DNA of 46,934 nt, taken from the NCBI GenBank assembly GCA_040757115.1, contig JBFLYA010000004.1, forward strand, positions 1 through 46,934, in the 5' to 3' direction. The notes below the pieces were generated by a model. The model ran no database searches and had not been told where the DNA came from. It saw nothing but the letters and a program-made list of their open reading frames with translations. Position 1 is the first letter of the stretch. Each line of letters starts with the position of its first letter. Positions 1 to 46,934 of the stretch are shown here, piece by piece. The translations under genes and the position numbers were made by a program. The stretch is from a bacterium (lineage in GTDB: Bacteria; UBA9089; CG2-30-40-21; SBAY01).

Positions 1-54
1 TTATCTCCTTATCCCCTTTCTTACACTTTTGATATATAGCCTGAACGGTTACAA
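1..54. repeat. Dispersed repeat with CTGAACGGTTAC core (arm at window edge)
   Basis: These 54 bases recur as an exact reverse complement at 44485-44538. The core CTGAACGGTTAC (41-52) also occurs at 17225-17236 (inside the RAYT gene) and 40096-40107, with one mismatch at 44712-44723. The copy probably continues past the window start, so its full length is unknown. Confidence 0.85.
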
Positions 55-105
55 TTTTATTATACTAAACATTTTATCTGCTGTCAAGTTATATTTGAAT
101 TTTTG

Positions 106-2505
106 TTACTGAAGTGCCATTAAACTGCTTCTTGCGGGTTGATAAGTTGGGTCTATGGAAAGCACCTTTTGAAAGGCAGAAATTGCCTCAACTCTATTTC
201 CTGATTGTGAATAAGCCACACCCAAATTATAAATGGCGGCAATATTTTGTGGGGATAAGACAATTGCCTTTTGAAAACAAGCCACCGCCTCATTGTGCAT
301 TCCTTTAGAAATATAGGCACTGCCAAGATTTACAAGGATAAAATCACGCTCTGGGTCTAACTCAACCGCTTTTTTATATTCTGAAATTGCCTCATCAACC
401 TTGCCGAGCTTTTGATAGACAAGCCCTAATCCATAATAACCTTTAGCATCTCTTTTATCAATCGCAATTATCTTATTAAATTGTGAAATAGCCTTCTGCG
501 ACTTGCCCAAATCATTATAAACCATACCCAAATTATAATAACTCATCAATCGTTTTGGGTCGGCAAAAAGGGCTTCTTGATATTCGGCAATCGCTTGTGG
601 ATATTTACCCATATCCTTGAAAAACCCGCCACGATTGTTATATGCGGTTGCATAATTAGAGATGTTACTTTCTACCCGCTCTTCTTTATATATCTTTTTG
701 TCAAGTATGCCTCGATACCTGAATCGTAAATCTTCATCAATTGCACTTAACTGTTCTTTTAGAGGTGTCCCCTTTTTAAAGACTCGATGACAGATACTGG
801 TTGGAACCAGGGTGTAATCCCTGGCAATGTCCTCATCATAAGGCAAATAAATAGCTCGATGTTGGTTCTTCTCGAAAATAGCATCAAACCGTGTCTTGAT
901 AATTTGTGCCGCCTCATTAGTTAATCTCTTGACTCTGTTCTGCGGCTTAAATTCAAAATTTAATTCTTTCTTAATCTGATTAGCATACCAATCAAGGTAT
1001 AGCGAGTGCTGGTCAATAAGTGTAATATCTTTGCGGATATTTTCGACATAATGAAGATACCATAATGGAAAGGCAAAGGTATCACCTTTGATGTAAAGGA
1101 TTGATTTTTCTTCTAGAGGAAATAAGATATTCATTCCATAATCATAAGAATAATAATTTTTGCGATGGTCTCCATAATAATGATTACAAGCCCAGGAAAT
1201 AACCGGGATAAGGGAAATAAACAGGGTCAGACCTTGATTGTAGAATGCAGGTAATCTGCATTCTACAATCAAGGTCTGACCCCATTTTACCCCGTAGCCC
1301 ATAAATATACTGAAAATAATATAAGCCGGGATATAATAATCTTCTATGTTGTGAATACCATATCGACTGGAATGAAGGATATCGGCGAGGATGATTAAGG
1401 TCAAGAAAATGAAGATTTTTAGCCTTTGTTTATATAAGAAAAACAATCCGATAAATCCAATCCAGATAAGATATGGAGTAAACTGCTGGATGAAAAATAC
1501 AGGATGTTGGACAAATATCCGTTTAAGCAAGGTTGGAAGTGAGGTAGCGAAATAAGTGCCATATTCCTTAGCCGTGATGTGGTCCAGGAATCTTTCAAGA
1601 TTATCCGGACAACCCCAGTTGATAATTGGATGAGCAGAGGCTCGAATAGGCAGATAGGCATATAAAATAATAATTGGCAGGAAAAACAAAATAGCCATTT
1701 TAAGTAGAGAGTTAAGACTTAAGAGTTTAGGGTTTGGACGCCAAATTATGATGATAAGAAATATCGCCGCAGGAACTAAAAATATCGTTTGGAGATGGTG
1801 GGTGAAAGATAGACCAAGGATGAAAGAGAATAGGTAGAGATAGTTTTGAGTTTTGAGTTTTGAGTTTTGAGTTTTTTCTCCGTGCTTCGTGCTCATTGCT
1901 TCAGCCCACTTTAGGATGATGAAAATCAGGAGTGTTGCAAACAAGGCATTTAGTGTATATTTTTCAGCAATGACTGCCTGTTGCCAGAATACCCGTGCAA
2001 AACAAAGCATCAATGCCGCAACTACAGCAGGTAAAATAGGTGAGAAGTGAGAAGTAAAAAGTAAGAACTTACCATCTTGTTTCCTACTTCCTACTTCCCA
2101 TTTCCTACTTCCCACTTTTAATGTGATAAAATAGACCATCATTACCGCTAAACTCGCTGATGTAGCAGAAAATAAATTATAGCGATAGGCAATATTCCCA
2201 AGTGGGATAAAACTAAAAAGCTTACCTAATAAACAATATAGTGGATAACCAGGTGGGTGAGGAATACCAAGGACAAAAGAGGCACTGATCATATCACCAG
2301 AATCATGCAGGTCAATGCTCGGGGTTAAGGTATGAAGATAGACAAAAAAGGCAAAGAAAAAGACACCAATGCCTATCAAGTAGTCATAGAGCGTAAAAAC
2401 TCCTGGTGTGATTTCTTCAGTCTCTGGCTTTATAAAATTTAAAAATTTATTCTGCTTAGCATGAATTGGTGTTTTTGTTTTCTTGTCTTTCTTTTTCTTT
2501 CCCAT
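106..2505 (-). CDS. DUF2723 (TMEM260-like) multi-pass membrane protein with C-terminal TPR repeats
   Basis: About 799 aa. The N-terminal half is polytopic and carries the DUF2723 signature near residue 60 (DLHDSGDM, then GIPHPPGYPLY). A soluble region and about five TPR units fill the last 170 residues (motifs such as YYNLGMVYNDLGK). In other bacteria DUF2723-TPR proteins are membrane proteins of unsettled, possibly glycosyltransferase-like, function. I start it at 2505 (MGKKKK) because a consensus promoter with its -10 at 2516-2521 lies just upstream, and a longer reading would translate through that promoter. Three stretches look like repeat DNA captured in frame: a perfect palindrome at 1224-1282, a GAGTTTT-type tandem at 1843-1876 and a TTCCTACTTCC-type stretch near 2040-2118. 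Ends TAA. Confidence 0.9.
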   Translation of the reverse strand: MGKKKKDKKTKTPIHAKQNKFLNFIKPETEEITPGVFTLYDYLIGIGVFFFAFFVYLHTLTPSIDLHDSGDMISASFVLGIPHPPGYPLYCLLGKLFSFIPLGNIAYRYNLFSATSASLAVMMVYFITLKVGSRKWEVGSRKQDGKFLLFTSHFSPILPAVVAALMLCFARVFWQQAVIAEKYTLNALFATLLIFIILKWAEAMSTKHGEKTQNSKLKTQNYLYLFSFILGLSFTHHLQTIFLVPAAIFLIIIIWRPNPKLLSLNSLLKMAILFFLPIIILYAYLPIRASAHPIINWGCPDNLERFLDHITAKEYGTYFATSLPTLLKRIFVQHPVFFIQQFTPYLIWIGFIGLFFLYKQRLKIFIFLTLIILADILHSSRYGIHNIEDYYIPAYIIFSIFMGYGVKWGQTLIVECRLPAFYNQGLTLFISLIPVISWACNHYYGDHRKNYYSYDYGMNILFPLEEKSILYIKGDTFAFPLWYLHYVENIRKDITLIDQHSLYLDWYANQIKKELNFEFKPQNRVKRLTNEAAQIIKTRFDAIFEKNQHRAIYLPYDEDIARDYTLVPTSICHRVFKKGTPLKEQLSAIDEDLRFRYRGILDKKIYKEERVESNISNYATAYNNRGGFFKDMGKYPQAIAEYQEALFADPKRLMSYYNLGMVYNDLGKSQKAISQFNKIIAIDKRDAKGYYGLGLVYQKLGKVDEAISEYKKAVELDPERDFILVNLGSAYISKGMHNEAVACFQKAIVLSPQNIAAIYNLGVAYSQSGNRVEAISAFQKVLSIDPTYQPARSSLMALQ
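1224..1282. repeat. Perfect 27-bp inverted repeat inserted in frame in the DUF2723 gene
   Basis: Arms 1224-1250 and 1256-1282 are exact reverse complements, separated by a 5-nt loop (GTAAT). The arm begins GGGTCAGACCTTG. It lies inside the coding sequence, adds about 20 residues between two hydrophobic segments (around residues 408-427), and keeps the frame open. Confidence 0.9.
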
Positions 2506-2515
2506 CTTAATTAGT

Positions 2516-2544
2516 ATTATATCCCAAAAGTGTATTTTTGTCAA
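2516..2544 (-). promoter_or_regulatory. Consensus sigma-70 promoter of the DUF2723 gene (leaderless)
   Basis: On the minus strand, TTGACA (2544-2539), a 17-bp spacer and TATAAT (2521-2516) match the sigma-70 consensus exactly. The ATG at 2505 follows the -10 box by 10 bases, so transcription should begin a few bases before the start codon, leaving no room for a Shine-Dalgarno site. Confidence 0.85.
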
Positions 2545-2709
2545 ACTTTTTATCTCTACAATGGAGTTAAATTCTAATTGAAATTGGCTCTTCTATCAGT
2601 TTAACAGTGCTTTCTGTAAAGCGATAATAAATCTGTGGACTACTTCAGAATCAAATTTACTACTAAAGAAAAAAAGGAAGACTTTTTTCGTAGAGAAGAG
2701 ATGATAACC

Positions 2710-2734
2710 TAACTATATGTGAATCATATAGTTA
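2710..2734. promoter_or_regulatory. 10-bp perfect dyad, possible operator or hairpin
   Basis: TAACTATATG (2710-2719), a 5-nt loop, then CATATAGTTA (2725-2734). It lies about 55 bp upstream of the promoter at 2790-2818. It shares the ACTATA..TATAGT half-site with the dyad at 35637-35660. It could be an operator; no factor is known. Confidence 0.4.
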
Positions 2735-2789
2735 CAGAATTTGGCTTATGCTCTGCTATAGTTTTTTTAAAAAAATTAAAAACTTTTAG

Positions 2790-2818
2790 TTGACACATTC
2801 AAGGCTATATGATAAAAT
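2790..2818 (+). promoter_or_regulatory. Sigma-70 type promoter
   Basis: TTGACA (2790-2795), 17-bp spacer, TAAAAT (2813-2818). The next annotated gene starts at 3193, giving a leader of about 370 nt. A 22-codon ORF (2869-2937) with a GAAGG Shine-Dalgarno follows; whether it is translated is unclear. Confidence 0.6.
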
Positions 2819-2824
2819 AAAAAT

Positions 2825-3065
2825 TTAAAGACTCACACCATAGTAAGCTTTAACAATAGAAGGTAAATATGGGTAGTCAATTATTCTATCTTTCTTTCCA
2901 TCCTTGCAAAATAATCGTTTTGGATACAGTTCAATAAATTGCTTATTTGTTGTAAGAAAATAGTTAGTATGATTTTTGCTACTTTTAATTTTTAGAAGAG
3001 AGATAATATACCTGTAAAAAATAGATTAAGGAAGCGTAGTGAGAAGTAGAATGAGGGATTTTACT
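2825..3065 (-). pseudogene. Unrecognised protein fragment without a start codon
   Basis: The minus strand is open for about 79 codons from an upstream TAA to a TAA at 2825-2827, with protein-like composition (for example ELYPKRLFCKDGKK and YPYLPSIVKAYYG). No ATG lies in frame near the beginning. It looks like the C-terminal remnant of a gene, but I do not recognise the family. It overlaps the promoter at 2790-2818 only downstream of its stop. Confidence 0.3.
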
Positions 3066-3192
3066 CTATGTGGGGAAGAAAGATAAGTGTTTAATAAGTG
3101 AATATGTCTAAATAAGAGACATTGTATCCTGTTATCCTGCTCAAGAAAAGATGAAAAGGTGCCGATAAATATATTAAGGAATAAATAAGATA

Positions 3193-3675
3193 ATGAATAA
3201 TAAGGGGTTCCCATTTAATATTGTGTGTGACAAATTAGATAGTTTTTTACCAGGAAGAGACCTTTCTGATATTGAGTCAGCTATTGAAAAAATCCGAAAA
3301 GAAAGAAATCTTCCAGTTTCTGTTTTTGCCTCTGAGGCTCTCCTAAATGGATTAGTCGAGCATAAGAGCCCATATCAACTCACGGAGGAAGCACATCAGT
3401 TAATAAGAGACTTCAAAGGGAAATTTACTCCTGAGTTCATTGAGAATCAGATTATGCATAGTCTAAGAGGGAAGTTCCCTCTTCTATATCACAAACTTCT
3501 TTCCAAAATGATGTCTACTTTTTGGACACTTATCGATGAAAAAGTTTTTATAAAAGAAACTATTGAGGAAAAAGCATCTGAGAAACTAATTAGACCTGCC
3601 ACCTTCCTATTCCTCCTGGTCATTTACGGAGTGATAAAAGCAACTGAGGAGCGATTTATTGTTTGGGTAAAATAA
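3193..3675 (+). CDS. Hypothetical protein, 160 aa
   Basis: I do not recognise the family. The protein is mostly charged and helical, with one short hydrophobic segment near the C-terminus (about residues 134-146, ATFLFLLVIYGVI). The start ATG at 3193 has a distant AAGGA (3175-3179) as the only ribosome-binding candidate. The gene is followed after 47 nt by the gene at 3723 on the same strand, so the two are probably cotranscribed, perhaps from the promoter at 2790-2818. Ends TAA. Confidence 0.7.
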   Translation: MNNKGFPFNIVCDKLDSFLPGRDLSDIESAIEKIRKERNLPVSVFASEALLNGLVEHKSPYQLTEEAHQLIRDFKGKFTPEFIENQIMHSLRGKFPLLYHKLLSKMMSTFWTLIDEKVFIKETIEEKASEKLIRPATFLFLLVIYGVIKATEERFIVWVK

Positions 3676-3722
3676 GTCTGCCGTATCGACAAACCAGGAT
3701 TGAAAAGAATAAAGGGAAAAAT

Positions 3723-4622
3723 ATGGAAGACCTAAATGAATGGAGTATTAGACTCCTTTTTTCAGTATTTAAAAATGGAATGAGTAATACAGTTAGTGCA
3801 GTTCTAGAAAAAATAGAATCAGCATTTAGATTAGATGAAAACGATGATAAAGATAAAATTTCAATGATAGAAAAAGAACCGGATAACTTTAAAAATGAAC
3901 TATTGAATCGCCTAACGAGGTATAAAACAATAGCAATAAGATCTCCTATTCCAATTATTCCATTAGTGAAATATGCAACTGAGGTTATAGAAGAAGTAGA
4001 AAAGAAAGAAAGGATGGATGTGAGAGAATTTTTAAATTTTATGAGCGATAAGTGTGCCTCCTTAAGGCAAGATATGGAGACGAAAAGGAAGAACGCTATT
4101 GAATGGGCAGGAAGTCTGGTAGAAAGAGGAGTAGTATTTCTGAGTGGAGAAGAAAGTGATTTCCCAACGAAAATTATAGAAAAATCAAGAAAAAGTTGGC
4201 ATAGCACACGAATTATATTTCCTATTCATCGAGAAGGAGAAGACTCTATTCCCTTTAAATTGAAAGGCGAGCGATATGAGGAAGAGTATGAACCAAAAAG
4301 AGAAATAGATTCTGATATAGACAGACTTAATGAAATTATTATCGCACCTATAGTTAAACATGTTATTACAGAGGCTTATATAGGGAGTAAAGAAGGAGGT
4401 GTACTCTGTATCTATGGTATGAAGAAGATAGCATCTATGATAAATGAAAGGGAAATTCCTTTCTATATTTTAGAGGATTCTTTTTCTAATGATTACCGTG
4501 AAGATATTTTAAAGAATATGGTTGAAGAATTTCCTGTAATGAGAAAATTTTGTGATTTTCTTCCTTCAGAATACATTACGGGAATAATTAATGAGAATGG
4601 CATTAAAACTCTGAGATTTTAA
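3723..4622 (+). CDS. Hypothetical protein with weak resemblance to the eIF2B-alpha / ribose-1,5-bisphosphate isomerase fold
   Basis: 299 aa. I chose the ATG at 3723, preceded by AAAGGG, over a TTG at 3663 that would overlap the previous gene. The order of features faintly recalls IF-2B-family proteins: a helical N-terminus, then AIEWAGSLVERGVVFLSG, a middle linker, and a late segment ending GVLCIYGMKKIA and IPFYILEDSF. In that family the corresponding stretch follows the pattern NKIGTYxIAxxA...IPFYV. The catalytic residues of ribose-1,5-bisphosphate isomerases are not convincing here, so I claim at most a distant fold relation. It converges on pilT with 66 nt between stops. Ends TAA. Confidence 0.75.
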   Translation: MEDLNEWSIRLLFSVFKNGMSNTVSAVLEKIESAFRLDENDDKDKISMIEKEPDNFKNELLNRLTRYKTIAIRSPIPIIPLVKYATEVIEEVEKKERMDVREFLNFMSDKCASLRQDMETKRKNAIEWAGSLVERGVVFLSGEESDFPTKIIEKSRKSWHSTRIIFPIHREGEDSIPFKLKGERYEEEYEPKREIDSDIDRLNEIIIAPIVKHVITEAYIGSKEGGVLCIYGMKKIASMINEREIPFYILEDSFSNDYREDILKNMVEEFPVMRKFCDFLPSEYITGIINENGIKTLRF

Positions 4623-4688
4623 AAGAGAAACAAGAAAAACTCATTTACCCAGCTTATAAATTTTTCCTCTTCCCACCTGGTAAAATAA

Positions 4689-5795
4689 TTAGTATAGATT
4701 TCTTCTCTCGTAATAATATTGTCCACCAATCAATTGTTTTAATTCTTCAGGTCTTGGTGAGTATTTCAAAGCATCTTCATAAGTAATTAATTTATTATCA
4801 TAAAGTTCTTGTATCGACATATTCATTGTTTGCATCTTATGTTCTTTTCCTGTCTGCATACAAGTATAGATTTGTGGAAGTTTTTTGGGGTCTTCATCAC
4901 GAATTAGACTTCGGACCGCTTCTGTAGCAGATAGAACTTCGCAGGCTAATATTCTTCCCGTGCCAGAGATATGAGGTAATAATTGCTGTGAAATTACAGC
5001 CTTTAGTACAAAGGATAATTGAGTCCTTACCTGCCTTTGCTCATTTTTAGGAAATACATCAATGATACGGTTGATTGACTGGACAGCATCCGAAGTATGT
5101 AGAGTAGAAAAGACTAAGTGTCCTGTCTCAGCTATATTCAGAGTAACTCTGATAGTTTCTAAGTCACGCATCTCTCCTACCAGGACTATATCAGGGTCTT
5201 GTCGCAGTACATACTTTAGAGCATTAGTAAAAGATTTAGTATCAGCAACTATCTCCCGCTGGTGGACAATGGATTCCTTGGACCGATGAAAAAATTCTAT
5301 TGGGTCTTCAACAGTTATAATATGTTCTTTACGATTAGTATTTATATAATCAATCATAGAAGCTAATGTAGTTGTTTTTCCTGTACCAGTAGGACCTGTT
5401 ACCAAAACCAATCCAGGAGATTTAGGAGGTAGGTTTACTATGTCATTTACAATAGAAGGAAGGCGTAATCTTTCAAAATTGGGTACCTCATCTGGAATAC
5501 TTCGTAACGCAGCACATACTGTCCCTTTCTGACGAAATACATTCATCCTTATTCTAGCTGTATCTTTGACTCCAAATGATAAATCTAATTCATTATTCTC
5601 TTCAAATTTCATCTTCTGATCATCATTTAAAATAGAGTAGATAACTTGCTGAGCTCTTTCTGCACTGATTTTCTCTTCCTTCTCTACAGGAGTTAGAACA
5701 CCATCAATTCGTAGCATTGGTGGTTTTTCTATCCCAATATGTATATCAGAAGCTCCTCTATCTTTCATTAGTTGCACTAAGTGAACAATATCCAT
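4689..5795 (-). CDS. pilT: PilT/PilU-family type IV pilus retraction ATPase
   Basis: 368 aa, the usual PilT length. Visible motifs in order: N-terminal SDIHI, Walker A GPTGTGKTT near residue 135, Asp box (IITVEDPIEF), Walker B (RQDPDIVLVGEMRD), and His box GHLVFSTLHTSDA. PilT hexamers hydrolyse ATP at the inner-membrane base of type IV pili to drive retraction and twitching. A GGAGG lies just upstream of the ATG. It is the last gene of the minus-strand signalling operon, 36 nt after the REC-MshEN gene. No other pilus structural gene is in the window, so this looks like a detached motor plus its controllers. PilU is an alternative name. Ends TAA. Confidence 0.95.
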   Translation of the reverse strand: MDIVHLVQLMKDRGASDIHIGIEKPPMLRIDGVLTPVEKEEKISAERAQQVIYSILNDDQKMKFEENNELDLSFGVKDTARIRMNVFRQKGTVCAALRSIPDEVPNFERLRLPSIVNDIVNLPPKSPGLVLVTGPTGTGKTTTLASMIDYINTNRKEHIITVEDPIEFFHRSKESIVHQREIVADTKSFTNALKYVLRQDPDIVLVGEMRDLETIRVTLNIAETGHLVFSTLHTSDAVQSINRIIDVFPKNEQRQVRTQLSFVLKAVISQQLLPHISGTGRILACEVLSATEAVRSLIRDEDPKKLPQIYTCMQTGKEHKMQTMNMSIQELYDNKLITYEDALKYSPRPEELKQLIGGQYYYERRNLY

Positions 5796-5831
5796 CTTAG
5801 AAAACCTCCTTCTATGTGAAATATAAAACTT

Positions 5832-6746
5832 TTAAAATAATCTCCTTTTTCCAATCTTACCAAGAATTTCTTTTATTGTCTCCCGGATATTATCAGGAGA
5901 ACCTAAGAAAACCTTAACTTGACAACCTGTTATAGTCTCAATGAGTTCAAGACTTTGGGAATCATTAGGGTCAGCTGTAACTACTGTAAGTTGATTATCT
6001 ATTTTGGCAATAGGTATTAAGCAACAGACTCTAAGAATTTCTTCAGGGATCTTCTGGACAACTTCGGTGTCAATTGTCTCTGGAATTAAGTAGATGTAAG
6101 GGACATTAAGTTGCTTACTTAATGTCCAATTTATAGACCCTTCCTCAACCCTATTATTAATTAACGCCTCTTCCAAACTTATTTTCTTTTCCTCTTGTTC
6201 TTTCAACGCATTTTCTAACTGTTTTTCTGTAATTAATCCTTCTGGAATGGCGTACTTCTTCACGCCTTCTAACAATGCCATCTCAGTTTCTAAAGACCTT
6301 CTATATTCTTTCTTCACCTCAGGAATTTCTTCCTTTGGTCTACCTAATAGTCTTTCAAGTATTAGGTTTTTATGTTCCAGAGCCTTTTCCACTTCTGAAT
6401 ATAAAATATCATTAGCACTTTCTCTCGTTTTATCAATATACTGCCAGATGCCAAATTCCATTGCTTTACGAACATTCTCTAATGAGCCATAGGCGGTTAA
6501 GACAATTATCTGTGTAAATGAGTCTTTGAGTCTAACCACTCTTACTACTTCTAATCCTCCTTCTTCATCTTCTTCCCTCAATTTCATATCAACTACCGCG
6601 ACATCAAAAGCAGGACTTTTTTCAATAATATCAATTGCCTCCTCCTTGTTATCTACTCCCTCTATTTCATACCCTTTTTCTTTACTCTTTTCAACTATTT
6701 CTTTTAATGTAGTTAATTCATCATCAACTATCAAGATTCTCGCCAT
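5832..6746 (-). CDS. Response regulator receiver domain fused to a T2SSE-N/MshEN-like domain
   Basis: 304 aa from the ATG at 6746, which has AAGGAGG directly upstream; a longer reading would run through that ribosome-binding site. Residues 1-125 form a REC domain (ARILIVDDE acidic pocket, phospho-acceptor Asp in VAVVDMKL, Thr in VLTAYG). Residues about 160-300 match the N-terminal domain of GspE/PilB/MshE ATPases (EGLITEKQLENALKEQ; NVPYIYL; IPEEILRVCCLIPIA; LTVVTADPND). MshEN domains in MshE bind c-di-GMP, but the first RLGxxL repeat here is weakly kept, so binding is uncertain. It has no ATPase domain, so it may act as a free adaptor for a pilus motor. The REC half is nearly identical at DNA level to that of the next gene. 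Ends TAA. Confidence 0.88.
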   Translation of the reverse strand: MARILIVDDELTTLKEIVEKSKEKGYEIEGVDNKEEAIDIIEKSPAFDVAVVDMKLREEDEEGGLEVVRVVRLKDSFTQIIVLTAYGSLENVRKAMEFGIWQYIDKTRESANDILYSEVEKALEHKNLILERLLGRPKEEIPEVKKEYRRSLETEMALLEGVKKYAIPEGLITEKQLENALKEQEEKKISLEEALINNRVEEGSINWTLSKQLNVPYIYLIPETIDTEVVQKIPEEILRVCCLIPIAKIDNQLTVVTADPNDSQSLELIETITGCQVKVFLGSPDNIRETIKEILGKIGKRRLF

Positions 6747-6780
6747 TAATTTTTCCTCCTTTATTATTTCGGATAACTTT

Positions 6781-7797
6781 TTATTTAAAAACCTCATCTT
6801 CTAAGAGGTCTACTATTCGTGGGTCATGACATCCAAAGTATTTGGAGTCTGGATTATTTTTATCACCTTTAATCATGGATAATGCATCCTGTTTAGTTTT
6901 TGCCTCGTGATATGGCCGCTTTGAAGTTAAAGCATCAAATGCATCAGCAACAGCAATTATCCTTGCCTCTATAGAAATATTATCTCCTGTGACTTTACCA
7001 GGATACGGTCTTGGTCGTCTGTCTTGAATCCCTTCTGGAGGGTTATACCATTCATGATGTTCTCGCACTATATGAGCTATGGGTGGAAGTTCAGAAGGGG
7101 TATTTAGAATACGAAAACCTTCCTCAGGATGTACCTCTATCATTCCCCAGTCTGCGTTAGATAAGCCTATTGGTTTATGAAGTACACTTTGATTTATACC
7201 AATCTTACCAATATCATGGACCGCTGAAGCTATTTCGAGTTTGTCAATATCAACTTTCTCTTCTGGATAAGTCTTATTCCATTTTATCCCAATTTTTTTT
7301 GAATAGTTTACTACGCGTTGAGAATGGCCATGGAGATATGGGTCACTTGAATCAATAGCTACCTTTAAACATTCAATAAACCCTTTTTTAAAAGTTACTT
7401 GCTCTCTCTGTATTCCTACATAGGTTAATGCCTTTTCTACCTCAACATCCAAAGTTTGATTTGCATCATCCATATTTCTATTAATATAACCCCATAATCG
7501 TAATAATTTCATAGCCTCACAAACTTTTTCATAATCTCCGTGGGCAGTTAGAACTATTATCTCAGTCAATGTATCTTTTTCCCTAACCGCTTTTGCTACT
7601 TCCATGCCACCCTTCTCATCTCCCTCCCTCAATTTCATATCAACTACCACAACATCAAAAGCAGGACTTTTTTTAATAATATCAATTGCCTCCTCCTTGT
7701 TATCTACTCCCTCTATCTCATACCCTTTTTCTTTAAACCTCTCAACAATCTCTTTTAATGCAGTTAGGTTATCATCAACTATTAGTATCTTAGACAT
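6781..7797 (-). CDS. Response regulator with HD-GYP domain (probable c-di-GMP phosphodiesterase)
   Basis: 338 aa. REC domain at 1-125 (KILIVDDN, phospho-Asp in VVVVDMKL), HD-GYP domain at about 150-335. Metal-binding motifs are present: GHSQRV, HDIGKIG, HPEEGFRIL, REHHEW, and VADAFDALTS with RPY. The GYP element is degenerate and stretched (HHEW...RPYPGK, with Pro for Gly), which occurs in some active and some inactive members. HD-GYP proteins hydrolyse c-di-GMP. The gene overlaps the upstream histidine kinase gene by 8 nt (stop/start overlap), which implies translational coupling, and that kinase is the likely phosphodonor. Ends TAA. Confidence 0.92.
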   Translation of the reverse strand: MSKILIVDDNLTALKEIVERFKEKGYEIEGVDNKEEAIDIIKKSPAFDVVVVDMKLREGDEKGGMEVAKAVREKDTLTEIIVLTAHGDYEKVCEAMKLLRLWGYINRNMDDANQTLDVEVEKALTYVGIQREQVTFKKGFIECLKVAIDSSDPYLHGHSQRVVNYSKKIGIKWNKTYPEEKVDIDKLEIASAVHDIGKIGINQSVLHKPIGLSNADWGMIEVHPEEGFRILNTPSELPPIAHIVREHHEWYNPPEGIQDRRPRPYPGKVTGDNISIEARIIAVADAFDALTSKRPYHEAKTKQDALSMIKGDKNNPDSKYFGCHDPRIVDLLEDEVFK

Positions 7798-10700
7798 TAA
7801 TCTCTCCTCCTTTTCTCTGCCTCACAGGCAGAAAGATTACAAATCTTGCTCCCTTACCAAAAATTCCTTCTTCCTTTATAATTCCTTTATGATGATTGAT
7901 AATAAGCTCTATGATAGAAAGTCCCAAACCAGTGCCATTTTTCCTTGTAGTGACTAAAGGCTCAAATATCCTTGATTTATCTTTTTCTGCCACACCTATA
8001 CCTGTATCAATAAATTCTATCATAATGTAGTCCTCTGCTTTTAAATTATAAGAATTACTTTCATTAGAAGGAATAAATTTGGTATTAATTTTGAGTTCTC
8101 TTTTCCCATCCTTCAAGTCTATTTTTGATAATAAAGTATTAAAATAATCTGGTGCCATATCCAGCATAAATTGGTCTTTTATCATCCTTCGTAATTCTTC
8201 TTCCTCTTTTTGCTCCATCTTTTGTTCCCTGATGAATCTTTTTATATTCATAAAATATTTAGCATTTTGAGCTAATTCTGAAAATGCATCCTTTAGTTTT
8301 TCTGAGTCTCCTTCTATAGAATCTAACTTCTCATCAAAATTGAAACTTATTTCTATCTGTTCATTTTCAGGAGAAGGGAATATAGCACTAACTGCTTTAT
8401 TCAAAATAGAATTTACATTTACTGAGCTAATTCTTATCTCTAAAGGCTTTGCAAACTCAGTAATTTCTCGCACAATTCTCCTTGCAGATTCAATTTCCTC
8501 TTTCATATCTTTTATCTTATTTTGAATTTCATTAAGATTATTCTTTGATGAGATTGACTTTCGTAGTTCCTCTAATGCATAAATCTTATTCCCTATCTTA
8601 TGAGCAACTCTTGCGGCAAGGTCTCGCCATTCAAAGAGTTTCCTTGCTATAAAACTTTCCCGAGTTTCGTCTAATTTTCTATTTGTCTCTCCAAGTTGAA
8701 GTTGTATCTTTTCAAATGTCTGAAGATGTAAAATAGGACTTGTTATAGGGTTTATTATTCCATTCAGAAATTCCCTATCTTCCTCAGTAAACTCATTACC
8801 TTCCTGAAATCTATTTAAGCCAATTACTCCCCACAGGTTTCCATTATCCATAATAGGAAAACCGAGATAGAATTTTTTTGGTATTACTAATTGCTGTTGT
8901 GCTGTTTCTCCTATATCCCCTTCACCAATGTTACACTTATTCTTTACTATATAATATTTATCGTAAGGTATTACATCAGATGGTGTCTTAATCTTCTCCA
9001 AAAATAATATATCGTCTTTTTTATCATAAAGATATATAGTACAAACTGCTTTGAAATAATCAGCAAGGGTAGTAGATATATCTTCCAAAAGGTCAACAAG
9101 GTTATAAGATTTTATCATTATGTTATTGAATACCTTCAACATCCTTTCTCTTTCCAACTTTTGAATAGCAATAGATATTTGACTACTGAGTATTTCTAAT
9201 GCTTGCCTATCAAGGTCAGTAATAGAATTGTTTGGATAACTATACTTTTTATCTGCTAACATTATTCCTTTTACCCTACCTGTGATAATTAAAGGGATAA
9301 TGATAAAGTCATCTGAGCTTAACTCTCCTAAGAGATTTTTCACTGCTGCAATTATATTCTCATCTATATTCCTAATATGAAGTGATTCTTTTTTAGAAAT
9401 ACATTTCTCTCTTAGCACATATGGACAGTTTTTAAGAGGAATTTCTATCTTTTTAAGTTCCTTTGTTATCTTTGTTTCTATTGGGTAATTTTTAATGCTG
9501 TTCTCCATAGAGACTCCCATTGAAATTGTCTCCTCCCATTCTTCCTCATTAATTGGTCCAATTCCTTTCTCCCCTATTAACTTTTCCTCCTTTATAAGAA
9601 AAATCATTGCTCTATTAAATCCTAATCCTTCACTATGAGTAACACCGGTTAAAAAAATATGGAGTAATTCATTCAAGTCTCTTGCATTATGTAAGTATGT
9701 AATTATGTTCTGAATTATCTTTATTTTTTCATCCCACCGAGATGCTGTGATTTTTAATTCATAGAGTTGCAAATTTAATTCATAGAGTTGCAAATTATTA
9801 AGGATACCTCCTATATGGTTACATAATTCAAGAAGAATTTCTAACTCTTCTTCAGTATAATAAGGTTCTTCTATCTTCTTCTTTAATCCTAATATCCCCA
9901 ATAACTCATCTCCATATACTATAGGCACAAATAATTCCATTTCCATCTTTTCAAGGTTTTCTTTAAAATTCTCCCATCTCTTTTTTCCGATCAACCATTT
10001 TTTAAAGGCTGGCCATCTTTCTAATCTTTCTTTTAATATCACCTTCTTCTCTTTTTTAAGCCATTCAACAATAATCTCATTTAGTCCAAATATCTCTTCC
10101 TTTACCAAAGTATCTACCCCAATACTCCAATTTACTTTATACCTACTTTCCCCCTCTTCTAATAACAGTATAACAATCTTATCCAGAGGCACTACCTGTT
10201 TAATGGTGTTTTCAATTATAACAAATAAGGCTTGTTTATTATTTACAGAAAGGGTTTTACTCTTAAAGGCTTCAATTATTTGTTCTAACTCATACCTTCG
10301 ATAGAATACCCATTTATCAATGAATCTTTTTACCTTCTCATTTTCAAGTAGTTGAAAGGCAATTGTTATTAAAATAGCAGAAACAAAAACAAGGATTATT
10401 CCCCATCCTGGAGGAATGAGGAATAATCTTCCGATGCCAATTACAAAAAAAATAATTAAAAAGGATAATAAAAGATAAATACTACCCTTTCTAACTACGA
10501 TTTCCATTAATCTATATTTAAAGATGGCATAACCGACCATCAAAGGGAAAAAGACAGCCATTAAATGTTCTATTATTAAAGCAGGGAGTTTAAAGATATA
10601 TACTAACAAAACATTAACTATCCCTCCTATCATAGCTACAACTACTCCAACACTTAATAATATTAATTTTCTCTTCTCCGCTCGTTTTTGTGTTAAAAAA

Positions 10701-11236
10701 CCTTTTCTGACCATTAATACAGTCCCATAGGCTGGAAAAATAAAAAAAACTATAAGAAAGAGGATAAGGATATATAGTGGGGCACTTACTTGGGGATAAT
10801 AGTATTCAGAAGAAGGAAAATGAACAAGGTCTACATTTATATACATTAGTCCAAGAATTGCTAAAACAACGCTGAAAATATATCCTGCTCTTGATGCCCA
10901 GCGATGAATACCTTTATAATTATTTGTAATAATTAATATAAAATGAAAAAAGGTAGAGTAGATAAATGGTATAGCTATTTTAGGGAGTGCCAAATAAAAA
11001 GTTTTGGGAAATCCAAAAGATAGAATTGCTAAAAAAGGATTAAATTCTTCTTTAGTTTCAATAAGAGAGACTCCTGCATATTCCAATCCCCAGATGCCTA
11101 AACAAAGCCCTAATCCTGCAAATACCCAATTTATAACTCTTTTAGGATTTTGAACCCACACAAAAATAGCTAATCCAAAATTGATGAAAGCGGTAAGGAA
11201 ATAAAAATTAGCGTAATGAATATTTTGTATATCCAA
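7790..11236 (-). CDS. Large hybrid-sensor histidine kinase: 7TM N-terminus, GAF domains, HATPase
   Basis: 1148 aa. Residues 1-270 hold about eight hydrophobic segments of the 7TM histidine-kinase sensor type. Three GAF-like regions follow (about 330-480, 500-690, 710-860), the middle one with cysteines (NCPYVLREKC) that could be a redox or metal site. The dimerisation helix has an atypical H-box (AARVAHKIGNKI). HATPase_c occupies the last 170 residues (ELAQNAKYF, DTGIGV, GTGLGLSI). The start is TTG at 11236 with an AGGGGA upstream; no ATG lies nearby in frame. It is the first gene of the operon with REC-HD-GYP, REC-MshEN and PilT, so it probably phosphorylates both regulators. Ends TAA. Confidence 0.9.
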   Translation of the reverse strand: MDIQNIHYANFYFLTAFINFGLAIFVWVQNPKRVINWVFAGLGLCLGIWGLEYAGVSLIETKEEFNPFLAILSFGFPKTFYLALPKIAIPFIYSTFFHFILIITNNYKGIHRWASRAGYIFSVVLAILGLMYINVDLVHFPSSEYYYPQVSAPLYILILFLIVFFIFPAYGTVLMVRKGFLTQKRAEKRKLILLSVGVVVAMIGGIVNVLLVYIFKLPALIIEHLMAVFFPLMVGYAIFKYRLMEIVVRKGSIYLLLSFLIIFFVIGIGRLFLIPPGWGIILVFVSAILITIAFQLLENEKVKRFIDKWVFYRRYELEQIIEAFKSKTLSVNNKQALFVIIENTIKQVVPLDKIVILLLEEGESRYKVNWSIGVDTLVKEEIFGLNEIIVEWLKKEKKVILKERLERWPAFKKWLIGKKRWENFKENLEKMEMELFVPIVYGDELLGILGLKKKIEEPYYTEEELEILLELCNHIGGILNNLQLYELNLQLYELKITASRWDEKIKIIQNIITYLHNARDLNELLHIFLTGVTHSEGLGFNRAMIFLIKEEKLIGEKGIGPINEEEWEETISMGVSMENSIKNYPIETKITKELKKIEIPLKNCPYVLREKCISKKESLHIRNIDENIIAAVKNLLGELSSDDFIIIPLIITGRVKGIMLADKKYSYPNNSITDLDRQALEILSSQISIAIQKLERERMLKVFNNIMIKSYNLVDLLEDISTTLADYFKAVCTIYLYDKKDDILFLEKIKTPSDVIPYDKYYIVKNKCNIGEGDIGETAQQQLVIPKKFYLGFPIMDNGNLWGVIGLNRFQEGNEFTEEDREFLNGIINPITSPILHLQTFEKIQLQLGETNRKLDETRESFIARKLFEWRDLAARVAHKIGNKIYALEELRKSISSKNNLNEIQNKIKDMKEEIESARRIVREITEFAKPLEIRISSVNVNSILNKAVSAIFPSPENEQIEISFNFDEKLDSIEGDSEKLKDAFSELAQNAKYFMNIKRFIREQKMEQKEEEELRRMIKDQFMLDMAPDYFNTLLSKIDLKDGKRELKINTKFIPSNESNSYNLKAEDYIMIEFIDTGIGVAEKDKSRIFEPLVTTRKNGTGLGLSIIELIINHHKGIIKEEGIFGKGARFVIFLPVRQRKGGEINV

Positions 11237-11253
11237 ATTATAGTCCCCTAAAT

Positions 11254-11400
11254 TTAACTATATGATGATGCATCAAAAGAGGTTATTCTACCTCCCCCAG
11301 ACCTACCTTCCAGAATTCCTTCCCCAAAGGTTTCTTTACCAATACCAATAGGTGAAATTATTCCTCTTCCCGTAATTACTACACGACGCTTTTTTATCAG
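11254..11400 (-). pseudogene. fabF (3-oxoacyl-ACP synthase II) N-terminal remnant
   Basis: The minus strand encodes KKRRVVITGRGIIS then PIGIGKETF, LEGRSG and ITSFDAS, the typical N-terminus of KAS II (consensus KRRVVVTGxGxVSPxG). It ends at a TAA after 48 codons, well before the catalytic Cys region. No in-frame start codon is present. It sits just upstream of the histidine kinase gene on the same strand. It is a clear relic and not functional. Confidence 0.75.
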
Positions 11401-11649
11401 TTTCTTCTATCATTGAAGTTCACTTATAAATTTACTAATGCTTGATATAATAGTTGACTATTCCTTTCTGCAATCTTTTTTATTTTAAGTGTATAAAAGC
11501 ATTTGGGGTTTTAAAATAAAAATAGCAGGTTAAATTTATAATGTCCTATCATAATTACATATAATTTAATTTGCCTCAAAAACTACATTTACAATATCAT
11601 AATTATAAAACATATTATAAAAAAGTCAAGAAAAATTATAAAAAAATTG

Positions 11650-11678
11650 TTGCATAAATTGAAATTATGTTGTAAAAT
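11650..11678 (+). promoter_or_regulatory. Sigma-70 type promoter for the gene at 11714
   Basis: TTGCAT (11650-11655), 17-bp spacer, TAAAAT (11673-11678). The predicted start site falls about 28 nt before the ATG at 11714, with a GAGGAG ribosome-binding site between. The rest of 11401-11650 is AT-rich with no feature I can support. Confidence 0.65.
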
Positions 11679-11713
11679 ATAAAAGTTGATATTTGATGAT
11701 AGAGGAGATAAAT

Positions 11714-12361
11714 ATGGATAGGTTAGATAGAATAGAAAAAATATTGAATGAAACTACCAAAGGCTTAAAACTATTAAAAGATAGACAATTAAAGACCGAT
11801 GAGCAATTAAAAAAGACCGATGAGCAATTAAAAAAGACCGATGAGCAACAGAGAAAGACCGATGAAGAATTGCGAAAGACCGATGAACAGCAAAGAAAGA
11901 CTAATGAAGAAATATCTCGTGTATCCAGAGAAATCGGTGGAGGATTAGGGAGAATGGCGGAAGGATTAACCGCACCTTCTATCCCTAAGTTATTCGCAGA
12001 ATTAGGCATAAAAGTAAAACATGTCTTTCAAAGGGTAAGAACTATTGAGGATGGCAAATGTATTGGTGAAATAGATTTGGTCTGTCCCGCGAGAAGAAAT
12101 GGGAAAGAAGTAGTATTACTTGGAGAGGTAAAGGCACATCTTACCTCAACCGATATAAAAGACTTTTTGCCTTCTATTGAGCATTTCAAAGAATACTTTC
12201 CTGAATATAAAGAAGCAGAAATTATCACTTTGGTCTCGGGTATGTATGTGGCTGAAGAGGCAAAAAGATTTGCTTATAAAAAGGGGTGTTATATCCTTGC
12301 TCCAGCAGAGGATACAATGCAAATTCTAAATCCTAAGGATTTTAAACCAAAAGTATATTAA
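11714..12361 (+). CDS. Coiled-coil protein with a C-terminal PD-(D/E)XK nuclease-like domain (DUF3782-like)
   Basis: 215 aa. I use the ATG at 11714, preceded by GAGGAG, since an upstream ATG at 11693 would place that site inside the coding region. Residues about 20-65 are tandem heptads of the type KTDEQLK, encoded by near-identical 21-nt repeats, which predict a charged coiled coil. The C-terminal 130 residues have a PD-(D/E)XK-like core: GEIDLV, then VVLLGEVKAHLT (Glu-x-Lys). Such proteins are common in cyanobacteria and candidate phyla; their substrate is unknown. It precedes gapA by 36 nt on the same strand. Ends TAA. Confidence 0.8.
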   Translation: MDRLDRIEKILNETTKGLKLLKDRQLKTDEQLKKTDEQLKKTDEQQRKTDEELRKTDEQQRKTNEEISRVSREIGGGLGRMAEGLTAPSIPKLFAELGIKVKHVFQRVRTIEDGKCIGEIDLVCPARRNGKEVVLLGEVKAHLTSTDIKDFLPSIEHFKEYFPEYKEAEIITLVSGMYVAEEAKRFAYKKGCYILAPAEDTMQILNPKDFKPKVY

Positions 12362-12394
12362 CTAATGAAATACTTACAAAGAGGAGGTTTTTAA

Positions 12395-13396
<1,002 letters not shown>

Positions 13397-13417
13397 ACAA
13401 ATTTAAGGAGGACAAAT

Positions 13418-14617
13418 ATGGATTTTAATAAATTAACTATTGAGGATGTGGAGATAAAAGGAAAACGCGTATTAATTCGTGTGGATTTTAATGTACCTTT
13501 AGATAATGGAGGGAATATTAGTGATGATACAAAGATAACCGCTTATCTACCCACAATAAATTATGCCTTATCCCACGAGGCAAAAGTTATCCTGATGTCG
13601 CATTTAGGCAGACCTAAAGGAAAGGTGGTGGAAAAATTAAGTCTGGCACCTGTAGCTTCAAGATTGAGTGAACTACTTAAAATAAAGATCAATTTTGTAA
13701 ATGAATGTCTAGGAGAAAAAGTAAGAGAGGTGGTGATGGCGATGCACCCCAAAGAGATAGTTCTTTTAGAAAATTTGAGGTTTCATCCAGAGGAAGAAAC
13801 AAACGACCCAAATTTTGCAAAAGAATTAGCCTCTCTGGGTGAAGTATATGTTGATGATGCCTTTAGTGCCGTCCATCGTGCCCATGCATCTATTTCTGCT
13901 ATTACTCAATATTTCCCACAAGCGGTAAGTGGATTTTTGCTAAAAAACGAGATAGAATATCTAAGTCGTGTTTTCCTTCATCCAGATAGACCAATTTGTA
14001 TTGTTCTTGGTGGTGCAAAGGTATCCTCTAAAATTGGCGTTATTGATAATCTTCTGAATAAAATTGATAAATTAATTATTGGCGGCGGTATGGCATATAC
14101 CTTTTTAGCCGCTCAAGGTAAAAAGGTTGGAAATTCACTATTAGAAAAGGATAGAATCGAAGATGTAAATAGGATTCTAACAGATGCCACGAAATACAGG
14201 GTAGAAATTCTGCTTCCATCTGATAACCTCATAGCCGATGCGATTAAAGAAGAGGCAAATACCCAAATAGTAAATTTGGAAGATGGTATTCCTGATGGCT
14301 GGATGGGAGTGGATATAGGGCCACAAACTATGGAAAAGTTTGCTAATGCCTTGAAAGGGGCAAAAACTATATTCTGGAATGGGCCAATGGGTGTTTTTGA
14401 GATTGATAAATTTAATACTGGAAGTGCTACTATCGGAAAGGCAATTGTAGATACAGGTGCACTGACTATTGCCGGCGGCGGTGATACAGATGCGGTCATC
14501 GACAAATTAGGATTAATGAATCAAATAACACATATTTCTACTGGTGGCGGTGCCTGTCTGGAATTCCTTGAAGGTAAAGAGTTACCCGGAGTTAAAGTAT
14601 TGACAAATAAAGAATAG
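13418..14617 (+). CDS. pgk: Phosphoglycerate kinase
   Basis: 399 aa, typical length. It transfers phosphate from 1,3-bisphosphoglycerate to ADP. Signature elements: RVLIRVDFNVPLD, HLGRPKG, ENLRFHPEEE, DAFSAVHRAHAS, the nucleotide loop GGAKVSSKIGV, and the late GGGDTDAV. An AAGGAGG lies upstream of the ATG. Middle gene of the glycolytic operon, 11 nt before tpiA. Ends TAG. Confidence 0.98.
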   Translation: MDFNKLTIEDVEIKGKRVLIRVDFNVPLDNGGNISDDTKITAYLPTINYALSHEAKVILMSHLGRPKGKVVEKLSLAPVASRLSELLKIKINFVNECLGEKVREVVMAMHPKEIVLLENLRFHPEEETNDPNFAKELASLGEVYVDDAFSAVHRAHASISAITQYFPQAVSGFLLKNEIEYLSRVFLHPDRPICIVLGGAKVSSKIGVIDNLLNKIDKLIIGGGMAYTFLAAQGKKVGNSLLEKDRIEDVNRILTDATKYRVEILLPSDNLIADAIKEEANTQIVNLEDGIPDGWMGVDIGPQTMEKFANALKGAKTIFWNGPMGVFEIDKFNTGSATIGKAIVDTGALTIAGGGDTDAVIDKLGLMNQITHISTGGGACLEFLEGKELPGVKVLTNKE

Positions 14618-14628
14618 AGGTAAAATCA

Positions 14629-15393
14629 ATGCGAAGACCAATTATTGCGGCAAATTGGAAGATGAATAAAACAACTAAAAAGGCAATCCAATTTGTGACT
14701 GAGTTAAAGGAACAATTAGCTAATTATACAGGTGTTGAAGTGGTTGTATGTCCTCCTTTTACAGCTTTAAGTGGAGTAAAGGAAGTCTTGCAGGATAGTA
14801 AAATAGTTATTGGCGCCCAGAATATGTATCCAGAACCAGCAGGGGCAGTTACCGGTGAAATATCCCCTTTAATGTTGATTGATGTTGATTGTGAGTATGT
14901 AATTATTGGTCATTCTGAAAGACGAATACTATTTAATGAGACGGACGAAATAATTAATAAGAAACTTAAAGTCGCTTCTACTTATAGACTTAGACCTATA
15001 CTGTGCATTGGAGAACACATCGAGGAAAGAGATGCGGGTAAAACTGAAAAGGTAGTCTATCAGCAATTGATTAACGGATTGGCGGATATAGGTAAAGATG
15101 ATATTTTAAAAATGGTCATTGCTTATGAACCAATCTGGGCAATTGGCACGGGTAGAACCTCTACTCCAGAGGATGCCAATGCTATTCATAAATTTATTCG
15201 TCAGACTTTAAACGATATTTATGATGAAAAAGTTGCTTCAAAAATCAGGATTCAATACGGTGGTAGTGTTAGACCGGATAATATCGATGCCTTGATGTCC
15301 CAATCTGATATTGATGGGGTCTTGGTCGGTGGGGCAAGTTTAGATGTGCGGTCTTTTGTTAGAATTGTGAAGTTTAAAAGAGAGATTGTGTGA
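14629..15393 (+). CDS. tpiA: Triosephosphate isomerase
   Basis: 254 aa, full length. It interconverts dihydroxyacetone phosphate and glyceraldehyde 3-phosphate. Visible catalytic parts: AANWKMNK (Lys), IGHSERR (His), VIAYEPIWAIGTG (Glu with the flexible loop), and QYGGSVRPDN with VGGASL for phosphate binding. AGAGGT precedes the ATG. It is the only apparently intact gene in the window that ends with TGA; a TAG follows four codons later in frame. Confidence 0.98.
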   Translation: MRRPIIAANWKMNKTTKKAIQFVTELKEQLANYTGVEVVVCPPFTALSGVKEVLQDSKIVIGAQNMYPEPAGAVTGEISPLMLIDVDCEYVIIGHSERRILFNETDEIINKKLKVASTYRLRPILCIGEHIEERDAGKTEKVVYQQLINGLADIGKDDILKMVIAYEPIWAIGTGRTSTPEDANAIHKFIRQTLNDIYDEKVASKIRIQYGGSVRPDNIDALMSQSDIDGVLVGGASLDVRSFVRIVKFKREIV

Positions 15394-15407
15394 ATCGTAA
15401 CATTTTA

Positions 15408-15600
15408 GTAACTATTCACCGCAGAGACGCGGAGACACAGAGAAAAAATTAAAATCTATTGGCTATACACTTAATTCCATTTCTAATAGACCTGGACCTA
15501 ATGTCTTATGTATTTCAATTACTGCACCAATATTTTTTCTGTTATCTGATTTATTTCCATGTTTTCTCTGTTCCTCTGCGTCTCTGCGGTGAATAGTTAC
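15408..15600. mobile_element. Inverted-repeat element with GTAACTATTCACCGCAGAGAC ends
   Basis: The 193-bp unit begins with GTAACTATTCACCGCAGAG and ends with its reverse complement. It contains a GxxExxY gene remnant. Related ends (CACCGCAGAGACGCAGAG) recur at 39829-40090. It separates tpiA from yebC, and no clear promoter or terminator is visible in the gap. Confidence 0.75.
15463..15560 (-). pseudogene. GxxExxY-family (PDDEXK_3) protein remnant
   Basis: From an ATG at 15560 the minus strand reads MEINQITEKI, and after a one-base frame change IGAVIEIHKTLGPGLLE, the diagnostic N-terminus of GxxExxY proteins. It then ends at a TAG after MELSV. The catalytic domain is deleted. The fragment is enclosed in the inverted-repeat element at 15408-15600, so it looks like a hollowed-out mobile unit. 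Confidence 0.7.
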
Positions 15601-15646
15601 ACATTTTACCCAAAATCTTTATTAAAGACTTAAGGAGGTAAAAATA

Positions 15647-16399
15647 ATGTCTGGACATTCAAAATGGGCTGGAATTAAACATCGTAAGGGCGCATTAGAC
15701 GCTCAACGAGGTAAGATTTTCTCTAAATTAATTCGCGAAATCACCGTTGCCGCAAGAAGTGGTGGAGGTAATCCAGAAAATAATGCTCGACTTCGTATGG
15801 TTTTAGAAAAGGCAAAAGGTGAAAATATGCCTGCGGATAATATTAAACGCGCCATTCAACGAGGCACAGGTGAATTACCAGGAATAGTTGTTGAAGAGGT
15901 AACCTATGAAGGTTATGGACCCGGTGGGGTGGCAATGTTAGTCGAGGCAATGACGGATAATAAAAATAGAACTACCTCTGAAATAAGAAGAATTTTTTCA
16001 CGAGGTGGCGGAAATATGGGTGAATCAGGCTGTGTCTCCTGGATGTTCCATAAAAAAGGTTGTCTATCGGTTGATAAAAAGGAGATAGGCGAAGATGAAT
16101 TGTTAGAGATGATTATGGAAGCAGGGGTAGAAGATATGAAATTGGAAGATGAGGTCTATGAAATTACTACTGACCCACAAAGTTTTGAAGAAGTGAAAAA
16201 CATCTTAACTAAAAATGGTCTTAAATTAAAATTCGCTGAGATTTCAATGGAACCCCAAAGCTATATTAAGATTGACGCAAATACGGCTCGAAGTGTCTTA
16301 AAACTGATTGAAGCATTAGAAGAAGACGAGGATGTTCAAGAGGTTTATTCTAATTCTGATATTCCAGATGAAGTTATGCAAGAATTACAACAAGGATAA
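15647..16399 (+). CDS. yebC: YebC/PmpR-family protein (transcription/translation regulator)
   Basis: 250 aa, typical length. N-terminus MSGHSKWAGIKHRKGALDA and the GNPENNARLRMVL helix define the family. YebC-family proteins were described as transcription regulators, and some members are now linked to ribosome stalling relief. AAGGAGG lies upstream of the ATG. The next gene is ruvC after 41 nt, a common yebC-ruvC pairing. Ends TAA. Confidence 0.97.
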   Translation: MSGHSKWAGIKHRKGALDAQRGKIFSKLIREITVAARSGGGNPENNARLRMVLEKAKGENMPADNIKRAIQRGTGELPGIVVEEVTYEGYGPGGVAMLVEAMTDNKNRTTSEIRRIFSRGGGNMGESGCVSWMFHKKGCLSVDKKEIGEDELLEMIMEAGVEDMKLEDEVYEITTDPQSFEEVKNILTKNGLKLKFAEISMEPQSYIKIDANTARSVLKLIEALEEDEDVQEVYSNSDIPDEVMQELQQG

Positions 16400-16440
16400 A
16401 AGGGTGAGAATGAGAAACACTCAAACCTTAATCTCAAAAT

Positions 16441-16968
16441 ATGATTGTATTAGGCATTGACCCGGGATTAGCCACAACAGGCTACGGAATAATTAAAGAC
16501 AATGAAAAGTTAGAACTGATTCATTATGGTTCTATAGAAACGAAGGCAAATCAACCTTTCATAATACGCTTACAGATGATATACAAGGAGATGAAAAAAC
16601 TCCTGCGGCTATACAAACCGGATGTAGTTGTTATTGAAGAGATATTTTTCTGCAAAAATGTAAAAACTGCTTTACAAATTGGACATGTTCGAGGTGTAAT
16701 AATGTTAGCCGCGATTGAGGCGAATAGTGAAATAGCAGAATACACCCCACTTCAAGTCAAGCAAGCACTTACCGGCTTTGGCAGAGCACAGAAAAAACAA
16801 ATTCAGCAGATGGTTAAAATATTATTAAACTTAAAAACTATCCCAAAACCTGACGATGCCGCAGACGCATTAGCAGTAGCAATATGCCATATTCATTCCT
16901 CAAAAGTAAGCGTTCAGGCTGTAAGTAAGGGAAAATGGAAAAGTAGGGAAAAAGGGGGAAAATATTAA
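16441..16968 (+). CDS. ruvC: Holliday junction resolvase RuvC
   Basis: 175 aa. It cleaves Holliday junctions with RuvAB. The acidic active site is visible: first Asp in GIDPGLATTGYG, Glu in VVIEEIFF, and the C-terminal pair in KPDDAADALAVAICH. No strong Shine-Dalgarno precedes the ATG; a GGGTGAGAATGAG lies further upstream. ruvA and ruvB are not found downstream, where the sequence turns into mobile-element debris. Ends TAA. Confidence 0.96.
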   Translation: MIVLGIDPGLATTGYGIIKDNEKLELIHYGSIETKANQPFIIRLQMIYKEMKKLLRLYKPDVVVIEEIFFCKNVKTALQIGHVRGVIMLAAIEANSEIAEYTPLQVKQALTGFGRAQKKQIQQMVKILLNLKTIPKPDDAADALAVAICHIHSSKVSVQAVSKGKWKSREKGGKY

Positions 16969-16969
16969 A

Positions 16970-17101
16970 GAATTTCATTTCAAATTTTTGGAGTCCTCAA
17001 TTCCTGAAGCTGTCAGGAACAGGTTTATTGAAGATTGTGTGCTTTGTCAGTATCACAGAAACGAAGATCAAGCGAAGCGTCTAAATCTGGGACTCCGTTA
17101 A
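16970..17101 (+). pseudogene. Unrecognised open fragment after ruvC
   Basis: A 43-codon frame without a start codon runs from just after ruvC to a TAA at 17099-17101. It reads like protein (SIPEAVRNRFIEDCVLC, QYHRNEDQAKRLNLGLR). A short inverted pair GGAGTCC / GGACTCC brackets it. I do not recognise it. 17102-17164 is AT-rich with nothing further to report. Confidence 0.25.
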
Positions 17102-17164
17102 AAAAAAGGAACTTATTTTTGCAAAAACTATAATGCGGGAACGAGCAGAACAACTTTTAAATTC

Positions 17165-17665
17165 CTATACATAAGAATAAATTCCCCATTTTTCCATTAT
17201 TTCCCCTTTTCCCTTCATTACACTCTGAACGGTTACGACACCAGCACTTGACCACTCATATTCCCACGCTGATTCTACCATCTTTACCCTGACTGGATTT
17301 AATTCTACATACCTCACCGCTGATAAAAGATGCTGCCCATCCATCGGAAATGAGGCAAAACGCCCCTGCCATAAATATCCTCGCCACCCTTCGCGCAAGT
17401 TTATCATCCGGCTGTAGCGACGATGTGTCTCTCCTATGCCTCGAGCAAAACTTTCTTCTATCTTCGGTACCGCAATCAAATGAACATGATTCGGCATCAA
17501 ACAATACGCCCAAATCTCTATACCACTTCGATTGCACCATTCTCCCCGCAATTCAATATAATATTCATAATCTTCTCGATAAAAGAAAACCTGTTGCCCC
17601 CGATTACCTCGCTGGGTAATGTGATGTGGTACCCCTAAAACAGCAACTCTTGCTATCCGTGCCAT
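17165..17665 (-). CDS. REP-associated tyrosine transposase (RAYT, Y1_Tnp/IS200-like)
   Basis: 166 aa from the ATG at 17665. It has the HUH motif MPNHVHLI near residue 58 and the catalytic Tyr region AVRYVELNPVR near residue 125; HHITQRGNRG opens the protein as in other RAYTs. RAYTs are single-copy relatives of IS200 transposases that mobilise short palindromic REP sequences. The last 25 codons include the repeat core GTAACCGTTCAG in frame (17236-17225), so the C-terminus seems to be built from repeat DNA. The protein may be active, since both catalytic motifs are intact. Ends TAG. Confidence 0.93.
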   Translation of the reverse strand: MARIARVAVLGVPHHITQRGNRGQQVFFYREDYEYYIELRGEWCNRSGIEIWAYCLMPNHVHLIAVPKIEESFARGIGETHRRYSRMINLREGWRGYLWQGRFASFPMDGQHLLSAVRYVELNPVRVKMVESAWEYEWSSAGVVTVQSVMKGKGEIMEKWGIYSYV

Positions 17666-17671
17666 AAAAAT

Positions 17672-17700
17672 ATTATACCAAAATAACACATTACTGGCAA
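17672..17700 (-). promoter_or_regulatory. Sigma-70 promoter of the RAYT gene (leaderless)
   Basis: TTGCCA (17700-17695), 17-bp spacer, perfect TATAAT (17677-17672) on the minus strand. The ATG at 17665 is only 6 nt past the -10 box, so the mRNA should start at or next to the ATG. Confidence 0.8.
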
Positions 17701-17895
17701 CTTAAAATTTAGTATTGTGTCCCCGGAATTGTCGTTTATTTTTGAAAGAACTTGTAAAAGCATTCAATATCTGGTGAAAACTTGCCGATAAATATAATAG
17801 GTTCATCTCTTCTCCTCCCATTATAGATTTAAATTCTTTCTTATTATCTTTAATCGGCTGGAGAAGAGATTTTTTTAGCTCTTTCTGAAAAATGA

Positions 17896-18299
17896 CGAAA
17901 CTATAGTTGTTTATGTGATGAAATTTTAAAAGCACTGGCGGTAAAAGATGATCCTCAAACACAAATGACCACGGCTGAAGTCATGACCACCGCCATAGTA
18001 GCAACTACTTTCTTTGCTGGAAATATCCAAACAAGCATGGACTTTCTTAAAGAGTATCATTATCTTCCAAATATGCTTAGCAAAAGTCGTCTAAACCATC
18101 GCCTCCAGGCTATCCCTAAGGATATTTGGAAAAGTTTTCCACCTGTGCAATTAGAAATAAAGGGATAATATTTTGGGGACGCAACATCTTCCTTAATTTT
18201 CTACCTGCACAGGTCGAAAGTTTTTTCCAAATACTTGCCGAGATTAACAAAAGTTCAAGTTCCACTCAATCAAATGAATATATCATTAGCACTTATTAA
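17896..18299 (+). pseudogene. IS982-like transposase remnant, interrupted by a miniature element
   Basis: The frame reads CLCDEILKALAVKDDPQTQ, TTAEVMTTAIVATTFF, YLPNMLSKSRLNHRL and IPKDIWKSF, an N-terminal region I associate with IS982-type DDE transposases. At KSF it is broken by a 78-bp palindromic insertion (18139-18216). Removing 18139-18224 (element plus one 8-bp duplication) restores FFQILAEINKSS and EYIIS in the same frame. The start and the whole catalytic part are missing, so it is dead. The 5' flank (17701-17895) has only short or degenerate frames. Confidence 0.7.
18131..18224. mobile_element. 78-bp palindromic miniature element with 8-bp target duplication
   Basis: The element 18139-18216 has ends CCACCTGTGCAATTAGAAA and the inverted TTTTCTACCTGCACAGGTCG. 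It is flanked by direct repeats AAAGTTTT at 18131-18138 and 18217-18224. Excision with one repeat copy rejoins the transposase frame exactly. One arm recurs at 37431-37470, at the end of the HEAT gene. Confidence 0.8.
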
Positions 18300-18372
18300 C
18301 CAAAAACTTTACTTAGAATGGATAAAAGTCGACAACTACCATAGTGAATTAGGGGGTAGCGTGAGATTGAAA

Positions 18373-18390
18373 CGCAGACTAAAGTCTGCG
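18373..18390. repeat. Short hairpin CGCAGACT/AGTCTGCG
   Basis: An 8-bp perfect stem with a 2-nt loop, flanked by AAA and ACTACC. It is 22 nt past the end of the EBP gene and has no T-run, so I do not call it a terminator; it looks like a REP-type hairpin. Confidence 0.5.
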
Positions 18391-18411
18391 ACTACCAATT
18401 ACTCCTTATTT

Positions 18412-19806
18412 CTATTTTCTCACCCAGCGCAAAAGTGTAGGTTTAGAAATACCTAATACTTCAAGTGCTTTATTCTTACTTCCTACTTTTTCTACAGTTC
18501 TCTTAGCTAAAGACCGCAGAGTCTCATTCCATAATGAATTTCCTTTATATACTTTGATTAAATTATCAATTACCTCATCAAAGGTATTTACCCGTGATGA
18601 TAAAGATGCAGGAAAGCTACATATCTCAGCAGGGACATCTTCTACATCCAGATATTCACCCTTTCCTCGAATAATCATCCTCTGAATAATATTTTTCAGC
18701 TCCCGGATATTGCCAGGCCAATCATATTCTATCAACAAGTCTATCGCCTTTTGAGAAATACCTTTAAATTTTTTGGGAATTTCTCTCTCATATCTTTTAA
18801 TAAAATAATCGGCCAGGGATGGAATATCATCCTTCCTTTCTCGTAAAGGAGGAACATAAATAGGGTAGACATTTAAGCGATAGAAAATATCTACACGGAA
18901 CTCACCTTTAGATATAGCTTCCTCTAATTTCTTATTAGAGGCTGCAATAATTCGCACATCCACTTTTATTGGTTTTGTTCCACTAATCCGCTCGAACTCT
19001 TTATTTTCCAGCACTCTCAATAGCTTTGCCTGGAGAGGAAGACTCATATCACCTACTTCATCCAGGAATATTGTACCTCTGTCTGCCAGTTCAAACTTAC
19101 CTGGTTTGCCTTTAGGGTCTGCACCTGCAATTCCAGATCTTGGGGCATAACCAAATAATTCGCTTTCCAATAGGGTTTCCGGTATCGCAGCACAGTTTAC
19201 TACAATAAATGAGTTGTCTTTTCGGCGGCTATTCTCATAAATAAGTTTAGCTACAATCTCTTTACCTACTCCATTTTCTCCTCTGATCAAAACTGATGCA
19301 TCAGTCGCGGCTACCTCATTTATATTATCCCTGACTTTCTTAATACCCTCACTATTTCCCACCATCTCATCAAAACTACTCTTAATCTTTTCTCTTAAGT
19401 ATTTATTTTCATTAGCTATTTGGTATTGATCAAGCGCCTTCTGGACTCTAATCCTGATTTCATCTATAGAGAAGGGTTTAGTGATATAATCAAAAGCACC
19501 TTCTTTCATTGCATTTACTGCATTCTCAATAGTACCATAACCAGTAATTACAATCACCATCGTAGATGGATTTATCTCTTTTGCCCTCTTAACAACTTGT
19601 AAGCCACATTCTTCATCTAAAGGACCGTCTTCTTCACAAGGCATTTTCATATCAGTAATGATTAGATCAAATATCTCTTCTTTTATCTTTGTTACTGCTT
19701 CAGTCTCAGTAGCTGCCTCCTTCAGTTGATGTCCCATCTTCTGTAAAGTAATACAGATACTCTCACGAGCACTGCTTTCATCATCAACTACTAATATTTT
19801 ACTCAA
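18412..19806 (-). CDS. NtrC/PilR-family sigma-54-dependent response regulator with an atypical sigma-54 contact loop
   Basis: 464 aa. REC domain 1-125 (phospho-Asp in LIITDMKMP), AAA+ domain about 145-385 (Walker A GENGVGKE, Walker B GTIFLDEVGD, arginine-finger region ISKGEFRVDIFYRLN), and a short C-terminal HTH (VLGISKPTLLRWVRK). The GAFTGA loop that touches sigma-54 is replaced: after ESELFGYAP comes RSGIAGADPKG, so Phe and Thr become Ile and Ala. It may contact sigma-54 differently or weakly. It follows its PilS-like kinase by 22 nt and closes the envelope gene run, whose first gene has a sigma-54-like promoter. Ends TAG. Confidence 0.93.
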   Translation of the reverse strand: MSKILVVDDESSARESICITLQKMGHQLKEAATETEAVTKIKEEIFDLIITDMKMPCEEDGPLDEECGLQVVKRAKEINPSTMVIVITGYGTIENAVNAMKEGAFDYITKPFSIDEIRIRVQKALDQYQIANENKYLREKIKSSFDEMVGNSEGIKKVRDNINEVAATDASVLIRGENGVGKEIVAKLIYENSRRKDNSFIVVNCAAIPETLLESELFGYAPRSGIAGADPKGKPGKFELADRGTIFLDEVGDMSLPLQAKLLRVLENKEFERISGTKPIKVDVRIIAASNKKLEEAISKGEFRVDIFYRLNVYPIYVPPLRERKDDIPSLADYFIKRYEREIPKKFKGISQKAIDLLIEYDWPGNIRELKNIIQRMIIRGKGEYLDVEDVPAEICSFPASLSSRVNTFDEVIDNLIKVYKGNSLWNETLRSLAKRTVEKVGSKNKALEVLGISKPTLLRWVRK

Positions 19807-19828
19807 ACTATTAAACCTCCTTAAAATT

Positions 19829-21454
19829 TTAACCTTTATCTTCTACCTTAAATGGAAGAAGAACAGTAAAACTTGTTCCCTTTCTCTCCTCTGATTCAAA
19901 GTATATCTCTCCTCCATGACTGGTAATAATCTTATGGACAATCGCCAGTCCTAACCCTGTTCCTATCCCATTTTTGGTAGTAAAGAAAGGTGTAAAAATT
20001 TTATCCTGGATACTTTTGGGTATCCCGGAACCTGTATCACTTATCACAACTTTAATATATGAGTCTTTCTCATCATCTAAACTCAATAGAGTAGTACTCA
20101 CTTTAAGTGTGCCTCCATTAGACATTGCTTGAATAGAATTAAGAATAATGTTTAAGAATGCTCCCTTCATCTGATTATAATCAAGTTCAATTTTAGGCAA
20201 GTCAGGGGTTAACTCACGCTCAATTTTAATCTTAGTATTCTTCCCTGCCTCTGCAACTAATAGGGTGTTTTTTAAGAGGTTATTTACATCTGTTTGGATT
20301 AGTTCTAATGAGAGTGGTTTAGAGAAATCTTTCAATTGGGTAATTTTATTCGTTAAATTATTTACCTCAGATAAGATTTTTCTTGTATATCGGTGTTTTG
20401 AATCATCAGGATTTAACTCCTCACTTAAATTCTCTGTAAATAACCTGATTCCTACCAATGAGTTCCCAACTTCATGCCCAAACTTTGCCGCTATCATCCC
20501 TATATCTGCCAATCTTTCACTCAACCTTGTTCGTTCCTCTAATTCTGAAATTTGAGTTATATCATTAAATATTCCTATGGCACCAACTATATTACCTGCA
20601 CCATCGCACAATAAGGATGTGTTTACCTCTAATAATATCTTTCTGCCAGCATTCTCCACTAAAGTAATCTTTTTATTTCTAATCTTTTTTCCATTCTTCA
20701 AAGTCTTTATTAATATTTCAACAACGGACTTTTTAGATTCCGGAAGCACTTCGGTTATAAATCTTTCTTCCACATCTTCACTAAGCCCTATTATTTCACA
20801 GGCCCTTTTATTAATGGTAGTTATTCTCCCATCAGCATCTATCGTTAGAAGCCCACCTTCCATATTCTCAATAATATTCTCAGTTTCTTTCTTTAGATAC
20901 CCGGCTAATTGTTCGCTTACTTTATCTTTCTGCCTTACAATATATCCACTTGTTATTGCAATAATATAGAGAACCAATATTCTGTCAATCACCAGAGAAG
21001 AAGCAAATGTTTTACTTATATCTTGTGAAGAAAAAAAACTCTTACTCTCCAGGGTTCCTGTATAATCCAGGAAGATTAATAATCCGTAAAGGATGGAGAA
21101 AATAGTAGCAATTATAACACTTGCAGGTAAGGATAATACTATACTGGTAACTATTACTGTAATAAAAGAGGCTAAATAAAAGGGGCTTTGAACACCATCA
21201 GTATAATGGATAGTCAAGAGATGAACCAGAATATCAACTAATAAGGTGCAAAAACAGACCTCCCTTAACCACTTTTTCCTTTTAACCAGAGCTATTGCTG
21301 TCAAATTTGAGAGAATGGTAACACCTGTACCTATAAAATATGCGGCCCATGGAATGGTCTGTTTCTCTATCATTACTGTAAGCCATACAACTACATTAAC
21401 TGCCACGATCATAGTCCATCTTATGTTTATTAACAGCCATGCTTTTTTATCCAT
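19829..21454 (-). CDS. PilS-like membrane histidine kinase
   Basis: 541 aa. Six hydrophobic segments (residues about 10-180), a PAS domain (about 190-305, GGLLTIDADGRITTINKRA), a dimerisation helix with the phospho-accepting His in AAKFGHEVGNSL (about 337), and HATPase_c (NSIQAM, DTGSGIP, GTGLGLAI). The arrangement of 6TM-PAS-HisKA-HATPase matches PilS. It is paired with the NtrC-type regulator directly downstream and is the obvious kinase for it. The start overlaps the preceding gene by 8 nt. Ends TAA. Confidence 0.93.
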   Translation of the reverse strand: MDKKAWLLINIRWTMIVAVNVVVWLTVMIEKQTIPWAAYFIGTGVTILSNLTAIALVKRKKWLREVCFCTLLVDILVHLLTIHYTDGVQSPFYLASFITVIVTSIVLSLPASVIIATIFSILYGLLIFLDYTGTLESKSFFSSQDISKTFASSLVIDRILVLYIIAITSGYIVRQKDKVSEQLAGYLKKETENIIENMEGGLLTIDADGRITTINKRACEIIGLSEDVEERFITEVLPESKKSVVEILIKTLKNGKKIRNKKITLVENAGRKILLEVNTSLLCDGAGNIVGAIGIFNDITQISELEERTRLSERLADIGMIAAKFGHEVGNSLVGIRLFTENLSEELNPDDSKHRYTRKILSEVNNLTNKITQLKDFSKPLSLELIQTDVNNLLKNTLLVAEAGKNTKIKIERELTPDLPKIELDYNQMKGAFLNIILNSIQAMSNGGTLKVSTTLLSLDDEKDSYIKVVISDTGSGIPKSIQDKIFTPFFTTKNGIGTGLGLAIVHKIITSHGGEIYFESEERKGTSFTVLLPFKVEDKG

Positions 21455-22127
21455 TTATCTTCACCGTTGCCTTCTTTTGGTCAATTACCCTCTGCCAAAC
21501 TCGCAATGTTGTAAAACAAAGTATCGCAATACCAGGATATCCAATGATAACTTCATAGGGAATTCCAAGAGGCGAAATAGGAAAGACAATCGCATGGTAG
21601 TCCCACATATTCCAGGCCTTATAGCATAGTGTTTCATGAATACTACCGATAATACACATTGAGCCAGCATCACAGAGTAATAATAAAGGATCAAAAGGAT
21701 TTATTTGAGGCTCCCCTTTTACCCCTCTATAAAACTCTTCTGAAACTACCTGGGAGAGAACCATTACAAAGAGCCAGCCGAAGAGTATTGATAGCGGAAG
21801 ATCACGCCAGATTGGCATTGGACATTTGTATGTCCAGCACTGTTCTGTAAGAATCTCCCAACCAATTGCAAAGATAAGAACAGGTATCACCATTACCGGA
21901 ATATTATATCTTTTTAGTAAAGAAATAACACTTACACATATAAGAAATTCCAGATAGATGATGAATTCACCATCAATAAGATAGCCCAAATTCCAGTAAT
22001 ATACTACTACCCCAATAAACGCCCCGAGTATCCCCCATCTCACCTCCCATTTATCTCCTTTAATAAACAGAGAAAGCACAAACAAAAATGCAATTCCAAT
22101 AAAAAGGTATGTGTGTGACTGTAACAT
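21447..22127 (-). CDS. Polytopic membrane protein, 226 aa, unrecognised
   Basis: About six to seven hydrophobic segments, with short charged loops and Trp/Tyr-rich boundaries (WEILTEQCWTYKCP in one loop, with two cysteines). I do not recognise the family. It overlaps the PilS-like kinase gene by 8 nt and lies 16 nt after the FadL-like gene, so it is translationally coupled to the kinase. It could be a sensory partner of the kinase or part of the envelope machine; nothing in the sequence decides this. Ends TAA. Confidence 0.8.
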   Translation of the reverse strand: MLQSHTYLFIGIAFLFVLSLFIKGDKWEVRWGILGAFIGVVVYYWNLGYLIDGEFIIYLEFLICVSVISLLKRYNIPVMVIPVLIFAIGWEILTEQCWTYKCPMPIWRDLPLSILFGWLFVMVLSQVVSEEFYRGVKGEPQINPFDPLLLLCDAGSMCIIGSIHETLCYKAWNMWDYHAIVFPISPLGIPYEVIIGYPGIAILCFTTLRVWQRVIDQKKATVKING

Positions 22128-22143
22128 TTTTCATTCACCTCTT

Positions 22144-23469
22144 TTAAAATTTATATTGGCAGTCAATGATGTAGGTATCACTACCCCACCCATATTCTAC
22201 TCCATTCAATGTTTCTGTATCACAATTGTGGAGATAGCAGATATCACACATCCATGAGTCCCTTTCATATCCCACCCCTAAAGAAATATATTTCTTATCT
22301 ACATCTATAATCTTCGCAAAATCTACTCCTTTGGTTGGGACAGGAGATGGATCGCTAAAAGCTCCTATGCGTAGTGCCCATTGCTCATTAGCCCTGAACT
22401 CAAGCCCAATCCTCAGTCGATCAGTATTGTCCCAATTTGACCTCTTAGGCTCAACATCCTTTAGAAGTAAAGTACCCGTTCCTGGATCAATCTCAAAATC
22501 CACATCTTCTTTCATATCTACCCAATATGTCCTTACCCACTCTCCTGTAATAGTGAGTTTAGGGTTTATTCTGTATGCTATTCCCATACCAAGGGTTGCC
22601 GGATAAACAAACTTTTGGGTATAATCACTCTTCTCCACAACTGAAATCAAAAGTGGTGGAGGGGTAGTACTGGTTCCAATAGGGGATTGAATTTCAGCCG
22701 AACCAGCCAGGCTAAGAATAGAACCACTTCGATATACTCCACCAATTCTAATGTTTGCTCCCGGCTCGAACAATAGACCTAAAATCCCCTCTACCCCCAT
22801 ACCATTACCTCTCATATTGGAGTCAAAAATATAGTTATATAAAGCAGGAAGGGTAGGATGAGAATATTCCTTTTTAGCTTTAATTTCAAGACTTCCATAA
22901 ACTAAGTTCAATCCTGTCCCGATTGAAAGCTCAGGCAGGAGTTTTTTAGACAGAGAGATATTGGACACAAGAATAAACAACTTATTAAAGTAGGAACCAT
23001 AAATATCAGCATTAGAAGAGGCATCCTTCATTCTATCCTCCCACTCAAAGGCATAAGCATTTGGGGTGTATAAACCAGCACCAATAGTAAAGTTGTTATT
23101 ACGCTGGTATCCTCCTACACCAATCAGATAATCATCTCCCCTAACTTTCTCCTTATTAAACCTGGAAGGTTCGGTGGGATAGGCAAATCCAAAAGGACCA
23201 TCTGTCCCATTTGCTATCGAATTCTTATCTGTAAATTTTATTATGGGATACCCAATACTTATTCCTGCTTTCCTTTTATGAAGAGTAGCTAATCCGGCAG
23301 GATTCCAGTAGATAGCTGTCCAATCATCAGCCAGACCAATAAAGGCACCACCCATACTTACAGCCCTTGCTCCTAATCCACAGAACTCATAGCCACCAGC
23401 ATGAAGCACAGGAATAGCTGCCATTATCCAAAATATCCCCCATATTACTACTAAACCTCTTTTCCTCAT
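22144..23469 (-). CDS. FadL/OMPP1/TodX-family outer-membrane protein
   Basis: 441 aa with a cleavable signal peptide (about 25 residues, ending VLHAGG). The mature N-terminus GLGARAVSMGGAF...DDWTAIYWNPAGL is the family hallmark. The remainder alternates like a beta-barrel and ends in Phe (YIIDCQYKF), as outer-membrane barrels usually do. Family members form channels for hydrophobic substrates. The ATG immediately follows the stop of the CsgG-like gene with zero spacing, and a GGAGG lies inside that gene's 3' end. Ends TAA. Confidence 0.93.
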   Translation of the reverse strand: MRKRGLVVIWGIFWIMAAIPVLHAGGYEFCGLGARAVSMGGAFIGLADDWTAIYWNPAGLATLHKRKAGISIGYPIIKFTDKNSIANGTDGPFGFAYPTEPSRFNKEKVRGDDYLIGVGGYQRNNNFTIGAGLYTPNAYAFEWEDRMKDASSNADIYGSYFNKLFILVSNISLSKKLLPELSIGTGLNLVYGSLEIKAKKEYSHPTLPALYNYIFDSNMRGNGMGVEGILGLLFEPGANIRIGGVYRSGSILSLAGSAEIQSPIGTSTTPPPLLISVVEKSDYTQKFVYPATLGMGIAYRINPKLTITGEWVRTYWVDMKEDVDFEIDPGTGTLLLKDVEPKRSNWDNTDRLRIGLEFRANEQWALRIGAFSDPSPVPTKGVDFAKIIDVDKKYISLGVGYERDSWMCDICYLHNCDTETLNGVEYGWGSDTYIIDCQYKF

Positions 23470-24807
23470 TTATAACCTCCCTCCACCATCTTCTATATAT
23501 CTGGCAATACATTTAATTTCCTCTATAGTATAACATGTTGCTGGGGCAGAATAATCCCTTTTTACTATAAAGGTAGCGACCTCCCTTGCTGGCCAGGGTC
23601 TCTTCACTGTCTGAATTTCCCAGGAGCCATCTCCTTTTATCTTTGCAAAGGTAAATCCTTCTCCTCCATCTGCATAAGGATGGATGTACCATTTATCGGT
23701 TTTAACATACACCACCACCTTATACTGGCTGTATTGGCTCTTATCTAAACCAAATACCCTTCCACGAATATAACTATCTGGCACTATCTCATCTATTTTT
23801 ATCGACACCTCTTCTTCTTCAATAACTTTTAGTGACAGATAATCCCAGAATAGCCATCTACCAGAATTTGGAGGACTTGCATTCTCTAAGATGAGTGTAT
23901 TTGTACCGGATTTTGTCTTCGCGTTATCTATTTTGATCTCATGCGTCTTCTCTTTATCCAGGATACTCTTAGAGGTAGAAAATTTGTATACACCAAGCGA
24001 TTGTGGTTTTTCACCATTAGCCAGGGTAATTACTCTTATTGAAAAATCATCTCCAGCTCCACCACAGGTGTCAAGGATTAGGGCTAAATCTTTATCTGCC
24101 TGTTCCTCAGTAAGAGAATAGTGAATATAGATTGGGGTTCGTTCTCCATCATTTATCTCTTTAGGGAATTCATCCGGCGGGTCCCCTCCATTATAATGCC
24201 AGGGGAAAGGACCAGGGAATTTTGGTAATTGATTAAACTCCCCAAAGCTATTATCATCCTTACCAATTTCCCAGATTAAGGGAGATAATGGAGGAAGAAT
24301 CTCAGAAAATAACTGACTTCCTAAACAATCAATCTTCTCAGGAATATTTTTATCTTGTTCTTCAAAGGTAATAATCTTAGATGTTCTTATAGTAAGCTCT
24401 ATCATATTTATGAGTCTCACAATCACTATTATTTGCTTATTCAACTTTGTAATCTTGCCTGTGGCATAAAAATTTGCCCCTAATCCTTTCAACTCTATTA
24501 TAGTTTTAGAATCTATTATCCCTTTCATCTCTTCATTAAATGCTATCACATCCAAAATCTCTGGTATGCTTTCTCTTTCAATAATTTCTATTCTATCTCC
24601 TCCATACTTCTTAAACGCAGTGGTTAATAAATCAGGGATTGCCCACTGCTCAACTTCTTTAACCCCTGAGATATTTTTAAATTCTGGGGCTACCAGTATC
24701 CGAATCTGGTCTCCTTGAGCAGAGGATGGGACTGAGCAGCTAAAGAACAAGATAGCCGCTGCACATAAAACAGTAAATCTTTCTTTTGATATATTTAATC
24801 TACACAT
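23470..24807 (-). CDS. Secreted CsgG/FlgO-like protein with C-terminal beta-rich module (copy 1)
   Basis: 445 aa from the ATG at 24807 (AGGAGGT upstream). An N-terminal signal sequence with a Cys (LFFSCSVP) could be a lipoprotein signal, though the lipobox is imperfect. Residues about 35-165 resemble CsgG/FlgO-type domains (IRILVAPEF, GLGANFYATGKI). A jelly-roll-like middle follows (GRWLFWDYLSL). The last 100 residues carry a module like those in neighbouring genes (YIRGRVFGL, VVVYVKTDKWY, GDGSWEI). The first 330 codons are almost identical to the gene at 26498-27919, but the C-terminal domains differ. Ends TAA. Confidence 0.85.
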   Translation of the reverse strand: MCRLNISKERFTVLCAAAILFFSCSVPSSAQGDQIRILVAPEFKNISGVKEVEQWAIPDLLTTAFKKYGGDRIEIIERESIPEILDVIAFNEEMKGIIDSKTIIELKGLGANFYATGKITKLNKQIIVIVRLINMIELTIRTSKIITFEEQDKNIPEKIDCLGSQLFSEILPPLSPLIWEIGKDDNSFGEFNQLPKFPGPFPWHYNGGDPPDEFPKEINDGERTPIYIHYSLTEEQADKDLALILDTCGGAGDDFSIRVITLANGEKPQSLGVYKFSTSKSILDKEKTHEIKIDNAKTKSGTNTLILENASPPNSGRWLFWDYLSLKVIEEEEVSIKIDEIVPDSYIRGRVFGLDKSQYSQYKVVVYVKTDKWYIHPYADGGEGFTFAKIKGDGSWEIQTVKRPWPAREVATFIVKRDYSAPATCYTIEEIKCIARYIEDGGGRL

Positions 24808-24904
24808 CTTAACACACCTCCTATAATATTTTTGTAGGGACAACCTGACAGAGGTGCTACCTCCTTGTAGTTGTCCATTGGTTCAAATTTCGGCTTAAAT
24901 CCTT

Positions 24905-25261
24905 TCACCTCCTTGCATCTAAAACTCTCCTCAAAGTTTTTACTTCTTGTTCAGCTTCTTCAATAGTTTCCGGTCCTAATTCCGGTTGAACACCATGACT
25001 GACCAGTATATCTTTCATCTGTTCTGCACTTACTCCAGCAATAATAGCTGCCTTACCTACAGAGATTCCTCAAGGAAGATCAAACAATCCTTCAATAGTT
25101 TGGGGACAGTCTTTAGCTTCAGTATTTCCATGAATAACTAAAATCCCTTTTCCTTCTTCTACTAATAGTTCCTGGTGAGGCAAAAAGCCACATTTTTCAT
25201 AGATCACCTCAGGAATGTGCACCTTTTGTCCCTCTCCTTTTTCCAGAATTAATCTCTCCAT
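24905..25261 (-). pseudogene. AbrB-like plus UPF0175-like helical region, split by an in-frame TGA (copy 1)
   Basis: From the ATG at 25261 the first 63 codons give an AbrB/MazE-like domain (MERLILEKGEGQKVHIPE) nearly identical to the gene at 26165-26455. A TGA at 25072-25070 follows DLP. The same frame then runs on for 54 codons to a TGA at 24905 (ISVGKAAIIAGVSAEQ, DILVSHGVQPELGPETI), which resembles a UPF0175-type antitoxin helix-turn-helix. The TGA sits at the edge of a 296-bp duplicated block, so the two halves may have been joined by recombination. 24808-24904 holds the leader of the CsgG-like gene. Confidence 0.6.
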
Positions 25262-25367
25262 AAATTGACACTTCCTTTGCTATTTGGAATACTTTGGATA
25301 GTGTTATTCAAACCAGGCCGTTACTTTTAAATCCTTTATTTCACCTGACCCAAAGACAAATCCTAAA
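25072..25367. repeat. 296-bp duplicated block, copy 1 (partner 26266-26561)
   Basis: The two blocks are almost identical by eye and offset by 1194 bp. Each holds the AbrB-like coding region and the 3' end of a CsgG-like gene. In this copy only the last 18 or so codons of the CsgG-like tail remain (25304-25366, ending KDLKVTAWFE), so that part is a relic. Confidence 0.85.
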
Positions 25368-25379
25368 AATTCTCCTTTT

Positions 25380-25907
25380 TTAGTCGGGAGCATTCTTTAT
25401 AATCTCCTGTTTTGTTTCTGTATAGATAACATTCTCTCTCCAGTTCCTTTCTGTCCGTAATTTCTCGATCAGTTCTAACACATCATCATAGTTTAACAAA
25501 CTTAACAAGAACAAGGTAATGAGGAAGAATGTGCTATAATAGGTAAGAATTTTATCCCCAATACGCTTAATTGCCTTCAGGTCATCTGTAATTAGAGGAA
25601 GTTCTTTATCTCTTGCCAAATTATAGCACTCATTATCTACTGGGTCTAAGTACCGGATATTTTCTTTCAATCTTACCTCTTCTATAATAAAATTTTCTTG
25701 ATAAGTAAGAATTTTTTTAGCTATCCTGCCTAATCTATCCTCATACCTTGTAAAATCTTCCAATTCTCCTATTACACCTTTAGGGACTACAATTTCAGCA
25801 ATAGAAAGGACTGGCTCAATCATCTCTATTAACCCTAAGGAGATTAAAGCTGATGTATCAATGATAAACCTATCTTTTGTGAATTTGCTTTTTGAGTTTT
25901 TCTGCAT
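25380..25907 (-). CDS. PIN-domain (DUF3368-like) putative toxin nuclease
   Basis: 175 aa from the ATG at 25907; a TTG at 25940 is the alternative. PIN-type acidic residues are visible: FIIDTSALISL, a Glu in VIGELEDF, and the late pair VDNECYNLARD and LITDDLKAI. A hydrophobic stretch (YSTFFLITLFLLSLL) lies near the C-terminus, where a helix would normally be. It overlaps the upstream UPF0175-like gene by 38 nt. PIN proteins are often toxins cleaving RNA, and an adjacent UPF0175-like gene is a usual antitoxin partner. Ends TAA. Confidence 0.8.
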   Translation of the reverse strand: MQKNSKSKFTKDRFIIDTSALISLGLIEMIEPVLSIAEIVVPKGVIGELEDFTRYEDRLGRIAKKILTYQENFIIEEVRLKENIRYLDPVDNECYNLARDKELPLITDDLKAIKRIGDKILTYYSTFFLITLFLLSLLNYDDVLELIEKLRTERNWRENVIYTETKQEIIKNAPD

Positions 25908-26190
25908 ATCTAATTCCACCTTTAACACTCCTTTTTGCAATTGTCTTTAAATCTTCTACCTCTTTGACAAACTCATCTCCTAACAGGCTCTGTAGACCAT
26001 CTTTTGTAATAATTCCTTTGAGGTAAAGATTACACACCTCCGAGAGTAATCTATCTTTTTCATAGTGAATTAAATTAGTTAACGCTGTAGTTGTCCATCT
26101 ATCAGGAGTCGAATCATTCAGTTTAGAGATAATAGTTATATCTCTTAATATCTCCTTTGGAACTTTAATTTCTAATTCTGTTACTTCCAT
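25870..26190 (-). CDS. Small UPF0175-like protein, putative antitoxin
   Basis: 106 aa. The ATG at 26190 is chosen because AAGGAGGTG lies 7-8 nt upstream. The sequence ELEIKVPKEIL followed by LYLKGIITKDGLQSLLG recalls the UPF0175 pattern (a beta strand, then a helical repeat ending LxLYxEGxIS). The match is approximate. Its start lies inside the AbrB-like gene and its end inside the PIN gene, so the three reading frames are interlocked. The last residues (KKQIHKR) are copied at the end of the gene at 27988. Ends TAG. Confidence 0.65.
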   Translation of the reverse strand: MEVTELEIKVPKEILRDITIISKLNDSTPDRWTTTALTNLIHYEKDRLLSEVCNLYLKGIITKDGLQSLLGDEFVKEVEDLKTIAKRSVKGGIRYAEKLKKQIHKR

Positions 26191-26455
26191 TTTGCAACAC
26201 CTCCTTTTCTTCATTGAAATCTCCACTTCCGTATCCTCCAAGTGCTCTGGATATTAATGAGCCAGAAGGAAGATCAAACAATCCTTCAATAGTTTGGGGA
26301 CAGTCTTTAGCTTCAGTATTTCCATGAATAACTAAAATCCCTTTTCCTTCTTCTACTAATACTTCCTGGTGAGACAAAAAGCCACATTTTTCATAGATCA
26401 CCTCAGGAATGTGCACCTTTTGTCCCTCTCCTTTTTCCAGAATTAATCTCTCCAT
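26165..26455 (-). CDS. AbrB/MazE-like small DNA-binding protein (copy 2)
   Basis: 96 aa. N-terminal 60 residues form an AbrB/SpoVT-like swapped-hairpin domain (LEKGEGQKVHIPEVIYEKCGF, then LVEEGKGILVIHG). The C-terminal tail differs from copy 1 from the serine after DLP onward. It overlaps the UPF0175-like gene by 26 nt. AbrB-like proteins often act as antitoxins or autoregulators of such cassettes. Ends TAA. Confidence 0.7.
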   Translation of the reverse strand: MERLILEKGEGQKVHIPEVIYEKCGFLSHQEVLVEEGKGILVIHGNTEAKDCPQTIEGLFDLPSGSLISRALGGYGSGDFNEEKEVLQNGSNRIRN

Positions 26456-26561
26456 AAATTGATACTTCCTTTGCTATTTGGAATACTTTGGATAGTGTTA
26501 TTCAAACCAGGCCGTTACTTTTAAGTCCTTTATTTCACCTGGACCAAAGACAAATCCTACC
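26266..26561. repeat. 296-bp duplicated block, copy 2 (partner 25072-25367)
   Basis: Contains the AbrB-like gene's coding start region and the 3' end of the CsgG-like gene (stop at 26498). It brackets the UPF0175/PIN genes together with copy 1, which suggests a tandem duplication or an insertion between the two copies. Confidence 0.85.
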
Positions 26562-27919
26562 TTTCGTAAAACTCCGTTAGAAACTACTTTTTCCGGAATC
26601 TTGTAACTAAATGTTCCATCAGCTTTGTAAATAAATTCCGGATCATCCGCCCGTACATTTCCATCCTCACAGTGTAGTCCAAAATCTTCAACTCCAACTA
26701 TTATCTTAAGCATCTTATTCATATTGAAGAATTCAGACTTATTGCTTCCTTCGATCCTGACGGTTAGAGTTCTTCTTTCTCCTATCTCAAAATAACCAGC
26801 TTTTGTATATCCTCTATAACTACTACTCAACCCATTTGCAACAAAGTAACTTCCATCTGGAGATGGTTGTATTTTTATGTTTCCAAATGGATAGAATCCT
26901 ACACATCTTATTGGAACTGGTTTTGCTTTTTCATCAATTATAAGTGACAGATAATCCCAGAATAGCCATCTACCAGAATTTGGAGGACTTGCATTCTCTA
27001 AGATGAGTGTATTTGTACCGGATTTTGTCTTCGCGTTATCTATTTTGATCTCATGCCTCTTCTCTTTATCCAGGATACTCTTAGAGGTAGAAAATTTGTA
27101 TACACCAAGCGATTGTGGTTTTTCACCATTAGCCAGGGTAATTACTCTTATTGAAAAATCATCTCCAGCTCCACCACAGGCGTCAAGGATTAGGGCTAAA
27201 TCTTTATCTGCCTGTTCCTCAGTAAGAGAATAGTGAATATAGATTGGGGTTCGTTCTCCATCATTTATCTCTTTAGGGAATTCATCCGGTGGGTTCCCTC
27301 CATTATAATGCCAGGGGAAAGGACCAGGGAATTTTGGTAATTGATTAAACTCCCCAAAGCTATTATCATCCTTACCAATTTCCCAGATTAAGGGAGATAA
27401 TGGAGGAAGAATCTCATAAATTAACTGACTTCCTAAACAATCAATCTTCTCAGGAATATTTTTATCTTCTTCTTCAAAGGTAATAATCTTAGATGTTCTT
27501 ATAGTAAGCTCTATCATATTTATGAGTCTCACAATCACTATTATTTGCTTATTCAACTTTGTAATCTTGCCTGTGGCATAAAAATTTGCCCCTAATCCCC
27601 TCAACTCTGTTACAGTTTTAGAATCCACTATTCCTCTCATCTCTTCTTCAAATGCTATCACATCCAAAATCTCTGGTATGCTTTCTCTTTCAATAATTTC
27701 TATTCTATCTTCTCCATACTTCTTAAACGCAGTGGTTAATAAATCAGGGATTGCCAACTGCTCAATTTCTTTAACCCCTGAGATATTTTTAAATTCTGGG
27801 GCTACCAGTATCCGAATCTGGTCTCCTTGAGCAGAGAATGGGACTGAGCAGCTAAAGAACAAGATAGCCGCTGCACATAAAACAGTAAATCTACCTTTTG
27901 ATATACTTGAACTAAACAT
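26498..27919 (-). CDS. Secreted CsgG/FlgO-like protein (copy 2, different C-terminus)
   Basis: 473 aa from the ATG at 27919 (AGGAGGT upstream, identical in layout to copy 1). The signal sequence, CsgG-like domain and jelly-roll-like middle match copy 1 almost base for base over about 1.0 kb (23831-24852 against 26943-27968). The last 150 residues are unrelated to copy 1 (RGYTKAGYFEIGERRTLTVRI, VGFVFGPGEIKDLKV), possibly a second beta-sandwich. The pair looks like a duplication with swapping of the C-terminal domain. Ends TAA. Confidence 0.85.
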   Translation of the reverse strand: MFSSSISKGRFTVLCAAAILFFSCSVPFSAQGDQIRILVAPEFKNISGVKEIEQLAIPDLLTTAFKKYGEDRIEIIERESIPEILDVIAFEEEMRGIVDSKTVTELRGLGANFYATGKITKLNKQIIVIVRLINMIELTIRTSKIITFEEEDKNIPEKIDCLGSQLIYEILPPLSPLIWEIGKDDNSFGEFNQLPKFPGPFPWHYNGGNPPDEFPKEINDGERTPIYIHYSLTEEQADKDLALILDACGGAGDDFSIRVITLANGEKPQSLGVYKFSTSKSILDKEKRHEIKIDNAKTKSGTNTLILENASPPNSGRWLFWDYLSLIIDEKAKPVPIRCVGFYPFGNIKIQPSPDGSYFVANGLSSSYRGYTKAGYFEIGERRTLTVRIEGSNKSEFFNMNKMLKIIVGVEDFGLHCEDGNVRADDPEFIYKADGTFSYKIPEKVVSNGVLRKVGFVFGPGEIKDLKVTAWFE

Positions 27920-27987
27920 TTTAAAGCACCTCCTATAATATATATTTTTGTAGGGACAGCCTGTCAGCTGATGTATCAATGATAAAT

Positions 27988-28626
27988 CTATCTTTCGTGA
28001 ATTTGTTTTAACCTTCTTTGTTCTAACCTTCTTTCTAAATTATTCTGTCCCCTATCTATTGCTTTATGAAGTATATCCAAAAATAACTGACTTGCTAATA
28101 ATTTAAACTGACCTGCTAATAATTTAAATTGTGTCGTAATATCCTGTCCATTAATCTTCATAGTTCTGCATGTGTCTATAGTAAGTTCTGGGATATATAC
28201 AATCTTTGCAATCACTATTATTTGTTCTCCTAACCTTATAATTTTGCCAGTGGTATAATAATTCGCTCCTAATCCCTTCAACTCTGGTATAGTTGTAGAA
28301 TCTATTACCCCGCTCATTTCTTCACTAAAAGCTATCTCATTTAAAATTTTTGTTATGTTCTCTCTTCCAACAATGCTAATCATCTCTCCTCCATACTCCA
28401 TAAAACCCTCAATTAATAAATCAGGAATATTTCTTACCAGCTTATCAAGTTCTTCAGTCTCTGTACCATGTTCAAATTCTGGTGTTACCAGCATTCGGAT
28501 ATTAATTAACGTTCGGATATCAATCTCTTGAGCAACACTAACCCGTGAAATCAAACAGCTAAAGAATAAAAGAACTACTATCCATAAACCGCAAAACTTA
28601 CTTTTTGATGTGTTTGAACTATGCAT
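27988..28626 (-). CDS. Short secreted CsgG/FlgO-like protein (copy 3)
   Basis: 212 aa. It has a signal sequence (about 32 residues) and a CsgG-like domain diverged from the other two (MLVTPEF, GLGANYYTTGKI), but no C-terminal extension. Two small internal tandem duplications are visible (QFKLLAGQFKLLASQ; IDIRTLINIRML). Its last codons (KQIHER, stop) and the 20 bases after match the UPF0175/PIN junction at 25850-25890, so the 3' end was captured from, or donated to, that cassette. Ends TAG. Confidence 0.8.
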   Translation of the reverse strand: MHSSNTSKSKFCGLWIVVLLFFSCLISRVSVAQEIDIRTLINIRMLVTPEFEHGTETEELDKLVRNIPDLLIEGFMEYGGEMISIVGRENITKILNEIAFSEEMSGVIDSTTIPELKGLGANYYTTGKIIRLGEQIIVIAKIVYIPELTIDTCRTMKINGQDITTQFKLLAGQFKLLASQLFLDILHKAIDRGQNNLERRLEQRRLKQIHER

Positions 28627-28656
28627 TTTAAACTACCTCCTCCTACTTAAAAGATT

Positions 28657-29319
28657 CTATCTTTCTTTCTTACCTTTGCTTTTGTCCTCTTCGGGATGTC
28701 TAAATGTGAATTCCACTCCATCCTCGGTTATCTTAATTTTTCCTCCTACTCTCACTATCACTATCACTAACCCAAGGATTATCACATACATTAATATTAA
28801 TAATAACCCAACTGGATGTTTTTCAGTATCTTGGGAAGATTTCCCCTTTTCGTCCTGATGAAAACTTTGGTCTGTTGTAGGAACAATTAGTTTTATTTCA
28901 TTCTCTCCTTTTTCCAATTTTTCCAAGTAATATTGAAAGTGGAAACAAATATCCTCACCCTCCTCTGTTAGAATCTCTTCTTCCTTCTGAACCATAATAT
29001 AGAGACAATATCTATCATAATTCTTACCTATACACTCCTCAAAGTATTTTTGCATTTTAGTCCTTTTGACAAATGTATAGCCAGTTGCATCAGTTGGAGG
29101 TAAGGGATAAATATAACTTATATCTCTTTCCTGGATATCCCAATACCCTATTTTAACTTTGGCATTTGGAATTGAGAATTCCCGACCATTAACTGATTTA
29201 ACTATCCGTATTCCTATAATATCCTCCATGGAAATGATATAAAATAACATTATAGCCATGACTACATTAAGAATTATAGAAATTATAAGGAGATATACTA
29301 CTAAAAATTGTTTTTTCAA
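28657..29319 (-). CDS. Membrane protein with two transmembrane segments and an extracytoplasmic beta domain
   Basis: 220 aa. TM1 at about 8-31, TM2 at about 168-190, and a basic tail (HPEEDKSKGKK). The loop between has a carboxypeptidase-regulatory-like look (VNGREFSIPNAKVKIGYWD, then TDATGYTFVK). I do not recognise a named family. It lies between the CsgG-like genes and the PEGA gene on the same strand and probably belongs to the same envelope operon. 29320-29410 is a short gap with no feature. Ends TAG. Confidence 0.75.
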   Translation of the reverse strand: MKKQFLVVYLLIISIILNVVMAIMLFYIISMEDIIGIRIVKSVNGREFSIPNAKVKIGYWDIQERDISYIYPLPPTDATGYTFVKRTKMQKYFEECIGKNYDRYCLYIMVQKEEEILTEEGEDICFHFQYYLEKLEKGENEIKLIVPTTDQSFHQDEKGKSSQDTEKHPVGLLLILMYVIILGLVIVIVRVGGKIKITEDGVEFTFRHPEEDKSKGKKER

Positions 29320-29410
29320 ATTTTTACCTCTGTTAAATATCGTTGAATCTGGTCAATCACTAAGGATTTAGTATCCAAGATAGAAAATCGTCTCCATCTT
29401 TTGAGAGAGA

Positions 29411-30466
29411 TTATCTGGATAGTACATAACACGGGGTATACCAATTGATCCTGTCCCCTTCTTCTATTCTTTTGATATCTTCCATCTCCTTATACCCTTC
29501 TTTTTTCAATATCAGAGTATGTCTTCCTGAAGAAATACTTAGTGTCGTGGGGGTTATTCCTCTAAAGTATTCTCTATCTGGCTCTGAGCACCTCAAATAT
29601 ATCTTAGCTCCTGGTGGATCTGAAGTAACGGTGAGATTATACCTTTCATTTAAAGGTGTTAGTGGTGCACTAATACCTTCTGGGGCTTCACCCTCTGTGA
29701 TAGTAATTTCCTTTCTCCAAACTTCATAACTATCTTTAGCTATCTCTATTAAATGTATTCCTACAGAGACATTTATAGATTTAGGTGTCTTGCCCTTCAT
29801 TTCTCCATCTAAATATATTTCAGCCCCCGGCGGTATAGAGCTAATAGTTAGAGTCTGCTCTGTTGGTGGGCTTGGTGTTGTTGATGGCTCTGATGGTTGC
29901 GGAGGTGGTGTAGGAGAAGGTATCTCTTTTCGTATTTTCACTGCTAATGTCCCTATCTTAGACTTATATGGTATATGTTGCAGGGTAGTATATGCATCCT
30001 TTATTTCTCCTTTAATCATTATGGCTGCAACTTCAAATTCTTCACCATCTCTTGGAGGATACCCTTCGCCACCTAAGTATACTTCTTTAATCTCCCACTC
30101 TTTTGCAGGGACAATCCCTGGCTTTTGGGTTTGCCAGGTCTCCCATCCTACAGAGCGGTTAACTATAAATATCCTCCAGTCCCGAAATTTCTCCACATCT
30201 CCTTTTATCTCTCCTTTAATGGGAATACTTATTGTTTTTTCTCTTGAAAGAATTTTACTCGGAAGGTCTGTTATGGTCAATTCTACTGGCCGAACATACA
30301 TTATTACAGGAATAATTATACCTATTGAAATACATAGTGTTATACAGATTCTCCAGACCATTTCGAGCATTCTACCCTTTTCCCTTTTTTCTTTAATAGT
30401 AATCATTGCTGCTATGGCTGCTGGAATTGCAAGAATAGTACGAATAATGCCAATAATTATTTCCAT
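29411..30466 (-). CDS. Membrane-anchored protein with one envelope module and two PEGA domains
   Basis: 351 aa. Two N-terminal TM segments (about 3-22 and 35-55). Residues about 60-175 form the same beta-rich module found in the genes at 32224 and 34215 (IKGEIKGDV, VGWETWQTQKPG, EEFEVAAIMI). A proline-rich linker (SPTPPPQPSEP) leads to two PEGA domains (SIPPGAEIYLDGEMKGKTP; SDPPGAKIYL). PEGA domains are found in bacterial surface proteins. GAGGTGAAAGG precedes the ATG. Ends TAA. Confidence 0.85.
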   Translation of the reverse strand: MEIIIGIIRTILAIPAAIAAMITIKEKREKGRMLEMVWRICITLCISIGIIIPVIMYVRPVELTITDLPSKILSREKTISIPIKGEIKGDVEKFRDWRIFIVNRSVGWETWQTQKPGIVPAKEWEIKEVYLGGEGYPPRDGEEFEVAAIMIKGEIKDAYTTLQHIPYKSKIGTLAVKIRKEIPSPTPPPQPSEPSTTPSPPTEQTLTISSIPPGAEIYLDGEMKGKTPKSINVSVGIHLIEIAKDSYEVWRKEITITEGEAPEGISAPLTPLNERYNLTVTSDPPGAKIYLRCSEPDREYFRGITPTTLSISSGRHTLILKKEGYKEMEDIKRIEEGDRINWYTPCYVLSR

Positions 30467-30516
30467 CCTTTCACCTCATATATCAATCTATCACATTCTT
30501 ACAAAAAAGTCAAGAA

Positions 30517-31431
30517 TTATTCATTTTTTATAAGAGGGACCTGGTTATGAGGAATACCATTGAAACCATCAAATGACATAACATAGATGTCTTTCTCTTT
30601 ACAGCCTCGTTGGAGGAAATATTGTTTCCAGAAGTCATGGATACAGTTCTCTTTTTCGGGTGGTTTAACTACACCAGCCGGATAGACCAGCCAAACTTTT
30701 ACCGTGTGAAAGATATTTTGCTCTTCGGCTATGGGAAGTGGAAGATGTGTGAAAGATTTTGATTCTGGTTCCTGCTGGTATAAGTCATCAGGTTGCCATT
30801 GATGCATGTCACCAACAACAATAATAAATTTTTCTTTCATATCCTTATGTTCTTGAAGATATCGGAACCGTTTTGAAATATAATTTAGTGCACCTAAATA
30901 TGCGCTAAATCCTCCCTCAGCTGGATGTAATTCCTGAATCTTTTCTCTATACTCTTTTACGACCTTTTCAACTGTTACCCATCGCTCCTTTAAACCTTTC
31001 TTCCATTCTTGTGGCAGGTCTTTTCCCTCTATCAGGCATTTAAGAACATTCTGAGGTACTGGAGGTAGTTTTTTAGATTGTTGGTTTTTGAAGATTGAGT
31101 TGTTGAATTCATCGAATGTTGATGTGCCGATAGTGTAACAAAATATCTGGTCACCTGGTCCCAGAGGAGCGAAGTCAATATATTCCAAATTATGCAGTTC
31201 AGGGAAAATATGGTCTATAATAAGGTACTTTGCCTTATCCAAAAATGGTGCTATTCCGTCCATTGAGGCAGTTGTGTCAATCAAAATATAAATCTCACGG
31301 GCATAAATCTCCTGACCTTGTTGAAGAGGTGGATGAGTTCCTCGCCAGAAGAGCCATAAAACGCTTCCTACTATACCAACTGGAAGCAAGATTGCAAATA
31401 AGGTTACAATTATTTTTTGTATTTTTTTCAT
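30517..31431 (-). CDS. Membrane-anchored von Willebrand factor A-like protein
   Basis: 304 aa. One N-terminal TM (residues about 8-29), then a VWA-like fold with a MIDAS-type motif in ILIDTTASMDG and later DxH-like FIIVVGDMHQW. The domain would lie outside the cytoplasm. VWA domains bind metal and protein partners and often act in assembly of surface machines. GGAGG precedes the ATG. 31432-31562 holds the AATCTGTGT repeat words and nothing else clear. Ends TAA. Confidence 0.8.
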   Translation of the reverse strand: MKKIQKIIVTLFAILLPVGIVGSVLWLFWRGTHPPLQQGQEIYAREIYILIDTTASMDGIAPFLDKAKYLIIDHIFPELHNLEYIDFAPLGPGDQIFCYTIGTSTFDEFNNSIFKNQQSKKLPPVPQNVLKCLIEGKDLPQEWKKGLKERWVTVEKVVKEYREKIQELHPAEGGFSAYLGALNYISKRFRYLQEHKDMKEKFIIVVGDMHQWQPDDLYQQEPESKSFTHLPLPIAEEQNIFHTVKVWLVYPAGVVKPPEKENCIHDFWKQYFLQRGCKEKDIYVMSFDGFNGIPHNQVPLIKNE

Positions 31432-31562
31432 TTCCTTTTCCTCCTTAATTTTTATTAAAGAACTGAAGAACGATAGAATATGAATTTCATGACTTAAGAC
31501 GAATCTCAGAAATATTCTAATTTACTACTTTAAAAAATTATAAAAAATCTGTGTTCATCCGT

Positions 31563-32231
31563 CTAAATCTGTGTCATCTGTGTTCTATTCTTACAGCTAT
31601 TTTTAGATGGAATAGCTTTGAACAGCTTTTCTAAAAGACGAAATATCTTTGCCAAAATATAAGTTGGTGCAATCAAGATAGCATAGACGAAAACCCAGGT
31701 AATGAAATCAAAAGTTAGGTGGGTAGCCCAAAAGAACCCCAGGGTCTCTATTCCCGCGATAAAGGCGGCCGCTGCACCCAATGCAAAAGGTATCAAAGAT
31801 TTCTCCTGGGCAATATCTGTGTAAAATTGATAATACAGGATTGCCTGGAAACCCCATAGACATATAGTTACCAGGAAAAGCATAAAAATAAGGGAGGCGA
31901 AAAAGAAGTAATATGCAAGAGACTTATCTTTAATACCCGTTGATTGGGGGGTATCTTGTATATCCCCAGTATATTGAATGGTTATGTGGAAAAGCATACC
32001 TGCCAGTCCTATAAAAATGATTAGAAGCAACGCTAAACTACGACTTTCCCTAACAGGTAAACCAAGCACTTCTTGAAGGACATGAGTGTAGATTGGGAAA
32101 TAACTGACTATCCCAAAGAGCATTAATCCAAGAATGATGAGTCCCACAACTGACTTTACAGCATGAGGTTTTGGTACAGATTGAATCTGCATACGAATCC
32201 CACCATTTGTTAATCCTAATTCTTTATTCAT
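31563..32231 (-). CDS. Membrane protein with about five transmembrane segments
   Basis: 222 aa. Hydrophobic segments near residues 26-50, 65-87, 106-137, 147-170 and 176-199. No recognised family. It overlaps the preceding 4-module gene by 8 nt with GAGAGGTG as ribosome-binding site, so the two are translationally coupled. The final residues (NRTQMTQI) come from an ACACAGATGACACAGAT-type repeat, which suggests that repeat DNA reset the C-terminus. Ends TAG. Confidence 0.8.
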   Translation of the reverse strand: MNKELGLTNGGIRMQIQSVPKPHAVKSVVGLIILGLMLFGIVSYFPIYTHVLQEVLGLPVRESRSLALLLIIFIGLAGMLFHITIQYTGDIQDTPQSTGIKDKSLAYYFFFASLIFMLFLVTICLWGFQAILYYQFYTDIAQEKSLIPFALGAAAAFIAGIETLGFFWATHLTFDFITWVFVYAILIAPTYILAKIFRLLEKLFKAIPSKNSCKNRTQMTQI

Positions 32232-34188
32232 TATTTATCACCTCTCTTTTACCATAAATTGACTCAAAAGTCTCTGCTAAATACCCTGATAGAATGGAAG
32301 GTATCTGAAAGAAATATTCCAATATAGCGAGCACCAGGAGTGATAGCAAAGCAATAATTATCCAGAAGAGCCATGATTTCCAACTATTGCTCTCTCCTTT
32401 TTTACTTACAGATACTTGAAGCTTATTGATTCCTGTTTTAGTTTTTTCAGATACATTCACTCCATATATAGTTGGAGAGGCTTCCAGGGTGTAGTTTCTC
32501 CACCAGGAGTATGGTCCGTATTTTCCCGGAAGCATCCCTTTTGTAACAATAGCGATGATTTCATATTCCTTCAGGGTGTCTTCTTCTTTTTTATTTTCTC
32601 CCTGAAAGATGGCATTTGGCACTTCCCATGTGTTTTCACGCACGAGTGCAGGACCATAGAAACTCCAAATTCCTCTCCCCCTCTTATGAATTCCTACCCA
32701 TATCTGTGTGCCATTTGGTAGATTCTCCACTTTCCCTTCAATATATCCATTATTTGGCACCTGTATCTTACGACCAGGATGTACTTTTATTCCTGCAATT
32801 CGGGAAATAGAAAGTGTAATCTGGGATATTGGATTTTTTCTCTTACCAGTTATCTTTATGATCAGAGAAGGAGAAACCGCAAGAGCACTTTGTCTCAACA
32901 AATCGTAGCCAACTACACCAAGAGGTAGAGTTGCGTTAGATACAACACAGATTAGTTCAAAACAATTTGTTTTATTATTGCCCATTGATATGGAATTCAA
33001 ACCTTTTAGAGTCCATGTGCCGTTACATACAAAAGCCGGTCCATCCTGAACTATCCATTCTCTGGTATCCAGGGGAGATAAGATAGTCCATAAAGATGCT
33101 CCCTGAGGAAGGTATTTAACTGTTCCTTCTATTTCTATTATATCCTCCAGAAACGGTAATTCGAGAAATCTGTCTACATTTACTACATATGCATCTACTA
33201 TATCAGCCGGGCTCCTTCCATAAAAAGTTTGTTCTCTTCGTTCAATTCGCTTGATTCGTTCGATGGTAACCTTTGGAATTCTTTCAGGATCATCCAACAA
33301 TGGCAATTTTTTAACAAACACATGAATTTTAGGAGAAGATACAATAAAACTTTCTCTCCATGTCGGACGATTAACAGTACCAGTATCCAATAGCTCTTTA
33401 GAAACAATAGCGAATATATCAAAATCTGTCCAGGTAGGATTTGCTTGATCCGCAATGAGAATTCCCTTCATTTCCCATTTAACACCATTTACCTCAGCAG
33501 GGCCAAAGATTCTCCATTTATCTGTTCCTGGAGCATGAACAATTATGTATATAAAAGTTTCTCCAGATTGTGGGCTATGAGGAAGTCTTACTGTGCCAGC
33601 TACCCCAGCCGCAGGTGGTATAACTGCGGGGTCTTCTGGAGTAACACATTGACCATTGATAGTGGAAATCCAAATACCATGAATATCTTCTGATAAGACT
33701 TCCCGTGCAGGTATTGTTACATTAACAGGCGCAGAGATAGCATTAGCTTTCTTTTTCCATTCATCAGCATAAACTTCATTGCTCGATAGGCTCTCCCCTT
33801 CCTTTAACACTATGGCACGGAGTGTGACATTCCTTCCTTGATAAGCTCCCTCACCTAACCGAACTCCAGGAAGCGTCCATATTCCTTTATCATCTTCCCT
33901 TGCATGACTGTAGCAACGCCAGAGATGTGTTCCCTGAGCATTTACCAGCACCCAAATTCTTGAGCCTTCTTCACAATCCCATACATCAATCTTTACATCT
34001 ACTCCTCCAGCCTCATCAAGGGTATCCAGAATAATATCACTTTTATCTTCAACCTTAATGTTTGCAACCGATACAATAGAGATAGATATAGGTTCTGAAG
34101 TTGGTATCGCGGTATCCTGTCCCCAGACCATGGAGTATAAGGTAAGAAATATTCCTATCCAGTAAACAAAATGTTGAATTACCTGCAA
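32224..34188 (-). CDS. Secreted protein of four repeated beta-rich modules with a C-terminal membrane anchor
   Basis: 654 aa. I prefer the TTG at 34188, 8 nt after GGAGG, to a TTG at 34206 that overlaps the site. A signal peptide ends near VWGQ. Four modules of 110-150 residues follow, each with the pattern GxV..LPxGxxIWxxI...W..xGPAxV...W....F..I.AIVSK (clearest: KVENLPNGTQIWVGIHKRG with SFYGPALVREN). A C-terminal TM (about 600-622) and short basic tail end it. I do not recognise a named domain. It is coupled to the 5-TM gene by an 8-nt overlap. Ends TAA. Confidence 0.82.
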   Translation of the reverse strand: MQVIQHFVYWIGIFLTLYSMVWGQDTAIPTSEPISISIVSVANIKVEDKSDIILDTLDEAGGVDVKIDVWDCEEGSRIWVLVNAQGTHLWRCYSHAREDDKGIWTLPGVRLGEGAYQGRNVTLRAIVLKEGESLSSNEVYADEWKKKANAISAPVNVTIPAREVLSEDIHGIWISTINGQCVTPEDPAVIPPAAGVAGTVRLPHSPQSGETFIYIIVHAPGTDKWRIFGPAEVNGVKWEMKGILIADQANPTWTDFDIFAIVSKELLDTGTVNRPTWRESFIVSSPKIHVFVKKLPLLDDPERIPKVTIERIKRIERREQTFYGRSPADIVDAYVVNVDRFLELPFLEDIIEIEGTVKYLPQGASLWTILSPLDTREWIVQDGPAFVCNGTWTLKGLNSISMGNNKTNCFELICVVSNATLPLGVVGYDLLRQSALAVSPSLIIKITGKRKNPISQITLSISRIAGIKVHPGRKIQVPNNGYIEGKVENLPNGTQIWVGIHKRGRGIWSFYGPALVRENTWEVPNAIFQGENKKEEDTLKEYEIIAIVTKGMLPGKYGPYSWWRNYTLEASPTIYGVNVSEKTKTGINKLQVSVSKKGESNSWKSWLFWIIIALLSLLVLAILEYFFQIPSILSGYLAETFESIYGKREVINNE

Positions 34189-34214
34189 AATAACCGCCTC
34201 CTTCAAAGGGATTT

Positions 34215-35453
34215 TTATTTAAAACGATCCTCCAGTATAATATACACCTCACGGGAGAGAGCAATAACATTTTCATCATTTGGCTGTTCAACCTCTCCTC
34301 TGGAAACTGCGGCTATAACCATAAGGTGTTGGTCAGCATTTCCAAAATTGACAGGGGGTAACTTCCAATAATAATCACCTACTCGGCTTGCTCTTCCCTT
34401 CAGTATCCATGTTCCTTCTCCATTACTGAGTTTAATAAATACCCACATTATATAATCCCTTGGAACAGCATGACCATCAGTCATTTCAATTGTTCCTTCT
34501 ATACTGTTAACTTTACATACCCGATATTCTTTTTTACCATCTACTGGTTTATCATCAATCATAGTAATGACAATATTTATCCTATCTACTCGTATCACTT
34601 TGACTTCAGGTGATAGAGCAAGTATTGAGTCTTGTTTATATTTCTCCCATAGAGAGGGAAGGACATGTCCCTCTGGTAACCGTTCTTTTGACACAATGCT
34701 ATATACTAAAAATTTCTTTCCTGTATCAACGAGTCCCTCACGACCAAAGTAGCCAATCCCTTTCCAAATTTTACCTTCTCCTTTACCTATATCGGACATA
34801 ATCCAGCGGTCAGAGCCCTCTACAGGCTGGACGACTACCTGCACAAATGCATCTTTTGTTTTACATACCTCACCACTCAGAGTTTCCTTGTGTGCTACCG
34901 GGATAAATTTCCCTGGTATATAAGGCTGTTCTGCTACAGATTGTTCCCCTATGTAGTCAATCCGTATATGTGACACTATTGATTGAGTACCCTCTATTGG
35001 ATTGCGTACCGCATCCACCTGGTTAGAAAGTGCAACAGAATATCTCTGTAATGTATCGTAGTCTATTACACCTTCCCGTATAAGTTTATTTTTAGAGACT
35101 ACGAGAGTAACTATCTTAAACCGCTTCCCATAATCTGACTTTTTCCCAAACCGAAACCTTGCTATTTTCCAATTACCTTCTCTTTCAGGTCCAGTTACTA
35201 CTTCTTGCACTCTCCATGCCTCATTCCCTTCTTGCTGTATAGCAACTTGAACCTTCATATTTACTGATTCATTACTATTAAGGTTGAATATCTTACCTCT
35301 TATATCTTCAATATGACTCACTGAGATTTCTCCTGGGTCTATTTCCTTCTGACCGATTGAGGAAATCTCTATCCTGAGCTGAGCAAGAACGATAACTGGC
35401 AGTAAGAAGATTAACAGCCACCCCAGAATGATAGAATAAGCTATCTTCTTCAT
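34215..35453 (-). CDS. Secreted protein of three repeated beta-rich modules; first gene of the envelope operon
   Basis: 412 aa from the ATG at 35453, 6 nt after GGAGG. Signal peptide about 24 residues (LPVIVLAQ). Three modules of about 125 residues share the pattern of the next gene (MWVFIKLSNGEGTW; FGREGLVDTGKKFLVYSIVSK; ALSPEVKVI closing each unit). There is no C-terminal TM, so it may be periplasmic or released. A sigma-54-like promoter lies about 60 nt upstream, which makes this the probable first gene of the transcript. Ends TAA. Confidence 0.82.
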   Translation of the reverse strand: MKKIAYSIILGWLLIFLLPVIVLAQLRIEISSIGQKEIDPGEISVSHIEDIRGKIFNLNSNESVNMKVQVAIQQEGNEAWRVQEVVTGPEREGNWKIARFRFGKKSDYGKRFKIVTLVVSKNKLIREGVIDYDTLQRYSVALSNQVDAVRNPIEGTQSIVSHIRIDYIGEQSVAEQPYIPGKFIPVAHKETLSGEVCKTKDAFVQVVVQPVEGSDRWIMSDIGKGEGKIWKGIGYFGREGLVDTGKKFLVYSIVSKERLPEGHVLPSLWEKYKQDSILALSPEVKVIRVDRINIVITMIDDKPVDGKKEYRVCKVNSIEGTIEMTDGHAVPRDYIMWVFIKLSNGEGTWILKGRASRVGDYYWKLPPVNFGNADQHLMVIAAVSRGEVEQPNDENVIALSREVYIILEDRFK

Positions 35454-35509
35454 CAAATACCTCCATCTTTATTACCTTATCTATAAAACTGTTTTTTACT
35501 GAAATATAT

Positions 35510-35526
35510 AGCAATTTTCATGCCAA
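35510..35526 (-). promoter_or_regulatory. Sigma-54 type promoter of the envelope operon
   Basis: The minus strand reads TTGGCATGAAAATTGCT, matching YTGGCAYRN4TTGCW, with exactly 10 bases between the invariant GG (35524-35523) and GC (35512-35511). The start site would be near 35499, giving a leader of about 45 nt with GGAGG before the ATG at 35453. Confidence 0.75.
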
Positions 35527-35636
35527 CTTTAATCCAAATTCAATTAACTTCATCTATTACATACAGTTAGTTCCCTTTTCCCTTATGTCTAACTTCTTCT
35601 CAAATATCTTTTGTGTATCCAAAAACTTCTTTTCTA

Positions 35637-35660
35637 ACTATACATTTTAGTAAGTATAGT
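35637..35660. promoter_or_regulatory. Dyad ACTATAC-N10-GTATAGT, candidate enhancer for the NtrC-type regulator
   Basis: Perfect 7-bp inverted repeat with 10-nt spacer, about 115 bp upstream of the sigma-54 GG element, a distance typical for binding sites of NtrC-family activators. A related dyad lies at 2710-2734. 35661-35940 is otherwise AT-rich, with one weak stem (AAGGAAGGGA) near 35725. Confidence 0.4.
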
Positions 35661-35940
35661 GAACTACTTTAAAATTAAGTTGATAAATTTCATTATCACC
35701 TTAATCCTTTCTTCTATCAAAGAAGGAAGGGAAAATAAATATGTCTCCCTTTCCTTTGGGTAAAAATAGTTGGGATGAGAAAGTATTTCACCTTCCCTTC
35801 ACCATATTTTATAGCAAAAAACATGCTAACATACGAGAAATTAGTTAAGAAGGTTCTTAGATGGTTTAATTTCAATAGGTTATAAATTACAGGCTAAGTG
35901 AGGATACTTTTTCCTTCTTGCTCTAAAAAGTAACGATTTG

Positions 35941-36131
35941 TTACCACTATGAGAAAGATTCGTTACTATCCCAGGGGCTCTACTTTAACTGATGTTTCCA
36001 AAGGAGGGAGGGACAGTAGATTCGCTCCGATAAGGTTGTGTTGTCCTTATCCTTATCGCTCCTATGAGCTCCTCCGACTGCTTATAAAACACCTTGCTAC
36101 TTCTTATCGTTACCCACAAGTCCAAATATAG
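35941..36131. other. Unexplained region with stem-forming sequence
   Basis: The plus strand has a 60-codon frame and the minus strand a longer one with one stop; neither gives a recognisable protein. CGATAAGG...CCTTATCG pairs form a stem near 36028-36052, and GGAGGGAGG...CTCCTCC could pair around it. It may be a structured RNA or a decayed repeat. Confidence 0.25.
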
Positions 36132-36132
36132 T

Positions 36133-36240
36133 TAATTGACAATTATCAATTAGCCATTATCAATTCACAATTAATATTTGATGTTGACAAAATTAACAAA
36201 TAATGGTCAATTGTTAATTGTAAATTGTCAATTGTTAATT
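36133..36240. repeat. AT-rich inverted repeat built of CAATTGTTAATTG-type words
   Basis: Left arm 36133-36176 and right arm about 36200-36240 are imperfect reverse complements, separated by about 24 nt. The same kind of word (TTAATTGACAATTATC) is common in intergenic minisatellites of such genomes. Confidence 0.6.
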
Positions 36241-36440
36241 ATTGGGGGCTGCATATCTCTGTTATTTCGCAGTACTTCCCCTCAAAAATCTTCCCTTTCA
36301 AGATGTAGGTAACGATAAATTGCTACTTCGGGTTTCCCCTTATAAGTAAGCTGAGCATGTCCCACCAGTCCTGAAGAGTAAAAAATCTTCGCACAAAAAC
36401 TCTTTGTAATAATCCAATTTTTTATCCCTCCAAAATTTTT
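36228..36440 (-). pseudogene. Unrecognised protein remnant with one in-frame TGA
   Basis: The minus strand reads NWIITKSFCAKIFYSSGLV, GHAQLTYKGKPEVAIYRYLH and LEREDF, then a TGA (36284-36282), then GEVLRNNRDMQPPIINN and a stop. The phrase looks like real protein on both sides of the TGA, and CGA-to-TGA would explain it. There is no start codon. The family is not recognised. Confidence 0.45.
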
Positions 36441-36519
36441 TAAAAAAATATTTGTATTTTTACACTTTTTATGGTATAATCATAATATATACTATTATGA
36501 TTTATTAGACTTCTGCAAA

Positions 36520-37330
36520 ATGAGAATTTTTGCTTTATTTGTCATTCATGCGTTCTTTATGTCATTCCTGCGGAAGCAGGAATCCAGAGGTACAAAGAAT
36601 GGATTCCCCCTGATTAAGCCTATTCTCCCTGAATTTAGCTTCACATATATTATCAATGTAAAGGAAATAAAGAAGGATTGGGTAGAAGAATATAAGATAG
36701 AGCCTGTATTAATAGAGACATTTGTAGATAGAGAGCGATTTAGTGGAGTTTGTTATCGAGCGGCTAATTTTGAATATATTGGTGAGACAAAGGGGCGTGG
36801 TAGGCAAGATTGTAAACATGAGCATAAGGTGTCAGTGAAAGGGATATATCTTTATGCATTATGTAAGGATTTTCAAAGGTTGTTATGTGGAGGGCAGGTA
36901 TTAGAGAGAGAAGAGGCGAGTGTGTCTGAAGATTGGGCAGAGGAGGAATTTAGGAAGGCACGATTAAGAGATTTGAGATTGAAGAAGCGGTTGATGAAGA
37001 TAGCGAGGGATTTTTATGCCAATCCCCAGGGGAATATACCCCTTAACAAAACTGGGGCGTGAAGTTCCGGATGTGTCCTGTAGCGTATTTTTCGAGGAGG
37101 CAGAATGAAAGGTATTAGTTGCATATAAGACCCAAAATCCACATCCACCAGTAACTCCACCGAGTTTAAGAGAAGCGGTTCGGATGGTAGCAAGTTTGGG
37201 AGGGTTTTTAGGGCGTAAAAGTGATGGTGAACCTGGAACAAAAACACTATGGTTTGGTCTTCAACGTCTTGATGATATCACTGCTATATGGAAAATTTGT
37301 AATCTGATATGTACTTCTATTCCACCTTAG
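36520..37330 (+). pseudogene. DUF4338 / IS4-like transposase fusion, internally deleted
   Basis: The first 180 codons encode a DUF4338 domain (EPVLIETFVDRERFSG, CYRAANFEYIGETKGRGR) followed by the N-terminal domain of an IS4/Tn5-type transposase (RDLRLKKRLMKIARDFYANP). A TGA at 37060 ends this part. From about 37080 a second frame gives the transposase C-terminus (HPPVTPPSLREAVRMVASLG, GFLGRKSDGEPGT, LWFGLQRLDDI) with a TGA where the family has Trp (AEWK). The DDE core is missing. The first 22 codons contain a REP hairpin. It is not functional as a transposase. Confidence 0.75.
36563..36584. repeat. REP-type hairpin (CATTCCTGC / GCAGGAATC)
   Basis: A 9-bp stem with a 4-nt GGAA loop. Translation yields SFLRKQESR, a peptide often seen where this repeat has entered genes. 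It lies in the 5' part of the DUF4338 remnant. Confidence 0.8.
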
Positions 37331-37440
37331 TTTTGTCCAGCAAAAGATGTGGGTAAAGATCAGGCTGGGGGATGGGGCATTCCCTTTGGGAAAGGAGGTT
37401 CCCCCAATGGGAGCTGGGGCAAAGCCCCAGAACATCTTCC
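37331..37440. repeat. G-rich hairpin-bearing stretch before the HEAT gene
   Basis: Contains CTGGGGC-AAA-GCCCCAG (37414-37430) and GGGATGGGGCATTCCC-type words. The short frame across it (GDGAFPLGKEVPPMGAGAK) has repeat-like composition and I do not call it a gene. Confidence 0.5.
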
Positions 37441-38085
37441 TTAATTTTCTAATTGCACAGGTGGAAATTTTTCAATCGCTAATTCTAATTCCTTTTTTAT
37501 CTCCGGGTCATTTTCTTCAACTACCCATTTCTTAAATTCGTTAATGACTGTTTCTTTCCGTAATTCACCTAATCCATAGATAGCGGCTAATTGCAATTTT
37601 TTATTATTACCTTTAGCCATTTTTAATAAAGGGTCAATGACTTCATCGAATTTTAAGTTAGCCAGTGCCACTGCCGCGGCGATACGCATATTTTCATCCT
37701 CTGTTTCATCGGTTAATATCTTTTTCAGTGGAGCAATTACCTTTTTAGTTTCCATTTTAGATAAAAGTTGGGCTAAGACAAATCTAAGTTTCCAATCCTT
37801 ATTTTTATCTACCAATACCTCAATTATCATTGGTGCCGCGGGTTTACCCACAAATCGTAGGTAGGATATTTGAGGTTTTCCAATAGTAAATATTTGATTG
37901 ATATCATTTGTGGAATTACAGGCTTTTTCTAATAATCCAATCTCACGCCAGATTTCCTTTTTTATATCATCCCTAATTTCCTGTTTTTCTGTCCTTTTAA
38001 AGGTATGACTAATCCACAGAAACATAGTGATTAAAATTATGGCAAAGATAAGAATTCTTACAAGTGGATTTTGTGGCTTTTCCAT
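37441..38085 (-). CDS. Membrane-anchored HEAT-repeat protein
   Basis: 214 aa. One N-terminal TM (residues about 9-27), then a helical stretch and three or four HEAT-like repeats (VAPLKKILTDETEDENMRIAAA; EVIDPLLKMAKG; LQLAAIYGLGEL). HEAT repeats are protein-binding scaffolds. The last seven residues (FPPVQLE) also end the reading frame at 18144-18168, because the same palindromic element arm has entered both. The ATG directly follows the stop of the barrel gene, with AAAGGTGAAG as ribosome-binding site. Ends TAA. Confidence 0.82.
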   Translation of the reverse strand: MEKPQNPLVRILIFAIILITMFLWISHTFKRTEKQEIRDDIKKEIWREIGLLEKACNSTNDINQIFTIGKPQISYLRFVGKPAAPMIIEVLVDKNKDWKLRFVLAQLLSKMETKKVIAPLKKILTDETEDENMRIAAAVALANLKFDEVIDPLLKMAKGNNKKLQLAAIYGLGELRKETVINEFKKWVVEENDPEIKKELELAIEKFPPVQLEN

Positions 38086-39306
38086 CTAAAACTTCACCTT
38101 TGTTGCAAATGATGAGGTTTGGGATTTATTCCCAATGTTATCATAGACTTTTTGATAGATATAACTTAAAGATATGTTTTTTGATAACTCAAAATTTATT
38201 TTTTCTGTAAGCGTACTATTCGGCGCATTAAAATCAAGCAAGTGATACCCTTTTTGCCTTCTTTCATGGTCATAACAGAAGAGAACAGAGATGTTTTGTT
38301 TAATAATAAGTTGAAACAACTCTTTTTTTAAGAGTAATTCCAGATGTAATCTTGGGGCTATTGTTTCTTTCAGGTCTTCATATCCTGAAGAGAGCAAGAT
38401 TAATCTGGCTATATCCAGATTAGCACCTGAATACCATCCTGTCTGGCTTTCTGCCTGCTGGATGCTGGAAGTCCCATTTCTTCTTACTTCATATAACGGA
38501 TTAAATAGAGCCGGGACAAAATTAGAATCTAAGTCTCTAAATTCTGTTTTATAACCCAGGATAGTATTAACTGAAACAAGGTTTAATTTTCCTCCCAATC
38601 CTACAGATAATCCATCACCAAAACCAGATATTTTCGCATAATCTGTGTAAAAACCTAAAACCTTCTCATAAATTGGCAACTCAAAATCTAATCCATAAAC
38701 ACTCAAATTATCTTTGTCCCCAACTTGAGGTTTTGTGTCATTAACATAGGTTGCTCCAATAATAATTTTGCAAAGTAAAGGATTATTTAGATTTTTTAAT
38801 GGTAAAAAGTAAATTCTACCTCCATAAAGTCGTGGGTCAGTAATATCATTAATCAATGTTTCTACGCCACCGTTTTTAAAATTAATATCTATATTTGCCC
38901 CGAGAAAATTTTTGCTTGTATCTGTTCCTTGATTAGAATATCTATCCACAATGAACCCATGTCCTAATGTTGCTTCTGATAATTTTCCCAGATAAATGTA
39001 TAGCGGACTGTCTTCCTTATTTGCCCAACGAATATAATGGACGATATTACCCACTTCATCCCAATCTTCCTCCCGAAAGCCATCTTCCTCATTCCACCGA
39101 CACAATAGATTTAATCCAATTCCAAATTTACCCCGCTTAAATTCAGGATGGAAAACTATTTCATTATAATAATCTCCATCAATCATTCTGACGCCAATTA
39201 CACCAGCCCACCGCCATTCTTTTTGTTTGCCTTCACCATAACAAATTAGTGGAAAAAAGAATAAAGAAATAATCATTGACAACCAAATAAATTTTTTATA
39301 ATTCAT
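38086..39306 (-). CDS. Predicted secreted or outer-membrane beta-barrel protein
   Basis: 406 aa from the ATG at 39306, 7 nt after GGAGG; an ATG at 39321 would include that site. Signal peptide about 23 residues (FFFPLICYGEG). The rest is rich in alternating, aromatic-flanked strands (for example GGRIYFLP, LSVGLGGKLNLVSVN) and ends with Phe (FATKVKF), consistent with a barrel. No named family recognised. It is followed without spacing by the HEAT gene. 39307-39415 holds a GGTAATT minisatellite (39326-39355). Ends TAG. Confidence 0.75.
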   Translation of the reverse strand: MNYKKFIWLSMIISLFFFPLICYGEGKQKEWRWAGVIGVRMIDGDYYNEIVFHPEFKRGKFGIGLNLLCRWNEEDGFREEDWDEVGNIVHYIRWANKEDSPLYIYLGKLSEATLGHGFIVDRYSNQGTDTSKNFLGANIDINFKNGGVETLINDITDPRLYGGRIYFLPLKNLNNPLLCKIIIGATYVNDTKPQVGDKDNLSVYGLDFELPIYEKVLGFYTDYAKISGFGDGLSVGLGGKLNLVSVNTILGYKTEFRDLDSNFVPALFNPLYEVRRNGTSSIQQAESQTGWYSGANLDIARLILLSSGYEDLKETIAPRLHLELLLKKELFQLIIKQNISVLFCYDHERRQKGYHLLDFNAPNSTLTEKINFELSKNISLSYIYQKVYDNIGNKSQTSSFATKVKF

Positions 39307-39325
39307 TTTATCTTCCTCCATTGAA

Positions 39326-39355
39326 GTTGGTAATTGGTAATTGGTAATTGGTAAT
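39326..39355. repeat. GGTAATT heptanucleotide minisatellite
   Basis: About four units of GGTAATT, with related ACCAATTACCAGTTACC at 39394-39412 in the opposite sense. The same word family has entered carA (46168-46220). Confidence 0.85.
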
Positions 39356-39415
39356 TAAATATCGTTTGGATGAGTTCACGACGAAGCCATTCAACCAATT
39401 ACCAGTTACCAGATT

Positions 39416-39808
39416 TTACTCATGATATTCCCGTATGACCTTTACGGCTATTCCACCACGGATATTCCAGACTACCTCGATTTTTGCCCATTTAGGTTGG
39501 ACTATGGTAACAAAATCATCAAGTATTTTATTGGTAGCGTGTTCTTGAAATATTCCAATGTTCCGATAGCCCGTAAGATAAAGTTTCAATGCCTTTTGCT
39601 CTACCAGAAATTTATTAGGTTTATACGCAATTGTCAAGGTCGCAAAATCTGGCAGACCTGTCCTGGGACAAACAGTAGTCAATTCATCGGTGCTTAATTC
39701 CACAATGTAATCTCTATCCGTATATTGATTTTCCACCACCTCTAATTCAGGTGTAATTTTCAAACCCCGTATTTTATCCTGTTTTCCTTCATAACCTGTT
39801 TTTGCCAT
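39416..39808 (-). CDS. queF: NADPH-dependent 7-cyano-7-deazaguanine (preQ0) reductase
   Basis: 130 aa, short QueF subfamily length. It reduces preQ0 to preQ1 in queuosine tRNA modification. The nucleophilic Cys is in TTVCPRTGLPDF, and KALKLYLTGYRNIGIFQEH holds the family's Glu and His region. GGAGG lies 12 nt upstream of the ATG. The nested repeat element begins 21 nt above the start codon, so any promoter must lie in or beyond it. No other queuosine gene is nearby. Ends TAA. Confidence 0.97.
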   Translation of the reverse strand: MAKTGYEGKQDKIRGLKITPELEVVENQYTDRDYIVELSTDELTTVCPRTGLPDFATLTIAYKPNKFLVEQKALKLYLTGYRNIGIFQEHATNKILDDFVTIVQPKWAKIEVVWNIRGGIAVKVIREYHE

Positions 39809-39828
39809 ATTATTTTATTTCCTCCGTT

Positions 39829-40107
39829 GTAACGGTTCACCGCAGAGACGCAGAGAAAAAATTAAAATCTATTGGTAACTATTCAGCCACAGATGAACAC
39901 AGATGAAACACTGAGAATTCGTGAATCGCGTCCGTAATCAAGCTGAAGGTTTTTGCTCCTGTTGTCCTCTGCCTTCTGCCCTCTGCCCTCTGCCCTCTGT
40001 ATTTATCCGTGCTAATCCGTGTTAATCCGTGGCTGAATAGTTACTTTATTTCTATGTCTTCTCTGTTTCTCTGCGTCTCTGCGGTAAAAGATTACCTGAA
40101 CGGTTAC
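39829..40107. mobile_element. Nested inverted-repeat element upstream of queF
   Basis: Outer ends GTAACGGTTCACCGCAGAGACGC (39829 on) and CTGCGTCTCTGCGG...CTGAACGGTTAC (to 40107). Inside lies a second unit with ends GTAACTATTCAGCCACAGATG and GTGGCTGAATAGTTAC (39875-40044), and in its centre a CTCTGCC tandem. It is one element inserted in another. Confidence 0.8.
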
Positions 40108-40114
40108 CCTCCTT

Positions 40115-42841
40115 TTACCCTTTCCTGGTCAATTGGACTATTTTATCTGTGACGACATCTTTAATAAATAATGCCCCATTTTTAGAATAGGCAATTTTAT
40201 TTTTAAACGGTAACCAATTAAAATCATCAATCAAATCCTCAAGTTTTTTTTCTTTTTTATCCATTATCCAGAGATTTCCATTCTTTAAATAAGCAAGAAT
40301 CTGTCCATCACAAGACCATTTAGGGCATCTACCTTTAACTAATTTAGATTCTCCCTCTTCATTTACATCTTTTATCCAGAGCATGTCATTGCGTTCAAAG
40401 GCTATTTTGCCCGTGATAGAAATATTGGGATTTTTCCCGTGATTTATCAATTGGACATAGTTAGTGCCGTCTTTATTGATAATCCCAATATTTTCTTTAA
40501 AATCAGTCGGCTGAATGACATCCAATAAATATTCATTAGCTATTTTACCTTTTTCCTGGTGTATTTTTTGATTTACCTTAAGGTGAAAATTCCACCAATT
40601 TAAAGAAGTTTTCTCATATTGTTCAAATATTATTCTGTCTTCAAACCAATTTGAGCAGCAACCGCCCAGTAATGTAAGTTGAAATTTGTTGGTTCCATCC
40701 GTTAACATAACATAGATATTATCTGCGTTTTCATAAGCGAGGTATTTTTTATTCCGGGACAAAACAGGATTTTTGCCGCCTTTTAAGGTCAGAAGATATG
40801 GAGTTTTATCCTTTAATCTGGCAATATTTCCACCAAGATTACCAAAGATAGAAATCTCATCATAAGATTTTGGGACAAAGATTAAACCTTTAAACGAGGC
40901 TAATATCTCTACCGGAGTTCCCTGATAGACCTGTTGTTTTCTTGTATTATTAATTATAAAATAACTCTTTGAATCATAACACAGGATTTTTGAATCCAGC
41001 CATTTTAATGGGGTTACTTTTGAATAAGATAATAATTTATCTCCAAGAAATAATCTTCCTTTTGAATCATTATAAGCAATTAATTTACCATTTGGGAGTG
41101 GATTGTGGCCTTTGTATATTACTTGTTTAATTTTTCCTTTTAAATCTAAAACCCTATAAATGAAAAAATCCTTTCTCTTAGTTATGCCGCATAGGGATTG
41201 ATTAGATTTCCATTGAAGGCAAATTAGGATGATATTGGATAAATGTTGCCAATTTTTGCCGTTTGCATCTATGATTGATGTTCCTCGATAGTTTGAATAT
41301 GCGATTTTAGATGAATCAGGAGACCAACAAATATCTCTGGCACTGTCATAAACCACTGTATGCACCATACCCCGTTGGACATCCACTATTTTTACCTCTT
41401 CAGATATACCCCTTACCCATTTTCGAGTTATGCCATAGGCAATTTTATTACTATCCTTTGACCAGCGAAATCCTTGTGATGTCGAAAAGCGAATTTGCTT
41501 ATCGAAAATCTTGTTTATCCTTTTTCCTGCATTGCCATTAGAATCAAATATCACCAGGTCAGCGACACTACCATCTTTACTCCAATCTAAACAGACAAAT
41601 TTTGTCGAATCATAAGACCATACAGGGGAAAAAGAACCAGCCGAAAGGGATTTTACAAGAAGTTTAGTCAACTTATTATCTTGAATCAGGAAAAGCGTAT
41701 CTTCGGTTTCATAAATAATCCCTTTTCTGTCAAAAGACCAGTGAATATTCACTTTTACCCCTTGTTGTTTTACCAGTTTTGTTTTTTTGACTCCATCAAT
41801 ACCTACCCGCCAGAGATAATCACCACTTCCAACTATAAATTCATTCCCCCCTGGTGAAAAAAACATTTTGGTATTAAAAGGGAAAATATCCATATTATTG
41901 ACATCTTCTTTCGTTAAATTTATTAAAACTAATGAATCTTTATTATTGTAAATAATCCCTTTATCAAGACATAAAAAATAGGTTTTGGGCTGATTTTCGT
42001 TCTGGATTATGCGGATTTGAGGAGACATTTTCCGAATAAACTCCTGAATATCATTTTTAAGAGTGGTATAGGGATAATTGAATAGGACTTTTAAAAACTC
42101 ATCTTTTGCCTTATCGTTTTGGCGTTGAAGATACAGGCAAAATCCTATCATTGCTTGAGAGTAAGGGGTTATTTTACCTTTAAAAAATTTTTTAGTAACT
42201 CGTTGAAATTGCGAGATAGCACGCTGATAATTTCCCTGGGATAGATACACCTCTCCTATTCTAAATAGTCCTTCATCGACTAAATCCTCATTCGGGTAAT
42301 TCTTAACGATTAATTTATATGCCTGTTTAGCCTTGCCAAATTTACCGCAAGCCCAGTAAAGTCGGCCAATATTATACTGAGCCTCATCGGCAAGATCACT
42401 GTTGGGAAACATCTTCAGGAATTTTTTAAACCTAACAATAGCCGCTGGATAATCTTTGTTTTTAGCATAACAAAATGGAATAAAAAAACTAATAGATTCT
42501 AAGTATTTACTATTGGGATAATCATTTAATAATTTAAGGTAGGCTTTTAGTGGTTTATCCCAATTTTTGTCTGTATTGGCGCATTCTTTAAATTTAATCT
42601 TGCAAATCTGATAATAGGCATCCTCGACATAGTCAGAACCAGGATATTTATTAATAAATTTTTTAATCCTAACAATAGCCATTGGATTAGATAATTTACG
42701 ACTTTCGCTTATCGTTTGCCAGTAAATCTCGCCAATGCTTCGTCTGGTCTGTTTTGTAATTATTATCGTACTTCCCACACCAAAAAATATGCCGATAATA
42801 AATATTAGACAAAACAATAGAACCTTCTGAGTTAATCTCAT
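40115..42841 (-). CDS. Membrane-anchored TPR protein with a TolB-like beta-propeller
   Basis: 908 aa from the ATG at 42841 (GAGGCG upstream). TM at residues about 5-27. Residues about 45-270 are TPRs of the YbgF/BamD type (YYQICKIKF; DEAQYNIGRLYWACGKFGKAKQAY; DEGLFRIGEVYLSQGNYQRAI). The rest forms PD40/WD40-like blades (WSYDSTKFVCLDW, WSKDSNKIAYG, WSPDSSKIAYSNY, WSCDGQILAYLKNG). TolB-like propellers bind envelope proteins, so an envelope scaffold role is plausible. It follows the AAA ATPase gene. Ends TAA. Confidence 0.87.
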   Translation of the reverse strand: MRLTQKVLLFCLIFIIGIFFGVGSTIIITKQTRRSIGEIYWQTISESRKLSNPMAIVRIKKFINKYPGSDYVEDAYYQICKIKFKECANTDKNWDKPLKAYLKLLNDYPNSKYLESISFFIPFCYAKNKDYPAAIVRFKKFLKMFPNSDLADEAQYNIGRLYWACGKFGKAKQAYKLIVKNYPNEDLVDEGLFRIGEVYLSQGNYQRAISQFQRVTKKFFKGKITPYSQAMIGFCLYLQRQNDKAKDEFLKVLFNYPYTTLKNDIQEFIRKMSPQIRIIQNENQPKTYFLCLDKGIIYNNKDSLVLINLTKEDVNNMDIFPFNTKMFFSPGGNEFIVGSGDYLWRVGIDGVKKTKLVKQQGVKVNIHWSFDRKGIIYETEDTLFLIQDNKLTKLLVKSLSAGSFSPVWSYDSTKFVCLDWSKDGSVADLVIFDSNGNAGKRINKIFDKQIRFSTSQGFRWSKDSNKIAYGITRKWVRGISEEVKIVDVQRGMVHTVVYDSARDICWSPDSSKIAYSNYRGTSIIDANGKNWQHLSNIILICLQWKSNQSLCGITKRKDFFIYRVLDLKGKIKQVIYKGHNPLPNGKLIAYNDSKGRLFLGDKLLSYSKVTPLKWLDSKILCYDSKSYFIINNTRKQQVYQGTPVEILASFKGLIFVPKSYDEISIFGNLGGNIARLKDKTPYLLTLKGGKNPVLSRNKKYLAYENADNIYVMLTDGTNKFQLTLLGGCCSNWFEDRIIFEQYEKTSLNWWNFHLKVNQKIHQEKGKIANEYLLDVIQPTDFKENIGIINKDGTNYVQLINHGKNPNISITGKIAFERNDMLWIKDVNEEGESKLVKGRCPKWSCDGQILAYLKNGNLWIMDKKEKKLEDLIDDFNWLPFKNKIAYSKNGALFIKDVVTDKIVQLTRKG

Positions 42842-42927
42842 AACAAAATACGCCTCGCTCTGGAATTCAGGTAAATGAACCTTGTGAGTCACAAAGGAGA
42901 ATGAAAATATTGTGGCTAAACACTTAC

Positions 42928-44109
42928 CTACAAATCAACCACTGAGATAATCCCTTCATAATCTACAAATTCCTTGCTAACCACATAGCACTCCGGTAAT
43001 CCTATTGTTGTCGAGATAGTTTTTAGCCTTTCAAAATCACCTGGGATTCCTTTGAGTTTAACCTCAATACCAATCCTGCTATCAAGGATAAAGTCAATTT
43101 CTCTGCCGGATCTCCTTTGATAATAATGGATATTATTAAATTGCGATAAAGCATTGAAGACCGCATTCTCAAAGAGTGCACCATCAGAAACCTTTGCAAA
43201 CTCACTCACTATCCCGGTATCACAAAAATAAACCTTTTTGGCTTTACTCACCAGTTTATCCATACTCCCGGTAAACGGCGGAACCAGGGTAATAAAAAAT
43301 GTATCTTGTAAGAAAGAGAGATAGGAATATATAGTCTCCCGAGAGGTGCCCAACTCAGAAGCCAACCTGGCAATATCAAGTTTTGAGCCTACGCGAGCAA
43401 TTAACAAAAGCAATAAGTCCCTGAATAACTGCACTTCTCTAAACTTAGCAAGGTTCTGCACCTCTTTTTCAAAATAGGATTTAAGGATATCATGAAGATG
43501 CATCTTCTTCCTGGTAATATCTTCCTCCAGAACAACCTGTGGGAAACCTCCGTAATTAAGATATTCTTCATAAGCCCCCTTTAACCTCTGATATCGAATA
43601 AAATTTTTATACCTATCTCTTTGGATTAAATCTACAAAAGATTCTTTTTCTCTACCTTTAAATGTCAAAAATTCCTCAAAATCCAAAGGACGGAGATTAA
43701 AGACAAACTTTCTACCCGCTAAGCTTTCTGGAAAAAGATTCTTTAGATAGAAACTACTTGAGCCAGTAAGGAAGAATTTAAAACCAACATGGTCATAAAG
43801 ATACTTGACTACCTTTACAATGCTGGGCATAGCCTGAATCTCATCAAGAAAGATATAAGCCTTTTCCGCTGAGGTAATACCATATTCCTTTAAATTTAGA
43901 ACGATATTGTTATAATCTATTTCCTCAAATATCTTTTGCACAATTGGATTTTCCAGGTCAAAAAAGGCTTTGTTTTTGCTTTCAATACTATTAAATATGG
44001 ATTGATAGAGGGTTGTCTTACCTACCCGGCGCATACCAGTAAGCACAATAATCTCGGGTGAAAAGACATATTTTATTAATTCCTTTTGTATCTTTCTTGG
44101 GAATATCAT
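42928..44109 (-). CDS. AAA ATPase with DUF4143 C-terminal domain
   Basis: 393 aa. Walker A in LTGMRRVGKTTL near residue 25, Walker B/sensor region AYIFLDEIQ, FFLTGSSSFYL, and RPLDFEEFL. The C-terminal DUF4143 contains a PD-(D/E)XK-like strand pair (GREIDFIL, IGIEVKLKG). These proteins are widespread in candidate phyla and archaea; their role is not established. The predicted promoter places the transcription start at the ATG, so the mRNA should be leaderless. Ends TAG. Confidence 0.92.
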   Translation of the reverse strand: MIFPRKIQKELIKYVFSPEIIVLTGMRRVGKTTLYQSIFNSIESKNKAFFDLENPIVQKIFEEIDYNNIVLNLKEYGITSAEKAYIFLDEIQAMPSIVKVVKYLYDHVGFKFFLTGSSSFYLKNLFPESLAGRKFVFNLRPLDFEEFLTFKGREKESFVDLIQRDRYKNFIRYQRLKGAYEEYLNYGGFPQVVLEEDITRKKMHLHDILKSYFEKEVQNLAKFREVQLFRDLLLLLIARVGSKLDIARLASELGTSRETIYSYLSFLQDTFFITLVPPFTGSMDKLVSKAKKVYFCDTGIVSEFAKVSDGALFENAVFNALSQFNNIHYYQRRSGREIDFILDSRIGIEVKLKGIPGDFERLKTISTTIGLPECYVVSKEFVDYEGIISVVDL

Positions 44110-44116
44110 AAGTCAT

Positions 44117-44145
44117 AGTCTACACAAATAATAACAATTTGTCAA
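44117..44145 (-). promoter_or_regulatory. Sigma-70 promoter of the AAA/DUF4143 gene (leaderless)
   Basis: TTGACA (44145-44140), 17-bp spacer, TAGACT (44122-44117). The ATG at 44109 follows the -10 box by 7 nt. Confidence 0.75.
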
Positions 44146-44164
44146 GTATTATTTGACAGAAGAT

Positions 44165-44472
44165 GTGATTCAGACAGTAGACTATAGACATCAGACCTCA
44201 GACTAAAGTGGGCAGAAATTGCAGAAGAATGAAGGCTTGAGAGACCTGCCTATACTTCTGCTGGAAGAGTTGAAAGAGTAGAAAGAGTTGGAAGTGTTGG
44301 ATGAGTTGAAGGAGTTTCTTCACTGACACTGACACTCCCACTGTCACTGATATAGGTAAGACTTAGGAAAAATTCAGGGAGTGAAGTTTTGAGGATGGTT
44401 TCCCAAAAGTCACTAATTTCCTGCATAAATAGAGTCTATAGTCTTGTGTCTGATGTCCAGTGTCTGAATCAC
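44165..44472. repeat. Inverted-end unit (GTGATTCAGACA ... TGTCTGAATCAC) with possible small ORF
   Basis: Ends 44165-44176 and 44461-44472 are exact reverse complements. Next to them on both sides are CTATAGAC and ATCAGAC words. The minus strand holds a 58-codon frame (44426-44250, MQEISDFWETILKTSLPEFF, then a Thr/Pro-rich tail made of tandem TCAACTCTTCC units). It may be a gene remnant; function unknown. Confidence 0.4.
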
Positions 44473-44486
44473 TGGTTTCACTTTTT

Positions 44487-44723
44487 GTAACCGTTCAGGC
44501 TATATATCAAAAGTGTAAGAAAGGGGATAAGGAGATAAGAGTGATATGGAGATAAGATAATAGAAATAGATTGAAATTTATAGAAATAGGTAGAAATTGA
44601 TTGTGGAAAACAACAAATTTCCATAAATTTCTATTAGTTTCTATTAATTTCAATTTTTTTAATAATATCTCCCTATCTCCTTAATCTCCACATCTCCTTT
44701 TGTTACACCACCTGAACGCTTAC
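44487..44723. mobile_element. 237-bp imperfect palindrome with GTAACCGTTCAG ends
   Basis: The left end GTAACCGTTCAG and right end CTGAACGCTTAC are inverted with one mismatch. The arms pair loosely through GGAGATAAG / ATCTCC and AGAAATAG / TTTCTAT words around a centre near 44605. It includes the 54-bp repeat shared with the window start. No coding capacity. Confidence 0.7.
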
Positions 44724-44736
44724 CACTTTTTTCCTC

Positions 44737-44765
44737 TTGACAAAATTGACTCAATAATGTAAAAT
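44737..44765 (+). promoter_or_regulatory. Sigma-70 promoter of the Yip1-like gene (leaderless)
   Basis: TTGACA (44737-44742), 17-bp spacer, TAAAAT (44760-44765). The ATG at 44776 comes 10 nt after the -10 box, so the leader is a few bases at most and no Shine-Dalgarno is possible. Confidence 0.8.
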
Positions 44766-44775
44766 AATAACCAAT

Positions 44776-45378
44776 ATGAGTGGTTTTGAAACAATATATT
44801 ATACATTTACCAAACCTGTTGTCAGTATGAAAGCACTTCAAGGGCAGAAACCCGTAAGTTGGGCGTTTTTTGTGGTGCTTTTAGCCACTATCAGTAGCCA
44901 TGTGGGAGGAGTATTAATAAGCCCGGTTGAGCTAAATGTGGCTAAGGCTATCCTCACGGTAGGATTACTGGGAAGATTAATTTTTATCATTGGTATCTGG
45001 ATAGTTGGAACGGCGATTCTCCATCTATTTGCTGAATGGTTTGACGGAGAAGGTAAAGTAAGTAGTTTGTTCACGGCATTAGGCTTTTGTTTTTTACCCG
45101 CAATATTAATTACCCCCTGGTCATTATTAATTCAAAATACCCCACACACAATAAAATTCTCACTCTATCTCCTTTTTAATTTAATCATCCTCCTGTGGAT
45201 AGTCAAATTAGAAATTATCTCTATCCGTGAGATTTATCAGGTCTCAAATTTTAGGGCAGTGATGATATTAACCACACCTGCTACTCTCATTATTCTTGGT
45301 GTTTTTATACTTATCCTCCTTGCCTTAGTGCTGAGTTTTTCCATTATCCCTGCTTCTTTTCCACATTCCCTGTTTTAA
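44776..45378 (+). CDS. Yip1-domain membrane protein
   Basis: 200 aa. The N-terminus (FTKPVVSMKALQGQKPVSWA) and the following five hydrophobic segments match bacterial Yip1 (PF04893) proteins, with the typical loop near LFAEWFDGEGKVSSLFTALGF. Function in bacteria is unknown. It is 50 nt upstream of carA and on the same strand, so both may share the promoter at 44737-44765. Ends TAA. Confidence 0.85.
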   Translation: MSGFETIYYTFTKPVVSMKALQGQKPVSWAFFVVLLATISSHVGGVLISPVELNVAKAILTVGLLGRLIFIIGIWIVGTAILHLFAEWFDGEGKVSSLFTALGFCFLPAILITPWSLLIQNTPHTIKFSLYLLFNLIILLWIVKLEIISIREIYQVSNFRAVMILTTPATLIILGVFILILLALVLSFSIIPASFPHSLF

Positions 45379-45428
45379 GAGCATTTTAGATTTTGGATTT
45401 ATCTAAAATCGAAAGAAGGATAAAAAAG

Positions 45429-46568
45429 ATGAAGGCAATTATTGCTTTAGAAGATGGAAAAATATTTGAAGGACAGGCATTTGGCCACTCTGGAGAAAAA
45501 TATGGCGAGATAGTTTTTAATACCAGTATGACCGGGTATCAAGAAATTCTAACTGACCCTTCCTACAAAGGTCAAATAGTGACAATGACTTATCCCTTGA
45601 TTGGCAACTATGGGGTAAACGATGAGGATATGGAATCTCAAATGCCTCATGTTGAGGGTTTTGTGGTTAAAGAATACAGTCAAATTTATAGCAATTGGCG
45701 AGCACAAAAAACATTGGCTGAATTTCTGAAAGAGCATAAAATTATTGGAGTAGAAGGGGTAGATACAAGGGCACTTACCAAACACATTCGGACTTGTGGT
45801 GCAATGAAAGCAGTTATCTCAACTGAGGATTTAGATAAAGAAAGTCTTGTGGCTAAAGCCATCTCTTCTCCTGGCTTAATTGGTCGGGACTTAGTTAAAG
45901 AAGTTACTTGCCAAAAGGCGTATCATTGGCAAACCAATCCCCAGTCCCCAATCCCCAATCTAAAATACAAAATTGTGGCGATGGATTTTGGTGTAAAACA
46001 TAATATCTTACGGATGCTGGAAGATGTTGGTTGTGAAATGATTATTGTGCCAGCGAACACCTCGGCAGAAGAAATACTTTCCTACCATCCTGATGGCATT
46101 TTTTTATCCAATGGTCCCGGCGACCCCGCTGGTGTCCCTTATGCGGTTGAAACCGTTAAAAAACTCATCTACCAATTACCAATTACCAATTACCAGTTAC
46201 CAGTTACCAATTACCAATTGTCAATCTTTGGCATTTGCTTAGGCCATCAGATTTTAGGATTAGCCTTTGGTGGTAAAACCTACAAACTTAAATTCGGACA
46301 CCGAGGTGGAAATCAACCGGTGAAAGATTTAGCCACCGGTAAAATAGATATTACGGCACAAAATCATGGCTTTTGTGTGGATATTAATTCTTTGAACAAA
46401 GATGAGGTTGAAATTACGCATATCAACCCTAATGACCAGACATTAGAAGGAATGAGGCATAAAAAACTGCCGATTTTCTCGATTCAATACCATCCTGAGG
46501 CTTCACCAGGTCCGCATGATGCAGGTTATTTATTTAAGAAATTTGTTGAAATGATGAATAGAAATTAG
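45429..46568 (+). CDS. carA: Carbamoyl-phosphate synthase small (glutaminase) subunit
   Basis: 379 aa from the ATG at 45429 (AAGGA upstream). It hydrolyses glutamine to supply ammonia for carbamoyl phosphate. Landmarks: N-terminal domain [27 protein letters not shown], the GATase core LSNGPGDP, nucleophile [16 protein letters not shown], and catalytic [13 protein letters not shown]. Two in-frame inserts of repeat DNA are visible: a CCCCAATC-type stretch near 45934-45960 and an ACCAATT tandem (46168-46220) adding about 17 residues ([17 protein letters not shown]) just before the nucleophile strand. carB is not in the window. Ends TAG. Confidence 0.97.
46168..46220. repeat. ACCAATT/ACCAGTT minisatellite inside carA
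   Basis: About seven 7-nt units, in frame as a 7-residue pattern. The same word family is intergenic at 39326-39412. Confidence 0.9.
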
Positions 46569-46934
46569 AAATTAGGGAAAGATAGGAAAAAGTTCTCAAA
46601 AGCGTCAAAATGTAATGGGTCAGTGAAATGAGGGATTTTCCTGAAAATAGGAAGTAGAGAGTAGAGAGTAGAAAGTAAGGAAAACATCACTCCTCACGCC
46701 TATCTCCTTACCTCCCACCTCCTATCTCCTACCACTATTTTCATCCTCCTCGTATAATATATATTGTTGGTCATTTTGAATGCCACAATCCTAATTCCTT
46801 ATTAAATCCCCCAAGATTGGGGGGTGGGGGTTGAAAATAAAATTAAAAAATTAATTATTAGTAGTGGTAGTGGTAGTGGTAGTGGTAGTGATGTGGAGAA
46901 TGTGGGTAACTCCAAAGGAGTTATCCAAGCGATT
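46569..46934. other. Repeat-rich intergenic tail without a gene
   Basis: It holds GGAAGTAGAGAGTAGAG-type and CACCTCCTATCTCC-type purine/pyrimidine words (46645-46735), a CCCCCAAGATTGGGGG hairpin near 46808-46823, and a (AGTGGT)n microsatellite at 46858-46890. No coding frame is convincing. Confidence 0.7.

Follow-up and report, generated by a model that had tools for sequence, protein, structure and literature searches.

The window, a 46,934-nucleotide stretch of bacterial DNA (contig C4 of a 4.3-Mb host assembly in 462 contigs), contains a signaling locus that may form a two-component switch for a dedicated pilus retraction motor. According to this reading, which on sequence comparisons we place at about an even chance, a sensor kinase would act through the response regulator REC-MshEN on a PilT-family ATPase, with phosphorylation as the gate. 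In bacteria, c-di-GMP acts on pilus extension motors via a built-in MshEN domain, and how the retraction motor receives its signals is far less well understood. The locus may be one variant of a wider arrangement, namely a cross-phylum family of MshEN adaptors, free-standing or joined to a dead motor, that would give PilT in trans the c-di-GMP or other signal input it lacks, controlling retraction and not extension. This wider proposal, in which the window would represent a variant with a receiver replacing c-di-GMP and a core-type PilT replacing the usual partner, is held tentatively, at somewhat short of even probability.

The locus is organized around four minus-strand genes, in the order (from 11236 to 4689) sensor histidine kinase (1148 aa; 7790-11236), REC-HD-GYP response regulator (6781-7797), REC-MshEN response regulator (304 aa, without an ATPase domain; 5832-6746), and PilT-family retraction ATPase (4689-5795). 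The kinase and REC-HD-GYP genes overlap by 8 nt, and the remaining intergenic gaps are ~35 nt. All domain calls exceed curated cut-offs; the four-gene unit described in the original prediction is confirmed in gene order, strand, and domain content. Its extent was drawn too narrowly, as two plus-strand genes (3193-4622), both convergent with pilT, also belong to the locus. One encodes a divergent member of the IF-2B (eIF2B/MtnA/R15P isomerase) family (3723-4622); the other encodes a 160-aa protein with no family assigned (3193-3675), which adjoins the IF-2B-like gene in 4/4 loci seen. A profile of the IF-2B-like protein matches eIF2B (1vb5, E 1.6e-10), its relatives in genomes G017 and G001 match PF01008 (E 1e-14 to 1e-16), and its predicted structure has a pLDDT of 49, too low to rely on. 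The gene is fast-evolving. Orthologues were found in only 4/19 phylum genomes examined, each beside a related signaling locus: the IF-2B-like member accompanies kinase, REC-MshEN, and PilT, without HD-GYP, in G003; kinase, REC, GAF-HD-GYP, GAF-GAF, and PilT in G017 (L125); and kinase, REC, and GAF-HD-GYP in G001 (L127), where the contig ends at the slot corresponding to the window locus. A duplicated input domain is common to the pilT-proximal and HD-GYP proteins, REC in the window and GAF in G017. The two window receivers are products of a duplication, with 68% identity over 125 aa and 300-nt direct repeats (6454-6753 and 7505-7804) that are 79% identical.

REC-MshEN scores 58.6 bits for Response_reg and 51.2 bits for MshEN (Pfam curated cut-off 23.1). 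Its open reading frame is listed from 6797; the true start is 6746, because an AGGAGG at 6755-6760 precedes the ATG at this position and the G003 orthologue (85% identical) agrees. The receiver (6372-6746) has the complete set of response-regulator residues, i.e., the acidic pair (DD), the phospho-Asp (D53), Thr, and Lys (K106). It is followed by the four-helix MshEN_N subdomain (6111-6281), bearing both degenerate c-di-GMP motifs, and the alpha/beta MshEN_C subdomain (Pfam MshEN; 5856-6110). In a sequence search against solved structures, the MshEN half also matched PilB N-termini. An AlphaFold model (pLDDT 85 from a 15-row alignment; mostly 82-97 per block in the MshEN part) arranges helices and strands in the sequence expected for MshEN. 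In a Foldseek search, this half matched MshE with c-di-GMP (5htl, TM 0.76) and PilB-N with PilZ (7lko, TM 0.73). As modeled, then, the C-terminal half adopts the MshEN fold, with its four-helix and alpha/beta parts. The MshEN-like assignment had been made correctly; another fold for this region is ruled out, with Pfam, phmmer, and Foldseek all giving MshEN.

The architecture had been called unusual, which is only partly right. REC is among the MshEN partners in Wang et al. 2016, where the response regulator Bd2402 is named (PMC5013675), and an unprecedented architecture is rejected for this reason. A scan of genome contigs gave a full-length REC-MshEN match solely in G003 (deposited as Nitrospira sp. 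Bin_21_1); at the remaining 38 loci, the match was confined to the receiver part. Degenerate REC-MshEN-like proteins occur in G014 and G016 (L039, L040) with kinases but no pilT nearby. These kinases (L039 7797-10134; L040 4638-6797) have a similar atypical H-box, HxIG[NT][KR], and their partner proteins combine REC with a C-terminus that is either degenerate and MshEN-like or shortened. L039 also adjoins fliP/fliR-like genes.

The extended MshEN ligand motif has been defined as (R/K/L)LG...LxxxLxxQ (PMC11731258). Two such 24-residue motifs, with 11 key positions each scored in register, were taken to mark a c-di-GMP receptor. The window MshEN retains 7/11 positions in motif 1 and 4/11 in motif 2, and both have lost positions 1-3 (R, L, and G); it thus falls outside the two-motif receptors, and the partial motif loss noted in the original prediction is borne out. 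For comparison, the core PilB of the same genome, whose MshEN has a complete first motif, keeps 17/22 key positions, and the count is 16-17/22 in the GAF-MshEN relatives (family f2). Several other relatives still hold much of the motif, including, by eye, those of G323 (KLG/KFG), G038, and G147 (RLG/RLG). In Thermus thermophilus PilF, one motif of the GSPII-A domain is degenerate, and this domain fails to bind c-di-GMP (PMC11731258). On account of this precedent and the loss of R-L-G, c-di-GMP binding by the window MshEN is unlikely. The suggestion that it is a protein-binding adaptor stands to the extent that it fits the motif loss and has a structural precedent in the MshEN-like PilB-N of X. 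citri, which lacks the c-di-GMP motif and binds PilZ (PMC8389850).

In a tree, the window MshEN groups with MshEN proteins without a working ATPase and not with PilB MshEN. Such proteins consist of MshEN alone, MshEN with a dead T2SSE half, MshEN with GAFs (including GAF-GAF-MshEN with or without a T2SSE half), or MshEN with REC, and those from this and other phyla form one clade of 20 rows (support 100/99). Directly adjoining pilT are 18/20 sampled rows, a biased sample and not an unbiased census, as the rows are hits of the window protein or domain. These comprise, in this phylum, the window, G003, contig C7 of the same genome, G001, G004, G005, G006 (two), G007, G009, G014, and G016 and, outside it, G038, G137, G147, G254, G323, and G382; the exceptions, G017 and G018, hold a close MshEN relative not beside pilT. 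This adjacency is far above chance, because pilT accounts for about nine of several thousand genes even here (nine PilT-family genes exceed the cut-off in the window genome). Two stand-alone MshEN genes, found in G009 and G014, lie away from pilT and outside the clade. In contrast to true PilB, the clade members that bear T2SSE lack the Walker A Lys, the Walker B and His boxes, or both: some show Walker A Lys to Arg, and others miss boxes. Four GAF-MshEN-T2SSE proteins (f2) have Walker A with no Walker B or His-box match and are probably inactive as ATPases. Hence, pilT does lie next to MshEN proteins with no working ATPase at other loci, in the same phylum and in others.

Several of these neighborhoods recall the window. 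G323 (L195) has REC-HD-GYP, REC, MshEN-only, and PilT, as in the window except that REC and MshEN are encoded separately; G038 (L198), from the same family as G323, has GAF-GGDEF, MshEN-only, and PilT, convergent with REC-HD-GYP; and G147 (L196) has MshEN-only followed by two PilTs. On contig C7 (L055 8608-11140), a MshEN-dead ATPase gene lies immediately upstream of a PilT paralogue, surrounded by receivers, a GAF kinase, a STAS-like gene, and an HD-GYP gene. As a separate observation, a 7TM-GAF-HD-GYP gene is found near pilT in G000:C219 (L057) and G001:C78 (L126), a sensor-PilT association without MshEN; in G001:C78, a second pilT follows this pair.

These neighborhoods bear on an unlikely alternative, in which REC-MshEN would act on the extension side by mimicking the N-terminal MshEN ring of PilB, competing for or co-assembling with PilB or the platform (PilC, PilM), and pilT would be a mere neighbor. 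MshEN is natively part of PilB/GspE, the best solved-structure sequence matches are PilBs, and, as noted above, the first motif is complete in the core PilB. However, the close relatives adjoin pilT, not pilB, and both they and their PilT partners cluster across phyla.

The window PilT scores 456 bits against TIGR01420 (cut-off 319), which places it in the PilT/PilU family, and its motor motifs are intact, namely Walker A (GPTGTGKT), Walker B, the His boxes, and AVRSLIRD, an AIRNLIRE-like motif. From these residues, both PilT and the receiver of REC-MshEN look active. The PilTs that adjoin non-ATPase MshEN proteins group in a single clade (99/97), which also contains three PilTs not counted as adjacent, with the exception of the window and G003 pair, which falls with the PilT clade of the core PilB-PilT-PilC set (100/99). 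The window PilT is a paralogue of core PilT, with 68% identity to the core copy in its own genome. Its membership in the MshEN-paired PilT clade is rejected, as two trees place it with core PilT. The phylogenies indicate that a core-type PilT was newly paired with MshEN, or that the PilT was replaced, which is further evidence that MshEN and PilT are functionally linked.

The kinase comprises a 7TM-like N-terminus, three GAF domains, an atypical H-box (AHKIGNK), and HATPase_c, with GAF and HATPase_c passing curated cut-offs. Its neighbor REC-HD-GYP scores 58.1 bits for Response_reg and 84.5 bits for HD_5 and, in an alignment to 5z7c and 4mcw, retains the metal-ligand His/Asp set. The HHExxDGxGYP loop of solved HD-GYP structures is not matched, the window reading HHEWYNPPEGIQDRRPRPYP; the altered loop (6982-7059, minus strand; HHEWYNPPEGIQDRRPRPYPGKV) has an insertion of ~9 residues and PYP in place of GYP. 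The receiver has Arg (YINR) where the conserved Lys is expected, and no HD-GYP gene was found at the syntenic G003 locus. Because of this absence, the altered loop, and the Lys-to-Arg change, REC-HD-GYP is judged to be probably accessory. The idea that one kinase sets both outputs is weakened accordingly in its HD-GYP arm. At the G003 junction, the kinase end and first codons match the REC-HD-GYP copy, after which the sequence mostly matches REC-MshEN; this pattern is compatible with HD-GYP insertion by receiver duplication in G000, the window genome, or with deletion between the repeats in G003.

The same features weigh on a second alternative, which we regard as distinctly unlikely: that the locus works mainly through REC-HD-GYP, whose breakdown of c-di-GMP would act on the c-di-GMP-binding core PilB, with REC-MshEN as a phosphate sink or weak c-di-GMP receptor. 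The genome has 11 GGDEF and 18 HD_5 matches, the HD metal ligands are retained, and HD-GYP genes recur at the related loci L125, L127, L195, and L198. Yet the G003 locus has no such gene, the window HD-GYP is the lowest-scoring of the 18 HD_5 matches, its GYP loop and receiver Lys are altered, and the MshEN ligand residues are lost.

Divergence was compared between the window and G003, which belongs to a different genus. Synonymous divergence is high in the flanking genes (dS 1.25 for GAPDH and 1.49 for a TPR protein) and in core PilT (0.91) but low within the locus (kinase 0.09, REC-MshEN 0.29, PilT 0.25, IF-2B-like 0.17, and the 160-aa protein 0.25). The low values span 3193-11236, with both flanks high. 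For the kinase, G000, G002, and G003 are about equidistant, whereas for GAPDH, G002 and G003 are much closer. The simplest reading of these sequences is a recently exchanged island, passed from one lineage to another once these had diverged and integrated at the same slot. Beside GAPDH, a 222-aa protein contains tandem 21-nt repeats (11791-11907) coding for a KTDEQL-type heptad repeat; in the G001 copy, this part of the protein is longer.

A further alternative, and a very unlikely one, is that the locus is a horizontally exchanged island in decay that now has little function. The locus dS far under background is in its favor, as are the degenerate ligand and GYP motifs and the kinase dN/dS of ~0.9, with 1.65 in the 7TM part (a point estimate). 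In addition, the reading frame of the G002 kinase orthologue (L124 329-2673) is broken near a contig end, reflecting either a pseudogene or an assembly error. Conversely, the 1148-codon kinase frame is open in two genomes despite ~8% divergence (pS 0.08; the G003 orthologue is 83% identical), and REC-MshEN and PilT have kept their active-site residues and are under purifying selection, with dN/dS of 0.26-0.27 (REC-MshEN 0.26).

Under the phosphorylation-gated switch, the 7TM-GAF kinase would phosphorylate the REC-MshEN receiver, and the MshEN half, derived from a non-ATPase adaptor family that pairs with PilT, would dock either on the paralogous PilT or on the PilT found at the base of the pilus. 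Docking would depend on phosphorylation, which would substitute for c-di-GMP as the gate, and would alter retraction in a direction that is itself conjectural. REC-HD-GYP would add another output, an optional one, which may reduce c-di-GMP for the remaining pilus system. This switch is favored because MshEN has lost R-L-G while PilT and the receiver look active. Further support comes from contig C7, where a MshEN-dead ATPase precedes PilT amid receivers and a kinase, from the separate clustering of the MshEN clade and of the PilT partners, from the window-like orders in G323 and G038, and from purifying selection on REC-MshEN and PilT; Rre6, PixE, and X. citri PilB-N, described below, serve as precedents. 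It is weakened by the position of the window PilT outside the MshEN-paired clade, so that compatibility is assumed, by the G017 and G018 relatives away from pilT, by the sampling of the clade from window-domain hits, and by the atypical H-box and high dN/dS of the kinase.

The recurrent pairing of PilT with MshEN proteins whose ATPase half is inactive or absent, flanked by receivers, GGDEF, or HD-GYP, would represent a direct route from signal to retraction, and similar switch-motor gene pairs in other phyla suggest an overlooked bacterial control of pilus retraction. The island offers a natural experiment in which c-di-GMP residues were lost, a receiver was gained, and the PilT partner was swapped. 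In the literature searched, reviews included, we found no account of a MshEN protein that partners PilT in trans, although one may still exist.

Known systems share individual elements with the window unit. The MshEN domains of MshE and PilB (Wang 2016, PMC5013675) have the same fold and domain family; the window protein differs in lacking an ATPase, in having two degenerate motifs, and in being encoded beside pilT and not inside PilB. Bd2402 is likewise a response regulator containing MshEN, but it is reported to bind c-di-GMP tightly (PMC5013675), whereas REC-MshEN has lost R-L-G. In X. citri PilB-PilZ-FimX (7lko), a MshEN-like domain without c-di-GMP residues serves as a protein-docking site, as proposed here, but within the PilB extension motor itself. 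In Synechocystis, a receiver with an extra domain contacts a pilus motor: Rre6 (PATAN-REC) binds PilT2 more strongly as a phosphomimic (PMC7656254), and PixE binding to PilB1 has been hypothesized (PMC7690835). The corresponding contact in the window is a prediction, and Rre6 and PixE differ in using another adaptor domain (PATAN) within cyanobacterial chemosensory or light pathways. PdeK-PdeR (PMC11656802), like the window unit, joins a kinase to a phosphodiesterase-type response regulator whose output reaches a pilus motor complex, but with EAL instead of HD-GYP and with FimX/PilB-PilZ instead of PilT as the target. The REC-MshEN fusion itself was already known, and what appears to be new is its context, the cross-phylum pairing of MshEN adaptors without an active ATPase with PilT.
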